Below, one piece after another: positions 1 through 64,000 of a stretch of 64,000 bases of DNA. The translations under genes were made by a program, and so were the position numbers. The stretch comes from Planctomycetota bacterium (GTDB lineage: Bacteria; Planctomycetota; Planctomycetia; Pirellulales; Pirellulaceae): the NCBI GenBank assembly GCA_014381825.1, contig JACNKX010000149.1, positions 62,001 through 126,000 on the forward strand. The letters are read 5' to 3'. The first letter of the stretch is position 1. The number at the start of each line of letters is the position of its first letter. The notes beneath the pieces are model-generated. The model ran no database searches. It was not told the DNA's origin and saw only the letters and a list, made by a program, of their open reading frames with translations.

Positions 1-2
1 AA

Positions 3-3000
3 GTGCGGATCGATGTGCAGGCGACGGCTCTTGAGGCAACCTCGCAAGGCTTAATTATCTCATCAGAAATCAGCGCTCGACCCTACTTGCTGGACCTACC
101 GGGCGGGAACGACGAGCCTGGGCATCGCGACTTCCCTGCCGAGGTTGGCCAAGGCATCGAGGAGCACATCAACACGCAATTCGGTGACAACGGACACGAC
201 GAGACGCCAGGTGTCACGACCGTGCTCTATAACTTCCAGCAATTCTATGGTGTCGACCCCCAGAACGTGCCCCTTAACAATGCGATTACCGAACAGCAGA
301 AGATCCGGGGCCGCGAAGCGTTCCAACTCTGGGGCAACTACCTCGGCGTCCAGTTCTTAGAAACGGCGAGTGATGGCCTGACGATTGTCACTGGCGATTT
401 GAATGTCATCGATCCCCTGCGATCCGATGTCCTCGAGTTCATAGCGAACGATTTTCGTGTCCGGATCGATCCTCTGTTCGCCAACGGCATGCTTGTCATG
501 GACAGTGCTGTCCAGTGGAACGAGGATCTCGGCGGCGATTGGTTCCTCAATACGATGGTTAGCATTGGAAGCATGTTGGGGCTCGATTTAGCCAGCGATT
601 TGCCGACAACTGAGTTGATGGCCCGATTTACAGCGCCGCTCGATCCGCTCACGTTGGAGAACACACCTTACTTCAACGCCCCCGACCCAGAGCCGATTTT
701 TCCTGGCAATGCCGACATCCTCCACGGTCAGCAGTTGTATCGACCTGACGGAGTAGACGTCGATCTTTACCGATTCCAAGTCGATCTCGACCCTGGTCTT
801 CTCGGTCTTGTCACTGCGGAGACATTCGCCGAGCGACTGCCGAACTCCAGTCTGCTGAATACCGTGATGTCGTTGTATCGCGAGAATCCAGATGGGACGC
901 GCGAGCTGATTGCGCGGAACGACGATTACTTCAGTAGCGACTCGTATATCGAGTTGGAACTCGCCGCGGGCGTCTATTACATCGGCGTTTCGGCAAGCGG
1001 AAATTCGGATTTTGACCCAACGATCGGCGACACCGGATTTGGCGGCACTTCGCAAGGGAAATACGACTTGCGATTGAACTTCCGTTCGCAAGTCGATGCG
1101 GAAGACGCGATTCGCGATGCGGATGGCACACCGACCAAGCTCGACGGCGATGCTGACGGAGCGCCGGGTGGCGTCTATGATTTCTGGTTTCAAACACAAC
1201 CGCTGAATCGCGTGTTGACCATCACGGGGACCGGTGTCGACTATGTCGATGGCCAAGTCTTGACCCTGACGAACAATCAAGGCTTAGTGCGTCGGTTCGA
1301 GTTTGATAGTTCCCCAGACAGCAGCCCGACCGTCCAACCGGGAAATGTTCGGATTAAGTTCACACCGACGACTAGCGCAGCATCGCTCGCGACACAACTC
1401 GCCACAAAGATCACCGACGCGCTCAATGGATTCGGGACGACGATGGTGGCGACGCCATCTGGAAATCAGGTCATTCTGGGCGGCGCCGATGGGCAATCAG
1501 CGAGCGAACGAGCCATCTCGCTTAGTAACGGTTTTGTTGGCATCGACGTCGCCGGTCGGACGCTATTTGTCGACAAGCTTGCAGGTCCGAATGCCGATGG
1601 TTCAATCGCACGACCGTTTAACAGTATTGCGAAAGCCAGCGTGCCGAATGCCTTCGCTTCTGCCCAGCCGAGCGACATTGTTCGGATCGTGGGAAATGGT
1701 GGAGTAGACAGCGACATCGACTCGATCGACGACAATTTTGCATATGAAATTGGTGCCGGGGCGCTTGCTGGACAATTCCTCGAAGACGGCACTGAGATGT
1801 CTGTCCCTCGCGGTGTAACGGTGATGATCGATCCTGGTTCGATCTTCAAGATGCGTCGGTCGCGGATTGGCGTCGGCAGTTCGTCGCTGACAGTTGATCG
1901 AAGTGGCGGGGCGATTCAGGTTTTAGGAACACCCGATCGAAACGTGATCTTTACGTCATGGTTCGACGAATCAATCGGTCGTGACACGCACCAGCCACAG
2001 ACGACACCTGGTCGTGGTGATTGGGGAGGAATCGTACTGCGATCAGATGTCGATCGCGCCGAGTCACGCGATAATCTTGAAGATCAGGGCATCTTCTTGA
2101 ACTACATCAATCATGCCGATATCCGGTACGGCGGTGGTGGTGGTGTTGTTATCGATGGCGTTCAACAAGTTGTCCAGCCGATTCAGATCATTCAAACCCG
2201 TCCGACGATTACGTACAATCTCATTACGGAAAGCACCGACTCGGCGATTTCGGCGACCCCGAACAGCTTCGAGGAAACCAATTTCCACTCTCCACAGTTT
2301 CAAACTGCGGGTGAATTCACGTCGGACTATGATCGCGTTGGACCGGAATTCTCGTTCAACAAGTTGGTGAACAACTCGACGAACGGCTTGTTCATTCAAC
2401 TCGACACACCGGCTGGCAACACCTTGCGGTCGCTGATGGTTCCGGCGCGATTCGATGATACGGACATCGTGCATATTCTTTCCGAAAATCTTGTCATCGA
2501 AGGTAGTTCCGGCGATCCATTCCTTGACCTGGAGCGACCTGCGGTCGAGTTGATCACGTTCACGCCGCGAACGGGCGGATCGCTGTTGCCGTCGACCTAT
2601 GACTACAAAGTGACGTTTGTTGATATTAATGGCTTCGAAGGTCGCCCCTCGCGTGCCACTTCTAGTGTTACGATAGCGGCGCCGAATACCGCTATTCAGC
2701 TGAATCAGATACCTCCGGCGACGGGCGATTTTGTCAAACGCCGTATCTATCGAACGGACAGCTCTCAGGGCGGCATCTACACGCTTGTCGCGGAGCTAAA
2801 CGCATCCGACACGGTATTCGTCGACACCGGAATTTCACAATCGGCTGTCCTTCAACGCGATCCACCGGATGTTGACACCGTTCTATCGGTGCCTCAATCA
2901 CGGGGCTCGTTGGCACAGGGAACGTACAACTATCGCGTCGTTTTCGTCGATGCGCAGGGCCGCGAAGGAGCAGCATCCGATCCGACGGCGGATGTTCAGA

Positions 3001-6000
3001 TTAGCGGAACGCCAGTTCAAGGCGGAGTGGCGCTGAGCGGTTTGCCGCCGGTGAAGGGCGAGTTTGTGTCGCGAAGGCTGTACCGAAGTACGGTTGGAGG
3101 AATTAGCCCGTATACTTTGGTTGCTGCATTGGACGCATCTTCATCGACTTATACAGACGATGGTTTCGCTTTGGGCGGAACGCTTGATCCGGGTGCGATT
3201 GGAGTGATCCGTGCTCGACCACATGCACGTCTCGCGATCGATCCGGGCAGCGTCGTCAAACTCGAGGGTGCTCGCTTCGAGGCGAACTTTGGCGCCCAAT
3301 TCCTCGCAGAGGGAACCGATGGACTACCGGTAATCTTTACGTCTCGGTTGGATGATACGTACGGTGCTGGCGGAACGTTTGATACCAATGACGATGATGA
3401 CCAAGCGAATGGGGAATCGTCACCGGCTCCTGGTGATTGGGGCGGCATATTCCTCGGGCACCTCTCCGCAGGCAGTATCGATCATTCGGTGATTTCCTTT
3501 GGTGGCGGTATCACTCGAGTCGAAGGTACGTTCGCTGGATTCAATGTTATCGAAGTTCATCAAGCTGATTTGCGTTTGACAAACAGCATCATCGAAAACA
3601 ACGCGGAAGGTATCGGAGGTCAGGGCCCGCTCGATCGGTTCGGACGCGGTTACAACCTGCCCGCCACGATCTTTGTTCGCGGCGCCCAACCGGTGATCGT
3701 CGATAACGTAATCCGCGACAATAACACGTCGTACGACGATCCGTTGAAGTCGGCCGCCAACTTCCAGATGCCGGTCATCACGATCAATGCGAATTCGCTG
3801 ATCCACGATAATCTTCTCGATCGAGGGCGATCGACCGGAGAAATCGATCGGGTCACTCGCTACGGTGATAACTTTGGCCCGCTCGTCCGCGGCAACCAAC
3901 TTGACAACAACGCCCTAAATAGCATGGTTGTTCGAGGCGAGATCCTGACGACACAGAGTATTTGGGACGACACGGATATCGTCCACGTCCTGACAAATCA
4001 GTTTGATCAGCAAGACATTCGTAACGGTCAACGAAAGTGGTCCTTTGACGAAGTCGTGATTCCCGAGCATCACACGTACGGTGGGCTGCGATTAAAAAGT
4101 AGCCCGACGGAAAGTCTCGTTGTGAAGTTGCTCGGCGCAGGGCAGCTCAATAATAACTTCAATCTCGTTGACGATGGCCGAATTGATAACCGCAATCGAT
4201 ATAACGGCGCTGGTTTTACGGCCAGCGGCAACCCGATCGGTATCGATGATCGAATTGGCGGATCTTTGCATATTATCGGTCAGCCAGGTTTCCCTGTCGT
4301 CATTACATCTCTGCATGACGATTCCGTTGGCGCAGGTGTTCAACCCGATGACACGCCTCAAACGGATACGAACAATAACGGGATCAATTCCATTCCTCGT
4401 CCGAACGATTGGCGCAGCGTGTTGTTAGACCAACACAGCAATGATCGCAACGTCGAGATCATCACTGAATTTGAATCTCCCGATGCAGTTGCTCCAGGAG
4501 TAAACGCGACCACGGATACGTCACAGTTCGTGGGCGACTTGGCTCCGAACGAACAGAGTGGCGATGACAATCTTCGTATGGGCTTCGAGATTCATGGATT
4601 CTTGAACGAGCCGGGAGATATTGACACCTACGGTTTCAATGCGGCTGCCGGGACGGAACTTTGGCTGGATATCGATCGCACCGCGTTCACACTCGACTCG
4701 GTTATCGAAGTTCTCGATTCCAACGGGAATGTGTTGGCTCGGTCCAACGACACATTGACCGAGATCAACGGCGTCGATTTCATTTCGCCGCTGTTGCAAC
4801 CAAATCTCGTTAGTCCGTTACAAAAATCGCCCGAGCCATATATCCCAAGACACGCCTCGGGCTTGCCAAAGGATTTCTACAGCTGGAATCCGCTTGATGC
4901 TGGCTTGCGTTTTGCCTTGCCCGGAAACGCGGGCACACGGAACACGTATCATGTGCGAATTCGCAGCAACGATGGTCTGACGAGCGGCGTCTATCAATTC
5001 CAAGTCCGGACGCAAGAGAAGGATGAGTTCCCTGGTTCGACCGTTCGATTCGCGAACATTCGCTATGCCAATAACGGAGTCGAAGTCATCGGACTTCCAG
5101 CACATTCTCCCTTGTTGGGCGAGGCAGCCGAGGATGAGGAAACTAGCGGCGTGTTGGCCAATAATAACAGCATCACGCCGCCGGGCACGATTCCCGGACA
5201 GCGTCCTCAATTCGTAGGCAACTTGCTGACCGCGGATCGCGCGACCGTCTCCATTGCCGGTTCCGTGGCAAGTGCTGCGGATGTGGATTTCTACGAGTTT
5301 GACGTCCAATACACTTCCATCGCGAACCCGCAAAATGTGGCCCATTCGGCGACAACTTTTGATATCGACTACGCCGATGCGTTGGTGCGTTTGAATTCCA
5401 GCCTGTGGGTCTTCGATGCCAACGGTGAGTTGGTACTTGCCGGCGGTGATTCCAATATCGCCGAGGATCGATCCGGTCCGTTGGCAGGGAGCGATTTGAC
5501 AGATTTGACGCGCGGCAGCGTGGGCCCGAACGACCCCTTTATCGGTCCCGTCGAACTCCCCGAAGGTAAGTACTTCACAGTCGTAACGTCCAACGGTCGC
5601 ATCCCCAGCGTGTTGGCACAGAACCCGGAAGCCCGCTTGGAGCCTGTCAATTCAGTTCGCCGGATCGCCGAGGACCACATTGCCGAGAGTACGTTTACGA
5701 CGGCGGAGGCACCTGTCGTTGAAGTGTTATTGGACCCCACATTTGTGGGCACTGGAAATAACCTATGGCACGTCACCGAGAATCGAGCCGACGACATCAC
5801 ACACGGAATCAATCCGTCGTTTGACGGTAGCCGCGGTTTTCTGGCATCAGGCGCGTTCCGCGAAGTGGAGGCCAACGATACGCTGCTTACCGCGCAGAAC
5901 ATCGATAATGGCCCATGGAGCTTGAATTTTGATCCAGACGTCGGGTTCCTGACCACGAACAACTCCACCACCTCGCCGCACATCACAATCCAAGGGACGG

Positions 6001-9000
6001 GAGACGGCACGTTTGACTATTATTCGTTCACCGTTGCGAGGACAAGCGAGATTGGTGTGTTCGACATTGACTATGCCTTCACTGGCGATCCCTCCAGTCT
6101 CGATTCGGAGTTGTTTGTTTATGATCCAACGACGGGCCAGCGGGTGCCGAGCTTTTTCGAAAACCTGGATCCCTTCACCAATCTTGGCGGCGGAGGGAGT
6201 ATCGACGGGCCGATTGCATCGCGGACTCCAGATGCCTATCTAGTGACGTTCTTTCCAGGCCCCGGCACTTACGTGGTCGGCGTCGGCCGCTTCGATAGCG
6301 TCGGATCACCGGGTGGTATCACCGGCAATGCGCCCTTGCTGGGCCAACGATATACGCTCAATATTTCGCTAGAGGATCACGCAGTCGGAGGCGGCGGTAT
6401 CACGGGCAACGGTGACCGCAGCTTCTACTTTGGCGAGGATGCAGCAGCCACTGTGCCGCAAGGTGCCATGGGCCAACTGGTCTCCAATCCGTTCAGCTTG
6501 GCCGGCTACTCCGCACAAGATTTACCGAACCTGTATTTTAATTATTACTTAAACAACAGCGCATCCAGTGACGCTTTCCGGGTCTATGTGGACGATGGCT
6601 CGGCGACACCGACGCTGATTGCGTCCAGCAACTCGACCGAGGTGTCAGGGCAGAACCTCATTAACATTCCCCAGACTAGTAACGATGTCTGGCGGCAGAT
6701 GCGTTTGGATCTGGGAGCCTTCGCGGAAAAGGAAAACCTGCAACTGCGTTTCGAGTACGAAGACGGCAGCGCCGCGCTGAGCGAAGGCGTTTATATTGAT
6801 GACCTCATCATCGGTTTTGCCGAACGTGGCGAAATGGTGACGTTCCCGCCGCCCTCGGCGCGGCAATTCCCCGCCAACATATCGACGTTCACGCAAGTCA
6901 ATACTCCGCCAGGCGAAGTTCTGGTTGGTGATTATCAATTGGAGATTCGACCGACTTCACCATTCGGCCGGACGATTACGAATTCCAACGTGAGCCTCAT
7001 CCTGTCTTCAACCTTGGACACCAATGATCGACTGGCGGAACAGACCACGTTGGTTGCACTCGATGGGTCGCTGGTCGTTGATGGCCAGACATTCGCGATT
7101 AACGATGGCGTGAACGAAGTTGTCTTTGAGTATGAAGATCCAGAATTGGGCAACGGCGTCGCAGCGGGTAACGTCGAAATTCGATTCAAGTCGTTCGATT
7201 CGACGCTCGGAATGTTTTTACCAGATCTCGATCATGTTATTGCTCGTCGAATTCGTGATGCCGTCAACAGTCCTCAAGTGCAATCGCGCCTAGACATCAC
7301 GGCGGCATCCTCAGACGGAGAAGAGAGCGGGACGGTCAGTACGTCCAGCCGCATCGATCTCTTTGGTGGCGCGATCGTCGCCCAGCCAGATCCGTTCTCC
7401 ATCACGGACGTCACGAACGACGCGAATCTGCTCCGCGATGTCATCGCTGGCAATGGGATCGCACTGGAAGGTACTCCGAAGTTTACCGGCGGCGCGACAT
7501 CGGCTGGCTTGTTTACTGGCGGTTTGCCGATCTTCGAAATGGAACGCGGTATCATTCTCTCGACGGGAGATGCACGATCCGCCGATGGACCGAACGCCAC
7601 TGATACTCTCGTTGGCCGCGCCTCGCTTGCCGGAGACCAAGACCTGGACGCCGAATTCGGACTCGATCCCATGACCGGTCCGGTGACGGAAGACACAACG
7701 TCGTTGGAGTTCGACTTCCGCATGGTCGATGGCATCGGTCTCGATGTTAACGGCACATTGAATCTCAACTTCGTTTTTGCATCCGAGGAATACAACGAGC
7801 AGGTTGGCACGGACTTCACAGATGTCCTCGCGATCTTTGTCGATGGCCAGAACATCGCTCTCGTACCTGGTACGACTGATCCCGTATCCGTAGCAACCGT
7901 GAATTCCGGCAACCCCTTCGATTCGTCGGGTGCGACGGGACAGAATCCGACTTTCTACGTCAATAACGATCCTCAAGAAAATGGAGAATTCCTGAGCGAG
8001 CTAGGATATGACGGGCTCACTCGCAAGATGACAGCGTCGCTGCCGCTTCTCGCAGGCGTTCATTCCATTAAGATCGTAGTTTCGGATGTTGGCGATACGG
8101 CTGGCGATAGCGCGGTCTTCATCGAGGCGAACAGTCTTGCGGATACGCAGTTCGTCTTGCCGCCAACCGGCATTCAGAACATTCGTCACACAGGCTTTGG
8201 CGATATGAATTTGGCCCGACCGCAGGGGCAGGTAAAGATTCATTCGAACACTATCACGCAACCGAAGACGGCTGGTATCGTCGCCGACGCGGGGCTACGA
8301 GGCTGGGATGGTCAAGTTTCGACCGAGCGCGACGCGGTCGCGTTCATCGGATTCGACGGTATCCCCTCGCCGATCCGATTGCAGCAACCGTCTCCCGGTC
8401 CGGCTCGCAATCTAGTTGCACAGAACAACACCCCTAGTCTCGGCGGCTTCACTCCGGGTGTGTCGATTGTCAACAACACGATTGATACTCCAGGTTTGCT
8501 GGGAATTCATGTGAGCGGCGACACCGTTCCCTGGGAATTGACGACCCTGGACGGCGACTCAATTATCGATGCAACGACGTTCACGGTTACCGCATTCGGA
8601 CAGTCGGTGACGTTCGAATGGGAAGACATCAACGGGATTCCCGATCCGCTTGGTGGAGTTGTGAATGGTGGCGAAGGTTGGCGGGACGGTAATATTCCCG
8701 TGTTTTATATGAGAGGGGACTCGTCACCCCATGCTTTTTGCCATCCGATCATCAATCCATCCTGTGTTCCGCGAAGCACAGCGTATACGCCCCAGGAAGT
8801 TGCAATTGCTGTAAAGGACGCGATTGATAATAGTATCCTCGTCTCCAACGATAGTACTCTGGTCGCGCAAGCGATCGTTGGTGTGAGCCGAATATCTTCC
8901 TCGTCGGGCATCCTATTTTCCGGCGATGATCCAGCTGTTTATGTAGAACATGCTTCGAGTATTGGAGGTCGCGGTTTCGCGAGCATCCGGCCAAGCGCTC

Positions 9001-12000
9001 TAGGTCGCGCTCCCCAGCCGTTCTCGAAGGTCGTTAACAACACGATCTTCGGTAACAACGGTACGGCCTCGTCGTTCCCAGAAGCGAATGTCGAACCGAA
9101 CGATACGCTCTTTAACGCGATCGATACACGACAGGGAACGCAGCGCACGCCAGAGAGCTATATCGCCTCCGGCCGCATTGATGATTCTGTTAACTTTCGT
9201 GAAAACTCAGAGCAAGACGTCGACTTCTATCAGTTCGAGTTGCATATCGGCGACCGTGTCACGATCGATGTGGATGCAAACACGATCGGCAGCGGTGTGG
9301 ACGCGATCCTCCGCCTCTTTGATTCAGTGGGCGAGGAACTTGCCGTTAACTTCAACGCAGCCGCACCAGGGGAGGCGGGAGTTGGAAATGATCCGTTCCT
9401 CGACTTCACGGCTACGGAAAACGGCACGTACTACGCCGCGGTTAGTAGCTTTGGAAATGATCAATACAGCCCGTTAAGTCTGGCAGATCGTGTCGCTGGC
9501 GGTTCAACGGGAATTTATGATATCGAGATTAACGTACGAACGCCGCGGACGTTTATCGTCGAGTTACAACACACGGGCAGTCCGGGGGTCAGCACGGCAT
9601 CTGGCACATTGACGATCGAGGATGTTGCGGGCAACGTCGCAACCGTTCAGGTTGGTACTGCCGCGCGTCATCCGGAGGTGGCGGTCAATCTCGCTGCCTC
9701 GATAAACGGCGCCGGCAGCCTTAGTAATCGACAGGATCTTCCAAATGGGGCCTTTGGCGTTGCCAATCCGCTGCAACGCGTGACCGCCGAAGCGTTTGGT
9801 TCGATCTCACAGGATCGATTTGGGACGGATCGTGACACAGGAGCCCCGCGAACGAATGCGGAACGCTATGTGGTCATTCGTAACGCGGTCGACGTTGCCG
9901 AAACGGGCTCTGGGTTCCGTGTAATTGGCTCCGCGTCCGGCACGCCGTTCAATAATATTGACGATTTGTTAGTGGAACGCGGCATTCTCGTGTCTGAACA
10001 AGCGACTCCAACTCTCCTAAATAACATCGTCGCAAACACACAGGTCGGAATTCAACAGGCGCAATTCATCGCAGACAGTCGCGGACCGGCCGACGATGTC
10101 GGAGCCATCGGTGGTCTGGTAGTTGGTGGAACGCTCTATCAAAACAATGAGACACAAGATTCGAATCTACCTCTGACGGTGCAGGACTTTAATGAATCCT
10201 TGGCCGGTAGCGAACCGCTATTCGTTAACGCTGCTGCTGGCGATTTCCTGCCGGCCCCTTTTTCTTTTGCCATCGATAGTGCGATCGATTCTCTCATCGA
10301 GCGCAACGAATTCGAGTCAATTAAGGACGCCGTGGGACTAGCCCTATCCCCGGTCTTGGCTCCTGATATCGACGGGACGGGACAGCTGCGTGTTGATGAC
10401 CCAGAGCAGTCGACTCCGCAAGGATTCGGTGGTCAGGTGTTCAAAGATCGTGGTGCCCTTGATCGAGCGGACTTCGTCGGACCCTCCGTGACGCTTGTGA
10501 ATCCGCAAGACAACGATTCGCAGGGCATCGACATCGATCCATCTTTGTCGATTGTTCAACTGGACTCGGGAGTCTACTCCAACTTTTCATTGCAAATTGT
10601 AGACGGCTTTGAAGCGGCTGACCCGTTTCCTGGTATTGGGGTAAATGACGAGACGCTGGAGGGTCGCATCGTTCCGATCGGCGAAGAAGGACTGCAACTC
10701 GACGTCACAGGGCCAGCGATAACTCTGTTCCAAAACGGTGTCTTCCTCCGCGAAGGGATCGATTACACCTACCGCTTCAACACGACAAGTAACACCATTG
10801 TCTTGACGCCGCTCTCCGGTATCTGGCCCAATGACAAAGTTTACGAAATCAGCGTTAATAATCGCGATCGTTTTGTCATCGACGCTGCGGGTGGCCGTGA
10901 TCTCGATGATACATCGGCGTTTAAGATTACCAACGACTTGGGCGACACCGCTACTTTTGAATTTGACAAGGGCTTCAGTCTGACAGTCGCCAAGACACTC
11001 GGCTTGCAGGTTCCGGCGAGTGGCGCGAGCGCCAACGGAATCGTCGATGGTCAGCAGTTTACGATCAACGACGGTTCGCTGGGCATCAACACGCCAGTGA
11101 TTTTTGAGTTCGATCAGAATAATAATTGGTCCGGGAATGCTCGCCGTATCGCGTTCCCAGCGGGTGGTACTGCCGACGAAATCGCCGATGCGATCGTGAG
11201 TGCTCTCGCGAACGCACATTTGCCGGCGTTGGATGCTCAAGGCCAACCGCTCGCCATCCAACCAGAAGTTCTATCAATTCCGCTTTTGCCACGAAATTTA
11301 GGCAGCGGACTGGTCCACGTCGGAGCAACCGACGCTCACCGTGTGGACGTCGGCTCTTCCGCGCTGACATCGACCGTTGCGAAGACCGTCTTGCGAGTCC
11401 CCCAAGGCCCGCAGCTGGGAACACCCGCGGTCCAAGATGGCGAAACATTCTTCGTTGATCATGCTGGTCAACTTTCCGTTTTCGAATACGAACAAGCCTC
11501 TCGCACTGCCGGGTTCATTGCTTCGACCGATACCATGATCACAGTCGTCGACCAATCCGCTTTCCCGGCAAATGCTCCGTTCGATATTCGAATTGAAGGC
11601 GAGCAGCTACGAGTCACTCAAATCTTCCCATCTGGTGGTAACGCCGCAAGCTTTACTGTGCAACGTGGTGTGAACGGAACGACAGCCGCCGCACATCTAG
11701 ATCAGGTACTCGTAACTAATGCGGTACTTCCAGCGAATGCGATTTTGTTTGCAAATTCTGATTCGCGAGAGACAATCGCTACGGCTACGGCGAATGCGTT
11801 GTCGCTCCCACTGTCGAATGGATTTCAGCTCGGTTTGAATGCGTTCCACGTGGGCAGCGGGATTATTGAATTGAGTGGAATCACGGATCACATCTTCAAT
11901 GTGGCGAGTTCAGGGCTTGTTGCTACGATCGGGCAAGTACCAGTTGGGATCACTGTTCCAGAAGCCGGCGCCGCCGCGATCATGGACAATGAGACGTTCA

Positions 12001-15000
12001 CGGTCAGCAATGGGGCACAGACCTTTATCTTTGAGCTAAGTAATGATGGTCTGGCGTCGACGGTCGCCGGAAGCGTCGTGATTCCGTTCGGGCCGCTCGA
12101 TTCTGCCGACGCGATCGCCAACACCATCGCCGGCTTCCTGAACACAACTGCCGATCCAAACGGTGATACTTTGGCGATGGCCGCCATTCCCGTCGGAAAT
12201 GGTGTAATCCGGCTCGACGCTCAACCAAATCACACAATCGATGTCAGCGGCACAATCTTGACGCGGCAGGTCGTGAGCGGCGGCGTTCGCGATGGCGAGG
12301 TCATCACGTTGCGAGAGAATGCGACGGCAACGACGATCGAATTCAATGTCCTTGGCGATACAAATTTCAGTACGACGTCTCGCAACTTTGTCGTCGAATT
12401 CTCGGCCAGTGACACGCATCTCGATTTGGCACAAAGGATAACCGACAAGATCGTCGAAGTAGATATCGGGTTGGCTCCGAAGAATGCGGGTGCAGGAGAG
12501 ATAAATCTGGGAGGCGTTCCGGGTATTCACCAGTTGCGGGTCTCGCAGCCATCCAGCTTTACGGTCGAGGGTGAGCCTGGGGTCAGTCCTTCGACGACGT
12601 TGATTCTCCCTTCTCAGCCTGGAATTCAAGTCCGTCCGGAAGGCGCCCTTGCCTTTGCTGATCGCGACACGTTCACGATCTCAAACGGATTCGTCACTGC
12701 CGTATTTGAGATCGACAAAGATGGTGTATTCGACGACCTCAATGGCGACATGTTGCCAGATAATTTCGTTGTCGCACTTAATCCTGGCGATACGCAGCAG
12801 AATGCCGTCGACGCAATTTTGGTCGCATTAAGCGCCGCGAATATTCGCTTCAATCTCGGACTCGCGCCTGTCGATCGGGGGAGTGGAGTGATTGCACTCA
12901 ACGCACCGGTCGATGTGGTGTTGTTTACGAATGGTCTGACGGCACAGAATCTACTGACAAGCTTAGTCGACGGCGATTCGTTTACGATCAACGACGGTAC
13001 TAGAACGGTCACATTTGAGTTTGAAGACCTTAGCCCCGTCAGCGGGACGCCGAATGGTATCGCCGGCTCGAATGTGGCGATTACCTTTGTCGATGGTTCG
13101 TTTGTTGAAACTGTGTCTAATGCGATGCAAGCCGCCATCGCTGGGGCGAACATTGGCGTCAATCCGACGCTCCCCAACCCCGGCAGCGGTCGCGTCGAGC
13201 TTGGCGACTCGACCCGTCATCTCACAGACGTTTCAAATAGCAGCCTGACGATTGATGGTTTCGCTGGCGGTGCAATTGGAATCGAAGTTAGAACAACGTT
13301 CACCGAAGCCGAAGTGGCTGCCGCGATAATCGCAGGGGTCAACGGAGCGTCGAGTCGGGTGGAAGGTGTCGATGCAAGCTTGCGCGGCGGTTCTACCGTG
13401 TTCGTGGATATCTCGGACGTAAACGGCCAACCTGCCAATTTTGTTAGTGGTTTTGCTGCGATCAACGGGATTGATAATTTCTTCCTCAGCGCGGTAAAGG
13501 ATTTGGCTGGTAACTCGTTGAAAGGAAATCAGTCGACAGACGAGACGGTCTTTACCATCCTGTTGCCTGGTGTCGGGCTTGACTTTGGAGACGCCCCCGA
13601 TCCATTTGCTGGTTCGGGTAACTATCCAACGTTGTTCGATAGCAACGGCGCTCGCCATGTGATCGGGGAAAACTCGTTGCAGCTTGGCAGCGGTATCGAC
13701 GCCGAACTGGATGGTCAGCAGACGCTTGCCGCTGACGGCGATGAGTCGGACCATTCGATTCAGCTGTTGGATTCAAACATCAGTTTGCTTGGGCTTCCGC
13801 CGTTTTCCGTGCAGGTTCCAGCGGCAGGTGGTGCGGCACTCACGCCCGGCGAGTCGTTCACGATCGGGCGTCGTGGTCGATCGTTCGTCACGTTCACGTT
13901 TGTACTGGGTACTGCTGCCAATTCGAGCCAAATAGGCTATGGCATTACAGATACGGCGGATGAGATCGCAGATAAGATCGTTACTGCAGTCGAAGGACAG
14001 CAGTCGTCTTTGGCGCTGCGGCCTTCAAGCCTTGGTAACGGTTTGGTCGCCCTGGGCGGGACTTCTGGTTTGAATATTGGAGTGGCAAACAGCAGCTTCA
14101 CGCTTACCGGCGAACCGTTGCGACAATTGATTCTGCCTCTGCGGCTGGTCGTTAGCGATGCCGCCTCAATTTCAGACGGTGACCAGTTTGTTGTGTCAGA
14201 CGGTGTTGGGCTGAACAGAATCTATGAGTTTGACAAGAATGCGAGCGGCGTTCCATCGGGAGTCGTTCCAATCAATTTGACTGGGTCCGAAGATGCCGAT
14301 GCCGTCGCAGCGGTCGTCATCGCAGCCGTTACCGAATTGTCGGGTGTCGCCAATGCCGGGATCGTTACTTTCTCGGGTCTTGGAGAGGGGCACACGATTG
14401 ATGTCTCGGGTGCCGCGACACTGGCCGTTGATCGATCGCTGGCTTCCGGCGAGTCGTTCATTATCGACGACGGACTTAACCCCGCGGTCGTCTTCGAGGT
14501 GAGTGTCGATGGTGCGGCGGTTACCGCTGGCAATGTGTCGATCAGTATCTCGAGTAGCTCGACAGACGCCGAGGTAATCGAGGCAATTCGCTCGATCGTC
14601 GAAAGCCAGCAATCGCAATTGACCGGTTTGACACCGCTAGCCCCGAACGATCACACGGTCACTCTGGCTCACCATCGAAGCGATTCGCTCGATCTGTCCA
14701 CGAGTTCACTCGCACATGCGAATCTGGCACCCGTGTCTTTACAGACGACTGGAGCTGGCTTGGCAATCGAGATTCCTTCCGTCGCACGGCTACAGATGCC
14801 CGCGAATGGTGGAGTCGGGATCACGGATAGCCAGTTCTTCACCATCAACGATGGAATTAACCCGGTTTCGCGGTTCGAGTTTGCAGATGATGGAGCGTTC
14901 AGCGGCATCTTACTGAGTTTCAATGCTTCGTTGTCGACGCAAAATTTGGTTGACCTCGTGCTGACGTCTCTCCAAACGGAGATCGCGGCAGGGCGTTTGA

Positions 15001-18000
15001 CTGGGATTACACCGGTCGATCTTGGAAATGGAACCATTGATCTACAGCCGGTCTCGCGCGTCCGGGTTGATGCAACGGGAACGAATGGAAGTATTCAGCA
15101 AACGACGGCGGTGAGCGATGGAGATGCGTTTACGTTTGACGATCGAGTACATTCGCCAGTGGTCTTTGAATTTGATCTGGGAGGCAATGGTGTTTCAGTT
15201 GGCGCTCGAGCGGTGGACGTCGCACTGGGTGACAGTGCGGACGATATCGCCGCGAAGCTTGAGGCCGCGATTAAAAATGCGACACTTGCTCCCAACGTTC
15301 TTGGTACCCCAGATAAGCCGGTTGTGCCAGTTAGTATTGGAAACGGTGTTGTGGATCTATCCACAGGCGATGACGCAATCTTAACGCCGAGTATTATCCC
15401 GCGTACACCTGCCGACGTGCCACACTTCGAGTTGACCGGAACTGCAGGCGGGATCGCCGATGGTCAACAATTCATGATGAGTGACGGGAACCGAAGTTGG
15501 ACCTTCGAGTTTAATCGCAATGGCCGATTCGTCGAAGGCCGAATACAAATCCCATTCGCGTCGGGCGACGATGCCAATTCAGTCGGTGCCGCACTTAGCG
15601 GAGCGATCGACAGTTCCGTCCCGACACTTGCTGCGTCAGATCTCGGCAACGGAGTCGTTCTGCTGCAAGTCGCAGACGAAGATGGGGTGAGATTCGACGG
15701 TATTTTGGTCCCAGGCCAGTCGACTCCGATTACGGTCACGTCGAACGGAAACGGTTTCCTCGATGCGTGGTTTGACTTTAATCATGACGGGGATTGGAAC
15801 GATCCTGGTGAGCAAGTCATTCAGAACGCCATCGTCCAAGCCGGCGAGAACTCGCTGTCGGTGACCGTTCCTCAAGTATTGCCGAGTAACTCGCCGCTGG
15901 GAGACACCTACGCTCGTTTCCGGCTGAGTAGCGCCGGCAGCTTGCTGCCGACCGGTCTGGCAGTTGATGGCGAAGTTGAAGATTACAAAGTGCGAGTCCT
16001 TAACAACTCGGCACCAGTCGCGAATCAAACTGTTCTTGTGGACTTTACAGCTGTCGAAGACGGAGCTGATACAGTTGCTGATCTCCTCAACCCGCCAGCA
16101 TTCGACGATATTAATTTGAACGACGGGAACGGAGACTTCTTGACGTTCGCCGTCGGCACACGGGTGCTGTCGGTCGAGCAGGACGGGATGTCCATGCGCG
16201 ATGGGGACACCATCACGATTTTCGCCGCGGATGGAGTGGATTCTCGAACCTTCGAGTTCGATAACGACGGAATCGTCACTAGCGGCAACGTTTCTGTTCC
16301 GTTCACGCTCGCCTCGACGGCTGCCGAAATTGGCGTTTCACTTGCGAGCCAGATCGAATCACAAGACTACGGGCTGACTGTCAGCACCGGAGGAGCCAGC
16401 ATTCTTCTAACCGGCGAAGGCTCAGTCATTCTCGGTCCAGTCTTTACAGGGGTTACGGTTAGTACCGGCCTTTCTTTAGAGGTTCTGCAGGACGGTGGCA
16501 CTCTCGAAGATGGCGGGACGGTCACGGTGGTTGCCGCAAACAATCTCGAGTCGCGGACGTTTGAGTTTGATAACGACGGTTTTGCAGCCGCCGGGAATGT
16601 TGCCGTCCCGTTTGACGTTTCTTCCACGCGAGCCGATCTGGCAGGCTCGCTGATCGCCGAGATCAATCGAATTGCAGATCAACCGCTTGAGAATTATGGC
16701 ATCGGTGCAGTCGTGGGAAGCACCAACGACGCCGTTGTCCGGTTTGGTGGCGAAGGGTCGATCTCTTTCGGATCGGTCTTCGATGGTGTTGTTGAAACGA
16801 CTGATGCGACTTTGCGAGTCGTTCAGGACGGCCTCAACTTTACCGAGGCAGGGACCGTGACGATCACGCCAACATTCGGCGTGCCAACGACATTCGAGTT
16901 CACTTCAGACGGTATCTTCACGTTTGGAAATACCCAAGTAGTTTTCGATACGACGCGAACGCCAGAGCAAATCGCCGGGATTCTTGCTCAGGCTATAACG
17001 CTGGCCTCGTTTGGTGTCGTTGCAACGGTTGATCCGTTGGAGCCAACACTTGTTCGACTGAGCGGAAGCAGCAACATTGCGCTAGGAGCTGGTTTCGCCG
17101 ACCTTACGATTGGAACTGCGAACGGACTCCAACTTCGAAAAGATGGTACCGCGTTGCCGGATGACGCGACGATCACGATTGCGACTGCCGATGGTCTGTC
17201 ATCGCGAACTTTCGAGTTGGACTCGAACGGATCTGTCGCTCCTGGAAACTTGCCCGTGGTGTTCGACAGCAGTTCAACAACCACCGAAATCATGGATCGC
17301 TTTGCGGCTCAAATCGCGACGGCTAATTTTGGCGTCATTGCGACAAGTGATGCGCTGGACGGAGCGATCTTGCGATTAAGCGGTTCAGGTGTCGTGTCAT
17401 TTGACTTTGACTTTCAAGATCTACGATTGGTCAGTGACGAGCCAATTCTGATTCCATCAATCGACATCGACGGCCAGACGCTCCGATTGGAGTACCAGCC
17501 CGATCAGAACGGCACGGTCAATCTAACCGTACGAGCCACTGATCAGGGTGGTCTGTTCGCGGAGCGAACGATTCAAGTGGTCGTCGCGCCCGGGAACGAT
17601 GTTCCGATCGCGACAGGAGTTGCCGACGCTACGTTGGTGACGCCGAACGCCACATGTGTGGTATCGATTAGCGACATGACACCGCTGGATGGATTCAACG
17701 AAACGATCAGCCTGTGCGAGGATCAAGCGATCGTCGTTACGCTGCGAGGTGACGATGGTGATCCACTGCCGCTGGAGAAGCAGCGCCTGACATTCGAGAA
17801 CTTTGACCAAAGCAATGCGAACGGAGCGATCACCGGTATCACTTCGAATACCGGTGACCTTGGAACTGGACAATTCATCTATACACCGAACGTGAACTTT
17901 GCCGGATTCGGGGAAATTGTCTTCACGGTTCGCGACGACGGTTCGGCCGGTGCTCCATTCCAGCAAGCGAGTACGCCATTCACGTTGACGTTGGATGTTG

Positions 18001-21000
18001 CCTCCGTAAATGATCCGCCGACAGGTACGAATCAGATCGGCGTCGATGCCCTCGCGACCACAGAAGACACTTCGGTCATGATTACGCTTGCCGGCGACGA
18101 TGACGGCAACATACTGACGACCGAGATGCAGGCATTGGTCTTCACGATCGCCGAGTTCCCAGCACACGGTACATTCCTCAGTGGTGTTGATGTCGATGGT
18201 TCGGTGACGGGCGTTGTGGGGCGAGTCACTTCGGTGAATCGCGTCGTGGAGTACCAACCGGAACTAAACTTCAACAATGATGCGAATTCGCCAATTGGAC
18301 CGGATAGCTTTACTTTCAACGTAACCGATGACGGCACGCCGGCCGAAACGAGCGTTGCACCGGCGACCGTCGAGATTAATGTCTCGGAAGTTAACGACGC
18401 TCCGGTGCCGGAAGTTATCCTTGCATCCACGACAACGTCTACGATTTGCCAACCGTTCCCGGGCACGCTCATGCTGGGTGCCGACCTTACACAAGGCGTA
18501 AGCACCTGTGAAGATCATGTGACGACCTTGACGCTTGGAGGAAGCACCGGAGACAACGAAGCAGCACAGACACTGACGTTCACTCTGATAAGCGGCCCGA
18601 GTGAAGGATCGTTGGGTTCAATCACACCGACCTCGGGAACGGAAGCTACGGTGGTCTATTCACCGGATGCTGGCTTTAATGGCTCGACAACGATTGTTGT
18701 GCGAGCGACGGATGACGGAGAGACGAACGGCGTTGGTGATCCATTATCTGAAGATCTAACGATCACGATTACTGTTGAACCGATTAACGCGCCACCGGTG
18801 GCTCTCGATAAAACGGTCACGACTCCGGAAGACAGTGCAACGGCGATTGCATTGACCGCTGATGACGGCGATCCGGGCGTCGAGCAGGCTCTTCGATTCT
18901 TTGTGGAGTTGGGGCCAGCAAATAACTTCACGCGTACCGCGAACGGAACGCTCAGCGGGGTTAATGCATCGACTGGCGAAGTTATTGGGCAGTTGATCTA
19001 CACGCCCGACTTGAACTTCAACGGCGCGGATGCGTTCACGTTTGTGGTTCAAGACGATGCGTTAGCTGGTAATCCAGCGGGCCGATTCAGCGTTCCTGCG
19101 ACCGTTGATATCGACGTTTCGGCTGTCAATGACCGGCCTATCGCAAATCCGCAAACGGTCATCACCAATGAAGATCTAGCGGTTGTCGTTGCGCTGACTG
19201 GCGATGACGGTGACCCGAACGAGACTCAATCGCTGTCGTACGAAATTGCAATGACACCTGCCAACGGCACGCTTAACACGGCGGATATCGCGAACGGGAA
19301 TGTTAGCTATACGCCTTCCGCTAATTTCAACGGGACGGACTCGTTCACGTTCCGAGTTAGCGACGACGGAACGAATCCAGACAACCTGCTCAGTACGGAA
19401 GCGACGGTGATGGTAACGGTCAATCCGCTGAACGATGAACCAGAGTTCACGATTGGGCAGCCCATCACCGTGTTGGAAGATAGCGGTTCACAAACGATCA
19501 TTGCTTGGACCAGCGGAATTCGTCCTGGGCCTACAACGGCTCTTGACGAGGCGGGACAAATCGTTTCGTTCATGACGTCGAACAATAATACGTCCCTCTT
19601 CTTGGCATCGGGCCAACCGACCGTTTCCAGTAGTGGCACATTGACGTACACGCCAGCTCCCAATGCGGTAGGGCAAGCCGTGCTAACAATCGTTGCTACG
19701 GATTCGGGGAATGGTGTCTCGCCAAACGACAATACTTCAGCAGCCCAGACCGTGATATTGATGGTCAGTCCTGTCAACGATGCGCCTCAGTTCATTAAAG
19801 GTCCTAACCAATCGACAAATGAAGACAGCGGATTACAGACAGTTCCGATTTGGGCTTCGAACATTGCACCTGGACCAGTTCAGGCCAGCGACGAGTCGAC
19901 TCAAATGCTTGACTTTGTTGTGAACGTCGTCACGACAGGCAATTTATCCTTTGACATTCCCCCAACGATAAGCACCGCGCCCAGCACTTTAGGCCAATTG
20001 ACCTATCTAGCGACACCGGACACGAACGGTACCGCAACCGTTACCGTGACGCTTCGCGACGGAGGGCCTGGCTCGCCACCAGATGTTAATATTTCACCGA
20101 CTGAGACGTTCTCGATTACGGTCAACCCAATCAACGACGCGCCTGAATTCACTCCAGGTTCAGATGTTGTGGTGGACGAGGATGCGGGACTAGTCCGCAT
20201 CACGGATTGGGCGACTGGTATTCGACCTGGGCCAGCCATTGCAACCGACGAGAACTCGCAAGCTTTGTCGTTTATTGCGAATCCAATCGGGTTTACTGGC
20301 GGACTAACGTTTACGACGGCACCGCTTGTCGATCCGTTGACGGGCGATCTCCTCTTCCAGACGTCGCCGAATAAATGGGGAACTGCCACGGTGACGGTTC
20401 GTTTGCGGGATACCGGTGCGGGAACGTCTCCCCACGACAACGAGTCAGCGATACACACCTTGAACATTTCGGTGAATTCCGTCAATGATCCCCCTGAGTT
20501 TACTCTTGGTGCGAACCGGCAAATCACCGAGGATGCGAGCAATCAGACCGTGTTTGGTTTTGTGTCGAGCATCCGTCCTGGTCCGGCAAGTGCCAACGAT
20601 GAAGCTGGACAGTCCATCAGCTTCAATACGACGAATGACAACAACAGCCTCTTCGCAGTACAGCCAACCGTTGCCGCGAATGGAACGCTTTCGTATTCGC
20701 CAGCGAGCAATCGGAACGGCGTAGCGATTGTGAATGTCGAGGCGGAGGACACTGGCGCGAACGTGGCACCGAGCGATAACACATCTTCGCAGCAGTTCAC
20801 GATCACCATTAACGCCGTGAATGACGCGCCATCGCTGATCGTACCGGGGGCTCAGTCCGTTGCTGAGGATACCTTGAAGGCGATCGGTGGGATCTCTGCA
20901 GCGGATATCGACGCCGCCGAAGGGACTGGTGAAGTGCAACTCGAGTTCCGCGCGACCAGCGGTACGCTGAACTTGAATACCAACATTCCTGGCGGCGTTC

Positions 21001-22793
21001 TCGCCAGCCAAGTGACCGACAACGGTTCGAGCACCGTAAGCGTTTTGGCACCGTTGGCGCAGATCAATACGACGTTGGCTCATGCAAACGCGCAGTCGCA
21101 ACCAGACGGTCTGTCGTACGAGGGGAATGCCAACTTCCACGGTCAAGATCAGATCGTGATCACCGTTGACGATCTCGGAAATACGGGTTCGCCTGGCGTC
21201 CGAACGATCTCTCGAACTGTGCCGATTACGGTCACGCCCGTCAACGATCCTCCGGTGCTGGCGAACCCAGTCGATGACATCACTGTCGACGAAGACGCTC
21301 CGGTGACGCTCGTCGAGTTGTTTCCGCAAGTCTTCAGCGATCCGGATGTACTTTCCAGCAACGATCAGCTAACGATCCGGGTAGTCGGCAACTCGAATCA
21401 ATTGGTCGCTTCAACCGTGATCAATGGTACGGCTTTGGAACTCACGCCGCTTGAGGACGCGTTCGGAGAGGCCAGGATTACGATCGAGGCTGCGGATACG
21501 AGTGGCGAGTTTGCCCAAGACACGTTTACTTTCTTCGTCCTACCTGTCAATGACGCCCCGACGGTTGTTAACGACAGCTATACCGTGCCGGGATCGAGTC
21601 CGGCAGTACTCACGGTGTTGAGTAACGACTCAGACAAAGACAGTGTTATCAACCCAGCGACGGTCGCGATTGGCTCGGCGGCGTCGGGCGGTGGAGTTGC
21701 CGTGAATGGAAACGGAACGATCACGTTCACTCCGAACATTGGCTTCCATGGACAGACTTCTTTCACCTATTTGGTTAGCGACTCAGAAGGTGCAACTTCA
21801 CAGCCTGCGACCGTCACCGTCACTGTCAACGAACCGCCAGTTGCGAATGCTGATGCGACGACGACGAATCAAGGTGTTGCAGTCGCAATTCCAGTACTCG
21901 AAAATGATACCGATTCCGACGGCTCGGTCGTAACCACGAGTGTTGCAATCTCCCAGCAACCGGCCAATGGCTCGGTGTTGGTGAATCCAACGGGCGTGGT
22001 TACCTACACTCCCAATTCTGCCTTCTCGGGAACGGACACATTCCAGTACACGGTCAGTGATGACATTGGCGGTGTCTCCGCGCCGGGGACCGTTTCTGTG
22101 ACGGTTGTTCCTTTCCGCCCATGGCAGAATCCGGCTGATCAAGTAGCAAACGGCGCCGATGGTGCTCTTGATGTGAGTGATGATGGTTTCGTGTCGGCGA
22201 TTGACGCGTTGCTTGTCATCAACCAGATCAACACACAAGGCACTGGTCCACTGGCCGATCCGACTCCGGGCAATGAACCGCCACCCGCAGGAGATAAACC
22301 ATTCGTTGACGTCAACGGTGACGGTCAGCTCTCGCCGATTGACTCGCTGCTTGTCATCAACTTTTTGAACAGCGCGGGAAGCAACCAAGGCGAGGGCGAA
22401 GCGGTCAGTTTGCACACTGACGTTCTGGCAACTACGGACGATGCCGGAGCGGCCGCGGTACTCGTTTCTGAGTTCGCGCCAGGATATCGGCAGTCGCGAT
22501 ACGCTGCGTCGAGCGAGATGCCCCCTGCCCTGCACGACGAGGTCGTTGCACCCTGGTCGGTCGCAAATCGATTGGCCGCAGATTCGCTTGTAGAAAGTAA
22601 GTCAGATCGGTACCGTGATGAGATTCGCTCGTCGCGAGAAGAGGCCTATCTAGTGGGTGCGGAGTTGGATGACGTACTCACCGATCTCGCATGGGATCAT
22701 GCGAGCGACGACGAACTGCCCGGTCATGAACAGACGTCCGACGCAGCACTGACGGATTTGTTGGAACAAGATCTACTGAGTGACGACAGCTAG
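3..22793 (+). CDS. Giant multidomain surface protein, 5'-truncated (gene 1)
   Basis: The frame is open from the first bases of the window to TAG at 22791-22793, 7,596 codons. The GTG at 3 is only the first start-like codon inside the window. Alignment with gene 2 shows that roughly 540 N-terminal residues lie upstream. Residue number is about nt/3. Domain order: degenerate metzincin-like domain (20-230), PPC (235-363), beta-helix (520-1480), PPC and ConA-like region (1510-2280), choice-of-anchor L (2460-2715), second beta-helix (2720-3420), split Ig-like (3566-4523), split GEVED (4526-5333), split cadherin-like (5336-5863), about 13 cadherin/tandem-95-like repeats (to 7370), dockerin-like pair (7373-7460), acidic tail. 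About 19 FEFD modules are interspersed. It is probably an exported, calcium-stabilised surface or adhesion protein. That role is inferred from domain types only. No active enzyme is visible. Confidence 0.96.
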   Translation: MRIDVQATALEATSQGLIISSEISARPYLLDLPGGNDEPGHRDFPAEVGQGIEEHINTQFGDNGHDETPGVTTVLYNFQQFYGVDPQNVPLNNAITEQQKIRGREAFQLWGNYLGVQFLETASDGLTIVTGDLNVIDPLRSDVLEFIANDFRVRIDPLFANGMLVMDSAVQWNEDLGGDWFLNTMVSIGSMLGLDLASDLPTTELMARFTAPLDPLTLENTPYFNAPDPEPIFPGNADILHGQQLYRPDGVDVDLYRFQVDLDPGLLGLVTAETFAERLPNSSLLNTVMSLYRENPDGTRELIARNDDYFSSDSYIELELAAGVYYIGVSASGNSDFDPTIGDTGFGGTSQGKYDLRLNFRSQVDAEDAIRDADGTPTKLDGDADGAPGGVYDFWFQTQPLNRVLTITGTGVDYVDGQVLTLTNNQGLVRRFEFDSSPDSSPTVQPGNVRIKFTPTTSAASLATQLATKITDALNGFGTTMVATPSGNQVILGGADGQSASERAISLSNGFVGIDVAGRTLFVDKLAGPNADGSIARPFNSIAKASVPNAFASAQPSDIVRIVGNGGVDSDIDSIDDNFAYEIGAGALAGQFLEDGTEMSVPRGVTVMIDPGSIFKMRRSRIGVGSSSLTVDRSGGAIQVLGTPDRNVIFTSWFDESIGRDTHQPQTTPGRGDWGGIVLRSDVDRAESRDNLEDQGIFLNYINHADIRYGGGGGVVIDGVQQVVQPIQIIQTRPTITYNLITESTDSAISATPNSFEETNFHSPQFQTAGEFTSDYDRVGPEFSFNKLVNNSTNGLFIQLDTPAGNTLRSLMVPARFDDTDIVHILSENLVIEGSSGDPFLDLERPAVELITFTPRTGGSLLPSTYDYKVTFVDINGFEGRPSRATSSVTIAAPNTAIQLNQIPPATGDFVKRRIYRTDSSQGGIYTLVAELNASDTVFVDTGISQSAVLQRDPPDVDTVLSVPQSRGSLAQGTYNYRVVFVDAQGREGAASDPTADVQISGTPVQGGVALSGLPPVKGEFVSRRLYRSTVGGISPYTLVAALDASSSTYTDDGFALGGTLDPGAIGVIRARPHARLAIDPGSVVKLEGARFEANFGAQFLAEGTDGLPVIFTSRLDDTYGAGGTFDTNDDDDQANGESSPAPGDWGGIFLGHLSAGSIDHSVISFGGGITRVEGTFAGFNVIEVHQADLRLTNSIIENNAEGIGGQGPLDRFGRGYNLPATIFVRGAQPVIVDNVIRDNNTSYDDPLKSAANFQMPVITINANSLIHDNLLDRGRSTGEIDRVTRYGDNFGPLVRGNQLDNNALNSMVVRGEILTTQSIWDDTDIVHVLTNQFDQQDIRNGQRKWSFDEVVIPEHHTYGGLRLKSSPTESLVVKLLGAGQLNNNFNLVDDGRIDNRNRYNGAGFTASGNPIGIDDRIGGSLHIIGQPGFPVVITSLHDDSVGAGVQPDDTPQTDTNNNGINSIPRPNDWRSVLLDQHSNDRNVEIITEFESPDAVAPGVNATTDTSQFVGDLAPNEQSGDDNLRMGFEIHGFLNEPGDIDTYGFNAAAGTELWLDIDRTAFTLDSVIEVLDSNGNVLARSNDTLTEINGVDFISPLLQPNLVSPLQKSPEPYIPRHASGLPKDFYSWNPLDAGLRFALPGNAGTRNTYHVRIRSNDGLTSGVYQFQVRTQEKDEFPGSTVRFANIRYANNGVEVIGLPAHSPLLGEAAEDEETSGVLANNNSITPPGTIPGQRPQFVGNLLTADRATVSIAGSVASAADVDFYEFDVQYTSIANPQNVAHSATTFDIDYADALVRLNSSLWVFDANGELVLAGGDSNIAEDRSGPLAGSDLTDLTRGSVGPNDPFIGPVELPEGKYFTVVTSNGRIPSVLAQNPEARLEPVNSVRRIAEDHIAESTFTTAEAPVVEVLLDPTFVGTGNNLWHVTENRADDITHGINPSFDGSRGFLASGAFREVEANDTLLTAQNIDNGPWSLNFDPDVGFLTTNNSTTSPHITIQGTGDGTFDYYSFTVARTSEIGVFDIDYAFTGDPSSLDSELFVYDPTTGQRVPSFFENLDPFTNLGGGGSIDGPIASRTPDAYLVTFFPGPGTYVVGVGRFDSVGSPGGITGNAPLLGQRYTLNISLEDHAVGGGGITGNGDRSFYFGEDAAATVPQGAMGQLVSNPFSLAGYSAQDLPNLYFNYYLNNSASSDAFRVYVDDGSATPTLIASSNSTEVSGQNLINIPQTSNDVWRQMRLDLGAFAEKENLQLRFEYEDGSAALSEGVYIDDLIIGFAERGEMVTFPPPSARQFPANISTFTQVNTPPGEVLVGDYQLEIRPTSPFGRTITNSNVSLILSSTLDTNDRLAEQTTLVALDGSLVVDGQTFAINDGVNEVVFEYEDPELGNGVAAGNVEIRFKSFDSTLGMFLPDLDHVIARRIRDAVNSPQVQSRLDITAASSDGEESGTVSTSSRIDLFGGAIVAQPDPFSITDVTNDANLLRDVIAGNGIALEGTPKFTGGATSAGLFTGGLPIFEMERGIILSTGDARSADGPNATDTLVGRASLAGDQDLDAEFGLDPMTGPVTEDTTSLEFDFRMVDGIGLDVNGTLNLNFVFASEEYNEQVGTDFTDVLAIFVDGQNIALVPGTTDPVSVATVNSGNPFDSSGATGQNPTFYVNNDPQENGEFLSELGYDGLTRKMTASLPLLAGVHSIKIVVSDVGDTAGDSAVFIEANSLADTQFVLPPTGIQNIRHTGFGDMNLARPQGQVKIHSNTITQPKTAGIVADAGLRGWDGQVSTERDAVAFIGFDGIPSPIRLQQPSPGPARNLVAQNNTPSLGGFTPGVSIVNNTIDTPGLLGIHVSGDTVPWELTTLDGDSIIDATTFTVTAFGQSVTFEWEDINGIPDPLGGVVNGGEGWRDGNIPVFYMRGDSSPHAFCHPIINPSCVPRSTAYTPQEVAIAVKDAIDNSILVSNDSTLVAQAIVGVSRISSSSGILFSGDDPAVYVEHASSIGGRGFASIRPSALGRAPQPFSKVVNNTIFGNNGTASSFPEANVEPNDTLFNAIDTRQGTQRTPESYIASGRIDDSVNFRENSEQDVDFYQFELHIGDRVTIDVDANTIGSGVDAILRLFDSVGEELAVNFNAAAPGEAGVGNDPFLDFTATENGTYYAAVSSFGNDQYSPLSLADRVAGGSTGIYDIEINVRTPRTFIVELQHTGSPGVSTASGTLTIEDVAGNVATVQVGTAARHPEVAVNLAASINGAGSLSNRQDLPNGAFGVANPLQRVTAEAFGSISQDRFGTDRDTGAPRTNAERYVVIRNAVDVAETGSGFRVIGSASGTPFNNIDDLLVERGILVSEQATPTLLNNIVANTQVGIQQAQFIADSRGPADDVGAIGGLVVGGTLYQNNETQDSNLPLTVQDFNESLAGSEPLFVNAAAGDFLPAPFSFAIDSAIDSLIERNEFESIKDAVGLALSPVLAPDIDGTGQLRVDDPEQSTPQGFGGQVFKDRGALDRADFVGPSVTLVNPQDNDSQGIDIDPSLSIVQLDSGVYSNFSLQIVDGFEAADPFPGIGVNDETLEGRIVPIGEEGLQLDVTGPAITLFQNGVFLREGIDYTYRFNTTSNTIVLTPLSGIWPNDKVYEISVNNRDRFVIDAAGGRDLDDTSAFKITNDLGDTATFEFDKGFSLTVAKTLGLQVPASGASANGIVDGQQFTINDGSLGINTPVIFEFDQNNNWSGNARRIAFPAGGTADEIADAIVSALANAHLPALDAQGQPLAIQPEVLSIPLLPRNLGSGLVHVGATDAHRVDVGSSALTSTVAKTVLRVPQGPQLGTPAVQDGETFFVDHAGQLSVFEYEQASRTAGFIASTDTMITVVDQSAFPANAPFDIRIEGEQLRVTQIFPSGGNAASFTVQRGVNGTTAAAHLDQVLVTNAVLPANAILFANSDSRETIATATANALSLPLSNGFQLGLNAFHVGSGIIELSGITDHIFNVASSGLVATIGQVPVGITVPEAGAAAIMDNETFTVSNGAQTFIFELSNDGLASTVAGSVVIPFGPLDSADAIANTIAGFLNTTADPNGDTLAMAAIPVGNGVIRLDAQPNHTIDVSGTILTRQVVSGGVRDGEVITLRENATATTIEFNVLGDTNFSTTSRNFVVEFSASDTHLDLAQRITDKIVEVDIGLAPKNAGAGEINLGGVPGIHQLRVSQPSSFTVEGEPGVSPSTTLILPSQPGIQVRPEGALAFADRDTFTISNGFVTAVFEIDKDGVFDDLNGDMLPDNFVVALNPGDTQQNAVDAILVALSAANIRFNLGLAPVDRGSGVIALNAPVDVVLFTNGLTAQNLLTSLVDGDSFTINDGTRTVTFEFEDLSPVSGTPNGIAGSNVAITFVDGSFVETVSNAMQAAIAGANIGVNPTLPNPGSGRVELGDSTRHLTDVSNSSLTIDGFAGGAIGIEVRTTFTEAEVAAAIIAGVNGASSRVEGVDASLRGGSTVFVDISDVNGQPANFVSGFAAINGIDNFFLSAVKDLAGNSLKGNQSTDETVFTILLPGVGLDFGDAPDPFAGSGNYPTLFDSNGARHVIGENSLQLGSGIDAELDGQQTLAADGDESDHSIQLLDSNISLLGLPPFSVQVPAAGGAALTPGESFTIGRRGRSFVTFTFVLGTAANSSQIGYGITDTADEIADKIVTAVEGQQSSLALRPSSLGNGLVALGGTSGLNIGVANSSFTLTGEPLRQLILPLRLVVSDAASISDGDQFVVSDGVGLNRIYEFDKNASGVPSGVVPINLTGSEDADAVAAVVIAAVTELSGVANAGIVTFSGLGEGHTIDVSGAATLAVDRSLASGESFIIDDGLNPAVVFEVSVDGAAVTAGNVSISISSSSTDAEVIEAIRSIVESQQSQLTGLTPLAPNDHTVTLAHHRSDSLDLSTSSLAHANLAPVSLQTTGAGLAIEIPSVARLQMPANGGVGITDSQFFTINDGINPVSRFEFADDGAFSGILLSFNASLSTQNLVDLVLTSLQTEIAAGRLTGITPVDLGNGTIDLQPVSRVRVDATGTNGSIQQTTAVSDGDAFTFDDRVHSPVVFEFDLGGNGVSVGARAVDVALGDSADDIAAKLEAAIKNATLAPNVLGTPDKPVVPVSIGNGVVDLSTGDDAILTPSIIPRTPADVPHFELTGTAGGIADGQQFMMSDGNRSWTFEFNRNGRFVEGRIQIPFASGDDANSVGAALSGAIDSSVPTLAASDLGNGVVLLQVADEDGVRFDGILVPGQSTPITVTSNGNGFLDAWFDFNHDGDWNDPGEQVIQNAIVQAGENSLSVTVPQVLPSNSPLGDTYARFRLSSAGSLLPTGLAVDGEVEDYKVRVLNNSAPVANQTVLVDFTAVEDGADTVADLLNPPAFDDINLNDGNGDFLTFAVGTRVLSVEQDGMSMRDGDTITIFAADGVDSRTFEFDNDGIVTSGNVSVPFTLASTAAEIGVSLASQIESQDYGLTVSTGGASILLTGEGSVILGPVFTGVTVSTGLSLEVLQDGGTLEDGGTVTVVAANNLESRTFEFDNDGFAAAGNVAVPFDVSSTRADLAGSLIAEINRIADQPLENYGIGAVVGSTNDAVVRFGGEGSISFGSVFDGVVETTDATLRVVQDGLNFTEAGTVTITPTFGVPTTFEFTSDGIFTFGNTQVVFDTTRTPEQIAGILAQAITLASFGVVATVDPLEPTLVRLSGSSNIALGAGFADLTIGTANGLQLRKDGTALPDDATITIATADGLSSRTFELDSNGSVAPGNLPVVFDSSSTTTEIMDRFAAQIATANFGVIATSDALDGAILRLSGSGVVSFDFDFQDLRLVSDEPILIPSIDIDGQTLRLEYQPDQNGTVNLTVRATDQGGLFAERTIQVVVAPGNDVPIATGVADATLVTPNATCVVSISDMTPLDGFNETISLCEDQAIVVTLRGDDGDPLPLEKQRLTFENFDQSNANGAITGITSNTGDLGTGQFIYTPNVNFAGFGEIVFTVRDDGSAGAPFQQASTPFTLTLDVASVNDPPTGTNQIGVDALATTEDTSVMITLAGDDDGNILTTEMQALVFTIAEFPAHGTFLSGVDVDGSVTGVVGRVTSVNRVVEYQPELNFNNDANSPIGPDSFTFNVTDDGTPAETSVAPATVEINVSEVNDAPVPEVILASTTTSTICQPFPGTLMLGADLTQGVSTCEDHVTTLTLGGSTGDNEAAQTLTFTLISGPSEGSLGSITPTSGTEATVVYSPDAGFNGSTTIVVRATDDGETNGVGDPLSEDLTITITVEPINAPPVALDKTVTTPEDSATAIALTADDGDPGVEQALRFFVELGPANNFTRTANGTLSGVNASTGEVIGQLIYTPDLNFNGADAFTFVVQDDALAGNPAGRFSVPATVDIDVSAVNDRPIANPQTVITNEDLAVVVALTGDDGDPNETQSLSYEIAMTPANGTLNTADIANGNVSYTPSANFNGTDSFTFRVSDDGTNPDNLLSTEATVMVTVNPLNDEPEFTIGQPITVLEDSGSQTIIAWTSGIRPGPTTALDEAGQIVSFMTSNNNTSLFLASGQPTVSSSGTLTYTPAPNAVGQAVLTIVATDSGNGVSPNDNTSAAQTVILMVSPVNDAPQFIKGPNQSTNEDSGLQTVPIWASNIAPGPVQASDESTQMLDFVVNVVTTGNLSFDIPPTISTAPSTLGQLTYLATPDTNGTATVTVTLRDGGPGSPPDVNISPTETFSITVNPINDAPEFTPGSDVVVDEDAGLVRITDWATGIRPGPAIATDENSQALSFIANPIGFTGGLTFTTAPLVDPLTGDLLFQTSPNKWGTATVTVRLRDTGAGTSPHDNESAIHTLNISVNSVNDPPEFTLGANRQITEDASNQTVFGFVSSIRPGPASANDEAGQSISFNTTNDNNSLFAVQPTVAANGTLSYSPASNRNGVAIVNVEAEDTGANVAPSDNTSSQQFTITINAVNDAPSLIVPGAQSVAEDTLKAIGGISAADIDAAEGTGEVQLEFRATSGTLNLNTNIPGGVLASQVTDNGSSTVSVLAPLAQINTTLAHANAQSQPDGLSYEGNANFHGQDQIVITVDDLGNTGSPGVRTISRTVPITVTPVNDPPVLANPVDDITVDEDAPVTLVELFPQVFSDPDVLSSNDQLTIRVVGNSNQLVASTVINGTALELTPLEDAFGEARITIEAADTSGEFAQDTFTFFVLPVNDAPTVVNDSYTVPGSSPAVLTVLSNDSDKDSVINPATVAIGSAASGGGVAVNGNGTITFTPNIGFHGQTSFTYLVSDSEGATSQPATVTVTVNEPPVANADATTTNQGVAVAIPVLENDTDSDGSVVTTSVAISQQPANGSVLVNPTGVVTYTPNSAFSGTDTFQYTVSDDIGGVSAPGTVSVTVVPFRPWQNPADQVANGADGALDVSDDGFVSAIDALLVINQINTQGTGPLADPTPGNEPPPAGDKPFVDVNGDGQLSPIDSLLVINFLNSAGSNQGEGEAVSLHTDVLATTDDAGAAAVLVSEFAPGYRQSRYAASSEMPPALHDEVVAPWSVANRLAADSLVESKSDRYRDEIRSSREEAYLVGAELDDVLTDLAWDHASDDELPGHEQTSDAALTDLLEQDLLSDDS
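60..695 (+). other. Degenerate metzincin-like protease domain of gene 1
   Basis: This aligns throughout with the protease domain of gene 2: the PGGNDEPGHR motif near nt 100, an IRGREAFQLWGNYLGVQF helix region near 300-355, and a following FPGNADILHGQQLYRPD motif near 700. Where gene 2 has HEIGHSLGLGH, gene 1 reads VSIGSMLGLDL (558-590). One residue is deleted, and the three zinc-ligand histidines and the catalytic glutamate are all absent. The fold is probably kept but the domain should be catalytically dead. Confidence 0.8.
700..1090 (+). other. PPC-like (bacterial pre-peptidase C-terminal type) domain
   Basis: The DVDLYRFQVD strand, the polar NDDYFSSDS segment and the closing AGVYYIGVSASG strand are typical of PPC beta-sandwiches. 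The same block follows the protease domain in genes 2 (25020-25420) and 3 (60670-61080). Confidence 0.7.
1203..1545 (+). repeat. FEFD module between PPC and beta-helix (gene 1)
   Basis: The unit has the order seen in all FEFD modules: DGQxxTLTNxxG, then RRFEFD, then a GNVRIKF strand, an SLATQLATKI helix and a closing GGADGQ loop. It sits between FWFQTQ and RTLFVDK, which are adjacent in gene 2 (FWFESSQHTIFVDK near 25490), so it is an insertion peculiar to gene 1. Confidence 0.7.
1560..4440 (+). other. Right-handed parallel beta-helix, interrupted at 2535-3200
   Basis: Recurring GDWGGIxL turns (near 2020, 3435 and 4405), VxHADIRYGGG and HQADLRLTNSIIENN rungs, and xPVIVDNVIRDN rungs mark a parallel beta-helix, related to pectate-lyase-like folds but with no recognisable catalytic set. 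The same rungs occur in order in gene 2 (26140-28330) and at the start in gene 3 (61960-62720). Confidence 0.75.
2535..3200 (+). other. Two FnIII-like modules inserted in the beta-helix
   Basis: There are two copies of about 110 residues. Each has a TYDYKVTFVD or TYNYRVVFVD strand, an xGREGAAS-type turn, an FVKRRIYRT or FVSRRLYRS strand and an xYTLVAxLxAS strand. This resembles a fibronectin type III sandwich of the kind common in tail and surface proteins. The pair interrupts a beta-helix that is continuous in gene 2. Confidence 0.65.
4520..6390 (+). other. Run of PPC-like domains
   Basis: Three PPC-like sandwiches are visible: around 4560-5010 (DIDTYGFNAAAGTELWLDID), 5210-5650 (ADVDFYEFDVQ) and 5880-6390 (GDGTFDYYSFTVA). 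The first two have counterparts in gene 2 at 28390-29510, including the shared ending RLEPVNSxxRIxEDHI. The third has no counterpart at that position. Confidence 0.65.
5745..6840 (+). other. MAM/ConA-like sandwich split by a PPC domain
   Basis: The domain opens with NNLWHVTENRADDITHG (from about 5758), is interrupted by the PPC of 5880-6390, and resumes with GDRSFYFGED, LYFNYYLNNS, a WRQMRLDLGAF strand and the closing VYIDDLIIGFAERGE. Gene 2 (31000-31900) has the same opening and closing without the PPC in between. MAM-like membership is a fold-level guess. Confidence 0.55.
7050..7380 (+). repeat. FEFD module (gene 1, after the ConA-like domain)
   Basis: VDGQTFAINDG, VVFEYED, a GNVEIRF strand and an IARRIRDAV helix match the module. 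The equivalent place in gene 2 (32175-32490) also has one, so this copy is probably ancestral to the pair. Confidence 0.65.
7385..8150 (+). other. Choice-of-anchor L-like domain
   Basis: The signature FVFASEEYNEQVGTDFTDV followed by LAIFVDGQNIAL (near 7768-7860) and the later HSIKIVVSDVGDTAGDSAVF match the choice-of-anchor L family, found in bacterial surface proteins that carry various C-terminal anchors. I see no counterpart in gene 2. Confidence 0.75.
8160..10260 (+). other. Second beta-helix of gene 1 with inserted modules
   Basis: Rungs such as GQVKIHSNTITQPKTAGI, VSIVNNTIDTPGLLGIHV, KVVNNTIFG (near 9030) and ATPTLLNNIVANTQVGI (near 10005) form a helix like that at 37620-38980 in gene 2. 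It carries an irregular FEFD-like unit (8535-8960, with a cysteine pair) and, after NNTIFG, a PPC-like domain (9066-9540) plus a further module of about 100 residues. Confidence 0.6.
10905..13290 (+). repeat. FEFD module array 1 (gene 1)
   Basis: About six units start near 10960, 11395, 11940, 12270, 12600 and 12950. Each has DGxxFTINDG, FEFD or FEYE, an IAxAIxxAL helix, a GLxPxxxGxGxIxLGG stretch and a closing IDVSxSxLT strand. The second unit carries a nested QMQ module (11505-11725). Copies have diverged strongly in protein and DNA, so the array is old. I know no named family for it. Confidence 0.75.
11505..11725 (+). repeat. QMQ module nested inside an FEFD module (gene 1)
   Basis: The sequence TMITVVDQSAFPANAPFDI, then EGEQLRVTQI, then FTVQRGVNGTTAAAHLDQV matches the QMQ consensus of about 62 residues. 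It sits between FEYEQAS and AILFANSDSRETIATATA, which are the two halves of one FEFD module. Confidence 0.75.
13579..16000 (+). other. GEVED domain split by FEFD array (gene 1)
   Basis: The first part (13579-13771) has FGDAPDP, NGARHVIG and LAADGDESDHS. The second (15675-16000) has DEDGVRFDGILVPGQ, GFLDAWFDFNHDGDWND, TYARFRLSSAG and GEVEDYKVRVL. Together they make one complete GEVED domain, a beta-domain found in large secreted bacterial proteins. In the usual form DGD and DEDGV are close together. Here about 630 residues separate them. Confidence 0.8.
13800..15670 (+). repeat. FEFD module array 2 (gene 1)
   Basis: About six units start near 13810, 14130, 14430, 14750, 15105 and 15445, with hallmarks such as SGESFIIDDG, VVFEFDLGG, ADDIAAKLEAAI and LGNGVVxL. 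Unit lengths vary from about 80 to 120 residues. Confidence 0.75.
16009..17590 (+). other. Cadherin-like domain split by four FEFD modules
   Basis: The first half (16009-16155) reads APVANQTVLVDFTAVED and FDDINLNDGNGDFLTFAV. The second (17446-17590) reads DGQTLRLEYQPDQNG then VNLTVRATDQGG. The FEFD units between them start near 16165, 16465, 16805 and 17120 and are the most regular in the window: about 103 residues, each with RTFEFDNDG-type strands and GNVxVPFD. Gene 2 has the unsplit version at 43850-44240 (FDDLDINNGREDRLNY). Confidence 0.7.
17590..22110 (+). repeat. Cadherin/tandem-95-like repeats of gene 1
   Basis: About 13 repeats of 95-130 residues are each introduced by VNDxP and an xEDxxxxxxL strand and end with xFTVxVxxVND. 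Units beginning near 19430, 19780, 20125 and 20480 form a subgroup with IxPGPxxAxDExxQ after a conserved tryptophan. Units near 17590 and 18395 each carry a cysteine pair. This is probably an extended calcium-dependent stalk. Confidence 0.75.
22120..22385 (+). other. Dockerin type I-like pair of calcium loops (gene 1)
   Basis: Two F-hand loops, LDVSDDGFVSAIDALLVIN and FVDVNGDGQLSPIDSLLVIN, each have Asp at the calcium-ligand positions and a following helix, as in dockerin type I. In planctomycetes such domains end many giant proteins. No cohesin partner is in this window. Confidence 0.85.
22600..22793 (+). other. Acidic leucine-rich C-terminal tail (gene 1)
   Basis: The last 60 or so residues are acidic and end in ALTDLLEQDLLSDDS. 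Gene 2 ends in a similar TLLDDLLDELI. There is no LPXTG, PEP-CTERM or other known sorting signal. Confidence 0.5.
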
Positions 22794-22838
22794 TCGCTTA
22801 GTGTTTTATCTACATTCATTGAATACAGGGATTGTCCT
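22794..22838 (+). promoter_or_regulatory. 45-bp spacer with ribosome binding site for gene 2
   Basis: The gap between the gene 1 stop and the gene 2 ATG is AT-rich. An AGGGA at 22827-22831 lies 7 nt before the ATG and can serve as Shine-Dalgarno. There is no hairpin with a T-run and no room for a convincing promoter, so genes 1 and 2 are probably one operon. Confidence 0.6.
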
Positions 22839-22973
22839 ATGACGCTCCGACGACCAAGGTCGATCGTCAAGAGTCTCACCAAGCATCACAAGCAGCGACA
22901 GCGCGAACATCGGCGTCTTTTCTCGCGAACGCTCCTTACGGAGCAACTCGAGGATCGCCGTTTGCTAGCCGGT
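22839..22973 (+). other. Basic N-terminus with LEPR-XLL-type motif (gene 2)
   Basis: The first 34 residues are rich in Arg, Lys and His and contain no hydrophobic stretch. LEDRRLLAG follows at residues 37-45. This fits the LEPR-XLL motif known at the N-termini of very large planctomycete and proteobacterial surface proteins. A normal Sec signal peptide is not visible. Confidence 0.75.
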
Positions 22974-25900
22974 CCCGAACTGATCGCGATACGTCCGGAC
23001 GAGGCAGCGCTGCTGCAGGAAGGCGACACGTTGGACACCGCGCCTCGCGAGTTCAACTTGCTGTTCAAGGGCGGTGCGGATTTGAAGGAGTCGACGATCG
23101 CGAACAGCGTTCGTCTTGTTCGTAGCGGTGGTGACGGATCGTTTACCAATGGCAATGAAGTGACCGTCTCGCTTGGCTTTCTCGGGCTGAACGATCCTGG
23201 CGATACGGATAATTCGAATCTTCAAAGCATTGTGATGTGTCCGGCCAGTTCAGCTTCACATAACGTGACCGATCCTTCGTCCGCTTTTCCCGATGATACC
23301 TATCAGATCGAGATCGATGGGCTTGGATTCTCGCCGCTGACAAATCGAGCCGATGAGGACTTTTCGATCGCGGGTACTCCGGCTAACTTCTCGCAAACGT
23401 TTCGCCTTGCGCGCGGAGCGCAGGTCGTCGCTGTCGTTCCGCAGCCAGTCAGCCGCAATTCCCACAGCGTTACCTTCAACGGGACGGTAACGGGTGGCAA
23501 GTTCACCTTGAGTTTGCAAGGTAAATCAACTTTGCCAATCATTGCGACCGGCGGCGATGTGCGCAAAGACATCGAAGATCGGCTAAACGAGCTGCCAAGC
23601 GTTCAGCCTGGGGACATCGTGGTCACGGGTCCGGCAGCGGGCGGACCCTGGTTAATCGAATTGCAAGGTCAGTACGCAGGTGAAGAGCCGGTTATGGATG
23701 CGGACGATTCCGGCTTGACCGGCATCAATACGAGCATCAGCGTCGTTCGCGAAGACGACCTGAGACAAGCCGACAATCAGATTATTGTCTACTTCAGCGA
23801 TGATGAACTTGATCCAGTAGACGCCATTGATCCAAAGTTTTACCGATTGATTGATACGTCGGTGACCGAGGATGGGATAGATGACGTTCTCTCACTTCCG
23901 ACGAATGTCACATACGACCCTGTCGACAATACGGCAGCGCTGACCTTTGCCGCGATTCCCGACGGCACTTATCGACTGGACGTTGGTGAAAGTGACGAGA
24001 CGAACAACCTGACTGACGATGCGATTAATGTTGGGACGTTGTTTGATTCGACGAATTTCTCCTATGTCGGCTATGTTGGGGATGGGGATGGGACCAGCAG
24101 TGATGGCGCGGACGCCGACCAGTATCAAGTGCGACTGGTCAATGGCACCTCGCTCGTCGTTACGGCAACTCCTCATGACCCAAGTCTGAATTTGGTTGTT
24201 CGACTGCTCGACAAGGATGGTGCGGAAGTTGCGAACGCGTCGAGCATGGTAGCTGGCCAAATTGAATCGTTTACGACGGGTCCGATTACGGTCGCGACGC
24301 CGGATGACGAGGTGCACTTCATCGAAGTGACGAGCGATTCTGGTCTGACGGTCGGCTCTTATTTATTGGAAGCATCGGTTGCCAACACGATTGACGCCAG
24401 TGATACAAACACGACGTTTGCCGATTCCACGGTTTTGGGAACTCTTGGTGCCGGTGGTGTCATGCATTCATCGGAAATCGACGAACAGACGCACGTCATG
24501 ATGCCTCTGTTCCCAGGTGGTGAAGATGAACCGGGACATCGTTTGATTCAAGCAGAACAACATCTTCCAAGTTACGGATTGGGACCTGTCGCACCTGATC
24601 CAATCCTTCTGCGGTCGTACAGTTTCCCGGCGACCGTTTCCAGTTCTGCGGGCACGTTTCAGAATTTCATTTCCGAAACGGAAAAGCAAGTCGTCCGTGA
24701 AATCTTTGAGATTTATGGAACGCAAGCTGGCGTACAATTTCGGGAAGTGACCGCCGGCGGAACTCGGATCATGAAGGGGGATCTGAAAGCCTCCACGCCG
24801 ACCGATACGAGTGAGCCCGGTGGAGTCGCGGGACGCGGTGGCTCGGGCTTGGTCGTTCTCGATTTTACAGATTTCCCAGGCTCGACGAACACGTTCGGGA
24901 GTGGCTTCTTTACGACGATGTTCCACGAAATCGGGCACTCACTCGGGTTAGGCCATTCGTACGATGTTCCCTCGGTCCAAGGCAATGGTGTACCCAACGA
25001 AGTCTACCCGGGCGATCACGACATCGTTCACCTACAGCGAGTGTTGCGACCCGACAGTACCGACATTGATCTCTACCAGTTTTCGATCGTTGCACCCGGA
25101 TACTTCACGGCGGAAACGGTTGCTGAACGAATGGGCGTCAACCCTGCCGATGCTCGGCCTACTAGCAACCTGGATAGCGCTTTGACTCTGTATCGAGAGA
25201 ATGCCGATGGTTCTCGCGATGTTGTTGCTCGTAACGACAACTACTTCAGCAATGATTCGTTCATCGGACTAGATCTGCCTACCGGAACCTACTACATCGG
25301 CGTCAGTAGCACGGGGAACGTCGATTATGATCCGAGCATCGTCGATAGTGGATTCGGCGGTCGGTCGCAGGGACTCTACGATTTGCTACTGAACGTCACG
25401 CCCGCACCGAATTCGACGCTCGCAGATTTAGATGCGACGGCCTTTGACGGTGACGCGGACGGCGCGCCGGGTGGCGGCTTTAGTTTTTGGTTTGAGAGCA
25501 GTCAGCACACCATCTTCGTCGACAAAGCCAACGATCAACGTGCGTTCACCGTTGATGGCGATGGGGAACTAACGGGAACGACCGGCGTTCCCACGACAGG
25601 GCCTTACGATACGATCTCGTTTGCGATGCAGCAGGCCGCAAGTCGGATCATTGTGCCAACGGATCGCGCTGGAAACGTGACGATCGCAGATGGCGATACG
25701 TTTACGATCGACGATGGCTTCTTGCCGCCGGTGACCTTCGAATTTGACCAGGTCGCGCGTCTCAGTGCGTTCATCAATCCTCTGGCGACGACCTTAACCG
25801 TCTCGAGTCTAGCTCCGTTCCCAACCACGACGCCCTTTGATATTCAAATCGACAGTGAAGAACTTACTGTCACGGCAGTCAATACTGGCACAAACACGTT

Positions 25901-28900
25901 TACAGTGACGCGGGGCGTGAATGCGACAATACAAGCCAGTCATGCCGGAAACGTCACCGTTCGAAACGTGCCAGTCGTCGCCAATCCGATCGATGTGTTT
26001 CCTGGCGACGATCCGACCGCATACGGAGTGGCAATTGAGGCCGCTGTCAACGCAATTTTTGGTGCCGGACCGGCAACTGCCACTGTTGACGTAGTGACGT
26101 TCAGCGGCATTGTGAATCTTGACGTGAGTGGCTCGAACGCCTTGCTTCACGTGCCTAATCTTGTACGCGTGGTAGGCAATTCCGGTCAGGATGGAGACAT
26201 CAGAACTCTTGCCGACGCACAGCCCTATCTAATCGGATTGAGCAATTCTGGATTCCCGCTGGACGACGGCGAAACGATCGAAGTGCCGCAGGGCGTTACG
26301 GCCATGTTCGATGCCGGAACTTTGCTGAAACTTCGAAAGGGAAGTATCGACGCCGGAACTTCATCGGTACTGGTCGATCGCCAGGGAGCAGCGATCCAGA
26401 TCCTTGGTACCCCAGAGAACAAGGTCTTTTTCCGGTCGTTCAGGAATGACTCGGTGGGTGGCAACAGCGATGGTGTCGGGCCGTCAGCACAGCCTGGGGA
26501 TTTTGGCGGTGTTGTCTTCCGCGATGACTCGGATCTTGAGCAGAGTGGGGTGTTCTTGAACTATGTAAACCACGCCGACATCAACAACGGTGGCGGTAAA
26601 GTCTTCGTAGGCTCCGTGGAACAGGTGTTTACGCCGATTCACATGATCGTTGCGCGGCCAACGGTGTCGTTCAATACGATTACCAACAGTGCCGACGCAT
26701 CAATGTCGGCGAACCCAAACAGCTTCGACGATGACGGCGGTCGCCTTGGTCCGGACATTTACGGAAACTATCTGGCCAACAATAGCGTAAACGGGCTGTT
26801 CGTTCGTATTGAGACGCAGCTGGGGACACCGGTCGAGAAACTTGACGTTACGGCGCGATTCGATGACGACGATATCACACATGTTATCACGGAGAACCTG
26901 CAGATAACCGGAAGCGCTGGCGGTCCGTTGAACACGACGGCCAGGCTGAGCGGTCGATTGCATGTCGATCCAGGCGTGGTCGTCAAATTAGGCAATTCTC
27001 GAATTGAACTTGAACGTGGTGCGTCCAATCTCATTGCCGAAGGTACCGATCAGCGGGAAGTGATCATTACGTCGATCGCTGATGACCGATTCGGTGGCAG
27101 CGGAACGTTCGATACGAATAATGATGGCATTAGCAGCGGTTCTCCTGGGGACTGGGGCGGCTTGATGTTTAATCATGTTTCGAGCGGTAGCATCGACAAC
27201 GCGCTGATTGCGTTTGGCGGCGGACAGGTCCCGATCGAAGGTGGTTTCGATCAATTCAACACCATCGAAGTGCATCAAGCTCGTCTTCGACTGACCAACA
27301 GTGTTCTTGAGGAGAATGCGAGCGGCGCTGCGACATCGGGTGGCGACACGGCGCGCAACGGTCGCGGCGGCAATTCGAATTCAACAATTCATGTGAGCGG
27401 CTCTCAGCCGATCATCGTGAACAACATCATTCGCGACAACGCGGGCGGCGTCATCAGTATCAACGCGAATGCGTTACAGTCCCGCAACGTACAAGACTAC
27501 GGTCGCTCGACCGGCGAACTCGACGCGTTCGCTGCATTGGGCGACAACAGCGGACCGTTAGTTCGCCTGAATCGTCTCGAAAACAATACACCTAATGCGA
27601 TGACCGTGCGTGGTTCGGAACTGACCACCGATACGGTTTGGGACGACACGGATATCGTGCACGTTCTTCGAGGCGAAGTAATTGCGGAAAACCTCCACAC
27701 CTTTGGAGGCATACGGTTGCAAAGCAGTAATTCCGAGAGCCTTGTCGTAAAGTTGCAGGATCAGATCGTGGCGGATACGAGCATCGGAGGCACGATCCAG
27801 TTCAGCGATAATGGTGCCCTGCCGGATACGATCACCGACCCGTTGAATCGATTGGGTGTCTTTTCCGCTGGCGGATTCGTTGTTGTGAATGGTTCGTTGT
27901 TGAACAATGGTATCTACAAGATCGCTAGCGTAACTCCGGGCACGATAACCTTAGAGATTTCGCAATCGCTTGTTACCGAGGCCCTGACCGGTGGCGGAAC
28001 ATTGGGTCTTTCGGCTGGATTCACTGCGACCGGAACTCCCTTGGATATCGATGACCGCATTGGCGGGACGGTCCAAGTCGTTGGAGCCATTGGACACCCT
28101 GTGGTTCTAACATCGGTGTTTGACGATTCGGTGGGTGCTGGATTTACGCCAAGCGGTGCCGTCTTGCTAGATACGAATAATGATGGCCTTGACGTCGACG
28201 CGAATGGCACGGACGACATTACAGGTGCCACCGTAGCTGGCGTGCCGGGCGCTGGTGATTGGCGTGGCTTGTTCTTGGACAAGTACAGCAATGACCGCAA
28301 TGTCCGAGTTGCCGACGAAGATGAAAGTGCTTTCACAGATGGCGTCGATGCGAATCCAACCCCAATCGTTGCCCAGTCGCTAGGCACGTTAGCCCCGAAC
28401 GAGAAGAGTGGCGACGAGAACAGTTCCTTAGGATTTGAGGTGTATGGCTTCATCAGCCTCGACGATACGAAAGACATTGACGTCTACAGCTTCACGGGCA
28501 CGCCGGGCACTGAAATTTGGTTAGACATTGACAACACATCACCTGGCTTGGACGCCGTCGTCGAACTCGTCAATATCTCTGGGACGGTTCTAGCGCGATC
28601 AATCACGAACAGCGACTTTTCAGGGACGATCGCCCAGCACGCGCATGAAGACGCCTTGTTGGTTGGCGACTTCTATACGACGAATTATCGCGACCCAAGT
28701 GTGCGATTGGTTCTGCCGGGGACGGGAACAACTGGTACTTATTTTGTGCGCGTACGTAGTAACCCGGAGCCGGATAATTTGATCACTGCCCTCGATGGTG
28801 GACTGACGAGCGGGGCGTATCAGTTACAGATCCGATTGAAGCAAGTTGACGAGGTACCGGGTTCCACGGTGCGTTACGCAGATATCCGGTATGCCACGAC

Positions 28901-31900
28901 AGGGATCGATGTTCGCGGCTTGCCCGCCCACTCTTTAATCGTTGGCGAGACGAGCGAAGTTAGTGGCAGCGACGCCGGTTCGCCTCAGAGCCTCGGAAAT
29001 CTTCTCGAATCCGATCGTGCATCGATCACCGTGGCCGGTGCGTTGGAAGTGCGAGACGCACAGGGGAACGTAGTCCCGTCCGCCAGCGAAACACAACAGG
29101 ACTTCTATCAGTTCTCGGTGGAACATGCACCAGGTTCAATCCAGTCGATCGGAAGCATCAATGCGGGCGGCAAGACAGTCGCCGCAGTATTCGATTTGGA
29201 CTACTCCGACGGAACAGTACGTGGTGATAACAACTTGTATGTCTTCGATCCACAGGGCAATTTGCTATTGATCGGACGCGAGTCGAATGTCGAAGACGAT
29301 CAACCTCGTCCGGGCGTCTCTTCCGATACGACGGAATTGAGCCGAGCTTCGTTTGACCACGGCGATCCGTTCATCGGGCCGGTTCACCTGCCCGAAGGTG
29401 CGGGCACCGACTATCGCATCGCGGTATCTTCCAATCTGACACTCCCTGATCCGTTGGATCAGTATCTCAACTTCACACCGTTTGACTCGGGCTTGCGCTT
29501 GGAGCCAGTGAACTCGATCACCCGCATCGTCGAAGACCATATCGGCTTCCAGGGCTATCATTCAAATACGATTGGTAACGTCCTGCCCGAGCTTGCTACT
29601 GGCTTGTTCGAGGACATCGAAGATCCAGTCGCGTTGGAAGCTCACATCCGCAAGTACGATCTGTCCGACGTTGTGCTCTTTGTAACGACGGATTCCGGCG
29701 ATGATTTATATACGGTGAATGCTTTCCAGGGAGGAACGGTCACGCGTGTTGATAACGATTTGACGAATGACGCCTCGAATACGCAGACAGTCAAAGATAT
29801 CGTCATTCGGTCCGATGGTGCCTTTCTCGGTTATCAGAGACGCGATGCAATCAACCCAGGGACGCAGACAAACAACAATGTGGCCAACACGGCCGGTCGA
29901 CTTGTTATCGTTGATGGCGGTAACGGAAACTTGACCACCGTCGGCGAAGATAACATCCCCAGCGGCACGCCAACTCCCCAAGTGACGGCAAACACGCCGG
30001 TTCCATCGATCGACGAGTTGACGTTTAGCGACGATGTGGATGCGTTAACATTCGACCGCACCGGCAGCACCAATACAAATCCAAATTACGACGTGCTGTA
30101 TTCAGTGCGAGAAGCCGGCAAAGCGAATGGCAACATTGATACGATCAACTCGAAACTTTATCGAGGCCAGGAAGGTAATGGCTCCGCAGCTCGAACCAGC
30201 CGATTCGGCTTTGAGGGAAATATCCAGCTTGCCGGAGTTACGTTTGGTTCAGATTTTCAGGCCTTCGCGGATGCAAACAGTAGCGGAACCGTTTCGATCC
30301 AGGCGCGAGCTCCGGGTATCGCGGGCAACGGTATCACTGTTGTCATCACACGTGCGGCCGGTGCCAACGCCGTCACTAGCGTTACGGCAACCGGCGTAAT
30401 CAGCGTGCGAATGAACAGCACCAACAACGCCGTCCAATCACTTCAAACGCTCGTCGACACCATCAACGCCCACCCAACGGCCAGCCAGTGGGTAACGGCG
30501 GCGGTGACTAGCGGGAACGCCGGAACGACGATACTCAGCGGTAGGACATTGAGGACTGCAGGTGGCAGCGACGGAACCGACGATGGATTTGCTCGTAATT
30601 TGTTAACCGGATTCGTCACGGGCTTGGCCTACTCAGGCAGTCAGCTTTACGGGGTAACAAGCGACGGCGACTTCCTCCAGATTAACGAAAGTACTGGTAC
30701 CGCAACAAGGAGCAACGTACTCACGGGCGTTAACTTTCAGGGATTGCATATTGGGCCACAGAATGTTGCCGAGTTCGATCAATTCGGGAACGAAATTCCC
30801 GGGCGGTACAAAGATCTGTTGTTCGCCGTCTCAACCGAAGGAAATTTATACGCGTTCGATACGACAGCCGGAAATATTGGGCAACTGGTTCCTGTGTTTG
30901 ATAGCGATAGTGATGGCTTTGCTGATGCGACGGTTCTCGATCTGTTTCCAGGCGGTGGGCCCACCAATGTGACCGGCCTCGCGTTCTCGACCATTGATGT
31001 GAACCTGTGGCATCCTACGTTGCGACGCGGTCAGTCGGATACCGCGCACGGCGTCAAGTTCTTATATGACATCAGCCGAAACCCGTCTAGTGAGAGTGTT
31101 CCAATCGAAGGACGCAATTCGAACGAGCAAGAGGGCGGAGCAAGCTTCTATTTTGGTCTCGAAAATTTCGACATCAGCGACAACGATGGGTACACGTATC
31201 TTGATCTTGGAACGGGTAACCATCAGTACGGCTTTCAGAGCGATGTTGCGCACAGCGATTTGGCCAACGGTCCCAACATTGGCAACAACTACAACATCCC
31301 TGGTGGTGCCGCGGGAAGTCTCGTCACGAATTCGTTCAGCCTCGAAGAGTACGGATTCGACGACAAACCAACGCTTTATTTCAATTACTGGTTGCAAACG
31401 GAGAACCACGGTGGCTCGACATCCGGTTCGGATGGATCTAATCCGTTCCGAGACAGTGCCCGCGTTTTCGTCTCACGTGATCCAGCAGGCACGCTCGACA
31501 ACGCCCGGACGTGGGAATTGCTTGCCTCCAACAACTCGCAACGGAGCACGGGAGTCGCAGGAGACCATGACGCCGAGTTGCCCGTGATATGGACCGATTC
31601 AGCCGACGAAGGAACGCGGTTCGGTGGTACGGTCGCCGAGCAACAAGTGCAGGAACTGTTTGACAGCGCCAATTGGCGGCAAGCTCGCGTCGATTTGTCG
31701 GGCTATTCGGGCCAGGACAACTTGACGTTCCGTTTCGATTTCAGCACGTCCGGTGCGATGAACGATGGGACGCTCGGTGCGATCGACAGCAACTTCGGCG
31801 AGTACTTCAGCGGCACGCGTTCGATCAAAGGCCAGAACAACAACTTCGAAGGCTTCTACATTGATGACATTATCGTCGGCTTCTCTGAGCGTGGAGAGGT

Positions 31901-34900
31901 CTCGCACGGTACGCGTGCGGGGGGCACTGACTTCTTTACCGTGCCTCAGCCGGCGACCATGGTTCCGGGGCGTACGTCGCCCCCCGATACAGAGGTGTTG
32001 CTCGGCCCTTATCAAGTTGAAGTGCGTCGTGCGGACGAGTTCGCTTGTTTGCCGGACGTGAATGGCGGTACGCTGTCACTTTCGGAGGGATCGTGCGTTG
32101 GGACGCCGGACGTTCGTTTCTTTACCACGATTTTGGAGACTTTTGACACAAACGATCGCATCGATCACGGCTATACGCTGATTGCACCGGTTGGAGCTTC
32201 GCTGACAGATGCCGCGACGTTTACGATCGTCGGTCACACCACACAAGTCTTCGAGTTCGACAGCAACAATGTTGTGACAACCGGGAACATTCGCGTGCCG
32301 TTTACGCTCGCGATGACTGAGGACCAAGTCGCGATCAGCATGCGAAATGCGATCAACGCGGTACCCAACTGGACACGAGATTTCGGGGTCCTGGCAATCG
32401 TTCACACGCCGACGAGCAATCGGGTCGATCTGGTGGATGCCAAGAGCGTGTCTCTTGGGGCGTCTTCGCCAAACATTACCGTGAATATTGCAGATGCGAA
32501 CATCTTGGAGGCTGATGCAGCCAACGCGTTGAACCCGGCGACAACCGTGAACGTCCTGCTTGAGCAGCCAGCTCCGGCAGGCGGACTGGATGTGACGCTG
32601 ACAATCACGGACCAAGGAATCGCCGACAGCCGTCCGAACGTGACGTTCGGCCATGTCATCAACGAGCAAGAGCCGAACGACATCTTCTTCTTGTCCGACA
32701 ATTTCGACTTGCTCGGTTGGAGTCTGCAGCCGAACGCAAGCGTCAATGACGGCACGGGCGCGAATATCGCGGATACTGTTCCGCATATCACGATTCAGGG
32801 TACAGGCGACGGGACATTCGACTATTACAACTTTAATGCCGGTGTCGGGGATATAGTTGTCATCGATACCGATGCGACTAACTTCGACACCAAAATATTC
32901 TTGTTTGACGTGAATGGCGTAGTTCTAGACGAGAGCGAAGACGATGTTCCACTCGGCGATCCAGGTTCAACACGAGCCGACGAGTCGTTCATCGAATACA
33001 CGATTCAGCCCGGTGATCTTGGACCATTCACCATCGGAGTAGCAACTGGCGGCGCAACGGCTGGTGCGGTAGGTGCGATCATTGGGACGGAACTGGTCGC
33101 AGGAGATGTTTACGACTTGAACGTCGCCGTCACCAATCACGCTGTCACCGAGAGTGTGACAACCCTCTCGGTGACGGTTCCTGCCGGTCTTACGACATTG
33201 CCGATTCCAATCAATCTGAATGCGATCGATAACGATGTCGATGAATACGACGATACGATCATCGTTGTGCCGACGGCGTTGGGATATCAAGGTGTAAGCG
33301 ACACAGCAAACGTGCTGAATGATGACACGCGCATTCTGAGTGTGGAATTGTCTTCGACGACGCTTTCCGAACCTACCGTCGGGACGGCGGTCGAATTCGT
33401 GACGTCCGGAGATGGCGGGTTAGACCTTCCGTACAACTTGGCGCTAGGTAACGACGGTAACATATTGGTCAGCAGCAGTTTTACGGATGAAATCTTACGG
33501 TATGACGGTACAACCGGAGCGTTCATCGATGCGTTTGTAACGGCTGGCGACGGCGGGCTGAATTTCCCCACTGATTTGCAGCTGGGCCCTGACGCTACTG
33601 GCGACTTCATGCCTGATCTTTATGTACTCAGTAACAGCGGCCAGCCAGGTGCGGCCAGGGTGTTGGTCTACGATGGTGACACCGGCGCGTTCGATAGCGT
33701 GCTCTTTAGCGACACTGACATCACACAAATATTTGAAATTGGCAATTTTGAAATTCACACAGACGGATTCACGTATGTGTCGGACGGCGGCGCGTTTAGT
33801 CAGATCGTTCGATTTGTCACTGCCACTGGAGCGTTCGACAGTGTCTTCGTTCCTAGTTTCACCACGCCATTGAGGCAAGCCAACGATTTAACATTTGGCC
33901 CAGACGGGCATCTGTATGTTTCTGATATCACCGACAGTGTTCATCGATTCGATGGAACCACGGGCGCGTTCGACACCACTTTTATTGCTGCAGGGTCTGG
34001 CGGGTTGAATTCGCCACAGGCGCTGGTATTTGGGCCAGATCAGAATCTCTACATCACTAGCACAGGCTCGAACCAAGTCCTTCGCTATAATGGCACGACC
34101 GGCGCGTTTATCGATGTCGTAATCCCAAATGGGTTATTAGACGGTCCAAGTGGATTGACATTCATCGGAGGCGATCTGTATGTCACTAACTGGTTCGACG
34201 ACAACGTAGTTCGTTCCGCAGTCACGGCTCCGACTACCGGTACAGCGACGGTAACTCGTCTTAATGCAGTACTAGACGATCCGCTGACCGTAACCTTGAT
34301 CAGTCTTGACCCCAGTGAACTGCGTTTGGGTGACGGAGCGGTCGACGAAGTCGAGCCAAATGATTCGCTCGGTGAGGTGCAAGATCTCGAAACGGCTGAC
34401 TGGACGCTCGCACCGAATGCTGGCATTACAGATTCGACGGCGCTTCCACACGTCAGCGTTGTGGGCACGGGCAACTTTACACACGATTACTATTCCTTTG
34501 TTGCACAAGACAACGACCGTATTATCGCGCGTGTCACGAACACTGCGATGCGGTTGTGGCTCTTTGACTCGACTGGCAGCCTGATCGCAGGTGGCGCAAA
34601 TGGGTCAACGAACATTGACCAGCGATTTCCGCTAACCGGAACCGGGACGTACACCGTCGGCGTTGGCAGAGCCGGCGCAAACGGCCTTCCAGGTGGAATT
34701 ATTGGAGCCGTACCACAGGCCGGTGATAACTACACCTTGCACGTTTCCGTAACTGAGCACGCCTTGGGAGATGATTCGTACGTCTTCCAGATTCCCGCGG
34801 GTCAGATGTCCGCAACCGTTGATCTGCTGGCAGTTCAAGACTTCATCGTCGACGGGGATCAGAGCAACATTACGATTGTCGCTGCCGCGGCCGACTTTGT

Positions 34901-37900
34901 AAGCGACAAAGATAACAGTCTCGATTTGATTGCGAATACGGTAACGATAACCGACTCGACAACAGTTCCGGTTATGAACCTCGCCGTAGCGTCAACATCG
35001 TTCTCAGAGGGCGGAGCGGGGACGACCGCGACGATTACACTAGATCAACTTGTTCCGTATGACTTGGACGTCACGGTGGTAAGCAGCGATCCGAGCGAAA
35101 CACAGCCACTTGACGCCACGCTAGGCACGACTGCTCCCTCGGTCGTCGTCACGATTCCCGCCGGACAGACAACGGGTTTCGTTACCCTGCGCGCGATTGA
35201 CGACCCGGTTCAGGATGGCCCCCAGACACCGACCATAACGGCGTCTGCGGTCGACTTCCGTGGTGCTTCGCAAACGGTGACGGTCACTGACGCTGGTGAC
35301 GCCCCAATTGGAGGATTCGCGGTCGGAACCAATTTCCTCGTTCCAGGAAATGCCGTGACCGCCGAAGACCAAGCCGATATCGCAGGTGCGGTCGGACCAA
35401 ACGAAGTCGTGGTCATGATCAACGGTCGTTATGAGATGTTCGATAAAGCTGGAGGGTCCTTGCAAACAAACACATTGGATGCGTTTTGGACGACGGTAGC
35501 TGGTCGAACGGTCAACGGGACGACAATCTCGCCTCGTATTATCTACGATCATGACAGCGGACGTTGGTATGCGACCGCCATTGATGATGTTGGCGCGGCG
35601 AACAATGAGGTCTTTGTGGCCTATTCGAACACCAACAATCCTACCGGGACCTGGGTTGGTGCAACGTACGATACGGATCCAACGAACGATAGCCACTTTG
35701 CACTGGCGACAACGATGGGAGTTGACGAGGACGGGCTGTACATCGGTTTGAATATGCGCCAGGTTGGAATATTCACGGGTACGACCCGAGCGTTGTTGGC
35801 GATTCCGAAGAATGCAAGTGGAACGTTACAGACCGGCAACCAGACTCTTTTTGAAGATGAAGGAACTCTCGGTTTATTCCCCCAGCCTGCAATCGACTTT
35901 GGGGCGTCCGATCTACAAGCTGCAGTGATTTCGAGAACTAGCGCAACACAGCTGCGGCGTCATGATGTTGCCTTTAGCCTGTTCGGTGACACCTTAACGG
36001 CGGGCCCGACCATTGCCATCACGACAACTTCCACGGCTCCGGACGCTGACCAACCTGGCGGCACCATTTCGCATACGAAAAATGCGATCGCTGGAAGTGT
36101 CGTGGAAGAGGGCGACAGTATTTGGGCCGTCCAGACGATTCGTGATACACATACGATCAATTCCATTACTAACAACAACTCCGCGATTCGTTGGTATGAG
36201 ATCGACGAGACGACGAATACGGTTCTTCGGACCGGTGTGATCTCCGATCCGCTTCTCGACTTCTACAGCCCGTCGATAAGCGTCAATGCTGCGGGTGACA
36301 TCACGATTGGTATGACTGGATCCAGTGGTGCGGTCAGCAACACGAGCTTCGCCGTCTACGGGAACACCGTCGATGGCGTGACGCGATTCTCTGTACCGCA
36401 GGCCCTAGACGCCGGTGCGGCAACGGGGAACTTCCCTGGCGCTGCCGGTCAATACAGTTCGACAGTTCGAGATCCAAGCAGCACAACGAGGTTCTGGACG
36501 TTCCAGCAAGAGGCAACCGGGACGGGGTTCTGGGAAGTTCGAGTTACGGAACTGAACGTTTCGGCTCAACCCGAGGAATTGGACGTCTCGGTCGTACTTG
36601 CGGATTCGGCGATCAGTGAAGATGGTGCATCCGGATTGATGACAACGACAACGGCAGAAGTTGTTCTGAGCGGACCTTTACCGCAATTCGATGTCGATGT
36701 GACGATCACGTTTGATTCGACGCAGGTCAGCATCCGCAATGAGCTAACCGGCATTACGGATTTCTCCAGCCCGATTACCATCCGAATTCCGGCGGGTCAG
36801 AGCGAACTACGCACAGGGCTAACGGATCTGACGGTCACGGGAATCGCGGACAACGCGACCGATGGTAATGTCACCATAACGCTGACGCCATCCGCGACAG
36901 GGTATGATGGCATATCGGGCTCGCTGGATGTTGTCGAAGCGCTCGCTGACGTTGATCCGCAGATTACGACAGTGGCCAATTCTGATAGCGTTATCGAAGG
37001 CGGAGGCAGTTCAAGCGTATCGACCAGCCGCTCGGATACGATTAACTTCATTACTGCGAATGTGTTGAGCAGTGACACGGGCGAGGCGAGCAGTCCCGGC
37101 AATCGGTCGATATTCAATGGCAACACCAATGCGTCGAACGACTTTACTTTCCCCCAGCAAGATACCGAACTTGATGGCACGCAGTTCGCGATCCTAACAC
37201 CAACCGTCGCGGGCGCACGATCTTACTCGCCAATCAGCGACGTGATCGATGTACTCGATGACGAAACGCGCACGCTGACCGTTACTCTTGCCGCGACGGC
37301 GATCTCGGAGGCGGATGGCATGTCCGCGACGAGCGGTACTGTGAATATTGACGGTACGCTTACGGAAGATCTCGTCGTGACGCTGCACAGCAGCGATTCG
37401 AGTGAATTGCTGCTTCGCGATCCGATCACGACCGACAGCGGTCGAACGATCGACGTGACGATCCTGGCGGGCGACACCAGCGCGATGTTCTACGTTGATG
37501 CGATTAACGAGTTGATTGATGACGGCACGCGGTTGGTCAATATCACGGCGCTCGCTCCCAGTTTTCTGAGTGGAGTGAATACGGTCACCGTCAATGCGGA
37601 CGGAACTGCGAATGCCATCGAAGCTTATTCTCGTCTCGGCGATTCGAATCGTTTCCGCGACCAGGGGCTGTTGTTGATCGAAAACAACACGATCAGCAAC
37701 GCGGCAGCTTGGGGAATTGATGTCCAACCTGGGTCTCGCGAAGTGGGCAACCTTCGGACCTTCCCAGGGGCACCGATTAACTTCGTTCAACTCAATAACG
37801 ATGAGTTCGCTCCTGGAGCGGTGATTCAGAACAACATCGTCGTCGCCAGCGAGACCGGAAGCGGCGTCCGGGTATCTGGTGAACAAGCGAGCAACGTATG

Positions 37901-40900
37901 TGCGGACAGCACAAACGACGGTAATCCGGATGGATGTGTGGTGACGTTCGCCCGAATCGTAAACAACACGATCTTCGGCGGTACGCCTTCTATGACCGTA
38001 AGCCAAGACGCCGATGTCATCTTTTTGCAAGATACGACCGGCAGTATGGGTCTCATCATTCAGGATATCGTCGATCGCATTTCGCTGATGGACGATGCGT
38101 TGGTGGCCGCTGGCATTACTGCGAAATATGGCGCGGTTCGAATGCCCGAAAGTTCAAGTTTCTTTGGCGGTTCGGATGAGCCTGTGCTAATCCAGGACAT
38201 CGTCGACTTCGCGACTTTTAATGCAGCCGGCGCGCCGTATCCGAGTTTGGTAAACGACATTGGCGGAGCGCGGGAAGCAGGCAGTGAGGCCGTCCTAGAG
38301 GCATTGAACGCGTTCGATCCGCAGACCGGGGCGACTACGTTCAACTACACTCCAGGCTCACGCACGGTCGTTGTCCTGATACAGGAAGAGAATGACGACA
38401 GTCCGGATGATCAACCGGCGGCGCTCGCCGAGTTGATTGCCGCGAATGCAATTTTCTTCGGCATCATCGAGCCGGACGATGTAACCGAGCCGCAAAACAA
38501 TCCCAATAACGCGGTGCAAGATTACCAACAGTTCGCCGATGCCACGGGAGGTCAGCTCCTCGATATTAACAATTTCCGAACTAATCCGGATGCGTTTTTT
38601 GATGCCTTCGTTCAGTCTTTGATCGGTGCAATCGGCGGCAGCCAAGCCGTCACGGGAATTCAAGTTCAAAACAACGCCGCTCCAACGATTCTAAACAACG
38701 TCGTCGCTGGCTTTGCCGATGGCATTATCATAGATGCTTCGTCTTCGCCGACAGTACTTGGCTCGAATGCCTATCAGAATAATGGGAACAACACGAGCGG
38801 TGCTGGTGTATCTGGGCTTGGTTCAATTCCGTTGGACGTTTCATCTTCGACGCAGCTGTTCGCTAACCCCAACCGTGGCAACTTCTATCCTGCGAACGGT
38901 GCCCCGATCGTCGACAGTTCTCTCGCCACCCTCCAAGATCGAGCCAACTACTCGAATTTCAAAAACGAACTGGGATTGCCGCAATCTCCTATCTTCGCTC
39001 CCGACCGCGACGTGTACGGTCAATTGCGAGTCAACTCGGTCGAAGACCCGCTCGGTGCAGGGGCGTCGGTATTTAAGGATCGTGGAGCAGTCGATAAGGC
39101 AGACGACGAGCGACCTTATGCGGAACTGTTGATCCCCGTTGACAACGATGCAGAAGGATTTGATCTCGATCCGAATGAGACCGTCGTCTATCGAAATGAT
39201 ATTTTCCTGGAAGAGTTTTCAATCTTGCTCGGTGATGGTGCTGGGCCGGACGCACCGTTCCAAGGTACCGGGATTAATTCGCGAACTGTCGACATCTTAA
39301 CGGAGGCTAGTGATCCCGCCGATCCGGAGGGCTCGATTTCGCAACGAGCCGTTCGCATTACGCGCAACGGTGAATCCCTGACCGAAGACACCGACTACAC
39401 GCTCGGCTACAACGCCAGCACAGGCGTACTGTTGCTAACCCCGCTCTCATCACTTTGGGAGCCGGACAGCGTTTATGTTATCACGATGGATAACACGCTG
39501 ATTCAAGATAACGCTGGCAATTTCTTGCGCGACAACCAGCCTGACGGAACGACGACATTCACGATTATTTTGGGTGAATTCGAGTTCGATTACGGAGATA
39601 CTCCTGACACCAGTTATGGGACGATCGAGATCAGTAATGGCGCTCGTCACGTCTTGATTCCAGATAACCCGAATACAGCGGGTGACGAGTCAGTTCGCTT
39701 TGGCGATCGCGTCGATGGCGAAGTGGATGGGCAACCTAATGTCGCGGCCAGTGGCGACGATCGAGATCAGTCGATCGACGTTACGTCGACGTCTGGACTC
39801 TCGACGAGCTCCCTAGCACCATTCACTCTCTCGCTCCCAGCGCCTCCGAGCGTGCTGAGCGGAAGTTCGATCACGTTGGACGATGGCAGCAATTCACAGA
39901 CCTATCTGCTTTCCAATTCGGGAAGGTTGTTCGCAGTCGTCGATGGAACTCCGCCTCGAATCGTAGAGTTGGACGAGGTCACGGGTGCCGAGCGCGCGAC
40001 GACCATCACATCACCTCAGGCGATTACGTCCGGCGGTGACGTTGGTTTGGCGTTTGACGGCGTAAATCTATGGTTTGTGCAAGATCATCTGACCGAACCA
40101 GCCGTTCTTTTTCAGATTGATCCTGACGCCCCGGTCGGAACACAGATTATCGATAGCTTTCCGCTCACTGCAGGTTTGCAATCGTACGCAGGTCTGACGG
40201 CTTTGGCGGGCGACATCTATGTGGTGGATCAGGATGGGAGCGATATCTTTAAGTTGGACAAAGCGAACCGCACGCTCATCGGGTTAACGGATATCGATGG
40301 AAACAATCCGGCAATCATCATTTCTCCTGGAGACCGACTCGATGGTGGGCTAGGAGCTATCGTCGATCCGATTAACGGTGACCGTTTGGTCGCTACTTCG
40401 CTGAATCGCATGGTGTATTTCATCGACCCAGCGAATGGCCAGATCACCAGTTCGTTCGATGCCACGGGTGCCGGCACCATTACGAATACGACGGTTCTCG
40501 ACGGCACAGCCGTACTCGATGGTCAGATTTACCTCGGTACTACAGCTGGGATTAATGTCTTTGAGTTCGACGGTACGTGGGTCAGGACGATCAACAACGG
40601 AAACGAGTATTTCGCCTTGGGCAGTGACGGCGGTATCGACCCAAGCTCCACAGCGACGCTGATCGATCTAACGAGCTTCGTGGGAACGACTCCCAATGAT
40701 CTTGCCGAACGCTTGCGAGCCGAGATTCAAGCCGATCTTGATGCTGGGGAATTGGCCGGGTTCACACCTCGAAATCTGGGTGGCGGTCAGTTGTATCTTG
40801 GCGGTTCGCCGATTCTGAGCGTTACAACTCCTGCCGGCAGTGGTTTGGAAGAGTCACCGCACTCCGCTGGAAATGCCGTTCAGTATCGACTGGCGCTGAC

Positions 40901-43900
40901 GCCTAGGTTCGAGCTTGAGGTGCAGGACAACGGATCGGGTTTCGCCGATGTCGCGACGGGCGAATCGTTTATTTTCAATGATGGCAGTAATCCTGCGGTT
41001 ACCATCACGTTTGAGCGAGCTGCGTTACTTAGCGGAGCCGTTGCCGCACTTGATGTCACGATTCCGGTTGCCGATGCAACTGGCTACCCCGGTGGATCAT
41101 TCAACATCCGAATTGGGGACGAAGAGTTGACGGTTACCGCTGTCACTTTGGTTGCGCCAGGGAATCCCGCAGCCGGCGCGACCTTGAATGTGGACCGCGG
41201 AGTTAACGGAACGTCGGCGGCGAGCCATGCAAGCGGCGACTTGGTTCGCACTTCGGATCTTCTTGAGGATGTGGTTCTCTTTACGGCGTCCGACACTCCC
41301 GGCGATGTCGGCGATTCGATCGTCACCGCGATCCAACGTGTATTGCCAGAAACGTCCGTTCAGAACACGGCGTCCACTGAAGTGGTCGTGATCGAGGGTA
41401 CATTAACCAGCGCCACGATGAATGCTTCCTCTAGCAACTTGATCCAACGCGGTCCCGCCGCAAATGGTGTGGACTTCATCGCTGACGGGTCGACTTTCAC
41501 AATCGACGACGGACTTAACCTTGCCGTGACTTTCGAGTTCGACGTGGCAGGATCGGCGCCAGTCACGGTTGGCAATATCGCGATTCCGCTGGTTCCAACT
41601 GGAAACATCGACGAAATTGGCGCCGCGATGGTGGCTGCGATCAATCCAGAGATCCTGACCGCGGACCTCTCTGCTCTTGATCCGGAATATCTTCTCCGCG
41701 GTGAACCAGTTGGGGCGTCTTATCTTGGTAGCGGCTTGGTGCAAATCGCTAATCGCCCAGAGCATTCCGTTTCCGTAGCCGGCGGTACGATTGGGCTGGG
41801 CTTGGCTCCGCAGTTGCCGGTTCGCGTTCAGACGGTAGGTGCGGGGCTTGCAGTGCAAGTGCCACAAACCCAGGCCGTCGCCCTGCCAACGATTGGCGGT
41901 GCTGGAATTAGCGATGGTGCGAGTTTCACGATCGATGACAGTGTCAATTTCCCTGTGACTTTTGAATTCAATACGGTTCCGCTCGGTAGCGTCACGTTTG
42001 GCAATCGCGCAATCAATGCGTCGGACAATCCGAGTTTGGCGGTCTTGAACGCGCGAGTCCTCGCCGCGATCAACGCCGAAATCGCCACGGGTAACTTGCT
42101 GTCGACGATTCTTCCTCAGATTACGACGAGTGACCAGATTCAAATTCAAGGCGCGGATACAAGTTTGGTGGTGGCCGGTGCCGGAGTAGCTGGAAGAGGT
42201 CCGGTCAACGAACGCGAGCAATTTACGGTTGCCGATGGACAGGGTGGCAGCGTTACTTTTGAGTTTGACAACGGCGGTGCCGCACCACTCGCGCCCCTTG
42301 TTGCGGTTGATTTTGTTGAAGGCGATACTCCCAATCAGATCGCCGCGAAGATCCACGCCACGATTTCGGGAGAGGTCGGCACGACTCTTGCCATCGGTAC
42401 TATCGATCCTGATCCCGCGAACACGTTATTCGCCGAGGCTGTGATTGAATTGGGCGAGTCGCTCGATACGGTTACGTTTATCAATGGCGGTGGCGCTCAA
42501 ATTGCGGCCATGTTGGCGATCACCAGTCCAGGTGCATCCGGTGGTGTTAAGGACGGCGAGACATTTACGATCCAGCGCGGCACGGAGATTCTGACGTTCG
42601 AGTTTGATCGAAATAATTCGCTTGACGATCCGAACCATATTCGCGTTGATATTGGCGATCTGACCGGCGTGGTAGTCCCCTCAGACATCACCTCGATTGC
42701 AACGACAGATTTCGATATTGCGACGGCGATCGAAACGGCTGTTAACAGTGTTGTCGCGACGGTTTCAGCGCGAGCGTTCGTGGATGCATCCGGGGTCGCC
42801 GTCGTTGATTTGCAAGGTGATGATGAAGATGGCATCACGATCGGCAAAATCTTCCTGCCAACCGAGGCGGACGCCAGTTACACAATTCCGCTAGAAATCC
42901 TTGCTTCCTCTAGCGGCTTTGTCGATGCATGGATTGACTTCAATCGGAACGGGTTGTTCTCCGACGAGGAAAAACTTGTCGGTAACGCCGTATCACTGCC
43001 CGATAGTTCCGTGTTGGCGGCGGACACCCTGACACCGACGGCGTTAACCGCAGACCTTCTAGCACCCGGAATTACGGCGTTGACTGCTTTTATTGGCAGC
43101 GCGGCCACGACTGTTCCGGTAGTCGACGCTTCCCAGTTCGCAGCGCAGACGTTGCCGTTTGATATTCTTGTTGACACCGAGCAGATGCAAGTCACTGCGA
43201 TCAACGGAAACGATCTAACCGTGATGCGCGCCGTCAATGGAACGAATGCACGCTTCCACTTTGGTAACGCTCAAGTGCGTACGCTGGCTATCACTTCGAT
43301 ACCAGTTGCGGACGGTTCTCAATTTGCCGCCTACCCAGTTCCGTTTGATATTCTTATTGACGCTGAACAGATGCAAGTCACTGCAGTCACCGGAAACGTT
43401 TTGACGGTGACACGCGCGGTTAATGGCACGACGGAAGCCGGCCACCTTACTGATGCCGTCGTGCAATTCGCGAACGATATGCTCCTGATTGCGGATGGGT
43501 CTCAATTCGCCATGTATCCGCTGCCGTTTGATATTCTCGTCGATGCCGAACAGATGCAGGTCAATTCAGTCAGCGGAAACATTCTGACGGTGACACGTGG
43601 AGTTAACGGCACGTCGGAAGCCAACCACTTGACCAGTGCCGTCGTGCAGCCGCTGGCAAATGGTTCGATTCCTGTCACGGCTGGCTTGAACCAGTTCAGC
43701 ATCGATCCCGATGCGTACACTTCGACTGTCGCTTTTATTCCCGGTGAGACGTATGCGCGCTTCCGCATCAGCTCGATTGGTGGCCTCTTCCCGACTGGGC
43801 TTGGCATTGGAGGCGAGGTCGAAGATTATGCAGTCCGGATCTTACCAAACACCGCACCCATCGTAGCGAACGATCTGGGTACGATCGCGTTGCCCGAAGA

Positions 43901-46900
43901 CACAAACATCGACGCTCGTCCGGGCGTCGACTTCTTCATCAATCTGAATGACGTTGACGACGACCCCGCGGTCGATTTCGGATTCGATGGCAATTTTATA
44001 GATCCGCTGTTTGATGACTTGGATATCAACAACGGTCGAGAGGATCGCCTCAATTATCTAGTTCTCAGCAACAGCAACCCGACATTGCTCACCGTCAACC
44101 TGATCGGAACTCAGCTGTTGTTCGACATTCACGAACACCAAAACAATAACCTCGGTGGCGAAGCTGCGATCGTTGTTGAAGCGACCGATCACGCAGGGCT
44201 TACAACGACTGCAACATTGACCTTGTCGTTAACGCCGATCAATGACGTTCCGTTGACGACGTCGACGAACAGCACGTTCTCGCTTGATGAAGGTGCCAAT
44301 GATGGTTCCGGTGATTTAGCCGAAGTGATGCTGGCGATCAGGACGACAACCAAGAGTGCGGTGAGCGTATCTGATACGAGTGTGACGGTCGACAGCACTG
44401 CCAGCTTCCCCGAGACCGTTCCTTTCTACATCGGAATTGGTACCGAACAGATACGTGTTACGAAGGTCGACGGAAACGCTTTGACGGTTCAGCGCGGTGT
44501 GAATGGGACGACGGCAGCATTTCACGGCTTTGGTGTCACAGTCGTGACGTCGCCGGTCGCAGTATCTGACGTTGATGAAGACGAACTCGTAAACACGACG
44601 CTCGCACTTTCGATCAACGCGACCCAGACTACATTACAAATCACGGATGTGTCTTCCTTCCCGCCAGCGACTCCGTTTGATATCCGGATCGGCTCGGAAG
44701 ATCTGCGAGTGGTCGCACGTATCGGCAATAATGTGACTGTAGCGACTCGCACTAACGGCGTCGCTCACAGTGCCGGTGAGTTTGTCGGTCTGTTGACAAC
44801 TGGCATTGCGTTACAGACGCCACTCGATCCTGTATCGACCTTTACGCTTGCCGACGCCTCCAAGTTCCCCTCGCTTGTCCCGTTTGATATTGAGATCAAC
44901 GGCGAGCAAATGACGGTTACGGCGATCACGCCGGGTAGCCTTGGGGCAGCAGATTTTGACGTCACTCGAAGTATCAATGCCGTTTCTGGCGCTCATTCGG
45001 TGGGCGCTGTTGTAACCAACCTTCCCGGTGTCGGCAGCCTTGTCGGAGCAATTGGTGATACGTCCGTAAACCCCGACACTACGGTCGTCGTGGATGACGC
45101 ACAACGGTTCCCATCTTCGACACCATTCTTTATTCGGATCGATAGCGAAGAGATGCGGGTTGACAGTATTGCTGGCTCGACGTTTACTGTAGCTCGCGCT
45201 CAAAACGCGACCGTGGCTGCGGCTCATACGGATGCCTCGCTTGTCGAGAATCTACCCGGTGGTGCGACGCTTAGCACCGTTCTCGGTGATACGATTGAAA
45301 CGGTCGCGTTCTCCGACATCTCGGCGTTGCCTAATCTGTCTACGTTTAGAGTTCGCATCGGGGATGAGGAGTTGTTCGTGTTGTTCGTAACTCCTCTAAC
45401 TGCGCCCGCTGGTGAGTTGACTCTCGTTCGCGCTGCGAACGGCACGGCGGGGCCGATGCAGCCGGCGGGAACGCTGATGGAGCTTCCTGGTTTCACGGAA
45501 GTGCAAGTAACGGTTACTGTACCAAGCGGCGATGGTGCCGTTCGCTTGACGCCGTCGGGCAATGCCGCGGTGATTGAAAACGAGACGGGCCTCGTCACGC
45601 TGCAGGGAACGGAAGTTGACGTCAATGCAACACTTGCAACGCTAACTTACATCGTTCCGCACGCCGAGTTCAATTCGGTTAACAACGGCGGCGACGTGAT
45701 CATCGACATCGAGGCGAACGATCTCGGTAACACAGGAGTTGGCGGCCCGTTGTTGAGTTCGGATCAGCTGACCGTCGCCGTCAATCCCGTAAACGACCGG
45801 CCCGAGTTTACCGCCGGAGCCGATCAGACAGTTCTCGAAGATGCTGGTGCCCAAACAGTCACCGGTTGGGCGACGAATATCGCTCCCGGCCCGGCACTTG
45901 CGACCGACGAAGTCGGTCAGACGCTGACGTTCAGCACGACGATCACGATGCTGACTGGTGGTTTGACCTTTACCGCAGCTCCTGTAATCGATGAGGTATC
46001 CGGCAACCTTACATATACGGCAGCGGCTAATGCCAATGGTGCCGCGGAAGTCGTCGTTCAATTGATGGACGACGCTCTCGGATTAGACAAGTCGTTGCCG
46101 TTACATACGTTGACGATCACCGTCACCGCTGTGAACGACGCGCCGAGTGGTGCGAATAAGACGATCACGATGTTGGAAGATGGCACGCATGCATTCGCGG
46201 CCAGCGATTTTGGCTTTACGGATACCGTCGATAGTCCAACGCCAAACGCTTTGGCCTTCGTGCGAATTTCGACGCTTCCCGCGGACGGCGTGCTGGCGTT
46301 CAATAGCACGGCGGTTTCGGTGGGCGACGAGATAGCCGCCGCAAGCTTAGACGAACTGACGTTTGAGCCTGCATTGAATGAGTACGGTACGGGCTATGCG
46401 AACTTTAACTTCCAAGTGAGAGACGACGGAGGCACTGCAAACAGCGGTATCGATTTGGATCCGACCGCCAACACGATCACATTTAACGTGACCCTCGTGA
46501 ACGACGCCCCAGCCGGTACGGATAAAACGATTGGGATGCTGGAAGACGGCACGCACACATTTGGTGTAGCCGATTTCGGCTTCACCGATGTGGCGGATAA
46601 CCCAGCGGCAAACAGCTTGGCTTCAGTCGTTATTTCGTCGCTCCCCGCAGACGGCGTGTTGGCGTTCGATGGTACGGCGGTTTCGGTCGGCGACGAGATA
46701 GCCGCTACGAGCTTAAGCCAACTAACGTTTAAGCCTGCGTTGAATGAGTATGGAACGGGCTATACCAGTTTCGACTTCCAAGTGCGTGACGATGGCGGTA
46801 CGGCGAACAGCGGAATCAATCTCGATCCGAATGCAGACACGATTACTTTCGATGTAACGCTCGTCAACGACCCACCGGATGGTGCGGACAAGACGATTAC

Positions 46901-49900
46901 GATGTTGGAAGATGATACGTATACATTCGCGGCAAGTGACTTTGGCTTCAGCGACGCGGCAGACGATCCTGCTCCCAATGACTTTGCTTCCGTGGTGATT
47001 TCGACCCTTCCGTCAGCTGGGACGCTATTGCTTGGCGCGACTCCTGTTGTGGCTTCGGATGAGATACTCGTCACGAACGTGACTCAACTGACGTTCCAGC
47101 CTGCCCTGAACGCGTATGGGTCGTCCTATGCGAGCTTCGACTTCCAGTTGCGTGACGATGGCGGTACCTTGAACAGCGGTATCGATCTGGACCCGAATGC
47201 CGATACGATCACTTTTGATGTGACGCCCGTGAACGACGCGCCAGACGGCTCAGATTTAACAATCACGATATCGGAAGATGGCGCGCACGTATTCTCGATC
47301 AGCAACTTCGGTTTCAGCGATACGGCCGATGCTCCAATACCGAACAGTCTCGCTTCGGTTGTTATCTCGTCAGTTCCTGGGGCGGGCACTCTGGCCTTCA
47401 ATGGCAGTCCCGTGTCAGCCGGGGATGAAATCGCGGTTGCGACCTTCAATCAACTTTCATTCCAGCCCGCACTGAATGAGTACGGGACAGGCTATGCGAG
47501 CTTTGATTTCCAGGTGCGCGACGATGGTGGTACGGCGAACAACGGTATTAATCTCGATCCGAACGCCAACACGATCACGTTCGACGTTACGCTCGTCAAC
47601 GATGCTCCGGATGGCGCGGACTTGACGATCGGCATGTTGGAAGACGGTGTTCGTGCCTTCGCCTCAGCCGATTTTGGCTTCAGCGATACGGCGGACAACC
47701 CAGTTCCGAATATGCTCGCTTCGGTTGTCATCTCGTCACTGCCTGCCGCCGGCACTTTGACGTTTAACAGCACTCCGGTTGTGGTTGGAGATGAGATAAC
47801 CGTTGCGACATTGAACCAACTGACGTTCCAGCCAGCGTTGAACGAATACGGGACAGGCTATGCGAGCTTCGACTTCCAGGTGCGCGACGATGGTGGTACG
47901 GCGGATAATGGAATCGACTTGGATCCGAACCCCAATACGATCACGTTTGACGTAACGTTAGTCAACGACGCGCCAGCCGGTTCGGACTTGACGATTCCAA
48001 TGCTCGAAGATGGTATGTATACCTTTGCAGTGGGCGATTTTGGGTATAGCGATTCCGCGGATGATCCTCTGCCAAACAGTTTCGTTTCGGTTGTTATTTC
48101 GACACTGCCTGCAGCAGGCACACTGTTGCTCGGTGTTACTCCAGTTGTGGCCTTGGATGAGATCGCTGTTGCGAACTTGACCCAACTGACGTTCCAGCCA
48201 ACGTTAAACGAATATGGCGCGGATTATGCGAGCTTCGATTTCCAAGTGCGCGACGATGGCGGTACGCTGAACAATGGCATCAATCTGGATCCCAATCCAG
48301 ATACGATCACCTTTGACGTAACGCTTGTGAATGACGCTCCGGCTGGGACGGATGCGACGATCACAATCTTGGAAGATGCAACGCATACATTTGCAGCAGG
48401 CGATTTTGGTTTCGGCGACACAGACGATGATCCTGCTCCTAATAGTTTTGCCTCGGTAGTGATCTCGTCGCTCCCGTCAGAAGGCACGTTCGAGTTTGCC
48501 GGCAACCCTGTTGTGGTTGGTGATGAGATTACCGTCGCGAACTTGAATCAACTGACGTTCCAACCTGCGTTGAACGAGCATGGTCTAAGTTATGCGAGCT
48601 TTGACTTCCAGGTGCGCGATGATGGTGGTACGGCAAACAACGGTGTTGATTTGGATCCGACCGCCAACGTGCTCACTTTCGATGTAACATCCTTAAACGA
48701 TATTCCGCTGGTGAATGTGACGAACTCACAGTTCACCTTCTTCGAGGGGGCGGTTGATGGAGCTGGAGACGTCTTGCCGCAGGCGTTGGGCGGCGTTTCG
48801 GTATCCGATGTGGATGAAGACGAACTGGGCGGTACTGGCGAGTTGCTAGTAACGGTGACCATTCTGCCTGATCCGGATTCGGAAATTGATAATGGTACGG
48901 TGGCTGCGACGGCTGCCGGTACCGCGGTTGTGACGCAGCCAATGGCGACCCCCAATCTGTTGACGATTCAAGGCACCGAGGCCGACGTCAACGCGACTCT
49001 GGCGACATTGGCCTACGTGGCACCTTCCACAGGATTCAATAGCGCGATCAACAGCGAGGTGGGGAACCTCAGCGGAGACGTTTTTGTCGAAGTTCTCGTG
49101 GACGATCTTGGCAACACGGGTACCGACGGCGCGAAGATGTCGGATAGCACGCTTACTTTGACCGTCGTTCCCGTGAACGACCCACCCGAGTTCGGGCTTC
49201 TGATCGCGTCCGTGACGGTCGACGAGGGTGACTATGAAGCAGCTGGTTCGGTATTCCCGAATGCCGTTGTGGCAGGGGTTCTGCCAGGTCCTCTAGCGGC
49301 AACCGATGAAGCTGGTCAAATGGTCAACTTCATCCTTACACCAACGAATGTGTTGGGTAACTTGGCCTTCACATCGGGTCCTTCGTTTAACTTCAACTCG
49401 GGCTCTGGCGACTATGAGCTGACCTTCCAGACCGCTCCCGATACGAACGGTTCGGCTGTCATCGAAGTTGTTCTGATGGACGATGGTGGCACAGCCAATG
49501 GTGGGATGGATAAGTCAACGGTCCAGCGTTTCACGCTAACGGTCGATCCGATCAACGACGCACCTTTTGTTGTTGTTGATCCCTCGTTGCAGGACCCAAC
49601 TCGCAATGAAGACAGCGGGCTCGTCGTGATTAGCGATTGGGCATCGACCGTGCTGCCAGGGCCAGCGACTGCGACGGATGAATTGACGCAAGGGTTGACG
49701 GCGGTTGTTAATATCTCCGGAACGACGGACAGTTTGGTGACGAACGCACCAACAATTTCATTTGATCCGGCGACAGGTGATTTGACGTTTGAGGCGGATC
49801 CAAATACTTACGGTACAGCGACGTTCTCGGTTACCGTCACCGATGACGCTCTGAACGACAATCAGTCGACGATCGTGGGGCCGTTTGTCTTGACGATCTC

Positions 49901-52900
49901 CCCGGTCAACGATGCACCAGTTCCAACTTCGGCTCACTCTTACACGGCAATCGAAGACAACGGTGCGACGGATTCTACGGTTGGAACAGCCGACGGTGAT
50001 CGACTGGTTATCAACACGTCCGACCTGCGCGGTCCTGGAGTTGGTGCCGACAGCCCAGGTCCATTCGAGAGTAGCCAAATACTAACGGTTGTTGGGCTGG
50101 ATGCCGCAGGTTCGTTGACCAGTTCGAGCGAGCATGGCGGAGATGTTGAGTTAAGCGTGGATGGCCTGACGATTCTTTACCGCCCGGCATTGAACTTTAA
50201 CGGAACGGATACATTTACTTATACGATTCAGGACGATGGTGTCGCTCCAAATCCAAACGACCCGACCGATCCGAATCGAAATACCGCGCTCGGGACGATC
50301 ACCGTTGAAGTCACTCCGGTCAATGATGCTCCGATCGCGGTCGATGATCCGCAAGCAGGACTCGAAGACGCCTATACGACAGACGAGAACAGCTTCCTCG
50401 TCGTCGCGGGCGTTGGAACGATCTTCAACGATATCGACGTTGATACCACCGATCTAGCAATCCAAGGAACTGCCGAGACGACAGGAACTCTAGGAACTGT
50501 GGCGTTCTTAGAAGTAGGAATGTCAGCCGTGAAGAATGGTGACTTTACGTTTGATCCTGGAACCGCATTCGAGCAGTTGGCTGTGTTCGATCCGATGAAT
50601 CCCGTGGAAGGCTTCAACTTCGCATTCGACGAATTCCGCTACTTGATAACGGATGGAGTGCTAGATTCGAATGCTGCCACGGTCACGGTGACTGTTACGG
50701 GGCTGAACGACGCTCCGACAGCTGGGCCGATTCTTAGTGCCACGACGACAATCACCGAGAATCAATCGCTTACTGCGATTCCGTTTGTTGGTGACGATAT
50801 TGATGTCGACGATGGCCCGATCGATCTGATTTATAGTATCGTCAGCCCAACCAGCCTGGGATCGTTGCGCCAAGGCAACGCTAACTTCGGCGAAGATCCG
50901 CAAACCTTCTACTTCGATCCGGGAGCTGATTTCGATGATTTGCAAGCCGGTGATCCAGCTCGTGTCGTGAAGTTCACGTATACCGCGACAGACAGTCACG
51001 GTGCTCTAAGTAATCTTGCGACGGTGACAATCACTGTCAACGGCGAGAACGATGCACCAATCGTCAACGACGTGACCGTTGCGACTTCTGCGGATGTATC
51101 GACGGTCTCCCCCTTCGATGCGGATGATGTAGATGCCGATGACGATTCGAGTACCTTGGCCTACACGGTCGACGTCAGTGGTTTTGGACCTGGTACCAAG
51201 TCGGTGACGCTGGGGGATGCTGCCGTTACTACGCCCGATAACGGATTCTTCGAGTTCGATCCGGGGACCGACTTTCGGACGCTTCCCGTAGGCGAGACGG
51301 CGACCGTGGAATTTCCTTACACGGCAACCGATTCGCACAGCGCGAGCGGTTCCGCAGTGGTAACTGTCGTTGTGACGGGCGTTAACGAAGCGCCAACGGC
51401 ATTGCCGGTTTCGATTCCTGCTGACGAAGATGGTGTTGCTGTCACAGGTATTTTCCTCGGTGACGATGAGGACACTGATGACACGCCGACCTCGCTGACA
51501 TACTCGCTGATCGGTCAATTGCCGGCCAACAACGGCACGCTCGTGAATAACGGGAACGGAACGTTCACGTTTGCTCCCGGTACCGACTTCCAAGAGCTTG
51601 GCAAAGATGACGAGCGGATTCTTACGTTCCGGTATCGTGCCGAAGACAAGCATGGAGCGATAAGCCCGACTGAAACTGGCACGATCACCGTGACCGGCAA
51701 GAACGATATTCCGATCGTCGCAGCACTGGAATTGACCACTGGTGAGAACCAATCTCTGACGACGAACTTCTCCGGCAGTGATGTCGATCTAGAACCTGGA
51801 CAGTCGTTGACGTATACGGAGGACACGCTGGAAGGTGGCGGAACTTTGGTGAATCACGACGATGGCATGTTCACGTTTGACCCTGGTACGTCCTTCGATG
51901 ATCTACCGTCCGGCGAGACCGCGACCGTTACTTTCACTTACATTGCAACGGATGATGAAAACGCGGATAGCGGACCGGCGACTGCCACGATTACGGTGAC
52001 CGGCGCGAATGATGCCCCAACGGTACAGCATGTGAATATTGCTGTGGTCGAAGATGGATCCGCGGTAGTCGGACAGTTGATCGGAGACGATTCAGACAAC
52101 GACGACGATCCGGATTCGCTGGCCTACACGATTACTTCGTTCCCTGGGGCCGGCAGCGTTGTTCATAGCGGAGGTCGTGCGTTCTCGTTCGATCCAGGTC
52201 CAGACTTCCAAGACTTGGATCAGGGCGACACCTTGGAACTGACGTTCAGCTATGAAGCTCACGACCGATTTGGTGAAGCCAGCGTTCCGGCTGGCATCGT
52301 GACGGTGACCGTCACCGGTCGCAATGACGTTCCTGTTGCCAACGATGTCGGTGTGCTTGTGGCGGTTGAGGACGGGGCTGCGATTCCCGGGACTTTCGTT
52401 GCACAGGACGTTGATGGTGACGAACTTGATAGTGACGAACCAGGTACTCAACTCTCCTTTACGGTCGTTACTCCGCCTTCGGAGGGCACCGTCACTCCAA
52501 TCACGACAGCGCCCGGCACGACGACATTCTCGTTCGATCCGGGGTTGGAGTTCCAAGACTTGTCGGATGGAGAAAGTCGTGAAGTAACGTTTACCTATCG
52601 CGCGGCTGATACGAACGCGGGCGCCAGCGACTTGGCAACGGTAACGATCCGAGTGGACGGAGTAAACGACGTGCCGGTGGCTCAAGATATTCCCGATGCG
52701 GCGGCCACGGAAGATGGCAGTCCGGTGAATATCACGCTGCAGGCCAGCGACGTTGATAATGATGAGACGGGAGCAACGCTGTCCTACGCCGTCAAGGTTG
52801 GGCCGCCGGTGGGAAGCGGCAGCGTCTCGATCAACAACGTACTCGGCAATGCCGTTGCTGTCTTTGATCCAGGTAATGACTTCCAAGAGTTGTTTGTTGG

Positions 52901-55900
52901 TCAAACTCTCGATGTATCTTTCACCTACGTGGTTACTGACGAACACGGCGGAGAGAGTGGAACAGCGACCGTGACCGTCGAAGTGACTGGCGTCAATGAT
53001 GTACCTGTTCCCGAGGATCGAATGCTCACGGGTGTGAGCGAAGATGGTCCGGCCATGAGTGGTCAGTTTCTCGCAAATGATGTAGACAGCGACGAAACTG
53101 GGACCGGCTTCGCATATTCCATTGTGACGCCTCCCCCTCAAGGTATGGTGACCGTTCCTGGAACGGCAGGAGATGCGAGCTTTAGCTTTGATCCAGACGG
53201 CGATTTCGATGATCTGAGTGTCACGAGCAGCCGTGACGTGACCTTCACTTATCAAGTCGAGGATACGCATGGTGGTATCTCCACAGCCACCGTTACCGTT
53301 ACCGTGGATGGCGCGAACGATCAGCCAACTGCCAATATCGTGAACGTTCCTGCCGCCGAAGATGGTGGTGCCGTGACGCGGTCTTTTGCGGGCACTGACG
53401 TCGATGATGATGATTCACAGCAAACTCTGACGTATCAATTCAAGAGTTTTCCTTTACCAACAGAAGGCACGATTGTTAAGGATAATTCACTTCAGTTCAC
53501 CTATGATCCTGGAGCGAACTTCCAAGGACTAGCTCTCGATGAAACGGGCTCGGTCCAGGTTGAATACACGGCCACCGATTCGAATATGTCGGAAAGTACC
53601 AATGGGACGATCGACATAGCAATCGTCGGTGCGAACGATGCCCCGACCGCAGCTGCTTTGGACTACAGTGTCGCCGAAGATAGCTCGCTGGTAGAGTCGT
53701 TTGGCGGTGCAGATGTTGATAGCGACGACTCGCCCGCGACGTTGCAATTCACGATCGTTTCACAGCCGGCTGCAAACACAGGTTCGGTCGCGAACAACGG
53801 CAATGGGACATTTACATTTATTCCCGGAAGTGCCTTTGATTCGTTGTCATTTGGAACCGATGGGATGACGACGTTTAGCTACTTGGCGCGCGATCGACAT
53901 GGTGTCGCCAGTAGTGTCGCTACGGTCGCGATTACCGTCAACGGTGTGAACGACAAACCGGTTGTTCAAGGTTTGGGTATCAGTGCCATTGAAGATGGTG
54001 CTCCGGTTTCCGGAACGTTCATCGGCGACGACATCGATTCGGACGATACGCCTTCCACAATTGTGTTTAGCGTATCGCAGCCAGCCGAAGGCAAGGTGAT
54101 CAATTTGTCGGGCAGCTCGTTCTCCTTTGACCCCGAAGACAAGTTTCAGGATCTGGGAGTGAATGAGTCGCGGACTGTCTTCTTTACGTACACGGCCGTC
54201 GATGGGCACGCTGCCATTAGCGACCCTGCGATTGTGACAGTGACTGTTGCTGGTGTGAACGACGATCCTGTCGCAAAAGACGATCAGGCCTCGACGAATG
54301 AAGGCCAAGTGCAAACAATCAACGTTATCGTCGACAACGGGAACGGTGCGGATACCGACCCCGATGGCGACGCCCTTTCAGTCTCTGGACATGACACGAT
54401 GAGTGACAAGGGAGCCGTGATCAGCTTGTCGGCCAGCGGAGTCTTAACGTACAACCCACAGCCTTCGGTCGCGTTGAACGGGCTGGCTGCGGGGGATACG
54501 GACACCGATACGTTCAGCTATACCGTAAGTGATGGCCGTGGTGGTAACTCGACCGCAGTCGTTACCGTAACGGTCACGGGCATTAATAACGCCCCAACGG
54601 CCTTGGATGACAGTTACGGCGTATTCGCAGATACCATTCTCGCGATTAGTGCGCCCGGTGTGCTCGGTGCAAATGACACCGATCCCGACCCAGGGACTAC
54701 TTTGAGCGTTTCGACGATGGACGCGACAAGTCTTCGCGGTGCGACGATTACGTCTGACGGAATTGGTGGATTCACCTACGATCCGACTGGGGTTGAAGGC
54801 TTCCGGCTGTTAGCCGCCAACGAGACGCTTGTGGATACGTTTACCTATGTTGCATCGGATGACGGATTCCTACAATCGAACATCGCGACGGTCACGGTTA
54901 CGGTCGACGGAGTCAACGACGCTCCCATCGTGGAAACCGAGAGCTACTCGACAGACGAAGACACTCCACTTAACGTGTCGGCCTTCGCTGGAGTGCTGGC
55001 TAACGACAGCGATATTGAGAACAATTCGCTCTCCGTTACGTTAGTGACCAGTACGGCGCGTGGAGTCCTGAATCTCTTCACCAACGGAGCGTTTACCTAT
55101 ACTCCCGCGGCTAATTTCAACGGCAACGACACATTTGTTTATCGGGTATCGGATGGCAATTCCACTACGGATGAGACGGCCACGATCGTCGTCGAGGCGG
55201 TTAACGATGCCCCGGTTGGCATGCCCGATGAGTACAGCGTGAACCAAGGCCAAACATTGCAAGTGTTGGCGGTGGATGGAGTGTTGAACGACGATACGGA
55301 TGTCGATGAAGATCCAGCGATGCTTCAAGCGATCCTTCGCAGCTTGCCGACCAACGGCGCTGTCACGCTGTTCGCGGATGGCCGGTTTAATTACACCCCA
55401 ACTCCAGACTTTGCCGGACTTGCGACATTTACCTATCAAGCGGTTGATCCCTCCAATGCTCGCTCCGATTTGACGACTGTCGAAATCACGGTAATCGGCA
55501 GTACCGCTACTTGGCACAACCAAACGAACCGGTATGACGTCAACAACGACGGTGAAATTACTCCGATCGATGCCCTTCAGGTCATTAACGACTTGAACAA
55601 CGGTGGCCCGCGCCTGTTATCAGCGCTGCCCGGCGGACCTCCCTTCTTGGACGTAAATGATGATGGTTCTGTCTCGCCCTCCGACGCATTGGCTGTCATC
55701 AACGAGCTCAATCGTCTGAACGTAGGCGGTGAAGGCGAATCGGGGGCGGAGTCACTTGTTGACGTATCGTTTGCACCGGGTGCAAACTCGTTGTTGGCGA
55801 TGGCAAACGCCGAGCGATTAGACGGTCGGCCAGGTGTTCAGCCTCGAACTGTGCTGAGCTCGCCGAAGTTCAAGGTTGAATCCGGTATGATAAGTCCGCT

Positions 55901-56111: not shown

Positions 56112-56230
56112 TCTGGCATGGTGCTCACGCTCACCGGGATGACCACCTAGCGCGCACGCTGCGCAGCGCGGATCTTGCTCTAAGGCCATGGGATAAATGG
56201 CATATTATCACCAGATATCTCCCTGAGTAA

Positions 56231-56271
56231 GGGGGTTCTAAGGGACGTAATCTGCAATGAGCCCCCATTTT
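56231..56271 (+). terminator. Rho-independent terminator of gene 2
   Basis: GGGGGTTC (56231-56238) pairs with GAGCCCCC (56259-56266): eight pairs with one G-U wobble and a 20-nt loop. It is followed by ATTTT (56267-56271). It lies 120 bp after the gene 2 stop. The T-run is short, so efficiency may be moderate. Confidence 0.65.
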
Positions 56272-56272
56272 G

Positions 56273-56300
56273 TTGAAATGGCTTACCCTGCAACTATAAT
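56273..56300 (+). promoter_or_regulatory. Sigma70-type promoter for gene 3
   Basis: TTGAAA (56273-56278) and a perfect TATAAT (56295-56300) are separated by 16 bp. Transcription would start near 56307, leaving a leader of about 135 nt. The -35 box abuts the T-run of the preceding terminator. Confidence 0.65.
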
Positions 56301-56359
56301 CGATGGAATCTATAGAAACAAAATGACAGCAAAGGACTTACAGCGACGGAGGAGTGGTT

Positions 56360-56473
56360 TTGGCGAGAATTAAATCCGCCGTAAACCCTTTCTGCGCCCT
56401 GTGTTCTGCATATCCGCTCCATTCCCTTCGAAGGGTAGTCCATGGCCATGCCAAAGCACTATTCGTGGTTTAG
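56360..56473 (+). CDS. Candidate 37-codon leader ORF overlapping the gene 3 start
   Basis: A strong Shine-Dalgarno GGAGG (56348-56352) lies 7 nt before TTG at 56360. The frame then runs for 37 codons to TAG at 56471-56473: MARIKSAVNPFCALCSAYPL and so on, ending HAKALFVV. It overlaps the first 32 nt of gene 3 in another frame. The GGAGG is better than the site directly before gene 3, so ribosomes may load here and reinitiate. No homologue is recognised. It may equally be chance. Confidence 0.3.
   Translation: MARIKSAVNPFCALCSAYPLHSLRRVVHGHAKALFVV
56424..56435 (+). promoter_or_regulatory. Palindromic ribosome binding site of gene 3
   Basis: GAAGGG (56430-56435) lies 6 nt before the ATG at 56442 and selects that start over the in-frame ATG at 56448. 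It is the right half of a perfect palindrome, CCCTTCGAAGGG, which could fold into a short hairpin that hides the site. Confidence 0.45.
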
Positions 56474-56595
56474 CGATTCGAAACGAGCTCGACGCCGTCG
56501 GCGGAGTCTTGTGAACGAGGCGAGTCGCCAGCGCACCATGCAGTTGGAACAACTTGAGCAGCGCCAGTTGCTCGCTGTTGGCCCCAATCTCGTGG
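56442..56595 (+). other. Basic N-terminus with LEPR-XLL-type motif (gene 3)
   Basis: Residues 1-38 include a run of arginines (KRARRRRRS), then LEQLEQRQLLAV and GPNLVAVRP. Gene 2 has LEDRRLLAG and GPELIAIRP at the same place. No hydrophobic signal peptide is visible. Confidence 0.7.
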
Positions 56596-59500
56596 CAGTT
56601 CGCCCAAACACTGGGGACTTTCTCAGTGAAGGTGACGTGTTGCAGGAAGCCCCGCGAGAGTTGATTCTTCAATTCAGTCCAGGGCAAGACATCGACGCGA
56701 CTACGCTTGCGACCGGAATTCAACTGACGCGTGCCGGACTCGATGCGACATTCACACCGGCATCCATTCGCTCTGATTTTGGCACGAATGACGCAGTTGA
56801 AATTGAATTTACCGCAGCACGACTCGGCGACACGGGAAACGGAATTCAGATTGCTTTGACGGGAAGCGATCGTGGTGCGCAGGAGCCTCCTGGAGTTAGT
56901 GTCGATGGTGGCCTTATCACGATCGACCTCAACACAGAACGAGGTAGTGAAACAAGTGCGGACGATCTAGTCGCCGCAGTCAATAACAGTCTAGCGGCAA
57001 CGGACTTGCTGACCGCGGCAATCGCATCTGGTGACGGGACGACCGTCATTACGCCAGCGGTGCGCGACGCAGCGGAAATCGCGGCTTTCAGTAATGAAAT
57101 ACAGAGGCTTTCCGCGATTGGTGCGCCGTCGACTGCCGGCGATTTTCAACTTACGTTTAATAACGGCTCAGTTGCATTGCAAACAGGGCTCATTTCGTAT
57201 GATGCCGACGCTTCGCAAGTGCAGTTAGCCTTGGAAACGCTTACTTCGATTGATTCCGGAGACATTGTGGTGACGGGCGGGCCATTGCCCGTCTCTCCAG
57301 TCGACATTGAATTCACGGGCCAGTACTCGAAAACTTTGCTGCCTGAGATCAGCGTCGCTAGTAATGTGACACCCGGACGTATCATTACCGCTGAGCAGAG
57401 AGCCGTTGTCGAGATTGAGTTTACCTCTGCAATCGCAGGCGAGGCGGGTAATGGAGTTGTTGTTAATATCACAAGCAGCAATCGAGCAGGCGCAGGCCCG
57501 AGCGTTGTCGTTGTGGGGAACGTTGTTGACATCGACATCGATACGATTGGGACGCCGGCGGTTCAACTTCGCGATGCGGTTAACACGGTTGCGGGCTCCG
57601 TGGTGCAAGCGGTAATCATAAACGGTGATGACACGACGCTTGTCTCTGAGGTGGTGCCGACAACGCCACTAGTTCTTGATGGAGTCAAGAACGTCTCGCC
57701 GTTGGTTCTCCATGGTGCCAATGCTGCGACGGCGATATCGGATCTGGGTACGTCCGGTGCGATCGAAGTTCAGTACACGGCCCTATCGTCCGGAGATGCT
57801 GGGAATGGCCTGACGGTCGTGACGACAAGCGCCGATCGCGGTGCGAGCGGTGGCATTGGGATTTCCGTTGCTGGTAACGTGATTACCATTGAAGTGAACA
57901 CGGACGCTGCCAATTCTGGTGCCGATAGAACAACGGCGAGACAATATGTCGACGCGATCAATGCCGACACATCTGCGAGTGCTTTGGTCATCGCGACTCT
58001 GCCAATTGGAGTTCCGGAAACCGACGTTAGCGCAACGGCGGGTGGCACGAAGGTGGAATTGGGTGGTGCGAACGATGTTACCATCACGCCGGGGTACATC
58101 AACGTCGGCGACAAACCCAATGAGGTGATCGTCCGCTTTTCGGAGACTCTTCCCGACGATGACTACCGCCTTGAACTCTTTGGCGTCTCGAGCCCCGCTT
58201 CCGTGAATAGCGACTTCGGAACGATGGCACCATTAGACGTCGATATTACGAACGACGTAGAGGTCCGTTTTATCTCGCGAAGGCCTGGAGTTTCGGGCAA
58301 TAATCAAACGGTTCAAATCACGAAGGCGTCACGTGGAGTCGGTGCCGGAGTCGGACTTTCGATTGTCGGTAACGAGGTTGTGATTCAACTGAACACCACT
58401 CCCGGCAGCGAAACGACAGCACAAGACTTGCAAGATGCGATTAGTAACGATCCTGCGATCGCAGCGCTCATCACGACGGAAGTAACTGGGAACGCTAGTG
58501 CCAACATTGCGACTCCGCCTGCGCCCGTGGCGCCATTGGCATTGACGGGTGGGTTCCGGTTTCCGCTCGCCAATAACCTGGGTGAAGCGTTCGGCATGGC
58601 GTCGGACTTGCAACGAACCTTCGAGTTGAATCTCGCGCCACAGGTGGTATCAGTTGTCCCCCAACCGATCGATCGCTATTCGCAAAACATTGAAGTGACA
58701 GGTGCACCGACCGGCGGTCAGTTTGCCTTGATTTACAACGGCCAGACGACAGTTCCGATTGACATCGTAGACGGGTTGTCGCCGACTGTTGCGACTCGGG
58801 AAGCCGCGGTACGAAACGCATTAGAGGGATTAGCCGGCATTGGTGTCGGTAACGTCACGGTGACGAGTCCTGTTGCTTTGGTGTGGAACGTTACCTTTAT
58901 GGGCGATCTTGTGGGGCAGCCGATCGGAATCCTGGCTGGTGACGCCACTGCGGTCGTGGGAGGAACGAGCCCGGAAGTCGCGGTACGTCGATTGCAGCAG
59001 GCCGATAATCGAATCGATGTCTATTTCAATGAAGACGAACTCGATCCCGCTTCTGCCGAGAATCGCGCGTTCTATCGAGTCACGGATACGCAGGCGACAC
59101 TCGATCCGTCGGACGATGTCATGCTGTTGCCTGCTTCGGTAAGTTATGACGCAGAGAACAATGTTGCGACCCTGATGTTCGCGTCAGCGATTCCCGATGG
59201 AACGCATCGCCTGACGATCGGCACGGCGGACGAGTCGAACGACGTCCGTGACGATGCCGTGAATTTAGGGACACTGTTTGACTTCAGCTTGGTGGCGGAT
59301 GACTTGAGCCGCGTCGCCTACACAGGTGACACAGCGGACGCTGCCAACGACGTCGACTTGTACCGGTTGGAGTTGAACGCCGGTGCGACGTTGACGGTCG
59401 ATGCTGATCCGAGTGGCGCACACGGAACGTACGTACGAATCTTTAGAGATTCCGGTGCTGGAATATTGGTCGAAGACGCCATGGGTGTGTCCAGCATCGG

Positions 59501-62500
59501 TACGACCGACGCCTCGGTAACGGCTCCTACGGCTGCTGCGAAGACGACCTATTACATTGGTATCTCAAGTGCCGCGAACACAGCCTATGATCCGGTTGCA
59601 GGCGGCACGACGACCAATGCAGCGTCCCAAGGGTCGTATCTGCTGCGCGTCTCGGTGAATCGTGGAGTCACGTCGGGCGCATCGACATTGACCATGCCAA
59701 TTGCCACGGTCGGTGCGACCTCGATCGCGGTGGCAGATCGCGATCTATTCCCTGAGTCGACTCCATTTACGATCGATGTGAACGGCGAGCATATGCGAGT
59801 GACGGCTGCGACAGGCGGCACGTTTACTGTCGAACGAGGCGTCCACGATACGCTGCCCCGAGTTCATAACAATGGCGACTCGGTCACGTGGTTGGCGGAC
59901 GACAACTCGAGTTTCGACACGGCAGTCAGCCTTGGCGTGTTAGGAACTGCAACCAAATCGCTTTCGGCGCAGATCGAAGCGCAAGGCGCGTTCACGACGT
60001 TGCCAGAATATCCAGGTGGATTGGACGAAGTCGGACATCGTGGCATTGCCCCAGAGGTTCACATCGGACCAATTCCTCCGGCCTTCAATACGACGGATTT
60101 CGGTGGCTTTGCAGATGGATTCGATCTGGCCGAGACGACCGACGCCGCCGATATCCATGATGGATTGAATCTTGGACGCATCTCCGATACGAATCCGAGT
60201 ATTGCGGTTTTGGATTACAACTTTCAAGATGTGTATGGGCGCGACCTACAAGGGAACTTACTATCAAACACGATCACCGCGAATCAGAGAACGCGAACGC
60301 GCGAGATCTTTGACCTGTTCAGCCGCTATACAGGAATCCAATTTCGTGAGACGCCATCGTCCGGCGTGACCGTCGTCACCGGCGACTTGCGAGTGATCAA
60401 CGAATCGACGCCAGTGGGGCCGGGCGAGCCGTTTGGAAAGGCGGGCCGCACCAATACCGGCCTACTTGCAGCTGTCGTTGATGCGAACGAATCCGATCAC
60501 GGAAGCAGCGAGTATGGCGGTAGGTGGTTCAGAACGGCGTTCCAGATGATTGGAACGGCGCTGGGGCTCGGGCGCACGTACGATCTGACCGCGATTATGG
60601 GAGATTTGCAGGCGAATACGGTGCCGGGTGGTGTTGGTCTTTCCGGCGAACCTGTCGAGCCGGTCTTCCCCGGTGATCAAGATATCGTCCACGCGCAGTT
60701 GCTCTATCGTCCAGATAGCACGGACATCGATCTGTTTCGGTTTGACGTTGAAGAGCCGGGAACGTTTTCTGCGGAGACGATCGCGGAACGTCGCGACCGG
60801 TCGAGTTTGTTGAATACGACACTCCGCTTGTACCAAGTTCGGACGGACATGACCGGCATCGTCCTTGATGGGAACGGGAACCCGGTACGAGATCTAATCT
60901 CGCAGAATGACGACTATTTCGGAAACGATTCGTTCATCGGTTTGGATCTCGAACCTGGAACGTATTACGTCGGCGTCAGCAGCACTGGAAATGCAAACTA
61001 TGATCCCGCCGTCTCTGATACAGGTGGGGGTGGGGCGTCAGACGGTGAATACGATTTGATACTGCGATTCTCGCCGACTCCGAAGAGCAGTCTTCTCGAT
61101 AAGGCCGCTGCGGTCGAATTCCTCTCGGGTAGTGAAGCTATCGTTCCCGGCGAATTCATCGAGCTCGAAGTTGACGGCGTGGTAAAGATTTTCGAGTTTA
61201 CTACGACCGGTTCCGTTGGCGGCAATGAACCGGTTTTCCTTGCTGACACTTCGGAGCCAAGTAGTTTCGCCCAAGCGCTCGTCGACGCCATCAACGCATC
61301 CGGTCTCAATACCGTTGCAGAATCGGCGGGGCCGCGCGTGCGAATGACGGGATCACCGGCGATTTTGTCGAGCGGCGGTCTCGATTTCGCTAACGAACTG
61401 TTGGTGAGCAAGAGTCTTAGCGGTTCGCTCGGACTTCTCGAGGGCTTGCCTCTCGACGGCGATTCTGACGGAGATCCTGGTGGAAGCTTCGATTTTTGGT
61501 TCCAGTCAGGTGAGACGATCTTTGTTGACAAGTCGAATGGCGTCACATCTGCGGCTCTAGAAGGAAGCGGCACTGCCGCTGATCCTTATGACGAGATCGA
61601 TCAAGCGCTACGCGATGCAAACTTCCGCATCAACTTGCCGATCGACGTACAAGATCTGATTCAAGCCGGGGAATCATTCTCTGTTGACGACGGGATACAT
61701 GCGACCGTTACCTTTTCTTTCTCGGCTGGGACCGGTGTATCAGGAACAGACATCGGGATCGCTTCGGCGGCTTCGTCTGAGGACGTTGCCGATTTGATCG
61801 TTGTTGCGATCAACAATCAGCAGGCACTCGGGAACTTCGATGCGACGGCAAGTAAAGTCGTCAGCGGTACGCGTGTTCGAGTTGATCTAACGCCGATAAA
61901 TCCCGATTTTGCATCGCTGAATCTTGGCGGCACGGTCGCGTTATTGGCGGCTCCCAATTTGGTTCGTATTGTCGGTAATGGGAATACAGTGGAGTTCCCA
62001 GGAGATGCCCTCCCTTATCTCGTTGGTTTTGATGATGTCGGCACTCCGCTTGAAGATGGTGCAATGTTTGATGTGCCTCGCGGTGCGACAGTGATGATCG
62101 ACGAAGGTGTGCTATTCAAGTTGCAAGACACGATCATCGACGTTGGCAGCTCGACCGGCACGATCGATCGGCGTGGTGCCGCTCTTCAAGTCCTGGGTGT
62201 TCCGGATTCACCTGTCTTCTTCCGATCCTTTCATAACGATGGCATTGGGGGCGACAGCGATGCGGTTGGTCCTGCTCCCGTTCCTGGAGATTGGGGCGGG
62301 ATTGTTTTGCGAGACGATTCTGATTTCGAACAGGAAGGCATCTTTCTGAACTGGGTGAATTATGCGGACTTGAACAATGGCGGCGGCAAAGTCATCGTCG
62401 GTTCGGTTGAAGAAGTCTTCACGCCAATTCATATCGAGACGGCGCGACCGACCATTTCGTTCAATCGTGTCTCAAATAGTGCCGATGCGGCAATTTCGGC

Positions 62501-64000
62501 GAATCCAAATAGCTTTGAGGATTCCCTCAATAGGATCGGCCCTGATATTCACGGGAACACCTTGATCAACAACTCGGTCAATGGCTTGTTTGTGCGAATC
62601 CAGACAAATGCGGGGGCTCCGGTCGAAAAACTCCAAGTATCGGCGCGGTTCGACGACGACGATATCGTCCACGTTATCACCGAGAACTTGCAGATTTCTG
62701 GGGCACCGGGCGGCGTTTCCGTTTCCGACGAAATTCAAGAAATCAGCATTGTTGGTAATCCCACGAGTGGAGATACCTTTACCTTGACTTTCGGTGGCCA
62801 GACAACTCGCCCCATCGAATTCAATGCGAATGCCAATCAAAACTCCAACGAGACGCAACGTTTGCAAATCCCCGGTTCGCCGGTTTCGGGTAGCTTTAGC
62901 CTAGCTCAGCAAAACGAAGTCCAGACATTGTCTTTGGAAGGAGTGCCCATTCAGGGCGTGTTCCGGTTAAATTTCGAAGCGCCGAACGGTCGCGTCGGGC
63001 TGTCGTCGCCAATCCGCTTTAACGCCAGCGACAACGAAGTGTTATTGGCGTTGAACGACATGTCGAATATCAATCCGGGCGATGTCATTGTTACGGGTGG
63101 CCCATTTCCGAACACAATGCGAATCGAGTTTGCCGGGCAGTACGCTGGTCTAAGTGTCCACGCAATGACCGTCGCGGAGACAACACTAAACGATGGTACG
63201 ACCGTTCTCACGCCCGACATTACTGATAATGAAATTCAGGTGCTCTCGCTCAGTGGGATGCCCACTTTCGGCGAGTTCCGCTTGCAGTTCACTGCGCCGG
63301 ACGGGACAGTTGGTACTTCTTCTACGCTGAGTGTCGATGCAAATGCGGCTCAGGTTCAAGCGGCGCTGGAAGGGATGCTCTCGATCAACTCCGGGGACGT
63401 CATCGTTCGGGGAGGGCCACTTCCTGGAGCCATGACGGTAGAATTCGCCGGCGGATTGGCCGGCGCGAACGTGAGCGCAATCGCTCCGGATACAACCCCC
63501 TTAAGTATTAATGTTGTTGAGGCGAATCCCAATGAAGTACAAACCATCGCCGTCGTCGGCAGCCCGTTGTCCGGCACGTTTCAATTGACGTTCCAAGCTC
63601 CGGATACGTCCATTAGCACTTCCGCGACAATTCCATTTAACGCTACTGCCGCGCAAGTTCAGACTGCGCTGGAAGGGATGGCGAACATCGGAACGGGGAA
63701 CGTGGTGGTCACGGGTGGACCGCTCTCGTCTGGCAGCATCGACGTCGAGTTCGTAGGTGCTTTGGCCCTGACGAATGTCAACGCGATGACGGTGACTTCC
63801 GCCACTTTGACCGTGAACGTCACGGAAGCAGATCCTGCGAATGAACGTCAAACTGTGAGCGTCGCCAACAATCCTGGCTTTGGATTCTTCCAGCTTCGCT
63901 TCCAAGCCCCAGATAATTCGATAAGCACCTCCGCTCCACTGCACTTTGACGCAACAAACATTGAGATTCAGGCAGCGCTTGACGGAATGTCAAATGTCGG
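56442..64000 (+). CDS. Giant multidomain surface protein, 3'-truncated (gene 3)
   Basis: I translated this frame by eye from ATG 56442 to the window edge and found no stop, so at least 2,519 codons are present and the gene continues past 64000. Residue = (nt-56439)/3. Domains: basic N-terminus with LEQRQLLAV (1-50), Ig-like region split by AGNG and NEVQ modules (55-705), Ig-like/PPC (720-1080), QMQ module (1080-1150), degenerate metzincin-like domain (1170-1415), PPC (1410-1545), FEFD modules (1555-1670 and 1730-1840), beta-helix (1840-2095), NEVQ array (2096 onward). It is the third paralogue of the cluster. Its role is probably that of an exported surface protein without protease activity. 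Confidence 0.95.
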   Translation, partial: MAMPKHYSWFSDSKRARRRRRSLVNEASRQRTMQLEQLEQRQLLAVGPNLVAVRPNTGDFLSEGDVLQEAPRELILQFSPGQDIDATTLATGIQLTRAGLDATFTPASIRSDFGTNDAVEIEFTAARLGDTGNGIQIALTGSDRGAQEPPGVSVDGGLITIDLNTERGSETSADDLVAAVNNSLAATDLLTAAIASGDGTTVITPAVRDAAEIAAFSNEIQRLSAIGAPSTAGDFQLTFNNGSVALQTGLISYDADASQVQLALETLTSIDSGDIVVTGGPLPVSPVDIEFTGQYSKTLLPEISVASNVTPGRIITAEQRAVVEIEFTSAIAGEAGNGVVVNITSSNRAGAGPSVVVVGNVVDIDIDTIGTPAVQLRDAVNTVAGSVVQAVIINGDDTTLVSEVVPTTPLVLDGVKNVSPLVLHGANAATAISDLGTSGAIEVQYTALSSGDAGNGLTVVTTSADRGASGGIGISVAGNVITIEVNTDAANSGADRTTARQYVDAINADTSASALVIATLPIGVPETDVSATAGGTKVELGGANDVTITPGYINVGDKPNEVIVRFSETLPDDDYRLELFGVSSPASVNSDFGTMAPLDVDITNDVEVRFISRRPGVSGNNQTVQITKASRGVGAGVGLSIVGNEVVIQLNTTPGSETTAQDLQDAISNDPAIAALITTEVTGNASANIATPPAPVAPLALTGGFRFPLANNLGEAFGMASDLQRTFELNLAPQVVSVVPQPIDRYSQNIEVTGAPTGGQFALIYNGQTTVPIDIVDGLSPTVATREAAVRNALEGLAGIGVGNVTVTSPVALVWNVTFMGDLVGQPIGILAGDATAVVGGTSPEVAVRRLQQADNRIDVYFNEDELDPASAENRAFYRVTDTQATLDPSDDVMLLPASVSYDAENNVATLMFASAIPDGTHRLTIGTADESNDVRDDAVNLGTLFDFSLVADDLSRVAYTGDTADAANDVDLYRLELNAGATLTVDADPSGAHGTYVRIFRDSGAGILVEDAMGVSSIGTTDASVTAPTAAAKTTYYIGISSAANTAYDPVAGGTTTNAASQGSYLLRVSVNRGVTSGASTLTMPIATVGATSIAVADRDLFPESTPFTIDVNGEHMRVTAATGGTFTVERGVHDTLPRVHNNGDSVTWLADDNSSFDTAVSLGVLGTATKSLSAQIEAQGAFTTLPEYPGGLDEVGHRGIAPEVHIGPIPPAFNTTDFGGFADGFDLAETTDAADIHDGLNLGRISDTNPSIAVLDYNFQDVYGRDLQGNLLSNTITANQRTRTREIFDLFSRYTGIQFRETPSSGVTVVTGDLRVINESTPVGPGEPFGKAGRTNTGLLAAVVDANESDHGSSEYGGRWFRTAFQMIGTALGLGRTYDLTAIMGDLQANTVPGGVGLSGEPVEPVFPGDQDIVHAQLLYRPDSTDIDLFRFDVEEPGTFSAETIAERRDRSSLLNTTLRLYQVRTDMTGIVLDGNGNPVRDLISQNDDYFGNDSFIGLDLEPGTYYVGVSSTGNANYDPAVSDTGGGGASDGEYDLILRFSPTPKSSLLDKAAAVEFLSGSEAIVPGEFIELEVDGVVKIFEFTTTGSVGGNEPVFLADTSEPSSFAQALVDAINASGLNTVAESAGPRVRMTGSPAILSSGGLDFANELLVSKSLSGSLGLLEGLPLDGDSDGDPGGSFDFWFQSGETIFVDKSNGVTSAALEGSGTAADPYDEIDQALRDANFRINLPIDVQDLIQAGESFSVDDGIHATVTFSFSAGTGVSGTDIGIASAASSEDVADLIVVAINNQQALGNFDATASKVVSGTRVRVDLTPINPDFASLNLGGTVALLAAPNLVRIVGNGNTVEFPGDALPYLVGFDDVGTPLEDGAMFDVPRGATVMIDEGVLFKLQDTIIDVGSSTGTIDRRGAALQVLGVPDSPVFFRSFHNDGIGGDSDAVGPAPVPGDWGGIVLRDDSDFEQEGIFLNWVNYADLNNGGGKVIVGSVEEVFTPIHIETARPTISFNRVSNSADAAISANPNSFEDSLNRIGPDIHGNTLINNSVNGLFVRIQTNAGAPVEKLQVSARFDDDDIVHVITENLQISGAPGGVSVSDEIQEISIVGNPTSGDTFTLTFGGQTTRPIEFNANANQNSNETQRLQIPGSPVSGSFSLAQQNEVQTLSLEGVPIQGVFRLNFEAPNGRVGLSSPIRFNASDNEVLLALNDMSNINPGDVIVTGGPFPNTMRIEFAGQYAGLSVHAMTVAETTLNDGTTVLTPDITDNEIQVLSLSGMPTFGEFRLQFTAPDGTVGTSSTLSVDANAAQVQAALEGMLSINSGDVIVRGGPLPGAMTVEFAGGLAGANVSAIAPDTTPLSINVVEANPNEVQTIAVVGSPLSGTFQLTFQAPDTSISTSATIPFNATAAQVQTALEGMANIGTGNVVVTGGPLSSGSIDVEFVGALALTNVNAMTVTSATLTVNVTEADPANERQTVSVANNPGFGFFQLRFQAPDNSISTSAPLHFDATNIEIQAALDGMSNV
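56770..58560 (+). repeat. AGNG and NEVQ modules inside the N-terminal Ig-like region (gene 3)
   Basis: Four AGNG units (about 56780-57070, 57405-57680, 57755-58080 and 58255-58550) share VEIEFTAxxxGxAGNGIxV, an xNVITIxxNT strand, a DxINA helix and a SGDGTT loop. One NEVQ unit (57093-57400) lies between the first two. Host Ig-like pieces are at 56600-56775, 58081-58215 and from 58560. Confidence 0.65.
58560..59675 (+). other. Ig-like, NEVQ-like and PPC-like region (gene 3)
   Basis: VVSVVPQPIDRYS and a NEVQ-type unit (58685-58950, LEGLAGIGVGNVTVTSP) are followed by IDVYFNEDELDPASAENRAF, VSYDAENNVATLMF, IPDGTHRLTIG, and a PPC-like domain (59270-59670, NDVDLYRLELNAGATLTVD). This matches gene 2 23400-24400 in order. 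Confidence 0.6.
59680..59890 (+). repeat. Single QMQ module (gene 3)
   Basis: TSIAVADRDLFPESTPFTI, NGEHMRVTAA and FTVERGVHDTLPRVH match the QMQ consensus with some decay. It lies between PPC and protease-like domain, not inside an FEFD module. Confidence 0.7.
59950..60690 (+). other. Degenerate metzincin-like protease domain of gene 3
   Basis: PGGLDEVGHR, RTREIFDLFSRYTGIQFRE and FPGDQDIVHAQLLYRPD match gene 2. At the zinc motif, gene 3 reads QMIGTALGLGR (60543-60575) instead of HEIGHSLGLGH. All three histidines and the glutamate are replaced in register, without a deletion. Confidence 0.8.
60670..61080 (+). other. PPC-like domain after the protease-like domain (gene 3)
   Basis: TDIDLFRFDV, SQNDDYFGNDSFIGLDLEPG and TYYVGVSSTG correspond to the same block in genes 1 and 2. 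Confidence 0.7.
61105..61960 (+). repeat. Two FEFD modules flanking the DGDSDGDPGG segment (gene 3)
   Basis: The first (61120-61440: VPGEFIELEVDG, KIFEFTTTG, SFAQALVDAI) precedes LDGDSDGDPGGSFDFWFQ, a place where genes 1 and 2 have none. The second (61640-61960: QAGESFSVDDG, VTFSFSAG, EDVADLIVVAI) is at the same site as the gene 2 copy at 25660. Confidence 0.65.
61960..62726 (+). other. Start of beta-helix (gene 3)
   Basis: VPRGATVMIDEGVLFKL, GAALQVLGVPDSPVFF, PGDWGGIVLRDDSD, FLNWVNYADLNNGGG, ARPTISFNRVSNSADA and VITENLQISGAPGG match gene 2 rung for rung up to about 26915, after which the NEVQ array starts. Confidence 0.75.
62727..64000 (+). repeat. NEVQ repeat array, continuing past the window
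   Basis: Two shortened units (62727-62846, 40 codons, and 62847-62912, 22 codons) are followed by full units at 62913 (105 codons), 63228 (101), 63531 (103) and 63840 (cut by the window). Full units read NEVQTLSLxGxPxxGxF, an AP-containing loop, FNAxAxxVQxALExM, xxIxxGDVxVTGGP and xVEFAGxxAG. The module also occurs in large planctomycete and actinobacterial proteins. I know no function. Confidence 0.8.

Follow-up and report, generated by a model that had tools for sequence, protein, structure and literature searches.

The window, a stretch of 64,000 nucleotides of Planctomycetota DNA considered at its full length, contains giant open reading frames in which one small protein module lies inside another, and the question it raises is whether such nestings record one insertion that was later copied or several insertions into the same places of a fold. 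Two modules are concerned: FEFD, of about 90–110 residues, and QMQ, of about 70 residues. The reading favoured here is that both have probably been copied in frame into loops of other domains, and that FEFD itself takes up whole modules at two sites, A and B, its two halves still folding together around the insert.

Giant Genes and Their Setting

Gene 1 runs from window base 3, its frame being open further upstream; gene 2 occupies window positions 22839-56111; and gene 3 starts at 56442 and runs past the window. These three belong to a set of four consecutive giant frames of similar build, 8591, 11105, 10674 and 8985 codons long, on a 282-kb contig, which also carries a 6272-aa frame; a 9582-aa frame is found on another contig. 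In contig coordinates, the row is as follows:

G000:C183 59018-177736: row of four giant frames, each with FEFD and QMQ modules in differing numbers

Gene 2 has a zinc-protease motif, dockerin-like C-terminal repeats and an RRLLA-type N terminus, features which we take, together with the row of similar genes, to fit secreted or surface proteins. The protease motif, HEIGHSLGLGH in gene 2 (window 24921-24959), is degenerate in gene 1 (VSIGSMLGLDL, 552-593), and gene 1 therefore looks like a protease-dead relative. Gene 2 also contains, at ~45990-48600, a run of ~8 similar repeats of ~100-120 residues each (LEDG...FGF.D...NSLASVVISSLP...). Outside the window, a near-identical pair of ~900-base stretches (G000:C183 191069-191974 and 195923-196828) was flagged by repeated 24-mers.

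QMQ Modules Within FEFD Modules

The FEFD profile was made from full modules, that of QMQ from every copy. For the excision test, the FEFD profile was built from 91 modules with the three nested units excluded, and all deletions of 50-108 residues were tried in steps of two, which amounts to 1,935, 1,935 and 2,025 trial cuts for the three units. The top-scoring deletion coincides with QMQ in all three, and once QMQ is removed the FEFD match becomes near-full, covering about positions 1-88 of 94. The nested inserts, of about 73-85 aa, score 68-75 bits against the QMQ profile. The parts of the units are listed below, with insert coordinates that are approximate and set by sequence:

11427-11492, + strand: N half of the host FEFD of gene 1 (strands 1 and 2, ending at FEYE), from profile and excision
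11493-11720, + strand: QMQ nested in FEFD of gene 1 at site A; profile 75 bits, FEFD score 28 bits intact and 50 bits after excision, pLDDT 91-97
11721-11918, + strand: C half of the host FEFD of gene 1 (strand 3, helix and last strands), from profile and excision
25680-25748, + strand: N half of the host FEFD of the first unit of gene 2, from profile and excision
25749-25967, + strand: QMQ nested in FEFD of the first unit of gene 2 at site A; FEFD score 23 bits intact and 49 bits after excision, no QMQ in the counterparts
25968-26153, + strand: C half of the host FEFD of the first unit of gene 2, from excision
40947-41015, + strand: N half of the host FEFD of the second unit of gene 2, from profile and excision
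41016-41270, + strand: QMQ nested in FEFD of the second unit of gene 2 at site A; FEFD score 15 bits intact and 33 bits after excision, orthologous module of L094 without QMQ
41271-41444, + strand: C half of the host FEFD of the second unit of gene 2, from excision

QMQ thus lies inside FEFD at each of the three places where the initial annotation had put it, and the order is always the same: the FEFD/FEYE strand, then QMQ, then the FEFD half with strand 3 and the helix. The break had been placed directly after the FEFD/FEYE strand, which is borne out and can be refined, because strand 3 stays with the helix half and the insert falls between strands 2 and 3 (site A). A fourth QMQ within FEFD is present in the 8985-aa gene (residues 5027-5081; excision 35 to 69 bits), and its natural break follows strand 3 (site B), unlike those of the three window units; the idea of a repeated target site holds in that site A is used three times, but A is not the sole site. 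The nested QMQ of the 8985-aa gene shares 65% identity with the first of the GEVED QMQ modules of gene 2, a hint that single modules are exchanged between nearby genes.

Outer Hosts of the Nested Units

The host modules are themselves enclosed. In gene 1, the array containing the QMQ unit splits an outer FEFD, whose halves score 15.6 and 19.3 bits separately and 40.4 bits when joined, and this FEFD is in turn placed in an Ig-like domain that is split in gene 1, L090, L082 and L091 and contiguous in gene 2 and several relatives. The nest of gene 1 therefore has four levels, namely QMQ in FEFD, in a split FEFD, in a split Ig-like domain; the initial annotation had described the nesting correctly and had counted three levels. 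It had also found two of the three FEFD hosts inside split domains, and here too the observation stands while the number changes, since the first unit of gene 2 also lies inside a split host (IFVDK...VRVVGN) and all three units are so placed. The outer features are as follows:

10824-10862, + strand: left edge of the split Ig-like host of gene 1, contiguous in gene 2 and several relatives
10905-10967, + strand: N half of the outer FEFD of gene 1, halves and joined scores as above
13263-13412, + strand: C half of the outer FEFD of gene 1, joined score as above
13476-13562, + strand: right edge of the split Ig-like host of gene 1, contiguous in gene 2 and several relatives
25512-25658, + strand: left part of the split host (IFVDK...) around the first gene 2 unit; FEFD-free forms of this host are named below
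26154-26210, + strand: right part of the split host (PNLVRVVGN...) of the first unit of gene 2, from comparison with relatives
43077-43664, + strand: three tandem QMQ splitting the Pfam GEVED domain of gene 2, GEVED matching only at positions 2-26 before the insert
61518-61988, + strand: IFVDK host position of gene 3 with a QMQ-free FEFD (61656-61952), which gives the first gene 2 unit its empty counterpart

The IFVDK...VRIVGN segment is found in several states: FEFD is absent in L075, G217 and the 6272-aa gene, present without QMQ in gene 3, G161, G138, G376 and G320, and present with QMQ in gene 2; in G362, the segment holds QMQ alone. GEVED, which had been named as a split host, calls for a finer distinction. 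The FEFD array splits a longer DFGDAPD...DAWIDFN unit, which has 82-114 residues when empty and 608-1111 when holding arrays and which precedes the Pfam GEVED domain (PF20009), the latter covering the C-terminal 78 residues only. PF20009 is above the Pfam cut-off and near full length in gene 1 (positions 2-77 of 78, 52.7 bits) and above the cut-off but split in gene 2 (26.5 bits, best stretch 2-26), where the three QMQ and not the FEFD array interrupt it; at the orthologous place, L094 has a single QMQ.

One Insertion Event or Several

According to the initial annotation, a single clade of nested units would point to copies of one event. In the QMQ tree, whose 58 rows and 68 columns were judged unable to decide between one event and several, the nested copies are not grouped, and the four of them need 4 changes; in the AU test, a single clade is not rejected for the three window copies (p 0.33) and is marginally rejected for all four (p 0.044). 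The hosts are more telling. Each was ranked against 316 FEFD modules with the residues next to QMQ trimmed, and for the first host of gene 2 ranks 1-4 (of about 320) are taken by its QMQ-free positional counterparts in G161, G138, G376 and G320, while for the second the top rank is the QMQ-free module of L094 at the same position. The three nested hosts rank each other only 30th to 260th of about 320.

The proposed search for occupied and empty sites proved informative for gene 2, with five QMQ-free counterparts of its first unit (gene 3 and four relatives) and one of its second (L094); the alignment of L094 with gene 2 extends to either side of this second unit, at 44% over 130 residues and 39% over 689, and L094 has no QMQ there. 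The counterpart of the gene 1 host is ambiguous, with no clear one-to-one empty match; L090 was considered for this role and downgraded, as it has two FEFD modules there against one in gene 1.

It could be supposed that the nested FEFD–QMQ unit arose once and was then copied to the three places, which would agree with the p value of 0.33, with the likeness of the insert edges (QVARLSAF, QASRTAGF and RAALLSGA) and with a z of 8.2 for the gene 2 host halves when QMQ-edge residues are included. With the edges trimmed, however, the gene 2 hosts are closest to the FEFDs of their own positions and not to each other, and the fourth QMQ sits in another loop and takes part in a clade that is marginally rejected, so that this account is unlikely as a whole and, for the two gene 2 units, strongly disfavoured by the sequence comparison. 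Because the gene 2 hosts are closest to their own QMQ-free positional counterparts, at least two separate insertions into different pre-existing modules are indicated, and the three QMQ nestings are probably separate insertions. At least two events at site A and one at site B are supported by the alignments, and a third at site A is likely. Loss of QMQ in relatives, rather than gain, is possible for the L094 pair; for the first unit of gene 2, several losses would be needed.

FEFD Modules Nested in FEFD Modules

A scan of the genome with the FEFD profile gives 86 matches, some of which are lone N halves with lone C halves further on. Mirror-image stacks of N and C halves are seen in three giant genes (of 6272, 8985 and 9582 aa), in G362 and at numerous named loci of Planctomycetota, so that the nesting of FEFD in FEFD is mostly seen outside the window, in this and other Planctomycetota. 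When such stacks are peeled from the core outwards, four levels in succession each give back a full FEFD, in the 6272-aa gene (68, 55, 50 and 47 bits) as well as in G362 (60, 55, 62 and 25 bits), which with the core makes at least five FEFD levels in two genomes. In the 8985-aa gene, QMQ lies in FEFD in FEFD (peels of 74 and then 67 bits), the second peel having joined two C halves, which leaves the depth unsure; further levels seen by eye score only 3.5-7.6 bits. FEFD-in-FEFD insertions, found at both sites, are absent from the initial annotation.

Two further arrangements were observed. In L100 (residues 2622-3532), an outer FEFD seems to enclose four FEFD-in-FEFD units side by side before closing. 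In the 6272-aa and 8985-aa genes, the last clear C halves of the stacks give way to a PPC-like stretch; possibly lying ahead of a final C half, it could represent a further type of nested domain.

The break points cluster in narrow ranges. N halves end at profile positions 21-30 or 33-40 and C halves start at 16-30 or 32-41, none beyond 41; ten other N-type matches end at 54-59 and may be divergent or differently split modules. Both loops, site A (strands 2-3) and site B (strand 3-helix), are common to QMQ and FEFD-in-FEFD inserts. The other FEFD loops (strand 1-2 and helix-strand 4) show about the same length variation as A and B, and tolerance of small indels alone therefore does not predict the two sites. 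This precision, together with the entry of two unrelated modules at the same sites, is what a dedicated mobile process targeting the DNA that encodes the FEFD strand, like a protein-level transposon, would lead one to expect. Such a process is nevertheless improbable: the nested stretches, scanned against Pfam and NCBIfam, match no intein, homing or recombinase-like family, the inserts and their flanks have similar G+C, the copies are old and diverged, and structural tolerance explains fixed sites without an enzyme, inserts in the strand 1-2 loop being hard to detect with the profile method used.

Pairing of the halves from the inside out bears on whether they belong together. Of the 54 pairs, 47 agree in break type, which none of 100,000 shuffles equals, though the shuffle figure overstates independence because many pairs come from orthologous proteins; in stacks of at least two levels, agreement is 24/30 for first-in-last-out order and 16/30 for first-in-first-out. 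Some stacks do consist of runs of N halves, then a core, then runs of C halves, as would be seen if the halves were independent repeat types (a hairpin and a helix-strand) strung in blocks, but this is very improbable, given that break types match best in mirror order, that joined halves form continuous full-length modules with one FEFD-in-FEFD unit confidently modelled, and that the QMQ-free counterparts of the hosts are intact modules. An assembly or profile artefact, conceivable where low-identity repeats mislead profiles and assemblers, can hardly be at work, as the frames stay open for thousands of codons, stacks of a similar kind are present in genomes assembled independently and the excision scans peak on the inserts.

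Identity, Predicted Structure and Distribution of the Modules

QMQ is, by sequence profile, a phage-type virion beta module. Nested and free copies match a phage virion module profile (E 7e-8, 6e-6 and 5e-17), and the tail sheath of cyanophage P-RSM6 is matched by tblastn at 3e-8; QMQ-like modules lie within this tail sheath protein (L112, 2501-2878), so that in phages, too, the module may serve as an insert or decoration. In fold, QMQ is similar to small beta barrels and to capsid and tail proteins of phages, with nothing at or below E 1e-3, the closest PDB matches being a phage VP1 capsid (E 1.5e-3) and phage GP4 (E 2.7e-3). Tandem QMQ also matches the sequences of PPR proteins in the PDB, which was put down to noise from repeats or composition.

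For FEFD, the stretches that were scanned give no significant match to Pfam, NCBIfam or PHROGs, and one phage record matches it at 1e-4. Against Flagellin_IN (PF07196), the FEFD consensus reaches 9.8 bits (E 1.2), under the 22.7-bit cut-off, and no individual member of the alignment matches this family. FEFD occurs mainly in Planctomycetota: a coarse scan (E 1e-8) finds it in 25 of 392 genomes of the phylum, and 31 of the 32 FEFD loci from a scan of named genomes belong here, most of them carrying the label Planctomycetota or that of a subgroup. The only clear exception among the named loci is L102 (8780-12862), where FEFD is found on a contig labelled Deltaproteobacteria. Distant genomes of the phylum (family f44) have one or two matches to FEFD, within proteins some 950-1850 residues long, a setting that is possibly the non-nested ancestral state.

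Of the two kinds of nest, FEFD in FEFD is the one that is modelled with confidence. For the FEFD-in-FEFD unit of L079 (site B, 15 aligned rows), AlphaFold gives a pLDDT of 89.3 and a pTM of 0.71, with strands and helices ordered as outer N half, whole inner module and outer C half; judged from secondary structure and confidence, the outer halves would be in contact. Structure prediction of a nested unit, one of the checks proposed with the initial annotation, gives for the QMQ-in-FEFD unit of gene 1 a pLDDT of 91-97 in QMQ and below 70 in the FEFD halves. Mixed MAFFT alignments of single FEFD, QMQ and nested units were misaligned and were left out of structure prediction; combining three-level with two-level rows likewise gave a wrong alignment at the C side. 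The FEFD-in-FEFD model has no significant match among solved structures; its best E against predicted phage baseplate and tail proteins is 1.5e-11.

Proposed Growth of the Giant Proteins

Split modules, two break points, mirror pairing, QMQ-free counterparts and one confident FEFD-in-FEFD model are the direct support for the favoured reading. FEFD and QMQ would be compact modules copied repeatedly and in frame into the loops of other domains in giant secreted-type proteins. FEFD would accept whole modules between strands 2 and 3 or between strand 3 and the helix, the host folding from two separated halves around the insert, and an inserted FEFD would receive QMQ or FEFD in turn, which would yield nests of the form N1 N2 N3 core C3 C2 C1. 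The DNA step may have been ordinary recombination or duplication within the cluster of giant genes, selection presumably keeping only those inserts that the host fold tolerates at A or B, and the use of the process may lie in lengthening and diversifying a surface or secreted protein.

No DNA trace of recent copying was found in the giant genes; since module copies are diverged (mostly 25-45% identical) and repeated 24-mers are few and very short, the insertion events left no trace at this level. A recursive rule may be formulated, by which FEFD is added into the loops of the innermost FEFD, QMQ uses the same entries and the DNA process favours these sites beyond what protein tolerance would give; it is doubtful. 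Copying into tolerated loops is retained, and the giant proteins seem to grow by slotting modules into two favoured loops and not only end to end.

Comparison with Known Systems

The closest known parallel is that of HABAS (SBHM) domains, which are reported to be inserted recursively, with six-level nesting, in SI3 of the RNA polymerase beta-prime subunit of cyanobacteria, and domain swapping has been described for them (PMC11515920, PMC13114784); a similar exchange of halves between neighbouring FEFD modules could also take place. Like HABAS, FEFD is a small domain inserted into copies of itself; at more than one level, FEFD modules interrupt others of their family and are interrupted in turn. 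It is set apart from HABAS/SBHM by the lack of a significant Pfam match to any family rather than by structure comparison, and a limited search of open-access text found no earlier report of the FEFD family. The systems differ in that FEFD is a different domain in giant Planctomycetota proteins, with two fixed sites and many separate nests per genome, and in that a second, unrelated module, QMQ, enters FEFD at the same sites.

Other known domains come into the comparison as relatives or hosts. QMQ is homologous by profile to phage virion beta modules (phrog_5313, phrog_12150 and domains of cyanophage tail sheaths and fibres), whereas here it is found in bacterial giant proteins, nested in FEFD, GEVED and other hosts. 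For FEFD, Flagellin_IN is the only Pfam match and FliD D2-D3 a weak fold match (E 0.13), neither being significant, and the TM-scores of 0.3-0.5 and large rmsd between the FEFD-in-FEFD model and predicted structures of phage baseplate J-like and tail sheath proteins do not imply homology. GEVED (PF20009) is a host domain in genes 1 and 2, split in gene 2 by three QMQ.

Recursive self-insertion has been described in depth for RNA polymerase; in the present proteins, it is common, deep and variable between related genes and genomes. The proteins also present an unnamed family, FEFD, of which each genome has many copies, and a module of phage virion type acting as an insert in bacterial surface-type proteins. 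Since occupied and QMQ-free positions stand side by side, one can test which of a fold's loops will take in a whole domain, and also whether very large proteins grow from the inside out.
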